NCBI GenBank assembly: GCA_902569415.1
Contig: CACFUH010000005.1
Location: forward strand, 1-50,384
DNA: 50,384 nt
Direction of reading: 5' to 3'
Source: an uncultured Pelagibacteraceae bacterium
GTDB taxonomy: Bacteria; Pseudomonadota; Alphaproteobacteria; Pelagibacterales; Pelagibacteraceae
A program made the position numbers and the translations under genes. Below are positions 1 to 50,384 of this stretch, one piece after another (position 1 is the stretch's first letter; every line of letters begins with the position of its first letter). The notes beneath the pieces were generated by a model. That model made no database searches. It saw nothing but the letters and a program-made list of their open reading frames with translations, and was not told the DNA's origin.

Positions 1-57
1 TTTAAAGAAAATAATGGTGACATAAAAAAAAATATTGATTCCTTAAAATTAGTATAA
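1..57 (+). CDS. 3' end of an unidentified CDS (partial)
   Basis: Frame 1 is open from the window edge and ends in TAA at 55-57, giving a tail reading FKENNGDIKKNIDSLKLV. The next gene starts 4 nt later, so the two are probably co-transcribed. In many alphaproteobacteria an rRNA methyltransferase (rsmB) precedes the heparinase-like gene and purH, but this tail does not show a recognisable RsmB C-terminus, so I leave it unnamed. Confidence 0.5.
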   Translation, partial: FKENNGDIKKNIDSLKLV

Positions 58-61
58 CTTA

Positions 62-1690
62 ATGATTTTAAAAAATTCTTTGAATTTTATAAGTGAATTT
101 TTTAATTATACCTCAAGCCAAATAAGGAAAATTTATTTAAGTTCGAAAATCTATAATAAAAAAATATCAAGAATTGATGATAAACTTTTAGAATATAAAC
201 CAAGTTCTAATTTACTCGATTGTTTAATTAAATATGAGAAAAAGAAAAATAATATTGAAAATTTTTACTTAAATTCTGTATGGGGCAACCAAGATATTAA
301 TGAAACCGATTATAAAAAACTCCATAGTTTTTTTTGGCTCTTTACAATAGATTTAAAATCATCAAAAAAAATTACTCAGTCAATAATTTTAAATTGGATA
401 GAAAAAAATCAGAAATATAATTCTAAAAATTGGGAAATTGACACATTGTCAAAAAGAATTATAGCCTGGATATCTAATTCAAGATTAAGCTATGATGATA
501 GTGACCAATCTTATAAGGAAAAATTTAATAATAATATTAAAAAACAAGTAAATCATTTAATCAATGAAATAACTCGATCTAAATGGGTAAATGATAAAAT
601 GATTGGTTGTGCTTCAATTATATTAACAGGTCTTTCATACAAAGATGAAAGATATTTGAATTATGGATTAAATCTTTTAAAGAAAATCATCAACTTTTCT
701 TTTGATGTGCAGGGTTTTCCAAAATCTAGAAGCTTGGGACAGCTTGTGTTCTATTTAAAATATTTTATTTTAATAAGAGAGTGGCTTAAAGAATCACAAA
801 ACGAAATACCAGAATATTTAAATGAAATAGTTTTTTATTTAGGGCAGAATTATAATTTTTTATGGCAAAATACTGGTCAAAACCTATTATTCAATGGAAA
901 TCATATAAGCCAAAATAATGATTTTGATAAATACTTAAGTTTTCATAACTATAAATTTAGAAGTGAGAGTAATGAATATGGTGGGTATGCCATTTTAAGA
1001 AATAAGAATTTTATTCTTTCAATTGACCTAGGATCTTCTCCTGATAGAAAATTTAGTAACGACTATCAATCAGGAGCTTTATCATTTGAAGTTTTTTTTA
1101 ATAATTGCCGATTAATTTCAAACTGTGGTTACTTTCAAAATTATAAACACCAACTAAACTCAATATCAAAATCAACTGCAACACATTCTACTGTTGTAAT
1201 AGATAATAGATCTTCATGTAAATTTAAAAAAGATTCAGATGGTATTTTTAAAATTGATCAAGGACTAAAAATATTAAAAAAATCAGTTATCTCAGATAAA
1301 AAATATTGGAATATTTCTGGATCCCATGATGGATACTTAAAAAAATATGGAATAATTCATGAAAGAAAAATAGAATTTTTTGTTGAAGAAAATAAATTTA
1401 TAGGAACAGATAAATTAATCAAAAAGAAAAAATTTAAAAAATCAAACTTTGAAATTAGATTTCATTTTGAACCTGGAACGAAAATAACCAAAACTCAAGA
1501 TGAAAAATCAATTCTTATAGAGTTAGAAAATTCAGGATGGAAATTTTTATGTGAAGATTATAAAATTGATGTTGAAACTGGTTTATATTTCGGTAAAAAA
1601 AACACTTTTGTTGAAAATCAAAATATATTTATTTCAGGATTGACTCACAATGAAGATCAAGAAATTATATGGAAAATAATTAAAATTTAA
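62..1690 (+). CDS. Heparinase II/III family protein
   Basis: A 542-aa protein that looks like the alphaproteobacterial heparinase II/III-like family found immediately before purH. The N-terminal half (about residues 70-280) is helix-rich, as expected for the alpha/alpha-toroid. The C-terminal half (about 300-540) is beta-rich and holds family-type stretches such as GGYAILRNKNF near residue 306, SGALSFEVFF near 340 and ATHSTVVIDN near 372. No signal peptide is obvious. Family members cleave acidic polysaccharides by elimination, but the substrate of this lineage is unknown to me and enzyme activity is an inference. It starts with ATG, and its TAA overlaps the purH ATG by 1 nt (TAATG), suggesting translational coupling. 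Confidence 0.75.
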   Translation: MILKNSLNFISEFFNYTSSQIRKIYLSSKIYNKKISRIDDKLLEYKPSSNLLDCLIKYEKKKNNIENFYLNSVWGNQDINETDYKKLHSFFWLFTIDLKSSKKITQSIILNWIEKNQKYNSKNWEIDTLSKRIIAWISNSRLSYDDSDQSYKEKFNNNIKKQVNHLINEITRSKWVNDKMIGCASIILTGLSYKDERYLNYGLNLLKKIINFSFDVQGFPKSRSLGQLVFYLKYFILIREWLKESQNEIPEYLNEIVFYLGQNYNFLWQNTGQNLLFNGNHISQNNDFDKYLSFHNYKFRSESNEYGGYAILRNKNFILSIDLGSSPDRKFSNDYQSGALSFEVFFNNCRLISNCGYFQNYKHQLNSISKSTATHSTVVIDNRSSCKFKKDSDGIFKIDQGLKILKKSVISDKKYWNISGSHDGYLKKYGIIHERKIEFFVEENKFIGTDKLIKKKKFKKSNFEIRFHFEPGTKITKTQDEKSILIELENSGWKFLCEDYKIDVETGLYFGKKNTFVENQNIFISGLTHNEDQEIIWKIIKI

Positions 1691-3231
1691 TGGATAAAAT
1701 AAAGACAGCTTTAATTTCAGTTTCTGATAAGAAAAATTTAAATATTATTTTAAAAACTTTATCCAAAAATAATATTAGAATAATTAGTTCAGGTGGTACT
1801 TTTAAAAAAATTAAAAAACTCGGCTATAAATGTTTAGAAGTTTCAAAATATACAGGTTCAAAAGAAATACTAAGTGGAAGAGTAAAGACACTTCATCCCA
1901 AGATTCATGCTGGTATATTAAGTATTAGAAAAAAAAAATCTCATACAAGAGATTTAAAAAAAAATAACTTTAAGGAAATAGATCTTGTAATCGTAAATTT
2001 TTATCCATTTGAGAGGATTTTAGAAAATACAAAAAATAATAATAAAATAATTGATAATATTGATATTGGCGGTCCAGCAATGGTTCGTGCTGCTGCTAAA
2101 AATTATAACTATGTAACTGTAATAACCAATCCTGAACAATACAAAGAGCTAATTGAAGAACTAAATTTAAATAAAGGTAAGACTACTTTAAGTTTTAGAA
2201 AAAAAATGTCAGAAAGTGCATTTGCTGAAACTGCCTATTATGATGGATTAATTACAAATTATTTTAATTCTAAATCAAAAAAATTATTCCCTCAAAAAAA
2301 AATCTTTTTTGGAAACTTATTTGAAGAGTTAAGATACGGCGAAAATCCACACCAAAAAGCAGCTATTTATTCTATCAACAAAAAATTGGATATTAATCAA
2401 TTAAATGGAAAACCGTTAAGTTATAACAACTATAATGATATTTTTTCTGCTTTACTAATTTCAAAATCTCTTCCTAAAAATATAGGTACTGTTATTGTTA
2501 AACATTCAAATCCTTGCGGTGTATCTATAAATAAGAACAAAGTTAAAAGTTACAAATTAGCTCTTAATTGTGATCCAATCAGTGCTTTTGGAGGCGTTGT
2601 TTCATGTAATTTTAAAATTAAAAAAAATTTAGCTTTAGAAATGAAAAAAATATTTTTAGAAATAATTGTTTGTAATGGAATAGAAAATGATGCATTAAAA
2701 ATATTAAAAAATAAAAAAAATTTAAGAATTATAGACTCTAGTTCCTTAAATAAAATAAATTTAAATCTGATATCTTCAAATATCAATTCTTATTTATTAC
2801 AAACCTCAGATAACTTTTCTTTTTTAAAATCAAATTTTAAAGTAGTTTCCAAAATTAAGCCTAGCTATAAGACTTTAAAAAATTTATTATTCGCATTTAA
2901 TATTTGTCGATTTGTTAAGTCAAACGCAATTGTTTTAGCAAATAAAGATACAACTATTGGCATAGGATCTGGTCAATCTAGTAGATTAGATAGTTGTGAA
3001 ATAGCAATAAAAAAAATGAAAAAATTTTACAAAGAAAAAGAAGATGATGAAATTATTGCAGCCTCAGATGCTTTTTTTCCATTTGTTGATGGAATTGAAA
3101 AATTAATTCAGTCAGGTGTATCTGCAATTATCCAGCCTTCTGGATCAATTAGAGATAAAGAGATAATTAAATTTGCAAATAGAACAAATACAATTTTAGT
3201 TTTTTCAAAAACTAGACATTTTCGGCACTAG
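1690..3231 (+). CDS. purH: Bifunctional AICAR transformylase / IMP cyclohydrolase
   Basis: PurH performs the last two steps of de novo IMP synthesis: 10-formyl-THF-dependent formylation of AICAR, then ring closure. At 513 aa it is close to the usual length. The N-terminal MGS-like cyclohydrolase domain (about 1-130) has SSGGTFKKIKKLG and SGRVKTLHPKIHAGIL. The transformylase domain carries RYGENPHQ near 214, KHSNPCG near 271, GIGSGQSSR near 423 and SDAFFPFVDG near 459, and the protein ends with the typical TRHFRH. The start codon overlaps the upstream stop by 1 nt. The 3' end overlaps the convergent pterin dehydratase gene by 20 nt. Identification is very secure. Confidence 0.97.
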   Translation: MDKIKTALISVSDKKNLNIILKTLSKNNIRIISSGGTFKKIKKLGYKCLEVSKYTGSKEILSGRVKTLHPKIHAGILSIRKKKSHTRDLKKNNFKEIDLVIVNFYPFERILENTKNNNKIIDNIDIGGPAMVRAAAKNYNYVTVITNPEQYKELIEELNLNKGKTTLSFRKKMSESAFAETAYYDGLITNYFNSKSKKLFPQKKIFFGNLFEELRYGENPHQKAAIYSINKKLDINQLNGKPLSYNNYNDIFSALLISKSLPKNIGTVIVKHSNPCGVSINKNKVKSYKLALNCDPISAFGGVVSCNFKIKKNLALEMKKIFLEIIVCNGIENDALKILKNKKNLRIIDSSSLNKINLNLISSNINSYLLQTSDNFSFLKSNFKVVSKIKPSYKTLKNLLFAFNICRFVKSNAIVLANKDTTIGIGSGQSSRLDSCEIAIKKMKKFYKEKEDDEIIAASDAFFPFVDGIEKLIQSGVSAIIQPSGSIRDKEIIKFANRTNTILVFSKTRHFRH

Positions 3232-3565
3232 AAATTTGGTCAATTTTTGCAGCAAGAACAAAATCACTTTCATGCAAACCATTTATTGAATGAGTAAAAA
3301 TTTTTATTTTAGCATATCCCCATCCAAACCAAATATCAGGATGATGTCCTTCCTTTTCTGCAAGGTTTCCAACTTTATTTATAAAATTCTGACTTTCTAA
3401 AAAATTATTAAATTTAAATTGTTTAATTAAATAATATGTTTTTTCATCATCAGATTTGACATCCCATCCATCAACCTTTTTTAAATACTTGTGAATTTCG
3501 GTCAGATCAAAACTCGGAATACCACCTTCACAAGGAATACATTTTTTATTTGCCAAATCAGTCAT
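3212..3565 (-). CDS. phhB: 4a-hydroxytetrahydrobiopterin (pterin-4a-carbinolamine) dehydratase
   Basis: A PCD/DCoH family protein of 117 aa. The family signature is visible as EGHHPDIWFGWGYAKIKI followed by FTHSINGLHESD, including the HHP triplet and the later H and D of the active site. The reaction regenerates dihydropterin after aromatic amino-acid hydroxylation; in bacteria without such a hydroxylase it may serve another pterin. The ORF track starts from TTG at 3577, but I choose ATG at 3565 because a strong GGAGG lies 5 nt upstream (3571-3575), which would otherwise sit inside the coding sequence. It is convergent with and overlaps purH by 20 nt, and lies just downstream of tRNA-Gly on the same strand. 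Confidence 0.93.
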   Translation of the reverse strand: MTDLANKKCIPCEGGIPSFDLTEIHKYLKKVDGWDVKSDDEKTYYLIKQFKFNNFLESQNFINKVGNLAEKEGHHPDIWFGWGYAKIKIFTHSINGLHESDFVLAAKIDQISSAENV

Positions 3566-3581
3566 ATTATCCTCCAAATAT

Positions 3582-3656
3582 TGGAGCGGGCAATGGGACT
3601 TGAACCCACGACCTTCTCGTTGGCAACGAGACGCTCTACCACTGAGCTATGCCCGC
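3582..3656 (-). tRNA. tRNA-Gly (GCC)
   Basis: Read on the minus strand, the sequence begins GCGGGCATAGCTCAGTGGTAG, folds into a standard cloverleaf, and ends with the T-arm GGGTTCAAGTCCC and GCCCGC pairing back to the 5' GCGGGC. The anticodon stem CTCGT/ACGAG encloses the loop TTGCCAA, giving anticodon GCC (glycine). CCA is encoded (TGG at 3582-3584 on the plus strand). It is the only tRNA I found in the window. It lies upstream of phhB and may be co-transcribed with it. Confidence 0.97.
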
Positions 3657-3666
3657 CTGTTAAAAA

Positions 3667-3696
3667 GTAATTATAAATAGAGGTTTTTATAATTAC
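3667..3696. repeat. Perfect 11-bp inverted repeat upstream of tRNA-Gly
   Basis: GTAATTATAAA at 3667-3677 is exactly reverse-complemented by TTTATAATTAC at 3686-3696 with an 8-nt spacer. It sits between the divergent tRNA-Gly and Lon-domain genes and overlaps the predicted tRNA promoter. The rest of the 127-bp intergenic stretch is AT-rich with nothing else recognised. Confidence 0.7.
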
Positions 3697-3698
3697 AA
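3670..3698 (-). promoter_or_regulatory. Sigma70-type promoter of tRNA-Gly
   Basis: On the minus strand TTGTAA (3693-3698) is followed after exactly 17 bp by a perfect TATAAT (3670-3675), 13 bp before the tRNA 5' end. The elements fall in the two arms of an 11-bp inverted repeat (3667-3677 and 3686-3696). Position and spacing support this as the tRNA promoter, by inference only. Confidence 0.6.
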
Positions 3699-3783
3699 GC
3701 AATAGTTAAAATAGAAATTAAATTTAAGTTTTAATTTAAATTAGTGTGACAATATTAAAAATATTTTATAAATTCAATATTGT

Positions 3784-4428
3784 ATGAATATATTAACTAA
3801 TAATTTACCAAAAGAAATTCCAGTTTTTCCATTATCAAACTTTATACTTTTTCCAAATACCACAGTACCATTAAACATTTTTGAGCCAAGGTATATAGAA
3901 ATGATAGACGATGCTATGAAAGGAAATAGAATAATTGGCATGATACAGCCTAAGAATTCTTCTCAATCAATTCCATTACTTTATAATATTGGTTGTGCTG
4001 GTAAAATAACAAGCTTTAATGAAACGGAAGACGGAAGGTATCTAATTATTTTGGCTGGTATAAGTAGGTTTAAAATTTCAGAAGAACTAAATCATCAAAA
4101 ATTGTATAGAAAATGTAAAGTAAATTTTGATGATTTTGTCAACGATTTAGATGAAAAAAAAGAAGAAATTAAATTTTCAGACTTAAAACTTATATTCAAA
4201 AACTTAAAACCATTGTTTATTAAAGAGGGTTATAACATTAATTGGAAAGAATTAGAAAAACAAAGTTTAAACCAAACAATAAATACTTTGGCTATGGCAT
4301 CACCTTTTTCTTTAGAGGAAAAACAAATTTTATTAGAAACAATTAATTTAAATGAAAGAAAAAAAAAATTAGAATTAATATTATCTACCTATGGTTTTAA
4401 TAATTTTAATAATAAAACTATTCAGTAA
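3784..4428 (+). CDS. Lon N-terminal (substrate-binding) domain protein
   Basis: A 214-aa protein made of the LON substrate-binding domain alone, without the AAA+ and protease parts of Lon. The opening IPVFPLSNFILFPNTTVPLN followed by IFEPRYIEMIDDAM is characteristic, as is the helical C-terminus beginning near MASPFSLEEKQ. Such stand-alone proteins are widespread in alphaproteobacteria near ubi and trx genes, but their role is not established; binding of unfolded protein is an inference. It starts at ATG 3784 and abuts the convergent ubiH-like gene, whose stop begins at the very next base. Confidence 0.85.
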   Translation: MNILTNNLPKEIPVFPLSNFILFPNTTVPLNIFEPRYIEMIDDAMKGNRIIGMIQPKNSSQSIPLLYNIGCAGKITSFNETEDGRYLIILAGISRFKISEELNHQKLYRKCKVNFDDFVNDLDEKKEEIKFSDLKLIFKNLKPLFIKEGYNINWKELEKQSLNQTINTLAMASPFSLEEKQILLETINLNERKKKLELILSTYGFNNFNNKTIQ

Positions 4429-5523
4429 TTAAATTAATCCTTTATCAGCAAAATTTATAGAATATTTTTTAAACAATGAATTATTTTCTAAAAAATTAAA
4501 TATTTTATTTGAATAATTATTATTAAATTTATTATCTAATTTAAAAAATTCATAAATAAAATCGATACCACTTGCAAATAAATAATTGTAATGTTTAGTT
4601 TTACTTTCGAAATCTTTAAAAATTGATTTATCTAAACTAAGCCCTAGCTCTTTTCTTTTGTCTATTAACTCTGATAATATGCTTATATCTCTTATAGTCA
4701 TATTAAGTCCTTGACCGGCAAGAGGATGAATTTTATGAATGCTGTCTCCAAAACATAAAATATTTTTGTTATAATAATTCTTTAATAAAGAGCTTTTTAA
4801 ATTAAATTTTTCAATTTTTGAAAATGATTTTATCAAATATTTTTTGTTATATTTTTTTATTAGTTCTAAAATTTCATCTTCTTTAATATTTTTATCATTT
4901 TTAAGCATTGAAAAAACAATTGAAGTTTCTTTTTCAGAACATGGCAAAAATGCTACTGGGCCTAATTTTGTAAATATTTGATGAGCAATTCTATTATCAC
5001 ATTTCTGATGATTAATTATAGTGGTATAAGCTAGACTATTGTAATTCTTTAACTGTTTTCTAAAGAATAATTCTTTAGAAATTTTATTTTTTGACTCAAA
5101 ATTTATTATTAAATCATAATTATTTTTATTATTAAGTATCGAATCGTAAAAAGTTGATTTATTTTTTTTTATATATTTAATAAATTTTTTTTTTTTAATA
5201 TTTTTTTCAAGTAAATTATTAAATTTATTATATTTAATAATAGAAAAAAGTTTATCTTTAACCGGACCAAAATTAAGAATTTCTTTATCATTTTTTGAAC
5301 CATTAAAAATTTTAATATTATTTATAAACCATGCATTATTTTTTAAATTTATTTTTTCATTTTTTAAAAAATTAATGTTTTTTTTTGTTATGCCTAATGT
5401 TCTTGTTTCAAACTTTTTTTTACTTTTAGCTTCATCAAATATAGATATTTTAATATTTTTGTTAAGTAAAACGTTTGCTAGTATCAAGCAAGGTATACCA
5501 TGGCCAATTAAACATACATTCAT
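4429..5523 (-). CDS. FAD-dependent monooxygenase, UbiH/Coq6 family
   Basis: A 364-aa flavoprotein of the type that hydroxylates the ring in ubiquinone synthesis. The FAD-binding motif near residue 260, FGDSIHKIHPLAGQGLN, is the family's second fingerprint and is intact. The N-terminal dinucleotide fold begins CLIGHGIPCLILA, where the third glycine of GxGxxG appears as Cys. It is somewhat shorter and much more Lys/Asn-rich than typical UbiH. Which ring position it hydroxylates cannot be read from the sequence, so I give no symbol. It is divergent from ftsK with 66 bp between them and convergent with the Lon-domain gene. Confidence 0.82.
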   Translation of the reverse strand: MNVCLIGHGIPCLILANVLLNKNIKISIFDEAKSKKKFETRTLGITKKNINFLKNEKINLKNNAWFINNIKIFNGSKNDKEILNFGPVKDKLFSIIKYNKFNNLLEKNIKKKKFIKYIKKNKSTFYDSILNNKNNYDLIINFESKNKISKELFFRKQLKNYNSLAYTTIINHQKCDNRIAHQIFTKLGPVAFLPCSEKETSIVFSMLKNDKNIKEDEILELIKKYNKKYLIKSFSKIEKFNLKSSLLKNYYNKNILCFGDSIHKIHPLAGQGLNMTIRDISILSELIDKRKELGLSLDKSIFKDFESKTKHYNYLFASGIDFIYEFFKLDNKFNNNYSNKIFNFLENNSLFKKYSINFADKGLI

Positions 5524-5589
5524 AATTAAATTTTAATTTTAACAATAAATATTAAATGATACAAAGTTACAAACTAGATTCTTTAAAAA

Positions 5590-7683
5590 ATGAATATAAA
5601 AGATTTAAGTAAAAAAACCCTTGATTTTGCTATAAAAAGAGTTGCTGAAATAATTGGAATTTTCTTTATTTGCGGTTCTATATTATTATTTTTGGCATTT
5701 ATAAGCTATTCTCCTGAGGATCCAAATTTTATATTTACAGAAAATACTGAAATAAAAAATATTTTAGGTTTTAGAGGAAGTTATACATCTGATATTTTTT
5801 TTCAATCAATAGGAGTAGTTTCATATTTAATCTCAATTACAATTTTTTTTACAGGAATTAACTTAATAAAAAATAAAAATTTTTTAATTATTTTTGAAAA
5901 TATATTTTATTCTATTGTATATAGTATTCTTGGTTCGCTGTTCTTTACATCATTTTATCCAGACTCATTTCAGCTTACTATAAATGGAAATGGCGGATTT
6001 ATTGGAATCTTCTTACAGGATACCTTTTTATCTAATTTAATTAGCTTAAACAGCATTGTTTCATTTTATTTAATTTTACTTTTAATAATTAGTATTTTTT
6101 TAATTAGTATTAATTTTAATTTAAAATACTTTTTAAAACTTTTAAAAACTATTTTTTTAAAATTTAAAGAACTTGTATCTAAAGATAAAAAAATAAATAA
6201 TATTATCCAAGATTATACTGATGAGACAATAGAAAATATTCAAAAGCCAATTCAAGAAAATTTGCCATTTAGCTCTAAAAATACTGAAAGTGTAAGTAAA
6301 AATATATTCAAATTACCCTCTATTGATTTTTTAAAAAAGCCAACAAAATCTGAAAGAGAGAAAAATTTAAGCGAAGACACTATTGACAAGAAAACTCTAG
6401 AAAAAATACTTTTAGATTTTGGTGTTGAGGGTGAAATTAAAAAAGTTAGTAGAGGACCCGTTGTTACTCTAAATGAATTTGAACCTGCGGCTGGAATTAA
6501 AGTTTCTAAAATAATAAATCTATCAGAAGACATCGCAAGAAATACAAGTTCTGAATCAGCAAGAATTTCAACAATACCAGGTAGTAGTAAAATAGGTATA
6601 GAGCTTCCAAACACCTCTAGAGAAAATGTTTATTTAAGTGAAATTATTTCAAGTCCTAACTTTTCTAAGAAAGAAATAAAGCTACCTATAGCACTTGGAA
6701 AAAGTATATCAGGAATTCCAATAGTTGGTGACTTAAGTTCTATGCCTCATTTATTAATTGCTGGAACCACTGGTTCAGGAAAATCTGTTTGTATAAATAC
6801 ATTGATTTTATCTCTACTTTACAAACATAAGCCAGATAAATGTAAATTTATCATGATAGATCCAAAGATGTTAGAACTATCTACCTATGAAGGTATTCCT
6901 CATCTTTTGTGCCCAGTAATAACGGAAGCTAAAAGAGCAGCTTCTGTTTTAGGTTGGGTCGTTAAAGAAATGGAAAGTAGATATAGGCTTATGACTAAAG
7001 TTGGAGTCAAAAATATTGATGGATATAATTCAAAGCATAAACTTCCAATGCCATATATTGTAGTAATGGTTGATGAAATGTCAGATCTTATGCTTGTAGC
7101 AGGCAAAGAAATCGAGAGCTATATTCAAAAATTATCTCAAATGGCTAGAGCTGCGGGAATACACATAATTATGGCTACCCAAAGACCAAGTGTTGACGTA
7201 ATAACAGGAACAATTAAAGCAAATTTTCCTACTAGAATATCTTTCCAAGTTACATCAAAAATTGATAGTAGGACTATATTGGGTGAGCAAGGTGCGGAAC
7301 AATTGCTTGGCAAAGGAGATATGCTTTATATGTCTTCAGCAAATAAAATAGTTAGAATTCATGCACCATTTGTTTTAGAAAATGAAATTGAGAAAATAAA
7401 TGACTATTTAAGATCTCAAGCTGAGCCAGATTATGTTGATGAAATTTTAAGTTTTGCTGATGAAAAAGAAATAGGTCAAAATTCATTAAATAATGAGAAT
7501 CAAGATGAATTATATAACGCGGCATTAGATTTAATTAAATCAGAAGGTAAAGCATCAACTTCATTTTTACAGCGAAAATTACAAATAGGATATAACCGTG
7601 CAGCTAGAATAATTGATATGATGGAAGCAAATGGTGAAGTGAGTAAAGCAAATCATGTGGGCAAAAGAGAAGTTTTAAAATGA
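5590..7683 (+). CDS. ftsK: DNA translocase FtsK
   Basis: FtsK anchors at the division septum and pumps chromosomal DNA so that dimers are resolved and sisters separated. The 697-aa protein has hydrophobic membrane segments in roughly residues 20-180, a short linker, then the motor with Walker A GTTGSGKS near residue 391 and Walker B VVMVDEMSDLM near 494. The C-terminal winged-helix gamma domain (about 625-697) includes LQIGYNRAARIIDMME, the part that reads KOPS. The linker is short compared with E. coli FtsK, as in many alphaproteobacteria. The stop overlaps the lolA start as ATGA. Confidence 0.96.
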   Translation: MNIKDLSKKTLDFAIKRVAEIIGIFFICGSILLFLAFISYSPEDPNFIFTENTEIKNILGFRGSYTSDIFFQSIGVVSYLISITIFFTGINLIKNKNFLIIFENIFYSIVYSILGSLFFTSFYPDSFQLTINGNGGFIGIFLQDTFLSNLISLNSIVSFYLILLLIISIFLISINFNLKYFLKLLKTIFLKFKELVSKDKKINNIIQDYTDETIENIQKPIQENLPFSSKNTESVSKNIFKLPSIDFLKKPTKSEREKNLSEDTIDKKTLEKILLDFGVEGEIKKVSRGPVVTLNEFEPAAGIKVSKIINLSEDIARNTSSESARISTIPGSSKIGIELPNTSRENVYLSEIISSPNFSKKEIKLPIALGKSISGIPIVGDLSSMPHLLIAGTTGSGKSVCINTLILSLLYKHKPDKCKFIMIDPKMLELSTYEGIPHLLCPVITEAKRAASVLGWVVKEMESRYRLMTKVGVKNIDGYNSKHKLPMPYIVVMVDEMSDLMLVAGKEIESYIQKLSQMARAAGIHIIMATQRPSVDVITGTIKANFPTRISFQVTSKIDSRTILGEQGAEQLLGKGDMLYMSSANKIVRIHAPFVLENEIEKINDYLRSQAEPDYVDEILSFADEKEIGQNSLNNENQDELYNAALDLIKSEGKASTSFLQRKLQIGYNRAARIIDMMEANGEVSKANHVGKREVLK

Positions 7684-8237
7684 AAAAAAAAATAATATTT
7701 ATTTTTTTTTTATTAAATTTATTTAGTTATTCTTACGGGTCAAATAAAGTTAAAATAATAAATAATTTTAAAAAAATTGATAATATTAGTTTTGATTTTA
7801 AACAAAATATAAATGATAAAACTGAAGAAGGAAACTGCATTATCAAATATCCAAAAAAAATATATTGCAGTTATAATAATTTAAAAAAAAAGCAATTAGT
7901 ATCTAATGGAAGTTCATTAGTAATTAAAAATAGAAAAGGTAAAGAATATTTTTTATATCCACTAGAACAAACTCCATTAGAATTAATTTTAAATAAAAAA
8001 TTATTATTAAATAAATTAAGTAAAATGGAGGCAAAATTAATTGATGAAAAATATTATATTTTTTATTTAGAAAATAATGGCAATCAAATTAACATTTTTT
8101 TTGATAAAAATTCTTATGACTTGATTGGTTGGCAAACGGAAGATATTTATCAAAATCTTGTTATTACTTACATTTTTAATATTAAAAAAAATACTGAAAT
8201 AAATGAAAAATTGTTCAGACTACCCAAACAACATTAA
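7680..8237 (+). CDS. lolA: Outer-membrane lipoprotein carrier LolA-like protein
   Basis: LolA carries lipoproteins through the periplasm from the LolCDE transporter to the outer membrane. The 185-aa protein starts with a signal peptide (about residues 1-20, MKKKIIFIFFLLNLFSYSYG). The mature part shows the LolA pattern: ISFDFKQNI, then GNCIIKYPKKIYCSYN, VSNGSSLVIKN and YPLEQTPLELILN. Sequence conservation is weak beyond these, but the position directly behind ftsK (ATGA overlap) is the usual alphaproteobacterial context and supports the call. Confidence 0.88.
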   Translation: MKKKIIFIFFLLNLFSYSYGSNKVKIINNFKKIDNISFDFKQNINDKTEEGNCIIKYPKKIYCSYNNLKKKQLVSNGSSLVIKNRKGKEYFLYPLEQTPLELILNKKLLLNKLSKMEAKLIDEKYYIFYLENNGNQINIFFDKNSYDLIGWQTEDIYQNLVITYIFNIKKNTEINEKLFRLPKQH

Positions 8238-8741
8238 CTAAATATTTATAGTTTCAGTTTGAAAAACTTTCATTCCTCTAGAAAGATAATTATTTAAAGC
8301 ATGTTTATGATCTAAAGAACAAGTGTGTACCCATACTCTTTTTGACCCATTTTCAAAGGATTTTTTAATAGCTTCTGATAATAAATATCTGCCTATTTTT
8401 TTTCCATAATATTCTTCCAGGATACCAAAATAAGCAATCTCACACTCTAGTTTTTTTTTATGAAAATTTTTTTCAAAATAACCTATAAGTTCTTTGTCTT
8501 GTTTTAAAACATAAGTACTAACACCTGGTAAATTTAAGTAATTTATCCAAATATTATCGTCCCAAACTAGCCTGTCTGTCCATTTATGATTTTTGCCTAT
8601 TTGTTTATAAAAAAACTTATTTAGTTGAAAGTCTGGTGAGCTGACTTTTTCTAAAAATAGATTATCAAATGGTTTGTTTGCTTCAACTAATTCAGTTATA
8701 GAATTAATTTCAAGATAATTTCTTTTAACCTGATTATTCAC
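8238..8741 (-). CDS. GNAT family N-acetyltransferase
   Basis: A 167-aa protein with the acetyl-CoA binding core of the GNAT fold: ELIGYFEKN (beta strand), then AYFGILEEYYGKKIGRYLL with the R/Q-x-x-G-x-G/A-like loop near residue 115, and VWVHTCSLDHKHALNNYLSRGM at the C-terminus. The substrate is not recognisable. I accept GTG at 8741 as start: it overlaps the stop of the HIT gene by 4 nt (GTGTGA context) and there is no ATG in the N-terminal region. It is the last gene of the his-HIT run. Confidence 0.85.
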   Translation of the reverse strand: MNNQVKRNYLEINSITELVEANKPFDNLFLEKVSSPDFQLNKFFYKQIGKNHKWTDRLVWDDNIWINYLNLPGVSTYVLKQDKELIGYFEKNFHKKKLECEIAYFGILEEYYGKKIGRYLLSEAIKKSFENGSKRVWVHTCSLDHKHALNNYLSRGMKVFQTETINI

Positions 8742-9103
8742 ACAACCATTTTTCCAACTTTTTCACCACCAAATAGATGAAAATGAAAATGGGGAACTTC
8801 CTGTCCTCCATCCTCACTTATATTAGCTAAGGCTCTATATCCTTTACCTGTATCTACAGAAATTCCCAATTTTTTTGCAACTAAATTTATTCCTTTTAAA
8901 AAACCAACTATTTCCTCAGAAGATGCATTCTGACTAAAATCATCAAGATCAATATATTTACCTTTTGGTATTACAAGTGCATGAATTTTTTTTTGAGGAT
9001 TTATATCATAAAATGATAAAACAAAATCATCTTCATAGATTTTTTTACAAGGAATTTCTCCTCTTAATATCTTTGCAAAAATATTGTTATCGTCGTAACT
9101 CAT
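8738..9103 (-). CDS. HIT family nucleotide-binding protein (Hint-like)
   Basis: A 121-aa histidine-triad protein. The catalytic triad is visible as PHFHFHLFGG near the C-terminus, and the N-terminus reads NIFAKILRGEIPCKKIYE, typical of Hint/HinT. Such proteins hydrolyse nucleoside phosphoramidates or AMP-lysine adducts; the physiological substrate is not known. The gene follows hisE with an ATGA overlap, an arrangement common in alphaproteobacteria, and is followed by a GNAT gene with a 4-nt overlap. Confidence 0.94.
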   Translation of the reverse strand: MSYDDNNIFAKILRGEIPCKKIYEDDFVLSFYDINPQKKIHALVIPKGKYIDLDDFSQNASSEEIVGFLKGINLVAKKLGISVDTGKGYRALANISEDGGQEVPHFHFHLFGGEKVGKMVV

Positions 9104-9372
9104 TTTTTTCTTTTATTTAATTCCCCCATTACATCTTCGATTTTAACATCATTTGCCTCTAAATACATTATCAAATGATAAAACACATCAGCAGCTTCAT
9201 GGATTTTGTTTGAATTTTTTTCTACTGCTTCAATCAATTCATTAATCTCTTCTAAAATTTTCTGTTTACTTAAAGACTTGTCTTTTAAAAGTTTGTTTGT
9301 GTAAGAACCCTCAACAGGTTTATTTTTTCTATCTCTTGCAAGTTTAAATAAGCTTTCTAATGTATTAAGCAT
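9100..9372 (-). CDS. hisE: Phosphoribosyl-ATP pyrophosphohydrolase
   Basis: HisE removes pyrophosphate from PR-ATP, the second step of histidine synthesis. The 90-aa protein is a single MazG-like domain: the metal-binding EINELIEAVE helix near residue 39 and EAADVFYHLIMYL near 60. HisI, often fused to HisE, is not in this window. It begins 1 nt after the hisF stop and overlaps the HIT gene by 4 nt. Confidence 0.95.
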   Translation of the reverse strand: MLNTLESLFKLARDRKNKPVEGSYTNKLLKDKSLSKQKILEEINELIEAVEKNSNKIHEAADVFYHLIMYLEANDVKIEDVMGELNKRKK

Positions 9373-9373
9373 A

Positions 9374-10129
9374 CTAAATCCTAACTGGAATTCCTTTCGA
9401 GTTTAAATATTCCTTAGCATCTTTAACAGAAAATTTACCATAGTGAAATATAGATGCGGCTAAAACTGCACTAGCTTTCCCTAGTTTTATTCCATCAACT
9501 AAATGATCTAAGTTACCCACTCCACCTGAAGCAATTACTGGAATATTTACTTTTGATGATATCTTAGACATTAAATCAATATCATAACCCACTTGCGTTC
9601 CATCTCTATCCATTGATGTAACCAATAATTCTCCTGCTCCACTTAACTCCATTTTTTTTGCAAATTCTATTGCATCAATACCTGTATTGTTTCTACCACC
9701 GTGAGTGAAAATTTCCCATTTATTTTCATTTTTTTTAGCATCTATAGCAACCACAATACATTGGGAACCAAACTTTTTTGAGCTATCCAAAACAACTTCA
9801 GGATTTTGAACTGCAGCAGTGTTTATAGAAACTTTATCTGCACCACAGTTTAATAATTTATTAATATCATCAACGCTTCTAACGCCACCACCAACAGTTA
9901 AAGGAACAAAGCATTTCTTAGATGTTTTTGCAACTACATCATAAATTATATCTCTATTTTCATTTGAAGCGGTAATATCTAAAAAACAAATTTCATCTGC
10001 ACCGCCATCAGAGTAAATTTTAGCTTGTTCAACGGGATCACCCGCATCCTTTAAATCAACAAAGTTGATTCCTTTAACTATACGACCATTTTTAACATCT
10101 AAACAAGGTATTATTCTATTTTTAAGCAT
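9374..10129 (-). CDS. hisF: Imidazole glycerol phosphate synthase, cyclase subunit
   Basis: HisF is a TIM barrel that uses ammonia from HisH to convert PRFAR to imidazole-glycerol phosphate and AICAR. The 251-aa protein begins [19 protein letters not shown], with the catalytic Asp in CLDVK, and has the second catalytic Asp in VVAIDAKK near residue 130. Phosphate-binding GGGVRS and ASGGVGN are present. Its start overlaps the hisA end by 8 nt. AICAR released here feeds PurH, encoded 7 kb away. Confidence 0.97.
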
Positions 10130-10841
10130 CTATTTCTTTTACTAATTCATCTAATTTAATGTCACCATCGTAAATAGCTTTGCCAACTATTATGCCCTCA
10201 ATATTTTTTAAACTCTTTGCTTTTTTAATATCATCAATTGAAGATACACCACCAGAAATTATCACTGGACAAATAGACGTATCAGCTACTTTTTGAGTTT
10301 CCTCAAAATTTGGGCTTTGTTTGGTTCCATCACGGTTAATATCTGTATAAATCAACCTAGTGGCACCATAGCCATTTACTTCTTTCAAATAATCTAAAGT
10401 TAAAATATTGGAATTTTCCTTCCAACCAGATACTGACAAATATCCATCTTTAGCATCGAGACCTAATGCAATTTTATTAGGAAATTTTTCACAAGCTTCT
10501 TTTAAAAAATTTTTATCTTTTATAGCTGCACTTCCCAAAATTACTTTTTCAACACCAGCATCGGTATATTTTTGAATACTATCAATACTTCTAACTCCAC
10601 CCCCTACTTCAATTTTTAAATCAAATTTCTTAACTATTTCTTGAATAACATCTAAATTAATTGTTTCACCAGTTAGCGCTCCATCTAAATCGACAATATG
10701 TAAATTTATAAAACCATAATCTTTATATTTACCAGCCTGTTCAACTGGGGATATTCGATATTCAGTTTTATTATCAAAATCTCCTTTGATTAACCTCACA
10801 CATTTTTTATCTTTAATATCTATTGCGGGAAATATTTTCAT
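10122..10841 (-). CDS. hisA: ProFAR isomerase
   Basis: HisA is the TIM-barrel isomerase that performs the Amadori rearrangement of ProFAR to PRFAR. At 239 aa it has normal length. Catalytic Asp lies in [13 protein letters not shown] near residue 8 and in [11 protein letters not shown] near 165; phosphate-binding loops EVGGGVRS and IISGGVSS are intact. It lies between hisH (6-nt gap) and hisF (8-nt overlap) in the minus-strand his operon. Confidence 0.97.
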
Positions 10842-10847
10842 TTTTTC

Positions 10848-11474
10848 TTATAAGTTTATAAAATTATTAATTATTCTAAGCCCTATTTTATCACTTTTTT
10901 CTGGGTGAAATTGAGTTCCAAAAATATTTTCTTTCTCAACTGAACAAACAATACTTGATGAATAATCAGTGGTTGCTGATACTACACTTTTATCCTCAGG
11001 AATAATTTCATAACTGTGAACAAAATACATGTGTGAATTATTTTCAATACCTTTAAAAATTTTACTTTCCTTGACAATTTTTAATTGGTTCCAACCAATA
11101 TGTGGAAGTTTATATTTGCCATTTTGATTATCTATTTTTGACACCTTGCCTGATATCCAGCCTAAACCTTTTGTTTCTGTTTCCTCGTAACCAATATCTG
11201 CAAACATTTGTAAACCAACACATATTCCAAGAAGCGGTTTTTTGTTGATAATTACGAATTCATTTAAAGTATCTACTAAACCATTGATATTGCTTAAAGC
11301 GTCAACACAACTCTTAAACGAACCCTGCCCTGGTAAAACCACTTTATCACTTAATTTAATCTTATTTAAATCTGAGGTTACTTCGATATGTACTTTATCT
11401 TTGGCAACTTCCTTAAAGGAGTTTATTACAGAGCTAATATTGCCCGAATTATAGTCAACAATTGTGATGTTCAT
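10848..11474 (-). CDS. hisH: Imidazole glycerol phosphate synthase, glutamine amidotransferase subunit
   Basis: HisH is a class I glutamine amidotransferase that supplies ammonia to HisF. The 208-aa protein has the nucleophile in LLGICVGLQMF near residue 82 and the His-Glu pair in FGTQFHPEKS near the C-terminus. Its N-terminus ITIVDYNSGN is typical. It is separated from hisB by 5 nt and from hisA by 6 nt. Confidence 0.97.
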   Translation of the reverse strand: MNITIVDYNSGNISSVINSFKEVAKDKVHIEVTSDLNKIKLSDKVVLPGQGSFKSCVDALSNINGLVDTLNEFVIINKKPLLGICVGLQMFADIGYEETETKGLGWISGKVSKIDNQNGKYKLPHIGWNQLKIVKESKIFKGIENNSHMYFVHSYEIIPEDKSVVSATTDYSSSIVCSVEKENIFGTQFHPEKSDKIGLRIINNFINL

Positions 11475-11479
11475 TAAAC

Positions 11480-12070
11480 TTATAAAGAACCTTTTGTAGA
11501 AGGAATTGTATTTTTATTCCTCGGATCCATCTCCAATGCAACTCTCAATGATCTTGCCAAACCTTTAAAACAAGATTCTATAATGTGGTGGCTATTATCA
11601 CCATAAATATTTTCAACATGTAAAGTAATTCCGGCTGCTTGAGAAAATGCTTGGAACCATTCTTTGAATAGCTCTGTATCCATTTCGCCAAGTTTCTCTA
11701 CTTTAAGTTTAACATTCCAAATTAAATATGGTCTGTTTGAAACATCAATGGCGACACGAGTTAATGTTTCGTCCATTGGTATCATTGCATGAGCGTATCT
11801 TTTAATTCCTACAAATTTCTTTGAAGCCTTTTTTAAACACTCACCAATAGCTATACCTGTGTCCTCTGTCGTATGATGTAAATCAATATGAGTATCTCCT
11901 TTGGCTTTAATATTCATATCCATAGAAGAGTGCTTTGATAATTGCTCAAGCATATGATTTAAAAATCCTATGCCTGTGTCAACTTTATACTTACCTTTGC
12001 CATCAATGTTTAAATCAACAATGATACTGGTCTCTTTAGTTTTCCTGCTTATTTTTGCTTTCCTCTTCAT
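11480..12070 (-). CDS. hisB: Imidazoleglycerol-phosphate dehydratase
   Basis: Mono-functional HisB dehydratase (196 aa), step six of histidine synthesis; there is no fused histidinol phosphatase. Metal-binding motifs [15 protein letters not shown] near residue 70 and [15 protein letters not shown] near 160 are intact, as is [12 protein letters not shown]. It is the first gene of the minus-strand his run, so the operon promoter should lie in the 91-bp gap shared with hslV. Confidence 0.97.
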
Positions 12071-12091
12071 AATTTAAAAAAGGTATATATC

Positions 12092-12115
12092 TATTATTGA
12101 ATTATGGCAATAATA
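12092..12115. repeat. 8-bp inverted repeat between hisB and hslV
   Basis: TATTATTG (12092-12099) and CAATAATA (12108-12115) are exact reverse complements with an 8-nt spacer. The repeat is in the divergent gap between the his operon and hslVU. It could be an operator or a chance AT-rich palindrome; nothing in the sequence decides. Confidence 0.4.
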
Positions 12116-12126
12116 CTAGTCCTGGG

Positions 12127-12154
12127 CTTGAACTATTGAATTTAGTATCCATTT
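12127..12154 (+). promoter_or_regulatory. Heat-shock (RpoH-like) promoter of hslVU
   Basis: CTTGAA (12127-12132), 14 nt, then ATCCATTT (12147-12154) resembles the RpoH consensus CTTGAA-N13-15-CCCCATNT, with two mismatches in the -10. hslVU is a classic RpoH target. The -10 ends only 7 nt before the ATG, so the transcript would be leaderless or nearly so. Matching patterns precede grpE and dnaK in this window. Confidence 0.6.
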
Positions 12155-12161
12155 ATAAGGT

Positions 12162-12677
12162 ATGACAACAATAGTATTAATAAGAAAAAACAATGAAACA
12201 GTAGTTGCTAGTGATGGACAAGTAAGTATGGGTAATACTGTTATCAAAAGTACAGCTAATAAAGTTAGAAAAATTGAGAAAAGAAACGTGATAGCAGGTT
12301 TTGCAGGTTCTACTGCAGATGCTCTAACTTTATTTGAAAGACTAGAGTCTAAATTAGAAAAACATGCAGGAAACCTTTCAAGAGCAGCAGTAGAATTGGC
12401 TAAAGATTGGAGAACTGATAAATATTTAAGAAGATTAGAAGCTCTAATGGCTGTTGGAGATAAAGAAAAAAGCTTTATAATTTCTGGAACTGGTGATGTT
12501 CTTGAGCCTGAAGGAGATGTAATAGGAATTGGTTCTGGGGGAAATTACGCATTAGCTTCAGCAAAGGTTTTAATGGATACCAAACTTTCTGCAGAAGAAG
12601 TGGCTAAGAAGGCAATTAAAGTTGCTTCGGAGATTTGTGTATTTACAAACGACAACATAAAAATTGAAAAAATATAA
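12162..12677 (+). CDS. hslV: ATP-dependent protease HslVU, peptidase subunit
   Basis: HslV is the proteasome-beta-like peptidase of the HslUV protease. After Met removal Thr2 becomes the N-terminal nucleophile: the protein starts [21 protein letters not shown] and [13 protein letters not shown] are family motifs, and the 171-aa length is usual. The stop overlaps the hslU start by 1 nt (TAATG), which fits equal synthesis of the two partners. A weak AAGG lies 1 nt before the ATG, too close to act as a normal ribosome-binding site. Confidence 0.97.
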
Positions 12678-14041
12678 TGGAAAACTCAAACGTCACAACT
12701 TTTAAACCTAAAGATAAATCTGATAAAAAAGAAATTCTGAACTCTTTGTCACCAAGAGAAATTGTTTCTGAATTAGATAGATTTGTAGTTGGACAAAAAA
12801 ATGCAAAAAGAGCTGTAGCAATAGCCTTAAGAAATAGATGGAGAAGACAAGCTTTAACGGGTGATATGAAAGATGAAGTTTTGCCTAAAAATATTTTAAT
12901 GATGGGACCAACAGGTGTTGGAAAAACAGAAATATCAAGAAGACTTTCAAAATTAGCAGAAGCTCCATTTGTCAAAGTTGAAGCAACTAGATTTACTGAA
13001 GTTGGTTATGTTGGAAGAGATGTTGAACAAATAATTAGAGATCTTTTAGAAATTGCTATTGCAATGGAAAAAGTAAAAAAAAGAAAAGAAGTACATGCAA
13101 AAGCACAAAAGTTGGCAGAGGAAAGGGTTTTAGATGCCTTAGTCGGTAATAAAGCGAGTGTTGCTACAAAAGAAAGTTTTAGAAAAAGATTAAGAAATGG
13201 AGATTTAGATAACAATGAGATTGAGGTGGATATTAACGAAACAGGACAAATGCCACAATTTGAAATTCCTGGAATGCCAGGAGCAAACGTTGGCATGATC
13301 AACATTTCGGAAATGTTAGGAAAATCAATGGGAGGAAAAGCTAAAAAGAAAAAAATGTCAGTTAAAGAATCTCATGAAATTCTAATTAATGAAGAATCAG
13401 ATAAATTAATAGAACAAGATAAAATTGTAAAAGCAGCAAAAGATTCTACTGAAAATAATGGAATAGTATTTTTAGATGAAATAGATAAAATTTCAGCTAG
13501 AACTGATCGTGTTGGTGGAGATGTTTCAAGAGAAGGTGTACAGAGAGACTTACTTCCACTAATTGAGGGAACAACTGTTAGCACAAAGTATGGAACAATA
13601 AAAACAGATCATATTTTGTTTATTGCATCAGGTGCTTTTCAGTTAGCTAAACCATCAGATTTACTTCCAGAACTTCAAGGTAGATTGCCAATTAGAGTTG
13701 AGTTGGATGCATTAAACAGTGATGATTTTAAAAGAATTCTAAAAGAACCGGACAATAGTTTAATCAAACAATATAAAGCATTATTGAAAACTGAAAATGT
13801 TGATTTAGAATTTTCGGAAAACGGTATAGATATGATCGCTAACTTAGCTTACGAAGTAAATTCTAAAGTTGAAAATATTGGAGCAAGAAGACTGCACACA
13901 ATCATTGAAAGAGTTTTGGATGAAATTAGTTTCACAGCAACTGACAGGGGTGGAGAAAAAATAATTATTGATAAAAATTATGTAGAAACTAATCTAGGTG
14001 ATCTAGTCAAAGATACAGATTTATCAAAATTTATTCTTTAA
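12677..14041 (+). CDS. hslU: ATP-dependent protease HslVU, unfoldase subunit
   Basis: HslU is the AAA+ ring that unfolds substrates for HslV. The 454-aa protein has [16 protein letters not shown] at the N-terminus, Walker [10 protein letters not shown] near residue 77, the I-domain (about 110-240), Walker [11 protein letters not shown] near 262, and sensor [12 protein letters not shown] near 400. The C-terminal DLSKFIL matches the tail that inserts between HslV subunits. The last 11 nt overlap the convergent Smr gene. Confidence 0.97.
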
Positions 14042-14450
14042 ATTTCTTCAAGTTTATAACAAAACTTCCTTTAGAAATACTTTTAATATCATCCTCATTC
14101 ATTGATTTTATAACCTTTAGTAATTCTGAGTTTGAATTTATATATTCTGGTACAGAATATTTTAAAATACTCAAACTTGACGACTGATATGGATTATTTA
14201 TATTTTTCGATCTAGATCCTTTTCCTGTAATTACAGTAATTTTTTCTATACCGTTTTTATAAGAACTTAAAATAAAATTATAAATTATTTTATTAGCTTG
14301 TTCTAAAGAATAACCATGCAAGTCTATAAATTTTTCTTTGAAAATTTTTTTTTCTTTTATATTTGAAATATCTTTATTTTGTATTTTTTCATTACTTTTA
14401 AGAAAATCTAGCCAATCTTTTTTGTCTTTGTCTGTAATTTTTTTAATCAA
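14031..14450 (-). CDS. Smr/MutS2 C-terminal domain protein
   Basis: A 139-aa Smr-domain protein. The conserved LDLHG-type motif is [13 protein letters not shown] near residue 50 and the glycine loop is [10 protein letters not shown] near 80. Smr domains bind or nick nucleic acids and newer work links some to collided ribosomes; the role here is unknown. No ATG exists near the N-terminus, so the start is TTG at 14450, directly following and in frame with the stop codon of the Tim44-like gene. The start is therefore uncertain. Confidence 0.83.
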
Positions 14451-15041
14451 TTACGCTTGTGTATCTATTAAGAGCCAATTTGGATTAAATGATTTAACAT
14501 CCCTAGAAAATTTCCAAGTATCATGTACTTTTTTTATTTTTTCTGGGTCACCAGAAATAATTTTTTGATTTTTATCTTTAACACAAGAAATTATTTCACT
14601 AACAAAATCAACTGTTACTTCAAATATATTATTTTTTTGGGAATAATTTTTAATGTCAGCAGAGTTTATGCCAATAAAAGTTGTCTCGGAGATTAAGCCA
14701 TCGTTTTTTCTTTCTTTTATTGAATTATTAAATTCAGTAAATATTTTTTTATCTAATATATTTTTTATGTTTTTAAGGTCTCCAGAAGAGAAACTAGTAA
14801 TTATATTTTCGTAAGCGATTTTAGCACCTTTTAAAAAATCAGCCTTTGCTTTTTCATCAAAATTATCTTCATCTATCTTTTTAAGTTCTTCTTTTTTTAC
14901 TGAAAAATCTTGTGGGAAAGTAGCTCCCAAATTCTCTTCATGTCCTGTTTTTTTTCCCAAAATTCCCCTTAATCTAAGAAAAATAAACCCAGCAATCATT
15001 GCTAAAAGTATTATATCGATGTATTCAAAACTATAATTCAT
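14451..15041 (-). CDS. Tim44-like domain protein
   Basis: A 196-aa alphaproteobacterial Tim44-like protein. It opens with a membrane segment (about residues 6-22, IDIILLAMIAGFIFLRLRG) and ends in a Tim44/TimA-type domain containing AYENIITSFSSGDLKNIKNI near 85. The role in bacteria is unsettled; a part in membrane protein handling has been proposed by homology. The ORF track uses TTG at 15083; I choose the internal ATG at 15041 because it places the membrane segment at the N-terminus as in the family. It is divergent from fxsA with 58 bp between. Confidence 0.85.
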   Translation of the reverse strand: MNYSFEYIDIILLAMIAGFIFLRLRGILGKKTGHEENLGATFPQDFSVKKEELKKIDEDNFDEKAKADFLKGAKIAYENIITSFSSGDLKNIKNILDKKIFTEFNNSIKERKNDGLISETTFIGINSADIKNYSQKNNIFEVTVDFVSEIISCVKDKNQKIISGDPEKIKKVHDTWKFSRDVKSFNPNWLLIDTQA

Positions 15042-15099
15042 AAGTAAATAATATTTACTATGTTGCTTAATTTCAACTGGCAAATTAGATTAAAGACAA

Positions 15100-15504
15100 A
15101 TGAACTCAGTTTTATTAGTTATTTTATTGGTTCCAATCATAGAAATTTATCTTTTTATAAAGATAGGATCTCAAATAGGAGCTTTTAATACAATTTCTCT
15201 TATTTTTATAACAGCTATAGTTGGTCTCTATTATGCTAAATATGAAGGTTTAAATACTTTGAGATCTGCAGTTGGTCAGATTGTGAAAAATGAATTGCCA
15301 ATTTATGAGATAATTTCAGGTGCAGCTCTAGCCTTCGCTGCTATTTTAATGATCTTGCCAGGATTTTTAACAGATATAATTGGTCTTCTAATAATTTTTC
15401 CATGGACAAGAAAAATGTTTTTAAAAAAAGTTTCAATAAATAAAAAAAAAAATAATAAAAACTTTATTGAAGGAGAATATGAAGATATAGATGACAAAAA
15501 ATAA
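15100..15504 (+). CDS. fxsA: FxsA family membrane protein
   Basis: A 134-aa FxsA-type protein with several membrane segments: residues 4-20 (LLVILLVPIIEIYLFIKIG), about 26-43, and about 70-98 (GAALAFAAILMILPGFLTDIIGLL, whose PGFLTD motif is diagnostic). The C-terminus is charged and cytoplasmic. In E. coli FxsA relieves exclusion of phage T7 by F plasmid when overproduced; the normal role is unknown. The fxsA-secB-dnaQ neighbourhood is common in alphaproteobacteria. Confidence 0.92.
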   Translation: MNSVLLVILLVPIIEIYLFIKIGSQIGAFNTISLIFITAIVGLYYAKYEGLNTLRSAVGQIVKNELPIYEIISGAALAFAAILMILPGFLTDIIGLLIIFPWTRKMFLKKVSINKKKNNKNFIEGEYEDIDDKK

Positions 15505-15515
15505 TATACTTTTTT

Positions 15516-15938
15516 ATGCAAGAAAAATTTAAAATATTCGCAGAATTTATAAAAGATTTATCAAGTGAAACTAAGGATTTAGAGACATATCTACATGTCA
15601 AAGAAAATTTAAAAAATTACAATTTAAATATTGAAATTTCATCAAAGCCATTAAAAAATAGGTTTATCGAAGTTAATACTAAACTTACATATAAAGATAA
15701 AAATGAATCACAAAATAAATCTTTTTTTGAAATAACATATACGTCAATAGTCAAAGTTGATGAAAAAATTGATGACAGGAAAGAAATAGAAAAAATTATT
15801 TTGTGTGATGTACAAAATAAAATTTATAAAAATTTAGAAAAAGCTTTTATTAATTTATTAAGCGACTCTGGTTATCCTGGTGTCAAAATAGAAAAAAAAA
15901 TAGACTTCGAAAATTTATATAATCAAAAATTTAATTAA
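15516..15938 (+). CDS. secB: Protein-export chaperone SecB-like protein
   Basis: A 140-aa protein recognised as a divergent SecB, the tetrameric chaperone that brings pre-proteins to SecA. Evidence is the opening IFAEFIKDLSSETKD, which parallels the SecB 'YIKDLSFE' start, and the closing SDSGYPGVKIEKKIDFENLY, matching the SecB tail in which a G[FY]PP-like turn is followed by 'DF..LY'. It is somewhat shorter than most SecB. The call is strengthened by its place between fxsA and dnaQ. Its last 8 nt overlap the convergent dnaQ. Confidence 0.85.
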   Translation: MQEKFKIFAEFIKDLSSETKDLETYLHVKENLKNYNLNIEISSKPLKNRFIEVNTKLTYKDKNESQNKSFFEITYTSIVKVDEKIDDRKEIEKIILCDVQNKIYKNLEKAFINLLSDSGYPGVKIEKKIDFENLYNQKFN

Positions 15939-16602
15939 AAAAGTTTTTTTTTAAATTATTTTTTAAATATTCTTTATGGATTTTAATTTCTTCAAAAGTT
16001 GGTTCAACTACTTTTTTATAATAACTGTTAGTTTTAGTGATTGATTTTTCACTATAATTTTTATTGTTTGAAACAAAATTTAAAGTAGGCTCCTTTTGAT
16101 CAACTAAATTAATATAAACTTTAGATAATAACTCACAGTCAATTAATGCTGAATGCTTTTTTCTTCTAGAATTATCTATTTTGTATCTTTTGCAAAGAGC
16201 ATCGAGACTAATTGTTGAACCTGGAAATTTTTCTCTTGCCAACTGAAGAGTATCAATTACATTTTCCATATTAATTTCTTCTTTTCCGGCAATTTTTAGC
16301 TCATTATTTAAATGAGCTATATCAAACTCTGCATTGTGTATAATAAGTTTTTTATCTTTTATGAATAAAAGAAAATCATCTGCTAACTCAACAAACTTTT
16401 TTTTATCCGATAAAAAATTATCTGTATAACCATGAATTTCTAAAGCTTTTTCAGAAACTTTTCTATCCGGATTTAAATAACAGTGAAATTTATTTTGTGT
16501 TGGTATTAAATTATCTAATTCTAGGCACCCTATTTCTACTATTCTATGCCCTTCTTTTACTGATAATCCAGTTGTCTCAGTGTCAAGTACTACTTCTTTC
16601 AT
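15931..16602 (-). CDS. dnaQ: DNA polymerase III epsilon subunit (3'-5' proofreading exonuclease)
   Basis: DnaQ proofreads for the replicative polymerase. The 223-aa protein has Exo I VVLDTETTGLS (residues 4-14), Exo II IIHNAEFDIAHLN near 95 and Exo III-epsilon KKHSALIDCELLSKVY near 155, supplying the acidic metal ligands and the catalytic His. The C-terminal tail that binds the polymerase subunit is Lys-rich. It is the last gene of ppsR-maf-aroE-coaE-dnaQ and overlaps coaE by 4 nt. Confidence 0.95.
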   Translation of the reverse strand: MKEVVLDTETTGLSVKEGHRIVEIGCLELDNLIPTQNKFHCYLNPDRKVSEKALEIHGYTDNFLSDKKKFVELADDFLLFIKDKKLIIHNAEFDIAHLNNELKIAGKEEINMENVIDTLQLAREKFPGSTISLDALCKRYKIDNSRRKKHSALIDCELLSKVYINLVDQKEPTLNFVSNNKNYSEKSITKTNSYYKKVVEPTFEEIKIHKEYLKNNLKKNFFN

Positions 16603-17177
16603 TGCTTGTTTAGAATTTTTTTTATTAATATTTTAACACGTTTTTTAAGATTTAACTTATTAAAATCATTTTTAATTAAATAATTAGACTTTTTTTTTTT
16701 AATTTCTAAAGGAAGTTGTGATTTTTTAAGTGTATTAAATATTTTCTTATTAAATCCTTTTCTTTTTTCAAGTCTTTTTTTTATATCTTTTTGTTTTGCA
16801 TCAACAAAAATCAAAATATAATTTTTTTTAAAACTTTTTTTTTCTAATAATAAGGGAATATCAAAAATTAATAATCTTTTTTTCTTATTTATTTGTATAA
16901 ATTTTTTTATATTTTTTTTTACTTTTGGGTGAATTATTTTTTCTATCTTTTTAATATTTTTTCTATCTTTTAATACTGCAGTTTTAAGTTGTTTTTTCTT
17001 TACAGGGAAATCAGTAATATATTTTGGTAATTTTTTTTTTAATTTATTAAAACAATTTTTATCCTTCTTATATATTTTGGTTACTTCTTTATCAGCATCA
17101 AAAACTGGATAGCCAAATTGCCTAGCAACAAAACTTTTCCCAGATCCTATATCACCAATAATTCCAATTTTAATCAT
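16599..17177 (-). CDS. coaE: Dephospho-CoA kinase
   Basis: CoaE phosphorylates dephospho-CoA, the last step of coenzyme A synthesis. The 192-aa protein starts IKIGIIGDIGSGKSFVA with the P-loop at residues 8-15, then VFDADKEVTKIYK. IHPKVKKNI and LLIFDIPLLLEK follow as in the family. It is extremely Lys-rich, reflecting poly-A stretches. It is coupled by ATGA overlaps to aroE upstream and dnaQ downstream. Confidence 0.95.
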   Translation of the reverse strand: MIKIGIIGDIGSGKSFVARQFGYPVFDADKEVTKIYKKDKNCFNKLKKKLPKYITDFPVKKKQLKTAVLKDRKNIKKIEKIIHPKVKKNIKKFIQINKKKRLLIFDIPLLLEKKSFKKNYILIFVDAKQKDIKKRLEKRKGFNKKIFNTLKKSQLPLEIKKKKSNYLIKNDFNKLNLKKRVKILIKKILNKQ

Positions 17178-17968
17178 TTATCCAATAAAGTTATAGTTTC
17201 ATCATCTATGTCCGGAAGCATCTTGTGCCAAATAGCAAACGATTGATGTGCTTGATAAATAAACATCATTTTACCATTTTCTGTTTTGTTGCCAAAAAGC
17301 TTTGCTCTTTTTAAAAAAATTGTCTCTCTAGGATTATAAATAACATCATAAAAAAATTTACCATGACCTATTTCAGTGTAATTCAATTTAATTCCATCTT
17401 CATTATTAAGGCCTATGCTTGTAGCATTAACTACCATATCAAAATTTGGTGTCACGCCCCATTCAACAATTTCTATTTCATTAAAAATTTTTTTTAAATC
17501 TTCTGCTTTACTTTTTGTTCTGTTACTTACAATTATTTTTGAAACTTGCAGTTTTTTCAATGCTATTATTATTGAAGAAACCACTCCCCCGGCGCCCAAT
17601 ATTAAAACGACTTTATTTTTAATATCATATTTACAATATTTTATTCCGAGTTCGAAACCTGATATATCAGTATTATGCCCAACTACTTTTCCATTTTGTA
17701 AATAAATTGTATTAACAGATTTAGATTTATCTGCTTCAGGGGTAAGTTTGTCTAAAAACGGAATAACTGTTTTCTTGAATGGAATAGTTACATTTAGGCC
17801 ATTTAATTTTTCATTTTTAATTTCAAAAATTATAGATTCAATGTCATTTTGGCTAATTTTCTTTTTATCATATTCGGCATCGATTTTTTGTTTTTTAATC
17901 CAATAATTATGAAGCTTTGGTGAAAGAGTGTGATCTATAGGATTACCAATAACTAAATATTTTCTCAT
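17174..17968 (-). CDS. aroE: Shikimate dehydrogenase
   Basis: AroE reduces 3-dehydroshikimate with NADPH in the chorismate pathway. The 264-aa protein shows IGNPIDHTLSPKLHN at the N-terminus (shikimate binding), the catalytic Lys in LNVTIPFKKTVIPF near residue 65, NTDISGFE near 100, the nucleotide loop LILGAGGVVSS near 125, and SNRTKSKA as the NADP-binding basic patch. ATGA overlaps join it to maf and coaE. Confidence 0.96.
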   Translation of the reverse strand: MRKYLVIGNPIDHTLSPKLHNYWIKKQKIDAEYDKKKISQNDIESIIFEIKNEKLNGLNVTIPFKKTVIPFLDKLTPEADKSKSVNTIYLQNGKVVGHNTDISGFELGIKYCKYDIKNKVVLILGAGGVVSSIIIALKKLQVSKIIVSNRTKSKAEDLKKIFNEIEIVEWGVTPNFDMVVNATSIGLNNEDGIKLNYTEIGHGKFFYDVIYNPRETIFLKRAKLFGNKTENGKMMFIYQAHQSFAIWHKMLPDIDDETITLLDK

Positions 17969-18549
17969 TTGTAATTTTCTAGATAATCCTTAATTTTCTT
18001 AACTGGCAAGCCCATAATTGTGTCTTTATCGCCATCTATATTTGAAAATAAAGATTTGCCCTCTCCCTCAATTTGGTAAACATTATAAGCATATAGAGCA
18101 TCGTCTGTAATTTTAGATAGATATTCCTTGAGCTGTTGTTCATTCATATCTTTCATTGTTAAAGCGGCTCTATCAGTATAGTTCCAAATCATTGATCCAT
18201 TTTTTGAAATACAAACTGAACTTATTAAATAATGAGTTTTTCCATTTAATTTTTTTAATATTTTTAATGCTTCGTCTCTATTTTTAGGTTTAGAAACTAA
18301 TTCGCCACTTAAATCTATAACACTGTCAGCACCAATAACGATTTCATTTTTTAATTTTAAGCTTATTTTGTTTGCTTTAAGTTCTGCTAAATTCTTAGAT
18401 ATTAACTCAGGATTAGCTTTGTTTTTAATCAAACTTTTTTTGACTGGCTCTTCATCAACATTGGACGGAAAAACTTTACATTCTACTCCGTTATTTTCTA
18501 AAATATTCTTTCTTACTTTGCTGTTAGATGCAAGAATAACTTTATACAT
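17965..18549 (-). CDS. maf: Maf-like nucleoside triphosphate pyrophosphatase
   Basis: Maf proteins hydrolyse non-canonical or pyrimidine nucleoside triphosphates to monophosphates. The 194-aa protein begins KVILASNSKVRKNIL, the Maf signature, with the catalytic Asp in IVIGADSVIDLSGE near residue 70 and KPKNRDEALKILKKLNGKTH following. It sits between ppsR (8-nt overlap) and aroE (4-nt overlap). Confidence 0.95.
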   Translation of the reverse strand: MYKVILASNSKVRKNILENNGVECKVFPSNVDEEPVKKSLIKNKANPELISKNLAELKANKISLKLKNEIVIGADSVIDLSGELVSKPKNRDEALKILKKLNGKTHYLISSVCISKNGSMIWNYTDRAALTMKDMNEQQLKEYLSKITDDALYAYNVYQIEGEGKSLFSNIDGDKDTIMGLPVKKIKDYLENYK

Positions 18550-19363
18550 TTTGATTTTTTATTTCATATATTTTAATTATAGATGCTGCAATTTCTTCTA
18601 CTGATTTTCTAGTTACATCTATAACTGGCCACTGGTATTTTTTAAATGTTTCTTTCGCCTTTATTGTTTCTGTTTCAATTTTTTCAATATTTGTATAATC
18701 AGTTCCGTGTTCTTCTTTTAATGCTGTCATTCTATTTTTTCTTACATCAACTAATCTTCCTGGCTCAACAGTTAAACCAATTACGCATTTTAATTTTGGT
18801 TTTTTTTTTAAAAAATCTGGTATTGAATTTTCATTAATTAATGGAATATTTGAAGTTTTAAATCCTTTATTCGCTAAATATATGGATGTAGGTGTTTTAC
18901 TGGTTCTACTAACACCGAGTAAAATTATATCTGATTTTTCTAAATCTTGGACCATATTTCCATCATCATGGTTCATTGTAAATTGAATTGCTTCTATTCT
19001 TTTATCATGTTCTTCTAATGTATGCTGTCCACTTTGAATATGTGAGGCCCTTTGCTTTAATAATTTAGAAAAGTTTAAAATTAAATCCCCAAGAATACTA
19101 AAACAGGGGATATTATATTTTTTACTTTTTTCTTCTAAATATTTAGCAAGTTTATCATCAACAATTGTATAAAGAATTATTGGTTTTTTTTGTTTGTTAG
19201 CCATTTCTAATATCTTTTGGATTTGATTTTCTGTTCTTGTAAATGAAAACTGATGATTACTATATTTAAAATTTAAAAATTGTGCTTTTAATGCTAAAAA
19301 AATTCTATCAATTGTCTCTCCGGTTGAATCTGAAATTAAATAAATATCGTGTTTAATATTCAT
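18542..19363 (-). CDS. ppsR: Pyruvate,phosphate dikinase / PEP synthase regulatory protein (DUF299)
   Basis: A 273-aa bifunctional serine/threonine kinase and phosphorylase that controls PEP-forming dikinases by ADP-dependent phosphorylation and Pi-dependent dephosphorylation. It begins IYLISDSTGETIDRI and has the unusual P-loop LLGVSRTSKTPTSIYLA near residue 155 and VIGLTVEPGRLVDVRKNRM near 205. It is the first gene of the minus-strand operon and faces hemE across 283 bp, the gap that houses oriC in other alphaproteobacteria. Confidence 0.95.
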   Translation of the reverse strand: MNIKHDIYLISDSTGETIDRIFLALKAQFLNFKYSNHQFSFTRTENQIQKILEMANKQKKPIILYTIVDDKLAKYLEEKSKKYNIPCFSILGDLILNFSKLLKQRASHIQSGQHTLEEHDKRIEAIQFTMNHDDGNMVQDLEKSDIILLGVSRTSKTPTSIYLANKGFKTSNIPLINENSIPDFLKKKPKLKCVIGLTVEPGRLVDVRKNRMTALKEEHGTDYTNIEKIETETIKAKETFKKYQWPVIDVTRKSVEEIAASIIKIYEIKNQNV

Positions 19364-19646
19364 GTATAAAATGTTTATAACAACTTATTAAAGAAGTTTA
19401 ATATTAATAACTATTTTCATTTTTTTTTTACCTGAATAACTTTTATTTTGTTAACATAAATAAACATCTTAATAATTAATATACACAATTATTTATTTAA
19501 CCTAAAACTTAATAAAAAGAGGCTATTTGTCTTAATTTTTTATTATTTTTATCTGTTAGTATTTAGTGGGTAAAATGTTAAAAATTATTTATACCTTATA
19601 TTAACAGGATATAAAACAACAACTAAAGATTATATATAATTACTAT
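19364..19646. other. Candidate chromosomal replication origin (oriC) region
   Basis: This is the longest non-coding stretch of the window and lies between divergent DUF299 and hemE, the synteny of oriC in Caulobacter and Rickettsia. It is very AT-rich. I find two degenerate DnaA-box-like 9-mers, TGTTTATAA at 19372-19380 and ATATACACA at 19479-19487, each one mismatch from TTATNCACA on one strand or the other, and no perfect box. Genes mostly point away from it on both sides, and parS/parAB lie 10 kb to the right. Synteny is the main support. Confidence 0.6.
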
Positions 19647-20648
19647 ATGACTCCTATCCAAGACTGCATAATTAATAAAAATACAAAATCAAAACCTTTG
19701 TGGATTATGAGACAGGCTGGAAGATATCTTCCTGAGTTTAGAGAAATTAGAGCTAAAAACTCTGATTTCATTAAATTATGTTTAAATGAAAGTTTATCGT
19801 CAGAAATAACAATACAACCAATTAAAAGATTTAATTTTGATGCTGCAATAATTTTTTCAGATATTTTAATGTTACCATATGGTTTGGGTCAAGAAGTTAA
19901 ATTTGAAAAAGGTTTAGGTCCTAAATTAGGTAAATTAGATTTAGATTTAATTGAAAATGTAAGCAAAGATGAATTTAGTAAAAAATTAAATTCGGTTTAT
20001 AAATCTATATCTAATGTATCTTCTAACCCCATATGTAAAAATAAAGATATAATTGGTTTTGTGGGAGCGCCTTGGACAATCTTGATTTATATGATTAATA
20101 AAATGTCACCAAAAAAAAATCTTTCCAAAGAAATCTTTAATGATAAAATATTTATAAGAAAATTATTATCTATAATTGAGAAATTTCTTAAAATTCATAT
20201 TGAAAATCAAATTAAAGCAGGAGCAAGCATAATACAAATTTTTGACAGTTGGGCAGGATTATTAGAAGATAATATTTCTGAATTTATTTATGAACCAACT
20301 CTTAATCTTGTACAACACGTTAAGAAACTAGATGTACCTGTTACCTGTTTTCCTAGAGGAATAAAAGATTATAAGAATTTTTGTGAAGTTGTAAAACCTG
20401 ATATGGTAAACATTGATTATAATGTTGATCCTAATAAAATAATTAATGAAATAAAAATACCAGTACAAGGTGGGCTAGATCCAAAAATACTTTTAACTGA
20501 TAAAGAAAATCTGAGAATAGAAGTAATAAAATATCTTCAAATTTTTAAAGATCACCCTTATGTATTTAATCTCGGACATGGTATTTTGCCAGAAACAAAA
20601 ATTGATATGGTAGAAGAATTGGTAAAAACAGTTAGGGATTTTAAATAA
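19647..20648 (+). CDS. hemE: Uroporphyrinogen decarboxylase
   Basis: HemE decarboxylates the four acetate groups of uroporphyrinogen III to give coproporphyrinogen III. The 333-aa protein carries the signature PLWIMRQAGRYLPEFREIR near residue 13, the catalytic Asp in IIFSDILMLPYGLG near 70, and GFVGAPWTILIYM and IFDSWAGLL further on. It leads the plus-strand run hemE-hemH-hemJ-rho. Its stop overlaps the hemH ATG by 1 nt. Confidence 0.97.
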   Translation: MTPIQDCIINKNTKSKPLWIMRQAGRYLPEFREIRAKNSDFIKLCLNESLSSEITIQPIKRFNFDAAIIFSDILMLPYGLGQEVKFEKGLGPKLGKLDLDLIENVSKDEFSKKLNSVYKSISNVSSNPICKNKDIIGFVGAPWTILIYMINKMSPKKNLSKEIFNDKIFIRKLLSIIEKFLKIHIENQIKAGASIIQIFDSWAGLLEDNISEFIYEPTLNLVQHVKKLDVPVTCFPRGIKDYKNFCEVVKPDMVNIDYNVDPNKIINEIKIPVQGGLDPKILLTDKENLRIEVIKYLQIFKDHPYVFNLGHGILPETKIDMVEELVKTVRDFK

Positions 20649-21637
20649 TGGAAAAACATCCTGAAATAAAATATGGAAAAACAGGGGTTTTAATAGTTAA
20701 TTTGGGAACCCCAGATTCTACAAATTGGTTAGATGTTAGAAAATATCTAAAAGAGTTTCTGTCAGATAGAAGAGTAATTGAGGTAAACCCAATAATCTGG
20801 CAAGTTATACTTAATCTTTTTATTCTTAATTTTAGGCCTTCAAAAAGTGCTAGGGCTTATAAAGAAATATGGATGAAAGAAGAAAACATGTCTCCATTAC
20901 TATATTACACCAAAAAACAAGCTGAAAAACTTTCAAAATCTTTTACCAATGAAAATTTGATTATAGATTTTGCCATGAGATACGGCAATCCAAGTATTAA
21001 AAGTAAAATAAAAAAATTAAATGAAGAAGGTTGTGAAAATCTTATAATTTTACCCCTTTATCCTCAATATGCGGCAGCAACTACAGCAACTGTTTGTGAC
21101 GAAGTATATAGGACTTTAATGAATATTAGATGGCAGCCATCTTTAAAAATTATTCCACACTATGAGTCAGATCCATTATATGTTGATGCTTTAGTTAACT
21201 CAATAAATCTTAAAATAAAAAATATAAATTGGGAACCAGATTTGATTTTAGCTTCTTATCATGGAATACCACAGAAGTACTTTGACAAGGGGGATCCTTA
21301 TCATTGTTATTGTCACAAAACTACAAGACTAATTTCAGAAAAATTTAAATCTATTGAAATCAAAACAACTTTCCAATCTAGATTTGGCCCACAAGAGTGG
21401 CTTAAGCCATATACTGATAAAACTTTAGAAAATTTACCAAAAGAAGGAAAAAAAAATGTCCTAGCAATATGCCCGGGTTTTTCTTCTGATTGCGTTGAAA
21501 CACTAGAAGAAATATTAATTCAGGGCAAAAAGAGCTTTGTGGATTCAGGGGGTGAGAATTTTGATATGATACCATGTCTAAATGATAGTGAGGATCATAT
21601 AAATTTATTAAAAAATCTAATTCAAAAAAATATTTAA
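20648..21637 (+). CDS. hemH: Ferrochelatase
   Basis: HemH inserts Fe2+ into protoporphyrin IX. The 329-aa protein opens with KTGVLIVNLGTPDS, then IILPLYPQYAAATTATV, the catalytic His in SYHGIPQKYFDKGDPYHCYC near residue 200 and the conserved Glu in CPGFSSDCVETLEE near 275. It is coupled to hemE by TAATG and followed 3 nt later by hemJ, so late haem synthesis is one unit. Confidence 0.97.
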   Translation: MEKHPEIKYGKTGVLIVNLGTPDSTNWLDVRKYLKEFLSDRRVIEVNPIIWQVILNLFILNFRPSKSARAYKEIWMKEENMSPLLYYTKKQAEKLSKSFTNENLIIDFAMRYGNPSIKSKIKKLNEEGCENLIILPLYPQYAAATTATVCDEVYRTLMNIRWQPSLKIIPHYESDPLYVDALVNSINLKIKNINWEPDLILASYHGIPQKYFDKGDPYHCYCHKTTRLISEKFKSIEIKTTFQSRFGPQEWLKPYTDKTLENLPKEGKKNVLAICPGFSSDCVETLEEILIQGKKSFVDSGGENFDMIPCLNDSEDHINLLKNLIQKNI

Positions 21638-21640
21638 TTA

Positions 21641-22075
21641 ATGAATTATTATTTACTTTTTAAATCTTTACATCTAATTGCAGTTATTTCATGGATGGCA
21701 GGATTGTTATACCTACCAAGAATTTTTGTTTATCATGTTGAAAATTCAGAAAAAAAGGAAACCATCGAGATATTTGAGGTTATGGAAAAGCGTCTTTATT
21801 TTTACATTATGAGACCGGCAATGATATTAAGTTGGCTTTTTGGAATAATATTAATTTACACAAACGGGATAGACATTTTTTCACAAATTTGGATGCATAT
21901 AAAACTAGGCCTAGTTGTGCTTCTTACTATTTATCACGAATATCTGGGAATATGCTTAAAATCTCTTAAATTAAAAACTAATACAAAATCTGCAAAGTTT
22001 TTTAGAATAATCAATGAAGTGCCTACAATTTTATTAATATTTATTATTTTTATTGTTATTTTTAAGCCAATCTAG
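21641..22075 (+). CDS. hemJ: Protoporphyrinogen IX oxidase HemJ
   Basis: HemJ is the membrane oxidase that replaces HemG/HemY in many alphaproteobacteria. The 144-aa protein has the signature LFKSLHLIAVISWMAGLLYL at the N-terminus, including the conserved His, then LPRIFVYH, a basic loop MEKRLYFYIMRPAM, and two or three further membrane segments ending IFIIFIVIFK. The place after hemH supports it. Confidence 0.94.
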   Translation: MNYYLLFKSLHLIAVISWMAGLLYLPRIFVYHVENSEKKETIEIFEVMEKRLYFYIMRPAMILSWLFGIILIYTNGIDIFSQIWMHIKLGLVVLLTIYHEYLGICLKSLKLKTNTKSAKFFRIINEVPTILLIFIIFIVIFKPI

Positions 22076-22134
22076 GGTTGTAATTAACAAAATAATATAT
22101 ATATTAACTTTATCTTTTACGCCCCCCTAAAATT

Positions 22135-23406
22135 ATGAATATACAAGATCTTAAACAAAAAAGTTCGGAACAGCTTATAGAAGAAGCTGAAAAACTAGGT
22201 ATAGAAAACGCAAGCACCCTAAAAAGACAAGAAATATATTTTGCAATATTAAAGAAACTTGCTGAAAAAGGTGAAGAAATAACCGGTGGTGGAGTCTTGC
22301 AACTTTTACAGGATGGGTTCGGTTTTTTAAGAGCAATGGAGTCAAATTATTTACCTGGCCCAGATGATATATATATTAGCCCAAATCAAATCAGAAAGTT
22401 TGGTTTGAGGACAGGGGACACTGTTGAAGGTCCAATAAGAGCGCCCAAAGCAGGAGAAAGATACTTTGCCTTATTACAAGTAAATAAAATTAACTTTGAA
22501 GAACCTGAAAAATCAAAACACAAAATAGCGTTTGATAATTTAACGCCATTATATCCAAACAAACAAATAACGCTTGAAGTTGAAAGTAATAAAGTTGAAA
22601 AAAAACCTGATTTAACTGCAAGACTTATTGATTTAGTAAGCCCAATTGGTAAAGGACAAAGATCTCTAATTATTTCTCCACCTAAAGCTGGGAAAACTAT
22701 GATATTACAAAGCATTGCTAACTCCATAACAGCTAACCACCCAGAGTGTTATTTAATGGTTTTGTTAATAGATGAAAGACCAGAAGAGGTTACAGATATG
22801 CAGAGAACAGTTAAGGGAGAAGTTATTAGTTCGACTTTTGATGAGCCAGCTCAAAGACACGTTGCTGTTGCTGAGATGGTTATTGAGAAGGCAAAAAGAC
22901 TGACTGAACACAAAAAAGATGTTGTTATATTGTTAGATTCAATAACTAGATTAGGTAGAGCTTATAATGCTGTAGTTCCAAGTTCAGGAAAAGTATTAAC
23001 AGGAGGAGTAGACGCTAACGCACTTCAAAGGCCAAAAAGATTTTTTGGAGCCGCAAGAAACATAGAAGAAGGGGGATCACTTACAATTATTGCGACTGCT
23101 TTAATTGATACAGGAAGTAGAATGGATGAAGTTATATTTGAAGAGTTTAAGGGAACTGGTAATAGTGAAACTATACTGGATAGAAAAATTTCTGAGAAAA
23201 GAATATTTCCTGCAATTGATATAACCAAATCAGGAACAAGAAGAGAAGAATTATTATTTGATAAAAATGATTTACAAAAAATGAATGTTTTAAGAAGAAT
23301 AATTGCTCCTATGGGACCAATGGATGCTATAGAATTTATTAATTCCAAACTTAAAAATACCAAGAATAATGCTGAATTTTTTAATTCAATGAATAAACCA
23401 GCATAA
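22135..23406 (+). CDS. rho: Transcription termination factor Rho
   Basis: Rho is the hexameric RNA helicase for factor-dependent termination. The 423-aa protein has the Rho N-domain (1-45), the cold-shock RNA-binding domain with [16 protein letters not shown] near residue 52 and [18 protein letters not shown], Walker [12 protein letters not shown] near 182, Walker [18 protein letters not shown] near 265, and the Q/R-loop area [20 protein letters not shown]. Length is typical. Rho autoregulation by upstream attenuation is common, but the 59-bp leader here shows no clear structure. Confidence 0.97.
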
Positions 23407-23444
23407 TCGTATATATTATTTCATATATTATTAAGTCATTTTAA

Positions 23445-24989
23445 ATGAATTTAATTACCGAAACTCAAAAATTACAAAATTATCTAAAGATTCAAGATTA
23501 TAAAACTGTAGTTAATGGATGTGAAAAATTAATTAAAAAGTTTCCAAACAATCCTTTTTTATTTAATTTACTAGGATTGGCTTTTCATGGCAGCGGCAAG
23601 TTTCTTATTGCAATTGACAGATATAAGAAAGCTTTAGATCTTGATTTAAACTTTCTGCCAGCCATGAATAATATTGCTAATTCATATAAAGCAATTGGTA
23701 ATTTTGAAAAGGCAGAAAATTATTATAGTAAGGTTATTAAAATTAAACCTAACTATTTTCAAGCAATTAACAATTATGCAAATCTTAAAACTTTAATTTA
23801 TGAATATTCAACAGCAATTGAATTGTATGAAAAGGCATTAGTAATTAAAGAAAACGATACAACTATTTTATTTTCTCTTGCTAATGCATATCATGCTATA
23901 GGAGATATTAATAAAACAAAAGAAATTATATTAAAAATTTTGTCTTTTGATCCTGAACATATATCCACACATAAATTATGGAGTTCAATTGTTAATTATT
24001 CTAAAGATAAAGCAAATTTAAATCAGATGAAAAATTTAATCTTAAAAAATAAATTATCTAACAGTCAAATAGTAGATTTGTCTTTTGCGCTTGGTAAGGC
24101 ACATGAAGATTTAAAAGAATATGAAAGTTCTTTTTTCCATCTAAAAAAAGCCAATCTAATAAAAGAAAAAGAATATAATTATAATATAGAAGATGAGGAG
24201 TTACTGATTGATTCAATTAAAAACAGTTTTGAAGATTTGAATTTAAATAATGAAAAAAAAATTTTTGAGAAAAGAAAAGCAATTTTTATATGTGGAATGC
24301 CTAGATCGGGAACTACTTTAGTTGAGCAAATAATAGCATCCCACAAAGATGTTTTTGGTGCAGGAGAATTGATTTATCTACAAAGGATAGTAAATAAATA
24401 TTTTATTAATGAAAAAAAATTATCAAAAAATAAATTAGCTGATGAAATAGAACTGTCCAGCAACAATATAAATCAAGACTATTTTAAGATGATCAATTAT
24501 CATAAATTTAAGGAAAATAACTTTACTGATAAAGCACCTCAAAATTTTAGATGGATCGGTTTAATTAAATTATTTTTTCCAAACTCAAAAATAATTTATT
24601 GTAAAAGAAATGCCAAAGATAATTGTTTATCAATATATAAAAATTTTTTTGCTTCAGATGATATGAAATGGGCATTTAATGAAAAAAACATTGCTCAATA
24701 TTATAATTTACATTTAAATTTAATGGAATATTGGAAAACTAAATTTGATCAACAAATATATGAAATTAATTATGAAAAATTAGTTTCTAATAAAGAGGAT
24801 GAAATAAAAAAAATGATTAAATTTTGTGATTTAGATTGGGATCCAATTTGTCTTAATCATCATAAAAATAAAAAAACTCCAATAAAAACTGTTAGTATTT
24901 CACAAGCCAGAGAGCCAGTTTATAAAAGTTCAGTTAATTCGAATTCAAACTATGAGAATTATTTATCAAAAATGTTTGATTTACTATAA
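23445..24989 (+). CDS. TPR-repeat sulfotransferase, copy 1
   Basis: A 514-aa two-domain protein. Residues about 1-270 are tetratricopeptide repeats (for example PFLFNLLGLAFHGSGKFLIA, PAMNNIANSYKAIGNFEKAE). The rest is a PAPS-dependent sulfotransferase with the 5'-phosphosulfate loop FICGMPRSGTTLVEQ near 280, a catalytic-His-type IIASHKDV, and the 3'-phosphate-binding KIIYCKRNAKDNCLSIYK near 383. TPR-sulfotransferases are common in marine alphaproteobacteria; the acceptor is unknown. It is followed 18 nt downstream by a paralogue. No signal peptide or membrane segment is seen. Confidence 0.87.
   Translation: MNLITETQKLQNYLKIQDYKTVVNGCEKLIKKFPNNPFLFNLLGLAFHGSGKFLIAIDRYKKALDLDLNFLPAMNNIANSYKAIGNFEKAENYYSKVIKIKPNYFQAINNYANLKTLIYEYSTAIELYEKALVIKENDTTILFSLANAYHAIGDINKTKEIILKILSFDPEHISTHKLWSSIVNYSKDKANLNQMKNLILKNKLSNSQIVDLSFALGKAHEDLKEYESSFFHLKKANLIKEKEYNYNIEDEELLIDSIKNSFEDLNLNNEKKIFEKRKAIFICGMPRSGTTLVEQIIASHKDVFGAGELIYLQRIVNKYFINEKKLSKNKLADEIELSSNNINQDYFKMINYHKFKENNFTDKAPQNFRWIGLIKLFFPNSKIIYCKRNAKDNCLSIYKNFFASDDMKWAFNEKNIAQYYNLHLNLMEYWKTKFDQQIYEINYEKLVSNKEDEIKKMIKFCDLDWDPICLNHHKNKKTPIKTVSISQAREPVYKSSVNSNSNYENYLSKMFDLL
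24543..24596 (+). repeat. 54-nt segment shared with 25800-25853
   Basis: AATTTTAGATGGATCGGTTT and the rest of this 54-nt stretch recur at 25800-25853 with a single C/T difference. It encodes NFRWIGLIKLFFPNSKII in both sulfotransferase copies, while flanking codons have diverged. Confidence 0.9.
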
Positions 24990-25007
24990 GTCATTTTTTT
25001 AATTTGT

Positions 25008-26249
25008 ATGGATAAAATTTTAATAAAAAGTCTTAATTTATTAAGAGAAAATAATAATTTAAATGAGATAATAAAAATACTCCTTTTAGAAAAAAAAAAA
25101 AATCCTAAAGACAAAGAAATTCTTTTTCAGCTAGGAGGAGCTTATAGATCGCTGGGCAATTTTGAGGCAGCTTTAGCAAATTATGAAGATATTTTAAAAT
25201 ATGATGAATCATACACACCTGCTTTTAGAATGATAGGGACAATCATAAATCACAAGCAAAATGATAAATATTTAAAAAAATTAGAAATATTAAAAGAAAA
25301 AAATGAATTATTAAAAACACAGAAAATAGATTTATTTTTTGCCCTTGGAAAAGCTTATGAAGATCTAAATGAAAATGAAAAATCATCAGATTACTATATA
25401 CGAGCAAATAATTTAAAAAAAAGTTTTACGAAATATAATTTTAATTCACACAAAGAACATTTTGAGCAAATTTATAAAATTTTTAAAGATATTAATTTTA
25501 ATATAAAAAAAACATATAGTGCTAATACAAAAAAAATTATCTTTATTTGCGGATTGCCAAGATCAGGAAGTACACTATTTGAGAATATAATTGCTTCCCA
25601 TAAAGATGTATATTCAGGTGGTGAATTGCCATATTTGCAAAGAGCAATTAAGAAGCATTTTGTTGAAAATAATAATATTAGCAAAGAAAAAATTTTCAAT
25701 CATTTAGACAATAAAAATAAAGATTTTAACAATGATTATTTTAAAAGTTTAATAAATCATAATTTTTCAGAAAAAAATGTAACCGATAAGCAATTAGATA
25801 ATTTTAGATGGATCGGTTTAATTAAATTATTTTTTCCAAATTCAAAAATAATTCTATGTAAAAGAAATCCTAGAAGCAATGCAATATCAATTTATAAAAA
25901 TAATTTTAATACACCTACTTATAATTGGACTAATGACCCAAAAGACATTTTATGTTATTTTAAATATTATAATAAAATAATTAATATTTGGAAAAATAAG
26001 TTTCCTAATGAATTATTTGAAATCGAGTACGAGGAATTAGTAGATAAAAAAGACGATATAATAAAAAAAATTATAAATAATTGTGAATTAGATTGGGACC
26101 CAAACTGCCTTTTATTCTATAAAAATAAGTCACCCATTAAAACAGCAAGTGCTTTTCAGGCAAGGCAACCAATATATAATTCTTCAGTAAATAAAGATGC
26201 TTCTTTATTTAAAAATATCTTTTTAGATCAAGATTTTAGTAATATTTAA
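25008..26249 (+). CDS. TPR-repeat sulfotransferase, copy 2
   Basis: A 413-aa paralogue of the preceding gene. The TPR part is shorter (about residues 1-150, e.g. LFQLGGAYRSLGNFEAALAN). The sulfotransferase domain has FICGLPRSGSTLFEN near 178 in place of the usual GT pair (GS here), ASHKDVYSGGELPYLQRA, and ILCKRNPRSNAISIYK. The C-termini also match (SPIKTAS..QARQPIYNSSVN). The two copies probably arose by tandem duplication and share a 54-nt nearly identical DNA segment. They could sulfate different acceptors. It lies 39 nt before mnmE. Confidence 0.86.
   Translation: MDKILIKSLNLLRENNNLNEIIKILLLEKKKNPKDKEILFQLGGAYRSLGNFEAALANYEDILKYDESYTPAFRMIGTIINHKQNDKYLKKLEILKEKNELLKTQKIDLFFALGKAYEDLNENEKSSDYYIRANNLKKSFTKYNFNSHKEHFEQIYKIFKDINFNIKKTYSANTKKIIFICGLPRSGSTLFENIIASHKDVYSGGELPYLQRAIKKHFVENNNISKEKIFNHLDNKNKDFNNDYFKSLINHNFSEKNVTDKQLDNFRWIGLIKLFFPNSKIILCKRNPRSNAISIYKNNFNTPTYNWTNDPKDILCYFKYYNKIINIWKNKFPNELFEIEYEELVDKKDDIIKKIINNCELDWDPNCLLFYKNKSPIKTASAFQARQPIYNSSVNKDASLFKNIFLDQDFSNI
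25800..25853 (+). repeat. 54-nt segment shared with 24543-24596
   Basis: Second copy of the segment described at 24543-24596, differing at one base (T for C at position 42 of the repeat). It is inside the sulfotransferase domain of copy 2. Confidence 0.9.
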
Positions 26250-26288
26250 AATTTACATTATTCAATAAATCTAGTTATACTAATAGAG

Positions 26289-27620
26289 ATGACAATTTAC
26301 GCTCTTTCAACTGGACCAGGAATATCAGGATTAGCTGTAATAAGAATTTCAGGTTCTGAATGTAAATTAATACTAAATAAAATGACAAATGGAAGTTCTT
26401 TAGAGCCCAGAGTTGCTACCCTAAAAAAAATCAACAAAATCAACACTAATGAGTTGATAGACGAAGGTTTAATTTTGTGGTTTCCAGGCCCTGAGAGCTA
26501 CACAGGTGAAGATATGTTAGAATTTCATGTGCATGGAAGCAGAGCTGTCATAGAAAGCATACATACATCGATTTCAAAGATAGAAAATTGCAGATTGGCA
26601 GAACCTGGAGAGTTTACAAAGATTGCATTTCAAAATGGCAAGATAAATCTTCTTAAAGCAGAAAGTATTTCTGATTTAATTTCTTCAGAAACTGAAATTC
26701 AAAGACAACAAGCAATTAAAATTATGTCTGGAAAAAGTTCTGAAAAATTTAATGGATGGAGAGAAAAATTATTAAAAATTTTATCGAATGTTGAAGCCAA
26801 AATAGATTTTCCAGAAGAAAATCTTCCAGACAATATTCTAAAAGATATCAAAAGTTCTTCAAAAAAAATAAAAGAAGAAATTAAAAAATTATTAAATGAC
26901 CAAAAAGTTGGAGAAAGAATTAGAGAAGGGTTTAAGATTGCTATAGTTGGTCCGACTAACGCTGGTAAATCATCTTTATTAAATTACCTTTCAAAAAGAG
27001 ATGTTGCAATAGTTTCAGAAATTGCCGGTACTACAAGAGATGTGATTGAAACTCACTTAAGTATAGATGGCCTGCCGGTAATAATCTCAGATACTGCTGG
27101 TATAAGAGAGTCTAAAGATGAAATAGAAAAAAAAGGTATTAAACTAGCCCTAAAAAGCGCTGAGAAAGCCGATTTAAATATTATAATAATAGAGCCTAAA
27201 AGCGTTGATTTTACTGGTTTTTTGAATGATTTGGTTAATGAAAAAGCTATTTTTGTTTTAAATAAATCTGATTTGGGAGTTCAGAATTTGAATCCAAATT
27301 TAAAAAAATTAAATCCTATTTTGATATCTTTAAAAAATGAAAAAAATATTGAAGAGTTAATTTCTGCAATTAAAATAAAATTAAAAAATAAATTTCTTAC
27401 CTCAGATGACATTTTGATTACAAGAGAAAGACATAGACAGCATTTAGAACAGTGTGTTCAAAATTTAGAAAACTTTGAAAATAAAAATAACACAGAGGAT
27501 TTTGATAAAGCAGCAGAAGATTTAAGGTTAGCGACTAGACATTTGGGAATAATTGTTGGAAAAGTAGATGTAGAGGAGATATTAGGTAGCATTTTCAACG
27601 ATTTTTGCATAGGCAAATAA
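26289..27620 (+). CDS. mnmE: tRNA uridine-5-carboxymethylaminomethyl modification GTPase MnmE
   Basis: MnmE works with MnmG to modify U34 of certain tRNAs. The 443-aa protein begins TIYALSTGPGISGLAVIRIS with the formyl-THF-binding domain (1-120). The G domain has G1 VGPTNAGKSSLLN near 221, G2 region GTTRDV, G3 SDTAGIRES near 268 and G4 LNKSD near 332. It ends in FCIGK, with the conserved Cys of the C-terminal CIGK motif. mnmG follows after 137 bp. Confidence 0.97.
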   Translation: MTIYALSTGPGISGLAVIRISGSECKLILNKMTNGSSLEPRVATLKKINKINTNELIDEGLILWFPGPESYTGEDMLEFHVHGSRAVIESIHTSISKIENCRLAEPGEFTKIAFQNGKINLLKAESISDLISSETEIQRQQAIKIMSGKSSEKFNGWREKLLKILSNVEAKIDFPEENLPDNILKDIKSSSKKIKEEIKKLLNDQKVGERIREGFKIAIVGPTNAGKSSLLNYLSKRDVAIVSEIAGTTRDVIETHLSIDGLPVIISDTAGIRESKDEIEKKGIKLALKSAEKADLNIIIIEPKSVDFTGFLNDLVNEKAIFVLNKSDLGVQNLNPNLKKLNPILISLKNEKNIEELISAIKIKLKNKFLTSDDILITRERHRQHLEQCVQNLENFENKNNTEDFDKAAEDLRLATRHLGIIVGKVDVEEILGSIFNDFCIGK

Positions 27621-27757
27621 AGTACGTTTTATGGGCTTTTTTTGTAAATATTAAGCTTTTTTCATTGATAAACAATGGTTTTAAAGCATTTTATAAGTTT
27701 TTTTTTAGTTTTCTTCTCTGATCTTGTAAATATTTTATTGAGTTATAAGTTTAACTT
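27621..27757. other. mnmE-mnmG intergenic region
   Basis: 137 bp of T-rich sequence between two plus-strand genes. I see no ORF, no strong hairpin and no DnaA-box cluster. It presumably holds an mnmG promoter, since the gap is long for this genome, but no clear -35/-10 pair stands out. Confidence 0.3.
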
Positions 27758-29629
27758 ATGAAAAATGATTTATCATTTGATGTAGTTGTTATTGGAGGTG
27801 GACACGCTGGCTGTGAAGCAGCTGCAGCATCAGCTAGATTAGGAGTTAATACAGCATTGTTTACTCACAAAATTGAAACAATAGGAGAGATGTCATGTAA
27901 TCCTGCCATTGGTGGATTAGGAAAAGGACACTTAGTTAGAGAAATAGATGCATTAGATGGCGTGATGGGAGATGTAGCTGACAAATCAGGTATTCAATTT
28001 AGATTGCTTAATAGAAGTAGAGGTCCAGCGGTCAGAGGGCCTAGAACTCAAAGTGATAGATTCTTATATAAAAAATATATGCAGGAAAAACTTCTAAACT
28101 ACTGTAATTTAAGAGTTTTTTCTGATCCTGTAATTGAGTTTATTTTTGAAAAAAATAGCATAAAAGGTTTTAAAACACAATCAGGAAAAAAAATTAAAAC
28201 ATCGAGGCTAATACTAACAACCGGCACTTTTTTAAATGGTTTGATTCATGTAGGTGAAAAACAAACACCAGCCGGTAGATATAATGAAAAACCTACGACT
28301 GGATTGAGTGAACAATTAAAAAAACTTAAATTTAAAATTGGAAGGCTTAAGACAGGCACACCTCCAAGACTTGACTCTAGATCAATTAATTTTAATAATT
28401 TGGAGGAACAGTTTGCAGATGATGATCCTTATTTTTTTTCTTTCCTAACCAAAAAAAATTTAAACAAACAAATCTCATGTCGGATTACCTATACTAATGA
28501 GGCTGTCCATAAAATTATTTCAAAGAATATTAAACGAAGCGCCATGTATTCAGGAAGCATCCAGGGAGTTGGACCAAGGTACTGTCCATCTATAGAGGAT
28601 AAAGTTGTTAAGTTTGCAGAAAAGCAAAGACATCAAATTTTTTTAGAGCCTGAAGGGCTAAATGACTATACTGTTTACCCAAACGGAATATCTACATCGT
28701 TACCAGCGGAAGTTCAGCAAGAAATATGTAGCAAAATCAGTGGTTTAGAGAATGTTAAAATATTAAGGCCTGGTTATGCCATTGAGTATGATTTTGTGGA
28801 CCCAAGAGAGCTATTTTTAACTCTTGAGACAAAGAAAATCAAAAATTTGTATCTAGCAGGTCAAATCAATGGAACTACTGGGTATGAAGAAGCGGCTGCA
28901 CAGGGACTTGTTGCTGGAATTAACTCGGCACTCTCGCTAAAGGGTAGTGGGCCATTTATTTTAGATAGATCTGAGGCATATATAGGAGTAATGATAGATG
29001 ATCTCGTTACAAAAGGTGTTGCTGAGCCATATAGGATGTTTACTTCTAGAGCCGAATATAGACTATCCTTAAGATCCGATAACGCTGATATTAGACTTAC
29101 TCAAAAAGGAATAGATATAGGCCTTGTGCTTGATCAAAGAAAAGAATTATACTTAGAGAAGCACTCACAGCTTAAAAAAATTCTAAATAAAATGGATAAA
29201 TTGACAATTTCTCCATCCAAAGTATTTAAATTTGGCGTAAATATTGCAAAAGATGGTGTTAACCGAAATGCTATTCAGATATTAAGCCAGAAATCAGTAG
29301 ATATGTCCAAGATACGTGAAATTTGGCCTGAAATTACTTATGTTTCACGTGAAATTGATGAGCAATTAGAGATAAATTCCCATTATAGAGGTTATTTAAA
29401 GAAGCAAGATGCAGACATTTTAGCTTTTAAAAGAGATGAAAATCTTATTATTCCAGAAAATATAGACTACGATATATTTTCAGGACTATCTAATGAAGTT
29501 AAATCAAAATTTAAGAAAATAAGACCAAAAACCATGGGTCAAGCACTAAGAATCGATGGAATAACTCCTGCAGCTGTATATATTTTGTTGTCTCATCTAA
29601 AAAGAAAGTCTATTAAGCATATAGCTTGA
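27758..29629 (+). CDS. mnmG: tRNA uridine-5-carboxymethylaminomethyl modification enzyme MnmG (GidA)
   Basis: MnmG is the FAD-dependent partner of MnmE. The 623-aa protein has the FAD-binding [20 protein letters not shown] at residues 10-29, the family motif [34 protein letters not shown], and [20 protein letters not shown] near 370. The codons for YVSREI near residue 529 contain a one-mismatch parS site. The TGA overlaps the rsmG TTG start by 4 nt. Confidence 0.97.
29341..29356. other. parS: parS-like site (near-perfect) inside mnmG
   Basis: TGTTTCACGTGAAATT matches the 16-bp parS consensus TGTTTCACGTGAAACA at 14 positions and the 14-bp core at 13. It is 332 bp from the perfect core in rsmG and encodes VSRE in mnmG. 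Confidence 0.65.
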
Positions 29630-30270
29630 TTGATTCGAATTTTATAAAAAACTCAAAACTTAATATTCAAAACGTTTCACGTGAAACATTAGAGGAACTA
29701 AACAATTACAGTTTGTCCATTATTAAAAAGAACAAAGAGATAAATCTGATAAGCTCAAGCACAGAAAAGTCAATAAATACAAGGCATATTGCTGATAGTG
29801 CACAAACCATTGATTTTATTAATAAAAATGATGTTAAAATATGCACTGACTTAGGGTCAGGTGCAGGGTTACCTGGTATAGTATTAGCAATATTGATGAA
29901 ACCAAAAAAACCAGAATTTAAGGTCATTTTATATGAAAAAAGCCATCACAAGAGCAATTTCTTAAAAGAAATTTCAAAAAAACTTAAATTAAACACTGAA
30001 ATTAATCAAAAAAATATTTTCGAACAAAAAGATTTAAGAACAGACATTATAATTTCTAGAGCATTCAAACCTCTGCCTGTTATTTTTGAAATAGCTTCTA
30101 CGAATTTTAAAAAATTTAAATATATAATTTTATTTTTAGGAAAAAGCGGAAAAGAAATTTTAAAGGAGGCATCAAAGAAATGGAAATTTGATTATGAAGA
30201 AAAAAAAAGTTTAACAAGTGAAGAGTCATTAGTAGTAAAGATTTCAAATTTACAAAAAAAAAATGTATAA
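29626..30270 (+). CDS. rsmG: 16S rRNA (guanine527-N7)-methyltransferase RsmG (GidB)
   Basis: RsmG methylates G527 of 16S rRNA. The 214-aa protein has the N-terminal [14 protein letters not shown], a stretch common in alphaproteobacterial RsmG, INLISSS, the SAM-binding [18 protein letters not shown] near residue 76 and [10 protein letters not shown]. No ATG lies near the start; TTG at 29626 overlaps the mnmG stop by 4 nt, and I accept it. Codons 17-21 (VSRET) carry the parS palindrome. It overlaps parA by 8 nt. Confidence 0.95.
29673..29688. other. parS: parS centromere site inside rsmG
   Basis: CGTTTCACGTGAAACA contains the perfect 14-bp palindrome GTTTCACGTGAAAC (29674-29687), the consensus ParB-binding site; only the first outer base differs from TGTTTCACGTGAAACA. 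It lies 575 bp before parA, in the usual parS position near the origin. Confidence 0.9.
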
Positions 30271-31063
30271 AAAAATTATTTCAGTAATTAATCAAAAAGG
30301 TGGAGTAGGTAAAACTACAACGGTAATTAATTTAGCTGCAGGCTTGACTATGAGAGGAAAAAAAATATTAGTAATCGATCTTGATCCACAAGGTAATGCT
30401 ACAACAGGGCTTGGACTATCCAATACAGAAAACTCCGAACTAACAATTTATAGTGTACTTAATGGAAATAAAAAAATTTCAGAGGTTGTTCAATCAACTA
30501 AGATCGATAATTTAAATTTGGTGACTTCAAATGTAGATCTCTCGGGTTTGGAGGTTGAGACTGCAGGAGATAGCAGAAGGGCCTTTAAATTGAAAGACGA
30601 ATTAGCCGCTATTTTAAATGATTCTGGAGCATCATATGATTATATTCTCATTGATTGTCCACCATCACTAAGTCTTCTAACAATTATGGCATTAGTTGCT
30701 TCAGACGAGCTCGTAGTACCTCTGCAAACAGAATTTTTTGCATTAGAAGGTCTTACCCAATTGATGAAAACGATAGAGAGGATTAAGTCCAACTTAAATC
30801 CATCTCTAAGTATACGAGGTATCCTTCTCACAATGTATGATAAGAGAAATAAGTTATCTGGTGAAGTAGAAAATGAAGCTAGAAACTATTTTAAAGAAAA
30901 AGTTTATCAAACAGTGGTACCAAGAAATGTAAGACTGTCAGAAGCTCCATCTCATGGAGTACCAGTTCTTCTTTATGATAAATCATGCCCAGGAAGTAAA
31001 TCATATTTTAATTTTACAGATGAATTTTTAAACCAAGAAAAACCTGTAGAGAGCGCTGCATGA
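30263..31063 (+). CDS. parA: Chromosome-partitioning ATPase ParA
   Basis: ParA (Soj) is the deviant-Walker ATPase that moves ParB-parS complexes. The 266-aa protein begins ISVINQKGGVGKTTTVINLA with the signature KGGVGKTT at residues 11-18, VIDLDPQGNATTGLG near 41 and YILIDCPPSLSLLT near 127. Start ATG is preceded by a run of A's and no Shine-Dalgarno, and overlaps rsmG by 8 nt. Its stop overlaps parB by 4 nt (ATGA). Confidence 0.97.
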   Translation: MYKKIISVINQKGGVGKTTTVINLAAGLTMRGKKILVIDLDPQGNATTGLGLSNTENSELTIYSVLNGNKKISEVVQSTKIDNLNLVTSNVDLSGLEVETAGDSRRAFKLKDELAAILNDSGASYDYILIDCPPSLSLLTIMALVASDELVVPLQTEFFALEGLTQLMKTIERIKSNLNPSLSIRGILLTMYDKRNKLSGEVENEARNYFKEKVYQTVVPRNVRLSEAPSHGVPVLLYDKSCPGSKSYFNFTDEFLNQEKPVESAA

Positions 31064-31911
31064 TAAATCCATTTAAATCTAAAAAAGGATTAGGGAGAGG
31101 ATTGTCATCCTTAATTGGTGATACTGACGTCAAAATTTCAAATAATAAAATCTCAATCAGTTCAATTATTCCTAACAAATTTCAACCAAGAAAAAAATTT
31201 GATAAAGAGAGCTTAGAAGATTTAACAAATTCGATTAAAGAACGAGGAGTTATCCAACCACTTATAGTTAGAAAGTCTGATGATCAATCTGAAAAGTATG
31301 AATTGATAGCAGGTGAAAGAAGGTGGCAAGCCTCTCAATCTGCTGGTCTTCACGAAGTACCTGTAGTGATAATAGAAGCAGATAATTTAAAATCATTAGA
31401 ATTTGCAATTGTTGAAAATGTACAACGGAAAGATTTAAATCCTATTGAAGAAGCAAACGGTTATCAAAAACTAATTGACCAGTTTGATTATGATCAAGAA
31501 AAAGTATCAAAGTTTATTGGCAAAAGTAGATCGCATGTATCAAACTGTTTAAGATTACTTACACTTCCAAATGAAGTAATTACACTTATAGAGGAGAATA
31601 AACTTTCACAAGGTCATGCTAAAGTGCTAGTTGGCCTTGAAAATGCTAACTTTTTAGCAAAAAAGATCATAGAGAATAAACTATCTGTTAGACAGTCAGA
31701 AACACTAACAAAATCAATCAAAAGTAATCAAGGAAAAATAAAAACAAGCAAAAATCCAAATATTACTAGCTTGGAGAAATCAGTTGAGGAAGTTACTGGT
31801 ATTAAAGTTTTTATTAGAAATAGAAAAAATAATACTGGTCAAGTCACTTTTGATTATAAAGATCTAGATCAACTGAATAGATTAATAATGGTTATTAAAG
31901 CAAACTATTAG
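31060..31911 (+). CDS. parB: Chromosome-partitioning protein ParB (CTPase)
   Basis: ParB binds parS and spreads as a CTP-dependent clamp. The 283-aa protein has GRGLSSLIGD at the N-terminus, the ParB/Sulfiredoxin-like domain with NKFQPRKKFD near residue 42, the CTP-binding AGERRWQA near 87 and ENVQRKDLNPIEEA near 120, then the HTH FIGKSRSHVSNCLRLL near 157, and a C-terminal dimerisation part. It converges on holA with only 2 nt between stops. Confidence 0.97.
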   Translation: MINPFKSKKGLGRGLSSLIGDTDVKISNNKISISSIIPNKFQPRKKFDKESLEDLTNSIKERGVIQPLIVRKSDDQSEKYELIAGERRWQASQSAGLHEVPVVIIEADNLKSLEFAIVENVQRKDLNPIEEANGYQKLIDQFDYDQEKVSKFIGKSRSHVSNCLRLLTLPNEVITLIEENKLSQGHAKVLVGLENANFLAKKIIENKLSVRQSETLTKSIKSNQGKIKTSKNPNITSLEKSVEEVTGIKVFIRNRKNNTGQVTFDYKDLDQLNRLIMVIKANY

Positions 31912-31913
31912 AG

Positions 31914-32897
31914 TTATTTAGCTGTATTAATAATAAAATCCGAAACTATGTTAAGAGAATTATAATAATTTTTTTTAATACTTAACTCTATTTCGTTAAT
32001 CTTATAAATTAATTTTTCTGTATCGTTTAAATTCCATTTTGAGATTTGATTTCTAACAATTTCCTTATCTTTCCAAAAAATAGGAGGCTTATAGTTTAAA
32101 ATAGTTTCTTCTATATTTTTATTTTTTTCATTAATTTTTTTGATTTCCAAAAGTCTTTTTGTTTTTGCAAGTAAAGTTCTTATGATCAATATACAATCAT
32201 CTATTGAAAAAATATTTTCATCAAAAATTTTGTTAATTTTTTTTATATTTTTTGACAAACAATTATCAGCTAGTTCTGAGATGCTATAATTTTCAGCAAG
32301 GTTTGTTAGTTTAATTACATCATCAATATTAACTTTTTTTTTATCTAATAAAAATAAAGATATTTTATTTAGCTCATTATTCAAATTCATTCTGTCACCA
32401 CTACTTCTTTCTACTATTAAATTAATTAATTCTTGAGAAACTGATATTTTGTTATTTTTAAAAAAAATATTTGCTTGTTGGAATAGTGCTCTACTATCTT
32501 CCTTGTAAAATGGTGTGCATATAAGATTTTTATTTTTTTCAAATATAGATCTCAATTTAGATTTTTTATCTAAAATACCAGCATTTATAACAATAATTAC
32601 ATCATTTATACCTCTATCTATTAAATCATCTATTAATTTCATAATTTTTTCACTAGCCCTTGAAATGATAATTAGTTTTGATTGTTCAAAAAAAGATTTA
32701 TTTATTAAGCTTGAAATAAATTCTTCAAAATTATTTAAAACTTCATTCTCTTCAAATCTTTTAATTTCCCCTTTGAAATTATCAATAAATACTTCTTTAA
32801 TTAAATAGTTTTTATATCCCTCATTTTCTCCATAAAACAAAAATATTTTTTTATTTTTTTTTTCGAACTTTTGTAAATCGTATGCTTTAACTATCAT
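31914..32897 (-). CDS. holA: DNA polymerase III delta subunit
   Basis: HolA opens the beta clamp in the clamp loader. The 327-aa protein has the delta-family opening KKIFLFYGENEGYKNYLIKE near residue 15, SFFEQSKLIIISRASEK near 70, and SSGDRMNLNNELNKISLF near 168, which is the family's second motif. The position after leuS-lptE on the same strand is the usual proteobacterial arrangement (leuS-lptE-holA) and makes the call firm. Confidence 0.92.
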   Translation of the reverse strand: MIVKAYDLQKFEKKNKKIFLFYGENEGYKNYLIKEVFIDNFKGEIKRFEENEVLNNFEEFISSLINKSFFEQSKLIIISRASEKIMKLIDDLIDRGINDVIIVINAGILDKKSKLRSIFEKNKNLICTPFYKEDSRALFQQANIFFKNNKISVSQELINLIVERSSGDRMNLNNELNKISLFLLDKKKVNIDDVIKLTNLAENYSISELADNCLSKNIKKINKIFDENIFSIDDCILIIRTLLAKTKRLLEIKKINEKNKNIEETILNYKPPIFWKDKEIVRNQISKWNLNDTEKLIYKINEIELSIKKNYYNSLNIVSDFIINTAK

Positions 32898-32904
32898 GTT
32901 AAAT

Positions 32905-33363
32905 TTAGTTTGATACCAAGTATATAATTATTTCTTCAGAGATTTTTTCTGCAAGATTTTTTCCTGATCTATCTTCATACTTTTTTAATTCAGATTTTTT
33001 ACTCTTATTATTATAATCTAAAGTTTTTGAAAAACTTTTTTCTTTTGTAATTCCCTCAGAATCACTTACTATTATTTTAGTATTTAAAACTATTCTGAAG
33101 GTTTTGGGATTTCCTTTTGAATCTTTAGATGCTACTTCTTTTTCTAAATTTGTATTAATAATTAAATTAAATTGTTTTTTTGAATTTGTATTTTTATATA
33201 TACCTAATCTATTTGTAATAATTTTGTTTAACTTATCATTTCCATTTGTTTGTAAACTTATAATTGTAAAATTATAATCTTTGTTTGTATAAATTGGTGT
33301 ATAGCCGCAGCCATATAATAAAAATAATAATATAAGGATTTTTATAAAATTTTTTTTTAACAT
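32905..33363 (-). CDS. lptE: LPS-assembly lipoprotein LptE-like
   Basis: LptE plugs and assembles the LptD outer-membrane LPS translocon. The 152-aa protein has a lipoprotein signal with lipobox LLYGC (Cys at residue 19) followed by GYTPIYTN, as in family members that begin 'CGF.PLY'. The rest is weakly conserved. Context leuS-lptE-holA supports the assignment. Its ATG overlaps the leuS stop by 1 nt, and holA starts 7 nt after its stop. Confidence 0.87.
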   Translation of the reverse strand: MLKKNFIKILILLFLLYGCGYTPIYTNKDYNFTIISLQTNGNDKLNKIITNRLGIYKNTNSKKQFNLIINTNLEKEVASKDSKGNPKTFRIVLNTKIIVSDSEGITKEKSFSKTLDYNNKSKKSELKKYEDRSGKNLAEKISEEIIIYLVSN

Positions 33364-35900
33364 TAAATTAAAATATTGATCAATCTATTTTTTACAAAAA
33401 AACTTTTTTTTATTTTTTTACTTTCCAAAATCTTTTTAGTATTTTGATTATTCTTTATTTTTTCAATTAGTTCTTCCTCTGAAATATCTTTCATACATTT
33501 AATTGTACCTTTTTTCTTTCCATTAATTTGTATTACATACTCAACAGTATCTTCTTTTATTAAATTTTTATCAATTTCTGGCCATTTTTGAAGTGGATTT
33601 AATTTTAAATCTGATAAGCATTCTGAAGCAAAATGAGGAATTATAGGTGATATTATTGACAAAAACTTAATATAATTATCTAAAAGCGTTTTTTTATCTA
33701 TAGCAACATTTAACTTTTGCGAAAGGAAATTATAAGCTTCATATAGGTTTGCTACAATCACGTTATAATTAAATTTTTCGAGATTATAGTTTATTTTTTT
33801 AATCATTTGATTAATAAATACTGCAATTTCTTCATTTTTATTATTAGAATTTTCCTCAATTCTAATCTTAAATTTTTTATGAAGCATCCAAAGTTTTTGA
33901 ATAAATTTATATGATGCAACCATTCCTTGCTCAGACCACTGAATATCTTTTTCTGGAGGACTGTCAGATAAAATGAATAATCTTACTGAATCAGCTCCAT
34001 AATTATTGATTATTTCTTCAGGATCAATCGTATTTTTTTTTGATTTTGACATTGACTCAGAGGGTCCAACTTTTACTTTCTTGCTAGGATTTTTTTTTAT
34101 ATAAAAATTTTTTTTATCTTCAGTTTCGACTTCATCAGGGCTTACCCAATTATTATTTTCATCTTTGTAAGTTTCATGACAAACCATACCTTGTGTAAAT
34201 AAACCTTCAAATGGTTCAGTAATTTTAAAATTTCTATTTTTATAATTTATTGCTCTCATAAAGAACCTAGAATACAATAAATGTAGTATTGCATGCTCAA
34301 CACCTCCAATGTATTGATCAACAGGCATCCAATAATTTATTTCATCTAAATCATATCCATGTTTTTTATTTTTTGGAGAACAAAATCTTAAAAAATACCA
34401 AGAAGAATCTACAAATGTATCTAGTGTGTCTGTTTCTCTAATACAATCTTTTCCATTAATTTTTATATTTTTCCAATTTTCTGCCTTATCAAGAGGGTTG
34501 CCTTTTACATTTAAATCAATATTTTCAGGAAGTTTAACTGGAAGTTGATCTTCTGGAACTGTTAAAACATTGTCGTCCTTATCATATGCTATTGGTATAG
34601 GACAGCCCCAATACCTTTGTCTGGAAATTCCCCAATCCTTTAATCTAAAATTGATTTTCTTTTTTCCCAATTGTTTTTCTTCCAAAATATCAATAGTTTT
34701 ATTTATTGATTGATTAGGAACTTTAAGTCCATTTAAAAAATTAGAATTTATAATTACGCCAGGGCCAGTATAGGCTTCTTTTTTTACTTTAAATGTTTCA
34801 TCTTTATTTTCTGGCATAACAACAGTTTTTACTGGCAAGTTATACTTTAATGCAAAATCTAAATCTCTTTGATCATGTGCTGGACATCCAAATACTGCAC
34901 CGAACCCATAGTCCATCAAAACAAAATTTGCAAAATAAACTGGAACTTTTTGTTCTGTATCAAGTGGATTTACAGCAAATAAACCAGTATTAAACCCAAT
35001 TTTTTCACCCTGTGCGATTGATTCTTCCGTAGTTCCTGTTTTTGAACATTCATTCTTAAACTTTATAAATTGAGTATTTTCATTAAAGAATTTTGATATT
35101 GGATGATCAACTGATACTGCTAGAAAAGAAAATCCAAAAAGTGTATCAGGTCTTGTTGTATAACATTTAATTGCATTGATTGGTAAATTTCCTTGTATTT
35201 TAAAGTTTATTTCACAGCCAAAAGATTTTCCAATCCAATTCTTTTGCATAGTTTTTACTTTATTGGGCCAAGATTTAAGATTATCTAAACCATTTAATAA
35301 TTCTTCTGAAAAATTTGAGATATTAAAAAACCATTGGCTCAATTTTTTTCTTTGAACTATTGCTCCTGATCTCCAACCCTTTCCATCAATAACTTGTTCA
35401 TTTGCAAGAACTGTTTCATCAATTGGATCCCAATTTACATAATTTTCTTTTTTATAAACTAAACCCTTTTTATATAAACTAAGAAAAAAAAGTTGTTGAT
35501 GTTTATAATAATCTTCAGAGCAAGTAGAAATTTCTCTATCCCAGTCAATAGATAATCCTAGTTTTTTTAATTGTGTTTTCATAACTGAAATATTTTTTTC
35601 TGTCCAAACTTTTGGATTTAAATTATTTTGTTTAGCAGCATTTTCAGCTGGCATTCCAAATGAGTCCCAACCCATAGGATGTAGAACGTTAAAGCCTTTC
35701 ATTGATTTATATCGAGACAAAACATCTCCAATTGTATAATTTCTTACATGTCCCATATGTATTTTTCCAGATGGATATGGAAACATTTCAAGACAGTAAA
35801 ATTTTTCTTTTGAAGTATCAACTTTTGAGATAAATGACTTATTTTTATCCCAGTATTTTTGCCATTTGTTTTCGACTAATTCAAAGTTATATCTATCCAT
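33363..35900 (-). CDS. leuS: Leucyl-tRNA synthetase
   Basis: LeuRS charges tRNA-Leu. The 845-aa class I synthetase has the HIGH motif in [15 protein letters not shown] (residues 41-55), [13 protein letters not shown] near 80, the CP1 editing domain with TTRPDTLFG near 250, and the KMSKS loop as [12 protein letters not shown] near 615. The C-terminal anticodon and LeuRS-specific domains are complete. It precedes lptE and holA and is probably transcribed with them. Confidence 0.97.
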
Positions 35901-35938
35901 AAATTGAATAAAAGATTTTAAGTTTTATTGAATGGTAT

Positions 35939-36490
35939 CTATTTTATTTTTCCTAAATACTTTTTTTTATTTTTGTCTTTAAATTCTTTTTCGAAGACAG
36001 CTGCTTTTTTTAAAATACTCTTTTTTAAATCTCTAACTATTTGTCCATTACTTTCGGTTATTGAACAATCTGACTGCGTTCCACATTTCTTTGAAAATAC
36101 CTTTATTTCTAAAGCATCTGCTCTTATTTCATTAGTAAGAAAACGTATCGTTATTTTAATAGATTCATTTGTACCATCTCCAGAATACCAATCAGAAATA
36201 ATTATTCCCCCACTGTAATTTGCCGAAGCAAGAGGAAGAAAACTTATTGTATCCAAACTTGCTCTCCAAAGAGGATTAGAACTAGCAAAATCAAAAACTC
36301 CACCCTTTTTCTCACCCCCCATTAATCTAAAGCCTCTACCTTCTTCCATATTTTTTTTAACTCTTAATTTAGGGTCAGGAGGATATTCTTTAGCATCAAC
36401 AGGTCTGTATTTAAGAGCATTGCATGAACTCAAAAATAATAGCATAGTTATTAGAGCCAAAAATTTGCTTAAAAAGTTCAATTTTATCAT
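35939..36490 (-). CDS. DUF3576 family lipoprotein
   Basis: A 183-aa predicted lipoprotein of the alphaproteobacterial DUF3576 family, usually found just upstream of leuS as here. The signal peptide ends in LFLSSC, placing the lipidated Cys near residue 23. The mature part has NPLWRASLDTISFLPLASAN and GGIIISDWYS, the family's conserved core. I choose ATG 36490 rather than the TTG at 36529 of the ORF track because it gives a normal-length signal peptide. Function unknown; its neighbours suggest an envelope role. Confidence 0.86.
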   Translation of the reverse strand: MIKLNFLSKFLALITMLLFLSSCNALKYRPVDAKEYPPDPKLRVKKNMEEGRGFRLMGGEKKGGVFDFASSNPLWRASLDTISFLPLASANYSGGIIISDWYSGDGTNESIKITIRFLTNEIRADALEIKVFSKKCGTQSDCSITESNGQIVRDLKKSILKKAAVFEKEFKDKNKKKYLGKIK

Positions 36491-36661
36491 GAAATTAATG
36501 AAATATTTAAATATCATAAAAATACTCAATTATATCGAAAAAAAAGCCTAATTTTAGTAACAAATTATAGTGATGTAAAAATACAACACTTTATAAAAAA
36601 TACCTATTTTTAAAAGAATTTTCGAATTTATTTAATCTAATTTTGATAAAACTACGCTGTT

Positions 36662-36667
36662 TATAAT
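36662..36667 (+). promoter_or_regulatory. Possible -10 element of the porin promoter
   Basis: A perfect TATAAT lies 28 bp before the porin ATG. A TTGATA at 36643-36648 is only 13 bp upstream, too close for a standard -35, so the pairing is doubtful. The 205-bp gap upstream of the porin is otherwise AT-rich with nothing else recognised. Confidence 0.35.
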
Positions 36668-36695
36668 TAATTATAAAACATAAATAGGAGTAAAT

Positions 36696-37616
36696 ATGAA
36701 AAACATAACTAAACTAGGATTAACTGCTTTAGCAGGATCTCTAGTAGCTAGTTCTGCTTATGCTGGTGCAATGAGTGTAAGTGGTTCAGCGAAAATAACT
36801 CACGCTTCGAATGATGAGACAGAGGTACAAGGTAACTCTTTTTCTAACAGTAAAGGAATATCTTTTTCTGGTTCAGGCGAGTTAGATAATGGTTACACAG
36901 TAAGCACAACTTACAGCATGACAAACGCTGCGTTTTCATCTTCTCAGGTTACAATTGACATGGGAGATATGGGAACTGTAGGTCTATGGAATAATGCTGG
37001 TGGTGCTGGTTTAACTAAATACTACGATGTAGTTCCAACTGCTGGTGAGCAAGTTTGGGATGACTCAGACACTGATGATAATGGTTTAGCACTACATGAT
37101 AACGACAATATGTTAGGTTACAATGGAACATTCGGAGATCTTGATATTTCTTTAGCATACGTTAATGGTGGTACTGGAACTAATGGTGGTGGATCATCTG
37201 ATACTTCATGGGTTGTACAATACAATGGCCTAATGGATGGTTTAACACTTGGTGTTGGTATGGGTGAAAATGGTGATACTCAAGACCTTCAGACTATATA
37301 CGCAAAATATACTCAAGGTTCTGTAACAGTTGGATACCAAATGTCAGAAGTTGATAATACTGGTGCGACAGCTGACGAAGAATCAACACACATTGGTGCT
37401 TCAATAGCTGTAAACGAGAATTTATCTATTTCAGCTGGTAGATTTGAAGTTGATATGGGTGCAGGTAAAGTTGATGAAGAATCAACAGGGGTTTCTGCTT
37501 CATACACAATGGGATCAACTACAATTGGTTTTGTTGCTAACTCAACTGACAACGTTGCTGGAACAGCTAATTCTGATGACTCTTACAGAGAAATTGCAGT
37601 ATCATTTGCATTCTAA
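36696..37616 (+). CDS. Outer-membrane porin
   Basis: A 306-aa porin of the Gram-negative general type. It has a cleavable signal peptide (MKNITKLGLTALAGSLVASS, cut after AYA near residue 23), a mature N-terminus AMSVSGSAKITH, alternating beta-strand pattern with aromatic girdles throughout, acidic Asp/Asn-rich loops, and the terminal Phe (REIAVSFAF) used by the Bam complex. A good AGGAG lies 6 nt upstream of ATG. Codon use is visibly less AT-extreme than in neighbouring genes, fitting high expression. It ends at a strong terminator. Likely a main diffusion channel; substrate preference cannot be read. Confidence 0.92.
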   Translation: MKNITKLGLTALAGSLVASSAYAGAMSVSGSAKITHASNDETEVQGNSFSNSKGISFSGSGELDNGYTVSTTYSMTNAAFSSSQVTIDMGDMGTVGLWNNAGGAGLTKYYDVVPTAGEQVWDDSDTDDNGLALHDNDNMLGYNGTFGDLDISLAYVNGGTGTNGGGSSDTSWVVQYNGLMDGLTLGVGMGENGDTQDLQTIYAKYTQGSVTVGYQMSEVDNTGATADEESTHIGASIAVNENLSISAGRFEVDMGAGKVDEESTGVSASYTMGSTTIGFVANSTDNVAGTANSDDSYREIAVSFAF

Positions 37617-37640
37617 AAGAGTTTAAAGTTTAAAAATATT

Positions 37641-37672
37641 AAAGGCCCCTTAGTTTAAGGGGCCTTTTTTTT
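37641..37672 (+). terminator. Rho-independent terminator of the porin gene
   Basis: AAGGCCCCTT (37642-37651), loop AGTTT, AAGGGGCCTT (37657-37666), followed by a run of T. It is the strongest GC-rich hairpin in the window. The T-run runs into the stop codon of the convergent thiE, so the same hairpin could also stop thiE transcription. Confidence 0.95.
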
Positions 37673-38192
37673 ATCTCTCAAAATATCCTATACCAGCAAA
37701 ACCGTCGATATTAAGTAAACTTATTTTTTTAAAATTATTTTTATTTATCCCACCCAAGGCTATAACTTTTTTTTTTGTATTTTTTGATAAATTTTTAAAT
37801 TTGTAAAAACCCAAATAATTTTTTTCAAATTTGAATATTGAAGATATAAATATTTTACTTACATTCTGGGCCTCCTTAATTCTAATTTCCTTTAAATTAT
37901 GAGCGGAACCAATTATTGAAAAATCAGGTTTTATTTTATAATTCAGATGTTTTAAGTCTTTATTAAAAGATGGAATGTAAGCACCATTTAAATTGCATTT
38001 AAGGGCTAGTTTTACATTGTTAGCTAAATAGAAGTTTCTACTTTGCTTTTTACAAAAATCCCTTATTTTAATTATTAAATTTAAATCATGAGAAGACTTA
38101 TAATTTCTATATATTATAGAAATATTTTTATCTAATTTTTTGATATGATCAGGATTAAACTTGTTTATAAAGTAATATTTATTTAAATGCAT
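37671..38192 (-). CDS. thiE: Thiamine-phosphate synthase (ThiE/TenI family)
   Basis: ThiE joins HMP-pyrophosphate with the thiazole phosphate to make thiamine phosphate. The 173-aa protein is short for the family but has the barrel pattern NFYLANNVKLALKCNLNGAYIP near residue 55, FSIIGSAHNLKEI near 90 and VIALGGINKNNFKK near 145 with the phosphate-binding GGI. A TenI-like role cannot be excluded. SAR11 is known to need external HMP and keep the coupling step. The track starts at TTG 38204; I choose ATG 38192, which directly abuts the yggS ATG on the other strand. Confidence 0.82.
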   Translation of the reverse strand: MHLNKYYFINKFNPDHIKKLDKNISIIYRNYKSSHDLNLIIKIRDFCKKQSRNFYLANNVKLALKCNLNGAYIPSFNKDLKHLNYKIKPDFSIIGSAHNLKEIRIKEAQNVSKIFISSIFKFEKNYLGFYKFKNLSKNTKKKVIALGGINKNNFKKISLLNIDGFAGIGYFER

Positions 38193-38843
38193 CAAACTGT
38201 TCAAAATTTATTAAATATTCAGTCTCAAATTAAATCAAAAATTAATGAGTTAAAATATAATAATTATTACCCCAAGATAGTTGCAGTTTCAAAAACATTT
38301 CCCATAAGCCATATAATGCCTTTAATTGAAAGTGGTCATAATCATTTTGGTGAAAATAAAGTTCAAGAAGCTATAGAGAAATGGTCTGAAATCAAAAATG
38401 ATAAAATTAAACTTCATTTGGTAGGTAAACTTCAAACTAATAAAGTAAAATTTGCTTTACAAATATTTGATTTTATTCATTCTTTAGACAACTTAAAATT
38501 AGCAAAAAAAATATCTGAGGAACAAAAAAAGTATTTAAATAAACCAAAAATATTTATCCAAATAAATATTGGAAATGAGGATCAAAAATCAGGAGTGAAA
38601 AAAGAAGATCTGAAAGAGTTTTATAAACAATGTCAAAATTTAGATTTAAATATTATAGGTACAATGTGCTTACCTCCTATAAATTTAAATCCCAGTAATT
38701 TTTTTTCAAAAATGAATAAGATAAATTTAGATTTAAATTTAAATGAACTTAGTATGGGAATGTCTAGTGATTATATAGATGCAATTAAATATAATTCTAC
38801 CTATCTAAGGATTGGATCAAATATTTTTGGAAAAAGAAGTTAG
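38187..38843 (+). CDS. yggS: PLP homeostasis protein YggS/ProSC
   Basis: YggS (PLPBP) binds pyridoxal phosphate and tunes its level. The 218-aa protein has PKIVAVSKTFPISHIMPLI with the PLP Lys near residue 35, HNHFGENKVQEAIEK near 50, LHLVGKLQTNKVKF near 75, and ELSMGMSSDYIDAI near 190 plus RIGSNIFGKR at the end. All family landmarks are present. Its ATG is the left half of ATGCAT, the right half being the thiE start on the other strand. Confidence 0.95.
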   Translation: MHQTVQNLLNIQSQIKSKINELKYNNYYPKIVAVSKTFPISHIMPLIESGHNHFGENKVQEAIEKWSEIKNDKIKLHLVGKLQTNKVKFALQIFDFIHSLDNLKLAKKISEEQKKYLNKPKIFIQINIGNEDQKSGVKKEDLKEFYKQCQNLDLNIIGTMCLPPINLNPSNFFSKMNKINLDLNLNELSMGMSSDYIDAIKYNSTYLRIGSNIFGKRS

Positions 38844-39331
38844 CCTATAATTATTTTACTATTCTTTCTTACACTTTTGCATAGGATAAAAAAATCTTTT
38901 TTTGATAAAGCAATACATCCTGCTGTAGGTTTATAATTCTTTGTAAGATGAATAAAAATAGCACTTCCTTTATTTTTTTTTGCTTTTGGAAAATTATATT
39001 TAATCAAAATAAATAAGTCGTACTTGTAATCATGTCGATATAATTTTTCGTATTTAATTTTTTTACTTACCTTAATTTCTTTATTATAATAAGAACTATT
39101 AACATCATTACACCATCCCATATTTTTCTTAATTTTTTTACAAAACAATTTTGTTTTTGGTTTTTTTGTTCTATCAGATCTCCAATATAAAGTCCCAAGT
39201 TTAAACTTTCCTGCAGGAGTTCGTAAATCTCCTTCAATCTTATTTTTTGATATACCTTTTTTTCCTATACAGCATTTAAGTTTGAATTCAGCAATATTTA
39301 AAGTATCTTTATTTTTTAATTTAATTATCAT
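38840..39331 (-). CDS. L,D-transpeptidase (YkuD domain, COG3786-like)
   Basis: A 163-aa YkuD-type protein that may cross-link or edit peptidoglycan. The catalytic region reads AIFIHLTKNYKPTAGCIALS near residue 128, with the His and the Cys of the H...GC motif; earlier EGDLRTPAGKFKLG near 34 and MGWCNDVNSSYYN near 70 are also typical of the COG3786 branch. No signal peptide is seen, as in many members. It overlaps yggS by 4 nt at the 3' ends and is divergent from the winged-helix gene with a 13-bp gap. Confidence 0.86.
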   Translation of the reverse strand: MIIKLKNKDTLNIAEFKLKCCIGKKGISKNKIEGDLRTPAGKFKLGTLYWRSDRTKKPKTKLFCKKIKKNMGWCNDVNSSYYNKEIKVSKKIKYEKLYRHDYKYDLFILIKYNFPKAKKNKGSAIFIHLTKNYKPTAGCIALSKKDFFILCKSVRKNSKIIIG

Positions 39332-39344
39332 AATTTGTATTTTT

Positions 39345-39914
39345 ATGAATAAACAGAATATACTAATTTATAAATTACCTGAATTATTTAATATTTTAAA
39401 CGAATTAAAAAACCATCTAGATTTTATAATACATTCATTTTCTGAAGAAAAAGAATTGATAAGATTTAAAAAAATAAATAGAGAAAATTATTTAATTTTA
39501 ACTAATTCAGAAAACCAAATTAAGAAAGATAGATTTCAATTAATATTAACTAAGTTTCCAGATACAATTTATTCGATAATTGAAAAAATAAATGTAAATT
39601 TATTAAAATATAAGTATTTAGAGCAATCCGATATAATAATTGGTGGATATTCGATTGATGTAAATTCAAGATTAATAAAAAAGAATGATTTAACTTTGAA
39701 GTTAACAGAAAGAGAAATTGAAATTATAATATTTTTAAAAAACTCTTTTAAACCTCAAAATATAGAAAATCTTCAAAAGAAGGTTTGGGGTCATCATTCC
39801 GAGCTAGAAACTCATACTGTTGAAACTCATATTTATAGATTAAGAAAAAAGATATCTGAAAAGTTTAGCGATGGTAACTTTATTAAAAGTACAAAAACAG
39901 GTTACAAAATTTGA
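39345..39914 (+). CDS. Winged-helix (OmpR-type) transcriptional regulator
   Basis: A 189-aa protein with an OmpR/PhoB-type DNA-binding domain at about residues 95-189: LTLKLTEREIEIIIFLKN, VWGHHSELETHTVETHIYRL (recognition helix) and STKTGYKI. The N-terminal 90 residues have a receiver-like alternation (NILIYKLPELFNIL, ENYLILTNSE) but I see no clear phosphoacceptor Asp, so phosphorylation is doubtful. I choose ATG 39345 over the track's upstream start at 39282 to avoid running into the divergent L,D-transpeptidase gene. Likely a regulator of that neighbour or of itself, by inference. It overlaps the next small ORF by 1 nt (TGATG). Confidence 0.83.
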   Translation: MNKQNILIYKLPELFNILNELKNHLDFIIHSFSEEKELIRFKKINRENYLILTNSENQIKKDRFQLILTKFPDTIYSIIEKINVNLLKYKYLEQSDIIIGGYSIDVNSRLIKKNDLTLKLTEREIEIIIFLKNSFKPQNIENLQKKVWGHHSELETHTVETHIYRLRKKISEKFSDGNFIKSTKTGYKI

Positions 39915-40021
39915 TGAAAAAAAGAAATTTTATAGCAAAAGATCTTCTTTCAAAAAAATATAAACCAAGAATAGTTAAACCAAAAAAAGGTAAAGGAAGT
40001 TTTAAAAGAAAAAAAAAATAG
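39914..40021 (+). CDS. Small basic protein resembling ribosome-rescue factor ArfA
   Basis: A 35-aa ORF missed by the track: ATG at 39914, TAG at 40019-40021. It reads MKKRNFIAKDLLSKKYK, then PRIVKPKKGKGSFKRKKK. This parallels E. coli ArfA as I remember it, where NAIEALL, FRQRV and KNKKGKGSYMRK occur in the same order and near-identical spacing; KKGKGS followed by an aromatic residue and RK is the ArfA hallmark that recruits RF2 to stalled ribosomes. The start overlaps the stop of the winged-helix gene (TGATG), implying coupled translation. ArfA is described mainly in beta/gammaproteobacteria, so this is a resemblance call; a ribosome-associated basic peptide of another kind is possible. Confidence 0.65.
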   Translation: MKKRNFIAKDLLSKKYKPRIVKPKKGKGSFKRKKK

Positions 40022-40024
40022 GCC

Positions 40025-40954
40025 TTAAAGTCTCGCACCAATTTGTTGAATTACTTTAGAAGACATTTCTGTTCCTTTTTCTAAACATTCTTTTGTTGAT
40101 AAATTATTTACATGACCGTGTAAAAATCCAGCTGCAAAAAGATCTCCAGCTCCTGTTAAATCAACAATTTTAAGATTTTTCTGAATACCACATTCAACAA
40201 CTTGATTTCCTTTTATTGCAATTGCTCCATTTTCTCCTCTGGTAAGTACTATCAATTTACCAAGTTGTTTTGAGAAGTTTATGACATCATCAAAATTTTT
40301 AGCATCAATCAGTGAGGTAATTTCTTGTTCATTTGCAAAAGTAATATCTAATTTATTTTTTACTAAATCTAAAAAATGAGGCTTATGTCTATCAACACAA
40401 AATTGATCTGATAATGACATTGCAACTTTATTTGCACTATTAATTGCCTTATCAAATGCTTTTTTAGGTTCACCTTCATCCCAAAGATAACCTTCAAGAA
40501 ATATTATTTCACTTTTTTTAATTGCATCTGAACTAACATCTTTTTCATTAATTTTTCCTGCAGTACCTAAGAATGTGCACATTGTTCTTTCAGAATCTGG
40601 TGTAACTAAAATTAAGCATGTTCCTGTTGGTAATTCCTCTTTCTTTTTAGAATAAATATATTCTACATTTTCTTTTTTTAATCCTTCTTCATATTTGCTT
40701 CCAAGATCGTCATCAGATACTTTACCTATAAAACCTACTTTGTTACCTAATTGAGATATACCTACTATTGAATTTGCTACTGATCCACCAGAAACAGTTT
40801 TTTCTATTTTAAGATTGGATAATAATTTTTTAAACTCATTTTCATCAAAAATTAATTTCATAGTACTTTTCGTCAAATCGTTTTGAGTAATAAAATTGTC
40901 ATCAACTTTGCATATGACATCTACAATCGCATTTCCTATTCCTAAAATTTTCAT
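40025..40954 (-). CDS. Adenosine kinase-like PfkB family sugar kinase
   Basis: A 309-aa ribokinase-fold enzyme. It opens KILGIGNAIVDVICKVDD, has the PfkB signature 1 region GGSVANSIVGISQLGNKVGFIGKV near residue 56, and the signature 2 LTGAGDLFAAGFLHG near 265 with the catalytic Asp. The closest named family is adenosine kinase of alphaproteobacteria; adenosine as substrate is plausible but unproven. It lies 2 nt behind nth in the dnaKJ-dapB-nth run and converges on the ArfA-like ORF with 3 nt between. Confidence 0.87.
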   Translation of the reverse strand: MKILGIGNAIVDVICKVDDNFITQNDLTKSTMKLIFDENEFKKLLSNLKIEKTVSGGSVANSIVGISQLGNKVGFIGKVSDDDLGSKYEEGLKKENVEYIYSKKKEELPTGTCLILVTPDSERTMCTFLGTAGKINEKDVSSDAIKKSEIIFLEGYLWDEGEPKKAFDKAINSANKVAMSLSDQFCVDRHKPHFLDLVKNKLDITFANEQEITSLIDAKNFDDVINFSKQLGKLIVLTRGENGAIAIKGNQVVECGIQKNLKIVDLTGAGDLFAAGFLHGHVNNLSTKECLEKGTEMSSKVIQQIGARL

Positions 40955-40956
40955 AA

Positions 40957-41610
40957 TTATGCTTTCTTTGTTTTTATTGGTGATTTTCTATTAGGATAGC
41001 AAGTAGTACAAATTTTACAAGTTAAACCATAGCATTCTCTAGCCTTACAGTATTCTCTTCCATAATAAATTATTTGAAGATGAAGCTTATTCCAGAACTT
41101 TTTAGGAAATAATCTTTTTAAATCTTTCTCAGTTTGGACAACATCTTTACCATTAGTTAAGCCCCACCTTTGAGCTAGTCGATGAATATGAGTATCTACA
41201 GGAAAGGCCGCATGACCAAATCCCTGTGACATTACCACACTGGCAGTTTTATGTCCTACACCCGGCAGTTTTTCAAGTTCTTCAAAGGTTTCTGGCACCT
41301 TTCCATTGTGTTTTTCAATTAGTTGTTTTGACAGGAAGTAAACACTTTTAGCCTTAACTCTAAAAATACCAATACTTTTTATTAACTTTTCAATTTTCTT
41401 CCTTCCCAATTTTACAAAATGTACTGGTTTATTATATTTTGGATAAATATTTTTAGTAACATTATTTACATTAACGTCTGTAGTTTGAGCAGATAACAAT
41501 ACAGAAACTAATAAAGTAAATTTATTTCTATGTTTTAAAGGAATTGGAGTTTTTGGATAAATTTTATTTAATATTTTTAATATTATTTTAGACCTTTGAG
41601 TTTCATTCAT
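40957..41610 (-). CDS. nth: Endonuclease III
   Basis: Nth is a bifunctional DNA glycosylase/AP lyase removing oxidised pyrimidines. The 217-aa protein has SVLLSAQTTDVNVN near residue 33, the helix-hairpin-helix LPGVGHKTASVVM with catalytic Lys near 118, and PVDTHIHRLAQRWGL with the catalytic Asp near 138. The Fe-S loop reads CKARECYGLTCKICTTC: Cys are at relative positions 0, 5, 10, 13 and 16, whereas the usual C-x6-C-x2-C-x5-C needs 0, 7, 10 and 16. ATGA overlap joins it to dapB. Confidence 0.95.
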   Translation of the reverse strand: MNETQRSKIILKILNKIYPKTPIPLKHRNKFTLLVSVLLSAQTTDVNVNNVTKNIYPKYNKPVHFVKLGRKKIEKLIKSIGIFRVKAKSVYFLSKQLIEKHNGKVPETFEELEKLPGVGHKTASVVMSQGFGHAAFPVDTHIHRLAQRWGLTNGKDVVQTEKDLKRLFPKKFWNKLHLQIIYYGREYCKARECYGLTCKICTTCYPNRKSPIKTKKA

Positions 41611-42383
41611 TTAAAATTCAAGACATCTCTCATTGAATAAAGTCCAGGTTTTTTATTCATTAACCACTTTGCTGCAGTGAATGCTCCTTCTGAGTAAAGC
41701 GCTCTATCAAATGCTTCATGATTTAATGTTATTATTTCTTTACCACTTGAGAAAGTTACTTCGTGCTCACCAACAACCTCACCTTTTCTAAGCGAATTAA
41801 AATTAATTTTTTTTCCATAAGGAAAAGATTTTTTATTTAAATATTTTTTTCCTATCAACTTATAAAAATTCTTATTTTTACCAACTGCTATACCATTCCC
41901 GAGCATCAAAGCAGTTCCTGATGGGTGATCTTTTTTATGTTTATGATGTATTTCAAAGACTTTACTTAAAAAATTTTTTCCCAGAGATTTTGAAGCAATT
42001 TCAGTTAAATACATTAATAAATTTATACCTAAGCTCATATTTCCAGCTCTAAGTATAGGTATTTTTTTAGAATACTTTTTAATCAAACTCTCTTCTTTTT
42101 TTGAAAATCCAGTTGTTCCAATGACTACTCTTTTCTTTAATTTAGATGCAATTTTTAAAACTTCAAATGTACATTTGGGAACTGTGAAATCTATTATTAA
42201 ATTGGCTTTTTTAAAAGATTCTTCTGAATTTAAACTAGGTTTAATTCCAGCAACTTTTTTATTAACAATTCTATTTTCTGTAATAGCCGCTATCTTAAAA
42301 TTTTTATCAGATCTAGCAGATTTAATAATCTGTTGACCCATTCTTCCCATACATCCAGTGATAACTAAATTAATTTTTTTCAT
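41607..42383 (-). CDS. dapB: 4-hydroxy-tetrahydrodipicolinate reductase
   Basis: DapB makes tetrahydrodipicolinate for lysine and peptidoglycan. The 258-aa protein begins KKINLVITGCMGRMGQQII with the nucleotide-binding GxxGxxG, then IDFTVPKCTFEVL, GTTGFSKKEE near 95 and the signature EIHHKHKKDHPSGTAL near 150. The ORF track extends 17 residues further, but that part is the tail of the preceding small membrane protein gene in another frame; ATG 42383 overlaps that gene's stop as ATGA and fits the family start. Confidence 0.96.
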   Translation of the reverse strand: MKKINLVITGCMGRMGQQIIKSARSDKNFKIAAITENRIVNKKVAGIKPSLNSEESFKKANLIIDFTVPKCTFEVLKIASKLKKRVVIGTTGFSKKEESLIKKYSKKIPILRAGNMSLGINLLMYLTEIASKSLGKNFLSKVFEIHHKHKKDHPSGTALMLGNGIAVGKNKNFYKLIGKKYLNKKSFPYGKKINFNSLRKGEVVGEHEVTFSSGKEIITLNHEAFDRALYSEGAFTAAKWLMNKKPGLYSMRDVLNFK

Positions 42384-42550
42384 CTCAAGATAAAGTAAGA
42401 AACTATCATAACTACTAAAACAATTATAGCCCAAATAGATAAATTTGTTAAAAACTGTTTTAATTTTGAATTAGATCTAAGAAATGCTGGAAGAATTAAT
42501 ATTAAAACAGCTATTAAAGATATTGCCGGGACGATTGTTTCTAGTCCCAT
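42380..42550 (-). CDS. Small two-helix membrane protein
   Basis: A 56-aa ORF absent from the track, with ATG at 42550 and TGA at 42380-42382. It reads MGLETIVPAISLIAVLILIL, a short basic loop (RSNSKLKQFL), then a second hydrophobic segment IWAIIVLVVMIVSYFI and ends LR. Two membrane helices with a basic loop suggest an inner-membrane protein. The start lies 3 nt after the dnaJ stop and the end overlaps dapB by 4 nt, so coding capacity is well supported by spacing. I do not recognise the family. Confidence 0.75.
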   Translation of the reverse strand: MGLETIVPAISLIAVLILILPAFLRSNSKLKQFLTNLSIWAIIVLVVMIVSYFILR

Positions 42551-42553
42551 TTT

Positions 42554-43678
42554 TTAATTTTTCCAAAAACTTTTAGCTTTTTGAAAGAATTTTTTAATAC
42601 TTGGGTTTGATTTTTCGTTTTCAATTTCTCTAAATTTTTCAAGTAATTCTTTTTGTTCTCTATTTAAGGAAACTGGAACTTCAGTATTAACCTGTACATA
42701 AAGATCTCCAACCCCACTTCCCCTCATGTAGGGCATACCTTTACCTTTTAATCTAAATTGTTTTCCGCTTTGGGTTCCTGATGGAATTTTTATTTTAGCT
42801 TTTCCCCCATCAATTGTTGGAATTTCAATTGACGTTCCTAAAGCTGCATCTGCAATAGAAATCGGGCACTCAAAAAATAAATTTTCCTCTGATCTTTTAA
42901 ATAATTCATGAGAATAGACATTTATAAACAGATATAGATCACCATTTCCTGCTCCTCTAGATCCTGCCTCACCTTTGCCAGCAAGTCTTATTCTTGTACC
43001 ATCATCAACTCCTTTAGGAATAGTTACTGATATTCTTTTTGATGCCTGTTGTTTTCCTTGTCCACTACAACTACTACATGGATTTGTAATTTCTTCACCT
43101 GAACCCGAACACTGCGGACATGTTTGCTGAACTGTAAAAAATCCTTGGCTTGATCTAACTTGACCATGACCACCACACATGGAGCATGAACTTGCATCAT
43201 GACCTGGTTTTGATCCTGACCCTTTGCAAGTTTCACATTTTTCAGATGTTGAAAATTTAATATCTTGTTTTTTTCCTGTATAAGATTCTTCTAAAGTAAT
43301 TGATAAATCATATCTTAAATCTGATCCTCTATTATTAGATCTTCGAGAGCGACCTCCACCACCAAAACCTTCTCCAAAAAAATCTTCAAATATATCTGAA
43401 AAAGAACTAGAAAAATCAAAATTACCAAAACCACCTCTTCCACCACCGCCATTTTCAAATGCTGCGTGACCAAAGTTATCATAATTTTGCTTACGTTCAG
43501 AATTTGAAAGAACATGATAAGCTTCAGATGCTTCTTTAAATTTTTCTTCAGATGCCTTATCACCTTTATTTTTATCAGGGTGATGTTTAACAGCTAATTT
43601 TCTGTATGCTGATTTTATTTGATCGGGAGTTGCGCCTTTATTTATACCTAAGACTTCGTAATAATCTCTTTTTGCCAT
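42554..43678 (-). CDS. dnaJ: Chaperone DnaJ
   Basis: DnaJ delivers substrates to DnaK and stimulates its ATPase. The 374-aa type I Hsp40 has the J domain (1-70) with HHPDKN near residue 33, a Gly/Phe-rich region (about 75-115), four zinc-finger repeats (CETCKGSG, CSMCGGHG, CPQCSGSG, CSSCSGQG) and the C-terminal substrate-binding domain. It follows dnaK by 26 bp on the same strand. Confidence 0.97.
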   Translation of the reverse strand: MAKRDYYEVLGINKGATPDQIKSAYRKLAVKHHPDKNKGDKASEEKFKEASEAYHVLSNSERKQNYDNFGHAAFENGGGGRGGFGNFDFSSSFSDIFEDFFGEGFGGGGRSRRSNNRGSDLRYDLSITLEESYTGKKQDIKFSTSEKCETCKGSGSKPGHDASSCSMCGGHGQVRSSQGFFTVQQTCPQCSGSGEEITNPCSSCSGQGKQQASKRISVTIPKGVDDGTRIRLAGKGEAGSRGAGNGDLYLFINVYSHELFKRSEENLFFECPISIADAALGTSIEIPTIDGGKAKIKIPSGTQSGKQFRLKGKGMPYMRGSGVGDLYVQVNTEVPVSLNREQKELLEKFREIENEKSNPSIKKFFQKAKSFWKN

Positions 43679-43704
43679 AACTAATTAGACAAATAGTTGT
43701 TAGC

Positions 43705-45633
43705 TTAGGCGCTTTTTTCTTTATTATCGTCTTTTACTTCTTCAAAGTCTGCATCAACAACGTTATCGTCTTTTTTTCCTTCTTCTTTTTCTTTTGCATC
43801 TTTTGGCGTATCACTAGGTTTAGCACTTTGCTGAGATTTATAAATTGCTTCACCTAATTTCATCGAAGCTTGGACTAAATCTTGTGTCTTTTTCTTAATA
43901 TCCTCAATATCAGTTCCTTTTAATGAATTTCTTAAGTTAGCAGAGGCAGTTTCAATTGCTTTTTTATCAGCATCAGAAACTTTACTTCCATGTTCTTTTA
44001 GATTTTTCTCTGTAGAGTGTAATAAAGTATCAGCTTGATTTCTTGAATCAACTGCTTCTCTTTTTTTCTTATCAGCCTCTTTATTTGATTCCGCTTCTTT
44101 TACCATTTTATTAATTTCTTCTTCACTCAAGCCACCAGAAGCCTGAATTTGAATTTTTTGCTCTTTTCCAGTGCCTTTATCTTTTGCAGAAACATTTACA
44201 ATTCCATTGGCATCAATATCAAAAGTAACTTCTATTTGAGGTATTCCTCTTGCAGCTGGTGCTATTCCAACTAATTCAAAGTTTCCAAGTAATTTATTAT
44301 CTGTTGCCATTTCCCTTTCACCTTGAAGAACTCTTATTGATACAGCGGGTTGATTATCTTCTGCAGTTGAAAATACTTGGCTTTTTTTAGTTGGTATAGT
44401 TGTATTTTTATCTATAAGTTTTGTGGATACTCCTCCAAGTGTTTCAATCCCTAATGATAAAGGTGTAACGTCTAACAACAATACATCTTTAACATCGCCT
44501 TGAAGCACTCCTGCTTGAATTGCAGCACCCATAGCAACAACTTCGTCAGGGTTTACGCTTTTATTTGGTTCTTTTCCAAAGAAATTTTTTACTTCTTCAA
44601 TTACTTTAGGCATTCTTGTCATTCCACCTACTAAAATTATTTCATTAATTTCACTAGCAGATAATCCAGCATCCTTAAGTGCTGTTTTACAAGGTGGAAT
44701 CGTTCTTCCAATTAAATCTTCAACTAAAGCCTCTAATTTCGCTCTAGTCATTTTTAAATTAATATGTTTTGGACCTGTTTTATCTGCAGTTATAAAAGGT
44801 AGATTTATTTCTGTTTGTGCAGCAGAAGATAATTCAATTTTTGCTTTTTCTGCAGCCTCCTTTAATCTTTGTAATGCAAGTTTATCTGATTTTAAATCAA
44901 TTCCATTTTCTTTTTTAAATTCACTTAATAAATAATCTACAATTGTGTTGTCAAAATCTTCACCACCTAAGAAAGTATCACCGTTGGTAGATTTAACTTC
45001 AAAAACTCCATCTCCAAGTTCTAAAATTGAAACATCAAAAGTTCCTCCACCTAAATCATAAACAGCTATTTTTTTATTTTGTTTTTTATCTAAACCATAA
45101 GCTAAAGAAGCAGCCGTTGGTTCATTAATTATTCTTAAAACTTCTAGTCCAGCAATTTTTCCAGCATCTTTTGTGGCTTGTCTTTGTGCATCGTTAAAAT
45201 AAGCAGGAACAGTTATTACTGCTTTAGTTACTTCTTGACCAAGATATTTTTCAGCAGTTTCTTTCATTTTTTGTAAAACAAAAGCTGAAATTTGGGAAGG
45301 AGAATATTTTTTACCTTGAGACTCAATCCACGCATCGCCACTTTCTGAATTTATAATTTTAAATGGAGATGTTTCTATGTCCTTTTTAACTGTTGGGTCT
45401 TCAAAGTTTCTGCCGATCAATCTTTTAACTGCAAAAATGGTATTTTCAGGGTTTGTAACAGCCTGTCTTTTTGCAGGTTGACCAACTAATTTTTCTTCAC
45501 CCTCAGTAAATGCAACGACAGAAGGAGTTGTTCTTGCTCCTTCAGCATTTTCTAAAACTTTTGGCTGTGTTCCTTCCATTATAGAAACACAAGAGTTTGT
45601 TGTCCCTAAATCTATTCCTATTACTTTGCTCAT
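43705..45633 (-). CDS. dnaK: Chaperone DnaK (Hsp70)
   Basis: DnaK is the ATP-dependent Hsp70. The 642-aa protein has the N-terminal phosphate loop [32 protein letters not shown] near 140, [14 protein letters not shown] near 192, the [14 protein letters not shown] linker region near 388, the peptide-binding domain and a helical lid. The acidic Glu/Lys-rich tail ends NKEKSA rather than the usual EEVD-like bacterial EEVKD, which occurs slightly earlier (FEEVKDDN). A GAGG lies upstream of the ATG and an RpoH-like promoter precedes it. Confidence 0.98.
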
Positions 45634-45652
45634 AATTAACTTTCATTCCTCA

Positions 45653-45679
45653 TATATGTGTTATTTTTTAATCTACAAG
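45653..45679 (-). promoter_or_regulatory. Heat-shock (RpoH-like) promoter of dnaK
   Basis: On the minus strand CTTGTA, 13 nt, then CACATATA resembles CTTGAA-N13-15-CCCCATNT. It ends 19 nt before the dnaK ATG, leaving a short leader with GAGG. It is weaker than the hslV and grpE examples. Confidence 0.5.
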
Positions 45680-45691
45680 TTACTTTAAAAA

Positions 45692-46318
45692 CTAATTTTC
45701 TTTAGATTTTGATTGATTTTCCTCACTTTTTTGATTTTTTTTTGAATTTTCTTCTTTATTAATTGTTTTTTTTGAAACTGCTACTAGCGCTGGCCTTAAA
45801 AGTCTTTCTTTCATCATAAAACCTTTTTGAATTTCCTGAACTACTGTTCCAGTTTCTTTATTATCATCTTCTATTTCCAACATTGCCTGATGTAAATTTG
45901 GGTCTAATTTTTGATCGACTGATTTTATTTCTTCTATATTATTTTTCTTTAATATAGATAGCATATCCTTTTGTATTATATCTAAATGTTCAATTATTTT
46001 TTTTAGTCCTTCAGTACTTTTTAATTTTTCATCATTTTCTAGTGCAATTTTTGATCTTTCTAAATTATCAATCAAGTTCAAAGTTTCTTTTGCAAGTGCA
46101 AAACCACCATAATCAAATGCATCATCTTTTTCTTTTTCAAATCTTCTTCTTTGATTTTCAATTTCCGCATAAGCTCTTGCCAGCCTATCCTCCAATTCTT
46201 TTATTTTATCTTCAGGATTTATATTTTCATCTGTTTTAGATGTATCTTCTGTATTTTTATTGTCTCTAATCTCTTCTTGATTATTAGAATTATCGTGCTG
46301 GTTTTCTTCTTTTTCCAT
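45692..46318 (-). CDS. grpE: Nucleotide exchange factor GrpE
   Basis: GrpE releases ADP from DnaK. The 208-aa protein has an acidic, Asn-rich N-terminal tail (about 1-35), the long dimerisation helix DKIKELEDRLARAYAEIENQ, the family motif NQRRRFEKEKDD, and the beta-domain with GTVVQEIQKGFMMKERLLRPALVAVS near 165. It is 58 bp upstream of dnaK on the same strand with its own RpoH-like promoter. hrcA, often beside grpE, is absent here. Confidence 0.96.
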   Translation of the reverse strand: MEKEENQHDNSNNQEEIRDNKNTEDTSKTDENINPEDKIKELEDRLARAYAEIENQRRRFEKEKDDAFDYGGFALAKETLNLIDNLERSKIALENDEKLKSTEGLKKIIEHLDIIQKDMLSILKKNNIEEIKSVDQKLDPNLHQAMLEIEDDNKETGTVVQEIQKGFMMKERLLRPALVAVSKKTINKEENSKKNQKSEENQSKSKEN

Positions 46319-46326
46319 AAGCTTCT

Positions 46327-46354
46327 ATATGGTAAGAAAAATGAGAATTTCCAG
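46327..46354 (-). promoter_or_regulatory. Heat-shock (RpoH-like) promoter of grpE
   Basis: On the minus strand CTGGAA (46349-46354), 14 nt, TACCATAT (46327-46334) fits the RpoH pattern with one -35 mismatch. It fills almost all of the 36-bp gap to rdgB, whose ATG begins at the next base. The -10 ends 8 nt from the grpE ATG, so the transcript would be nearly leaderless. Confidence 0.55.
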
Positions 46355-46957
46355 ATGAAAAAAGAAAAAATATTCAATTTATTCGTTGGGTCCAATAACC
46401 AAGGTAAAATAAAGGAAATAAGAGATTTATTGCCTAAAAAGGTAGAGATTCTGTCACCTAAAGATTTATTCATAAAAAGTCCAAATGAAACTGGTAAAAC
46501 CTTTGAAGAAAATTCTTTTTTAAAAGCTAAATTTTTCTCTAAAAAAACTAAAATGATTTGTCTTGCAGATGACTCTGGGCTTGAAATTGATAGTTTAAAT
46601 AAACTTCCAGGGATTTATTCAGCAAGATGGGGAGGAAAAAAAAATAATTTTAATTTAGCTATAAAAAAGGTCTATAAAGAATTAAAAAAAAATAACAAAA
46701 GTTGGTTTAAGATTAAACAATCTGCCAGATTCATATGTTCATTAACAATTTATTGGCCCAATAATAAATTTGTCATTGTTAAGGGAAAAGTTGAAGGAAC
46801 TATTTCTAAATTCAAAAAAGGCAAAAATGGTTTTGGATATGATCCAATATTTATACCTTTAAATAAAAAACTTACTTTTGGTCAAATGAATCCAAAAGAA
46901 AAATATAAAATTGATCACAGGATGAAAGCTTTCAAAAAAATTAAAAAATTTTTTTAA
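46355..46957 (+). CDS. rdgB: RdgB/HAM1 non-canonical purine NTP pyrophosphatase
   Basis: RdgB hydrolyses dITP, XTP and similar to keep them out of nucleic acids. The 200-aa protein starts KIFNLFVGSNNQGKIKEIRD, has ETGKTFEENSFLKAKF near residue 45, the catalytic CLADDSGLEIDSL near 68, PGIYSARWGG and the closing NGFGYDPIFIP. The ORF track begins 68 residues upstream inside grpE antisense; ATG 46355 matches the family start. It is divergent from grpE by 36 bp and overlaps the LpoA-like gene by 17 nt at the 3' end. Confidence 0.95.
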   Translation: MKKEKIFNLFVGSNNQGKIKEIRDLLPKKVEILSPKDLFIKSPNETGKTFEENSFLKAKFFSKKTKMICLADDSGLEIDSLNKLPGIYSARWGGKKNNFNLAIKKVYKELKKNNKSWFKIKQSARFICSLTIYWPNNKFVIVKGKVEGTISKFKKGKNGFGYDPIFIPLNKKLTFGQMNPKEKYKIDHRMKAFKKIKKFF

Positions 46958-48092
46958 AGTTATTATTTTCAGCAACGTAAAAATTTAATATATGGCTTAT
47001 TTTATTTTTATTAATTTCGAAAATACCAATTTTTCCTTTAAATTTATTTTTTTTGTAAAAAATTTTATTGTTAATAACAAAATCGTTTTTGTATATTAAA
47101 AAGTATACTAAACCTACCAAGTCATAGCTTAAAAAAGATATTTGATTAGGGTACTCATTATAAATATTAAAATATTGTGATACAAAATCATCATAATTTT
47201 CTTTATTTATAGATGGAAAATATATTGGTTGTAGATTTTCTTCCTTGAGTATTGATTTATCAAACCACTGATTAAGGGTTATATAATTTACTCTTTTTGA
47301 AGAAATATCAGTATACAATAATGATGTTGCAACACTTTTTAAACTTTCATCAAAATCAGCAATAATTACAGAATCAAAATTTATTCCACCTAATGTGTCT
47401 CTTTTTTCTAAGTTAGAAATTTTTTTTTCTTTATTAGCTTCATTTGAATTTTTTATTCTTTTTATTTCATCTTTTAAATTTTGTTTTCTTTGAGGATATC
47501 TTGTCAATTTCTCGATTTGAGATGTTAGGATAGTTGGGTCAGAATCATAAATAAATTTATCTTTTAATTTTATTCTGGTTTTAATAACCGCATCCTCAAT
47601 TTCATCTTTAAAATTTGAATTTGGAACTAATAAAATACTTCTTTCTAATTTAGAAAGTTCTTGAAATTTTTTTATTGCTTTTATTTGAGAAATTGCATTT
47701 ATGCCTCCACTAATAACATTTTTAGGATTATTTATATTTGTATTTGATAATGATAAAAAAGTTACTTCTTCTAATTCTTCCAAATAAATAAGATTTTTGT
47801 TAAAAACAGGTCCAATAATTATTGTTACACCTTGTTCATAAAGTTCTTTAGAAACTTTTAATGTAGTTTCAGGATTAAATTTACTATCTCTAGGAATAAT
47901 TTCTATCCTATTATTATCGATTTTATTTATTGCTAGAAGTGTAGATTTTAATATTGAATGACCAATATTCTTATATTCACCAGTTAAAGGAACAACTAAA
48001 CCTATTTTAATTTTATTTTCAGCAGAACTTTGAAAAATACTAAGTATTAAACCTAAAAATATAAAAATAATAAATTGAGTAATTTTTTTCAT
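46941..48092 (-). CDS. Penicillin-binding protein activator LpoA-like / periplasmic binding-protein fold
   Basis: A 383-aa exported protein. The signal peptide spans about residues 1-25 (FIIFIFLGLILSIFQSSAEN), then a type I periplasmic-binding fold starts KIKIGLVVPLTGEYKNIG, with VTIIIGPVFNKNL near 90 and FLSLSNTN near 115. The same fold occurs in LpoA and in LivJ-like binding proteins. Position divergent to rsmI is the usual place of LpoA/LppC-like genes in alphaproteobacteria, so a role in peptidoglycan synthesis is inferred. There is no lipobox Cys, unlike LpoA. I use ATG 48092, which gives the signal peptide, rather than the track's 48266. Confidence 0.75.
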   Translation of the reverse strand: MKKITQFIIFIFLGLILSIFQSSAENKIKIGLVVPLTGEYKNIGHSILKSTLLAINKIDNNRIEIIPRDSKFNPETTLKVSKELYEQGVTIIIGPVFNKNLIYLEELEEVTFLSLSNTNINNPKNVISGGINAISQIKAIKKFQELSKLERSILLVPNSNFKDEIEDAVIKTRIKLKDKFIYDSDPTILTSQIEKLTRYPQRKQNLKDEIKRIKNSNEANKEKKISNLEKRDTLGGINFDSVIIADFDESLKSVATSLLYTDISSKRVNYITLNQWFDKSILKEENLQPIYFPSINKENYDDFVSQYFNIYNEYPNQISFLSYDLVGLVYFLIYKNDFVINNKIFYKKNKFKGKIGIFEINKNKISHILNFYVAENNNFKKIF

Positions 48093-48123
48093 TTTAATGT
48101 TAATATTATAATCAATTAAAATA

Positions 48124-48987
48124 ATGAATCTACAAACTGACTCACTAAATATTAATTTAAAATATGGCTTATATATAGTTTCTACACCTATTGGAAATTT
48201 AGAAGATATTACATTAAGAGCTTTAAAAGTATTAAAGAATTCGGAATATATTTTATGTGAAGACACTAGAGTTTCAAAGAAATTATTATCAAAGTATAAG
48301 ATTAAATCTAACTTAATTTCCTATCATAAATTTAATGAGAAAAAAAACCTACAAAAAATAATTGATATTTTAAAATCAAATAAAGTTGTCTCTTTAATAT
48401 CTGATGCTGGAACTCCTACTATTTCTGATCCTGGCAATATACTTATTAAAGAATGTATAAGAAATGAAATAAATTTAATACCTATCCCTGGGCCATCTGC
48501 ACCTACTGCATCTCTTTCTATCAGTGGTTTTTTAGACAAATATTATTTTTATGGATTTTTCCCTGAAAGTAATTCAGAAATAAATAAAAATTTTTCAAAT
48601 TTATCTCAATTAAATGGTTCAATTGTATTTTTTATATCTGCAAAAAAATTTAATAGATCGCTTAACATAATTAAAAAATATTTTTCTGATCGAGAAATTT
48701 TAATTTGTAAAGAAATTACTAAATATTTTGAAGAATATTTTAGATTTAATATTAATGAGATAGATCAAAAAAAAATTAGTTTAAAAGGTGAAATTACACT
48801 AGTAATTTCTGAAAAAAAACTTGTAAATAAAACCTCAGACAATTTAAGCGAATCTGATAAAACAAAAATTAGAAAGCTAATTAAAAAATTAAGTATTAAA
48901 GAAATTGTAGATTTGATTAAAGAAGGGAAAAGTATACAAAAAAAAGAAATTTACAATTATTGTTTAAAAATGAAAAATGAAAAATAA
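48124..48987 (+). CDS. rsmI: 16S rRNA (cytidine1402-2'-O)-methyltransferase
   Basis: RsmI methylates the ribose of C1402 in the decoding centre. The 287-aa protein has the SAM-dependent tetrapyrrole-methylase fold: YIVSTPIGNLEDITLRAL near residue 17, LCEDTRVSKKLL near 40, LISDAGTPTISDPG near 90 and IPGPSAPTASLSISGF near 118. The C-terminal helix bundle is complete. It overlaps the next gene by 11 nt. The yraN gene often found next to rsmI is missing here. Confidence 0.96.
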   Translation: MNLQTDSLNINLKYGLYIVSTPIGNLEDITLRALKVLKNSEYILCEDTRVSKKLLSKYKIKSNLISYHKFNEKKNLQKIIDILKSNKVVSLISDAGTPTISDPGNILIKECIRNEINLIPIPGPSAPTASLSISGFLDKYYFYGFFPESNSEINKNFSNLSQLNGSIVFFISAKKFNRSLNIIKKYFSDREILICKEITKYFEEYFRFNINEIDQKKISLKGEITLVISEKKLVNKTSDNLSESDKTKIRKLIKKLSIKEIVDLIKEGKSIQKKEIYNYCLKMKNEK

Positions 48988-49570
48988 ATTTATTAATATT
49001 ATATTAGTTTTGGTTTTATTAAATGGTTGTGTAGGAGCCTCATCAAAAGGAATATTTGGAACCGGCGTTACAGTTGCTCTAGACCCAAGAACTGTAGGTA
49101 CTCAAATTGATGACGGAATTATGGATAAAAATCTAGATGCAAAACTATTGTTAATGAATAAAAATTATTTATTAAGTATAAGTACGCAAGTATTAGATGG
49201 TAGAATATTCATTACTGGAAAAGTAAATGATCCAGAGGAAAAATTAAAAATCACTAAATTAGCTTGGGAGATAGAAGGAGCAAGGTCGGTCAAAAACGAT
49301 TTAAAAATTAAGGAAGAGTTTAATTTTAAACAATCTGCGAAAGATTTATTAATAACTTCTCAATTAAGATCAGCTTTAATTTTTAATAAACAAATAAAGT
49401 CTGCCAACTATAGCATAGATACTTATAAGAAAAAAATTTATATTTATGGAATAGCAGAGACGAAGGAAGAAAAATCTTTAGTAATAGAAGAAGCGAAACA
49501 AATACTTGATGTTGAAGATGTAATTTCTAGCATTCTTTTGGTTGAAGATTTAAGAATTCAAAAAAATTAA
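48977..49570 (+). CDS. BON-domain lipoprotein
   Basis: A 197-aa predicted outer-membrane or periplasmic lipoprotein. The signal ends in the lipobox LLNGC (Cys at 18). Two BON domains follow, about residues 50-115 (ISTQVLDGRIFITGKVNDPE) and 120-195 (DTYKKKIYIYGIAETKEE), a layout like E. coli DolP/YraP, which is also encoded near rsmI and helps keep the outer membrane intact. The name DolP would be an inference. It overlaps rsmI by 11 nt and converges on the malic-enzyme-type gene, overlapping by 4 nt. Confidence 0.88.
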   Translation: MKNKFINIILVLVLLNGCVGASSKGIFGTGVTVALDPRTVGTQIDDGIMDKNLDAKLLLMNKNYLLSISTQVLDGRIFITGKVNDPEEKLKITKLAWEIEGARSVKNDLKIKEEFNFKQSAKDLLITSQLRSALIFNKQIKSANYSIDTYKKKIYIYGIAETKEEKSLVIEEAKQILDVEDVISSILLVEDLRIQKN

Positions 49571-50384
49571 TTTTCTTTATTATAATCAATTATACCTGCT
49601 GAGTATGCAGCAACAGAAGCAAGGTTTAAAATATCTGAAGTCGAAGATCTTAAAGGTGCAATTTCTATTGCTTCTCCAAGTCCAATTAACAAAGGTCCAA
49701 TAACTTTAGCATCTCCTAAAGTTTTTATCATTTTATAAGAAATGGCTGCACTATGTTGTCCTGGCATAATTAGTACATTAGCATTTCCAACTACATTAGA
49801 TAAAGGATAGAGTTCTTTATACTCCTCATTTAAAGCTACGTCCGGCTGCATATCTCCATCAAATTCAAAATCTACTTTTTTTTTTTTAAGTATATCTACC
49901 GCATCTCTTATATGTTTTGTTCTACTGGTAATAGGTTGTCCAAAAGTTGAATGTGATAAGAAAGCAACCTTAGGATTAAATCCAAATAGTCTAACTACTC
50001 TAGAAGCAGATATGGCAATTTCTGCCATTTGTGCTGAAGAAGGATATTCATGAACCGAAGTATCTCCGATAAAGATAGTTTTACCTTTACTTACTATCAT
50101 ATTTAGACCAAACATAATTTCCCCAGGTCTCGAATCGACAACTTTCAGAACTTTATCTAAAGATTGACCATATCTTCTAGTATTCCCGGTAACCATAGCA
50201 TCTGCATCACCACATGAAACCATACATGACCCCCATGCCACTCTATCATTTCTTATCATTTTGTCACAATCCCTCAAATATAATTCATAAACATCTGGAT
50301 CAAGTTTCCCCTTCTCTCCATGTAGTTTTTTAAAAATATATTTTAAGTACTTCTTCCTTTTTTCTTTTGATGTTGAGTTTACGA
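49567..50384 (-). CDS. maeB: C-terminal part of NADP-malic enzyme (phosphotransacetylase domain), partial
   Basis: The frame is open to the window edge, beyond the TTG start in the ORF track, reading KYLKYIFKKLHGEKGKLD before LRDCDKMIRNDRVAW. The visible 272 residues match the phosphate acetyltransferase-like domain that forms the C-terminus of MaeB-type malic enzymes: CGDADAMVTGNTRRY, RPGEIMFGLNMIV, FLSHSTFGQP, and IGPLLIGLGEAIEIAP. In MaeB this domain is regulatory (acetyl-CoA binding). A stand-alone Pta cannot be excluded without the rest. Its 3' end overlaps the BON gene by 4 nt. Confidence 0.75.
   Translation of the reverse strand, partial: VNSTSKEKRKKYLKYIFKKLHGEKGKLDPDVYELYLRDCDKMIRNDRVAWGSCMVSCGDADAMVTGNTRRYGQSLDKVLKVVDSRPGEIMFGLNMIVSKGKTIFIGDTSVHEYPSSAQMAEIAISASRVVRLFGFNPKVAFLSHSTFGQPITSRTKHIRDAVDILKKKKVDFEFDGDMQPDVALNEEYKELYPLSNVVGNANVLIMPGQHSAAISYKMIKTLGDAKVIGPLLIGLGEAIEIAPLRSSTSDILNLASVAAYSAGIIDYNKEN

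Follow-up and report, generated by a model that had tools for sequence, protein, structure and literature searches.

A Caulobacter-type chromosome origin with a drifted DnaA-box code, predicted in the ppsR-hemE gap of a SAR11 bacterium

Introduction

The proven chromosome origin of Caulobacter crescentus, Cori, is located at the hemE/COG1806 locus, and other alphaproteobacterial origins have been placed at the same border (PMC1914354). The predicted origins of Rickettsia prowazekii and of Wolbachia/Ehrlichia resemble the locus described here in that they are AT-rich, are bordered by hemE and/or COG1806, and belong to reduced genomes (PMC1914354). A further point of comparison is the basal unwinding system of Bacillus subtilis and others, comprising a DnaA-box plus a DnaA-trio, for which the published rule emphasises the middle position of the trio (PMC8287927).

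SAR11 bacteria rank among the most abundant marine cells, and growth estimates for them are derived from the metagenomic coverage of the origin versus the terminus. SAR11 populations display V-shaped coverage with one origin (PMC9589681), and in one paper the SAR11 origin was "manually identified" (PMC4033161). In a literature search, we found no sequence-level description of this origin; predicted-origin databases may well list one. Here, we analyse a 50,384-nt stretch of DNA from an uncultured Pelagibacteraceae bacterium, hereafter the window, and compare its ppsR-hemE gap with the above systems.

Results and discussion

The ppsR-hemE gap and its neighbours

The gap extends over 283 bp (19364..19646) and was annotated as the oriC core based on its box cluster and on its length in relatives. 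It is flanked by ppsR (DUF299, COG1806; 18542..19363, minus strand; PF03618, E=3.6e-84) and hemE (19647..20648, plus strand; PF01208, E=3.5e-80). According to ORF tiling, the gap is the longest true intergenic region in the 50-kb window. Two longer gaps in a greedy tiling, at 48267-48976 and 45634-46150, were artefacts that arose because overlapping ORFs had been dropped. The AT content of the gap was 84.1% as compared to a window mean of 73.0%, and 1.6% of same-size windows were equally AT-rich. No Rfam family, tRNA or riboswitch was found in 19364-19646. These data bear out the original prediction, which had singled out the longest gap as being very AT-rich and flanked by the same genes as oriC in Caulobacter and Rickettsia, a border described in PMC1914354. 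Overall, the gap shares with Cori the two flanking genes, an AT content above the mean and a cluster of DnaA-box-like sites (PMC1914354), but is shorter, at 283 bp versus over 400 bp.

Gene direction reverses at the gap, and plus-strand genes then run unbroken from 19647 to 31911 (12.3 kb), consistent with the predicted flip and 12 kb of plus-strand genes to the right. On the left are fxsA, secB, dnaQ, coaE, aroE, maf and ppsR; on the right are hemE, ferrochelatase, UPF0093, rho, two TPR-sulfotransferases, mnmE, gidA, gidB, parA and parB. These neighbours are the classical alphaproteobacterial origin cluster. The origin segregation genes parA and parB were annotated at 30263..31911 (plus strand), and two palindromic parS-like sequences occur at 29341..29356 (TGTTTCACGTGAAATT, 2 mismatches) and 29673..29688 (CGTTTCACGTGAAACA, 1 mismatch). 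The gap thus resembles Cori in having parABS near by, at the distance of 10 kb that had been claimed.

The otherwise conserved origin cluster contains an insertion between rho and mnmE, namely two genes encoding TPR plus sulfotransferase (23445-26249, plus strand). At this position, the relative G003 has a single minus-strand ORF instead of the pair.

Location of the origin in closed relatives

The window's own assembly comprises 46 contigs, is 65% complete and yielded no dnaA in these contigs. Due to this fragmentation, the location of the origin was tested in closed relatives, namely 11 closed genomes from four genera (g1, g5, g7 and g9). Among named records, those closest to the window are single-cell genomes of Pelagibacteraceae (AG-365-F20, AG-439-B12 and others), with a ppsR identity of 83-88%. 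The gap beside ppsR was present in all 11 closed relatives, with a length of 267-356 bp, and measured about 262-293 bp in genus relatives. In genus g7 (G007 and G015), hemE is missing from the origin and is located close to the opposite point of the chromosome, at a distance of about 0.6 Mb, leaving ppsR as the only one of the two border genes. More specifically, hemE of G007 is at 0.72 Mb and its gap is between ppsR and rho. In G028 (358206-359182), hemE was present as two overlapping frames of 112 and 243 aa, the result of a frameshift or sequencing error.

In all ten relatives searched, parS was found within 7-20 kb of the gap, on either side. In the complete genome of G003, the parS near the gap was the only site within 2 mismatches. 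By contrast, the position of dnaA relative to the gap was +61 to +65 kb in g1 and g9, where it is on the hemE side, and -71 to -74 kb in g5 and g7, where it is on the ppsR side. A dnaA that occurs on opposite sides and a parS that stays near the gap are what would be expected if inversions had taken place around an origin close to the gap.

This arrangement argues against an origin beside dnaA, as occurs in many bacteria and as might be read from published SAR11 alignments, which start at DnaA by convention (PMC12421898); the gap would then be only a divergent promoter region. To compare the two locations, we modelled fourfold-degenerate sites as differing between the leading and lagging strands, with gene strand controlled so that gene direction was not a confounder. 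The sequence analysed comprised the whole of G003 (1.2 Mb) and roughly two thirds each of G007 and G028. In both G003 and G028, the best leading/lagging switch was offset from the gap by 6 kb towards ppsR, and placing the switch at dnaA incurred deviance penalties of 14 and 49, respectively. In block bootstraps with a free terminus, the switch fell within 40 kb of the gap in 91% (G003) and 82% (G028) of replicates and within 40 kb of dnaA in 12% and 4%, respectively. When the terminus was forced opposite, the combined bootstrap spanned -52 to +30 kb. The localisation was carried by the A/T signal, GC at fourfold sites having no power. In G007, the fourfold-site skew had no power and was compatible with dnaA.

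The raw cumulative GC skew of G003 reached its minimum at 97.9 kb, between the gap (67 kb) and dnaA (130 kb), on a floor that is flat over 40-140 kb and covers both. Raw GC skew therefore cannot separate the gap from dnaA, whereas fourfold-site skew disfavours dnaA as the switch point in G003 and G028. As in Cori-type origins, the strand composition of these two genomes switches at the locus at a resolution of tens of kb: strand asymmetry gives the neighbourhood, and 300 bp is beyond its resolution. The original prediction had named a skew minimum next to dnaA as the result that would count against it; in the relatives, the fourfold-site model went against dnaA in two of the three genomes and raw GC skew was undecided. 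Considering also that no TTATNMACA cluster elsewhere in G003 is as dense as that of the gap, we regard an origin beside dnaA as very unlikely.

DnaA-box-like sites

The gap of the window contains no exact TTATNCACA and two sites that are one mismatch from it (0.5 expected), in keeping with the claim that only degenerate DnaA-box-like 9-mers are visible. A position weight matrix trained exclusively on relatives detected 7 sites of >6 bits, as compared to 0.9 expected; an equal density was found in 0.18% of windows across the 50 kb. Site A (TTATAAACA; 19372..19380, minus strand; score 8.4) is conserved in most of the subclade. Site B (TTGTTAACA; 19448..19456, plus strand), identified by the weight matrix, is TTATTAACA in the ten closest aligned relatives, which belong to the window's subclade and lack the TTATTCACA of other subclades. 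A weaker site, ATATACACA, is at 19479..19487 (plus strand; score 6.2). Site C (ATACTAACA; 19554..19562, minus strand) aligns with TTATTAACA of relatives. The 9-mer TTACCCACT (19565..19573, minus strand) has two mismatches to TTATCCACA and is variable in the subclade, while site D (TTTTTAACA; 19576..19584, minus strand) was identified by both the weight matrix and the subclade alignment. Finally, site E (ATATTAACA; 19598..19606, plus strand) is TTATTCACA in many relatives and adjoins the periodic element described below.

The gaps of relatives commonly contain one exact standard box, TTATTCACA, plus several copies of TTATTAACA. Among 33 gaps, TTATTAACA occurred 57 times and was present in 30, as compared to about 1.8 gaps expected from dinucleotide shuffles. 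The standard box was present in 18 of these gaps versus 0.4 expected from such shuffles. An alignment of 109 gaps was equivalent to about 38 effective sequences; in it, conservation over 9 columns was highest at TTATTCACA, adjacent to hemE, and at TTATTAACA in either orientation. Alignment across SAR11 relatives, proposed earlier as a check, thus placed DnaA-box-like 9-mers at the top. Within the subclade, identity was 96.0% in the box columns versus 90.8% elsewhere, and 4 of 287 circular shifts were as good. The suggestion that the SAR11 origin may use non-consensus boxes was correct in that most relatives use TTATTAACA and the window's subclade lacks the standard box, but most relatives also have one standard TTATTCACA. 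The box set of the window appears to have drifted from that of its relatives.

The motif TTATNMACA was also clustered on a genomic scale. When counted per 300 bp, it reached four occurrences nowhere in the complete G003 genome except in the gap; three occurrences were likewise confined to the gap in the 340 kb of G007 and the 400 kb of G028 analysed. These counts bear on an origin within about 10 kb of the gap but outside it, for example closer to parS or towards ppsR. Such a location would fit the skew peak, about 6 kb to the ppsR side, and kilobases are below the resolution of skew. However, the box cluster occurs at no other place near by and it is the gap that holds the conserved non-coding architecture, making this location extremely improbable. 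From these data, we infer that the 9-mers in the gap are real DnaA binding sites. The protein side looks ordinary, in that DnaA domain IV of the closed relatives retains the RDHTT signature.

A 13-bp block in the gap, CTATTTGTCTTAA (19523-19535), has no likeness to a box and is invariant in the subclade. The block is not common to other subclades, many of which have AAAAAGCTTCA near that place. It is perhaps a subclade-specific protein site.

A triplet-periodic element beside the last box

Site E is followed by a DnaA-trio-like element, GGATATAAAACAACAACTA (19607..19625, plus strand), with A at +7, +10, +13, +16 and +19 after the box. This five-A run is the only one in the gap of the window. 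Among 73 distinct tails, A occupied these positions past the last box in 85, 89, 99, 96 and 96%, respectively. All five As were present in 90 of 108 genus gaps, the background start rate of such a run being 2.2% of positions there. This rule, derived from genus g1, also applies to two held-out genera, those of G007 (box TTATAAACA, element TGACCTAATAACAAAACTA) and G028 (box AAACTAACA, element GCACCTACCAATACCAATA). On the MAFFT alignment, permuting columns gave only a suggestive result for the A run (p=0.063); stronger evidence comes from the ungapped test anchored on the box and from the held-out genera.

As in the DnaA-box/DnaA-trio system, a triplet-repeating element abuts a box-like site at fixed spacing. 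The published DnaA-trio rule, which requires three or more consecutive 3'-NAN-5' no further than 16 bp from the box, held in 46% of gaps versus 54% of shuffles, which does not exceed the chance level for DNA this rich in AT, because it is the third base that is conserved and not the middle one. By contrast, three or more NTA triplets were present in 43% of gaps versus 9% of shuffles. The SAR11 element further differs from the basal unwinding system in that this third base is nearly invariant and the spacer is only 4 nt. Accordingly, the element is not a strict DnaA-trio member, although its geometry and triplet period recall one by analogy. Based on these sequence patterns, we favour, with moderate confidence, a role for the element in unwinding.

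The conserved elements might instead be promoters or operators of hemE and ppsR rather than parts of an origin. The gap is divergent and must contain both promoters, and the A-every-third-base element ends about 20 bp before hemE, a possible place for a -10 box. In G007, however, hemE is elsewhere and rho follows the gap, yet the boxes and the periodic element both persist; they are therefore not a hemE promoter. Moreover, the box clustering is unique genome-wide in G003, and skew and parS both indicate the gap. We consequently give a purely promoter-based explanation hardly any credence.

A model for initiation

Several lines of comparative evidence converge on the gap as the location of the origin, as do the clustering of boxes, sequence conservation and the geometry of the periodic element. 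Consistent with the putative chromosome origin of the original prediction, the relatives provide fourfold-site skew in two of three genomes, the densest box cluster in the whole of G003, conserved box columns and parS within 20 kb. We conclude that 19364-19646 is very probably the single chromosomal oriC of this SAR11 cell. It is a known kind of origin, the Caulobacter type, resolved at sequence level and with a drifted box code.

In the mechanism that we propose, DnaA, encoded elsewhere (about 60-75 kb away in relatives), would bind about six weak 9-mers of consensus TTATTMACA and, from the last box (site E), would be loaded onto the adjacent 19-nt A-every-third-base element. This element would melt first, leading to helicase loading and the departure of two forks, after which ParB at the nearby parS would segregate the new origin. 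We infer the binding of DnaA, the melting of the periodic element and the validity of this scheme for the uncultured species; the 19-nt element is a concrete candidate for the first-unwound site.

At the level of bases, the predicted origin should be recognisable across SAR11 as a region of 270-350 bp on the ppsR side that contains a TTATTMACA cluster and an A-every-third-base element. An origin at the ppsR gap would provide a fixed anchor for coverage-based growth work, independent of the side-changing dnaA.

CtrA, IHF and other regulators

The CtrA motif TTAA-N7-TTAA did not occur in the gap of the window and, over 111 gaps, was present at 0.29 per gap versus 0.31 expected. Similarly, the IHF motif WATCAN5WTR did not occur in the window gap and was present at 0.30 versus 0.33 expected per gap over the same number of gaps. 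GANTC sites in 111 gaps were not above chance; a CcrM homologue has been reported in SAR11 (PMC3973325). Of the four OmpR-type regulators in G003, one is PhoB and another has a degenerate receiver; neither these nor the remaining two reached the CtrA equivalog cut-off. This agrees with a report of no ctrA in Pelagibacter (PMC2877005).

In contrast to Cori, the SAR11 gaps are therefore not enriched in CtrA or IHF sites, and their boxes are shifted to TTATTAACA. Some Rickettsia, Wolbachia and Ehrlichia species also have few CtrA sites (PMC1914354), but these bacteria keep TTATNCACA boxes and an IHF site, neither of which is present in the window gap. CtrA sites are missing in some accepted predicted origins (PMC1914354) and so are not strictly required for the Cori-type class, of which the SAR11 gap would be a CtrA-free version. 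It is conceivable, although we consider it somewhat doubtful, that SAR11 has a modified initiation code in which degenerate TTATTMACA boxes are recognised by a conserved DnaA domain IV and unwinding occurs at a trio-like element with an invariant third, not middle, base, neither CtrA nor IHF acting at the origin.

An OmpR-type DNA-binding protein whose receiver is degenerate or absent is encoded in the window at 39282-39914 (plus strand) and in the relatives at G003:85195, G028:386427 and G007:113183. In several SAR11 genera, the gene for this protein is located some 18-28 kb away from the gap, and the protein is a candidate origin-proximal regulator.
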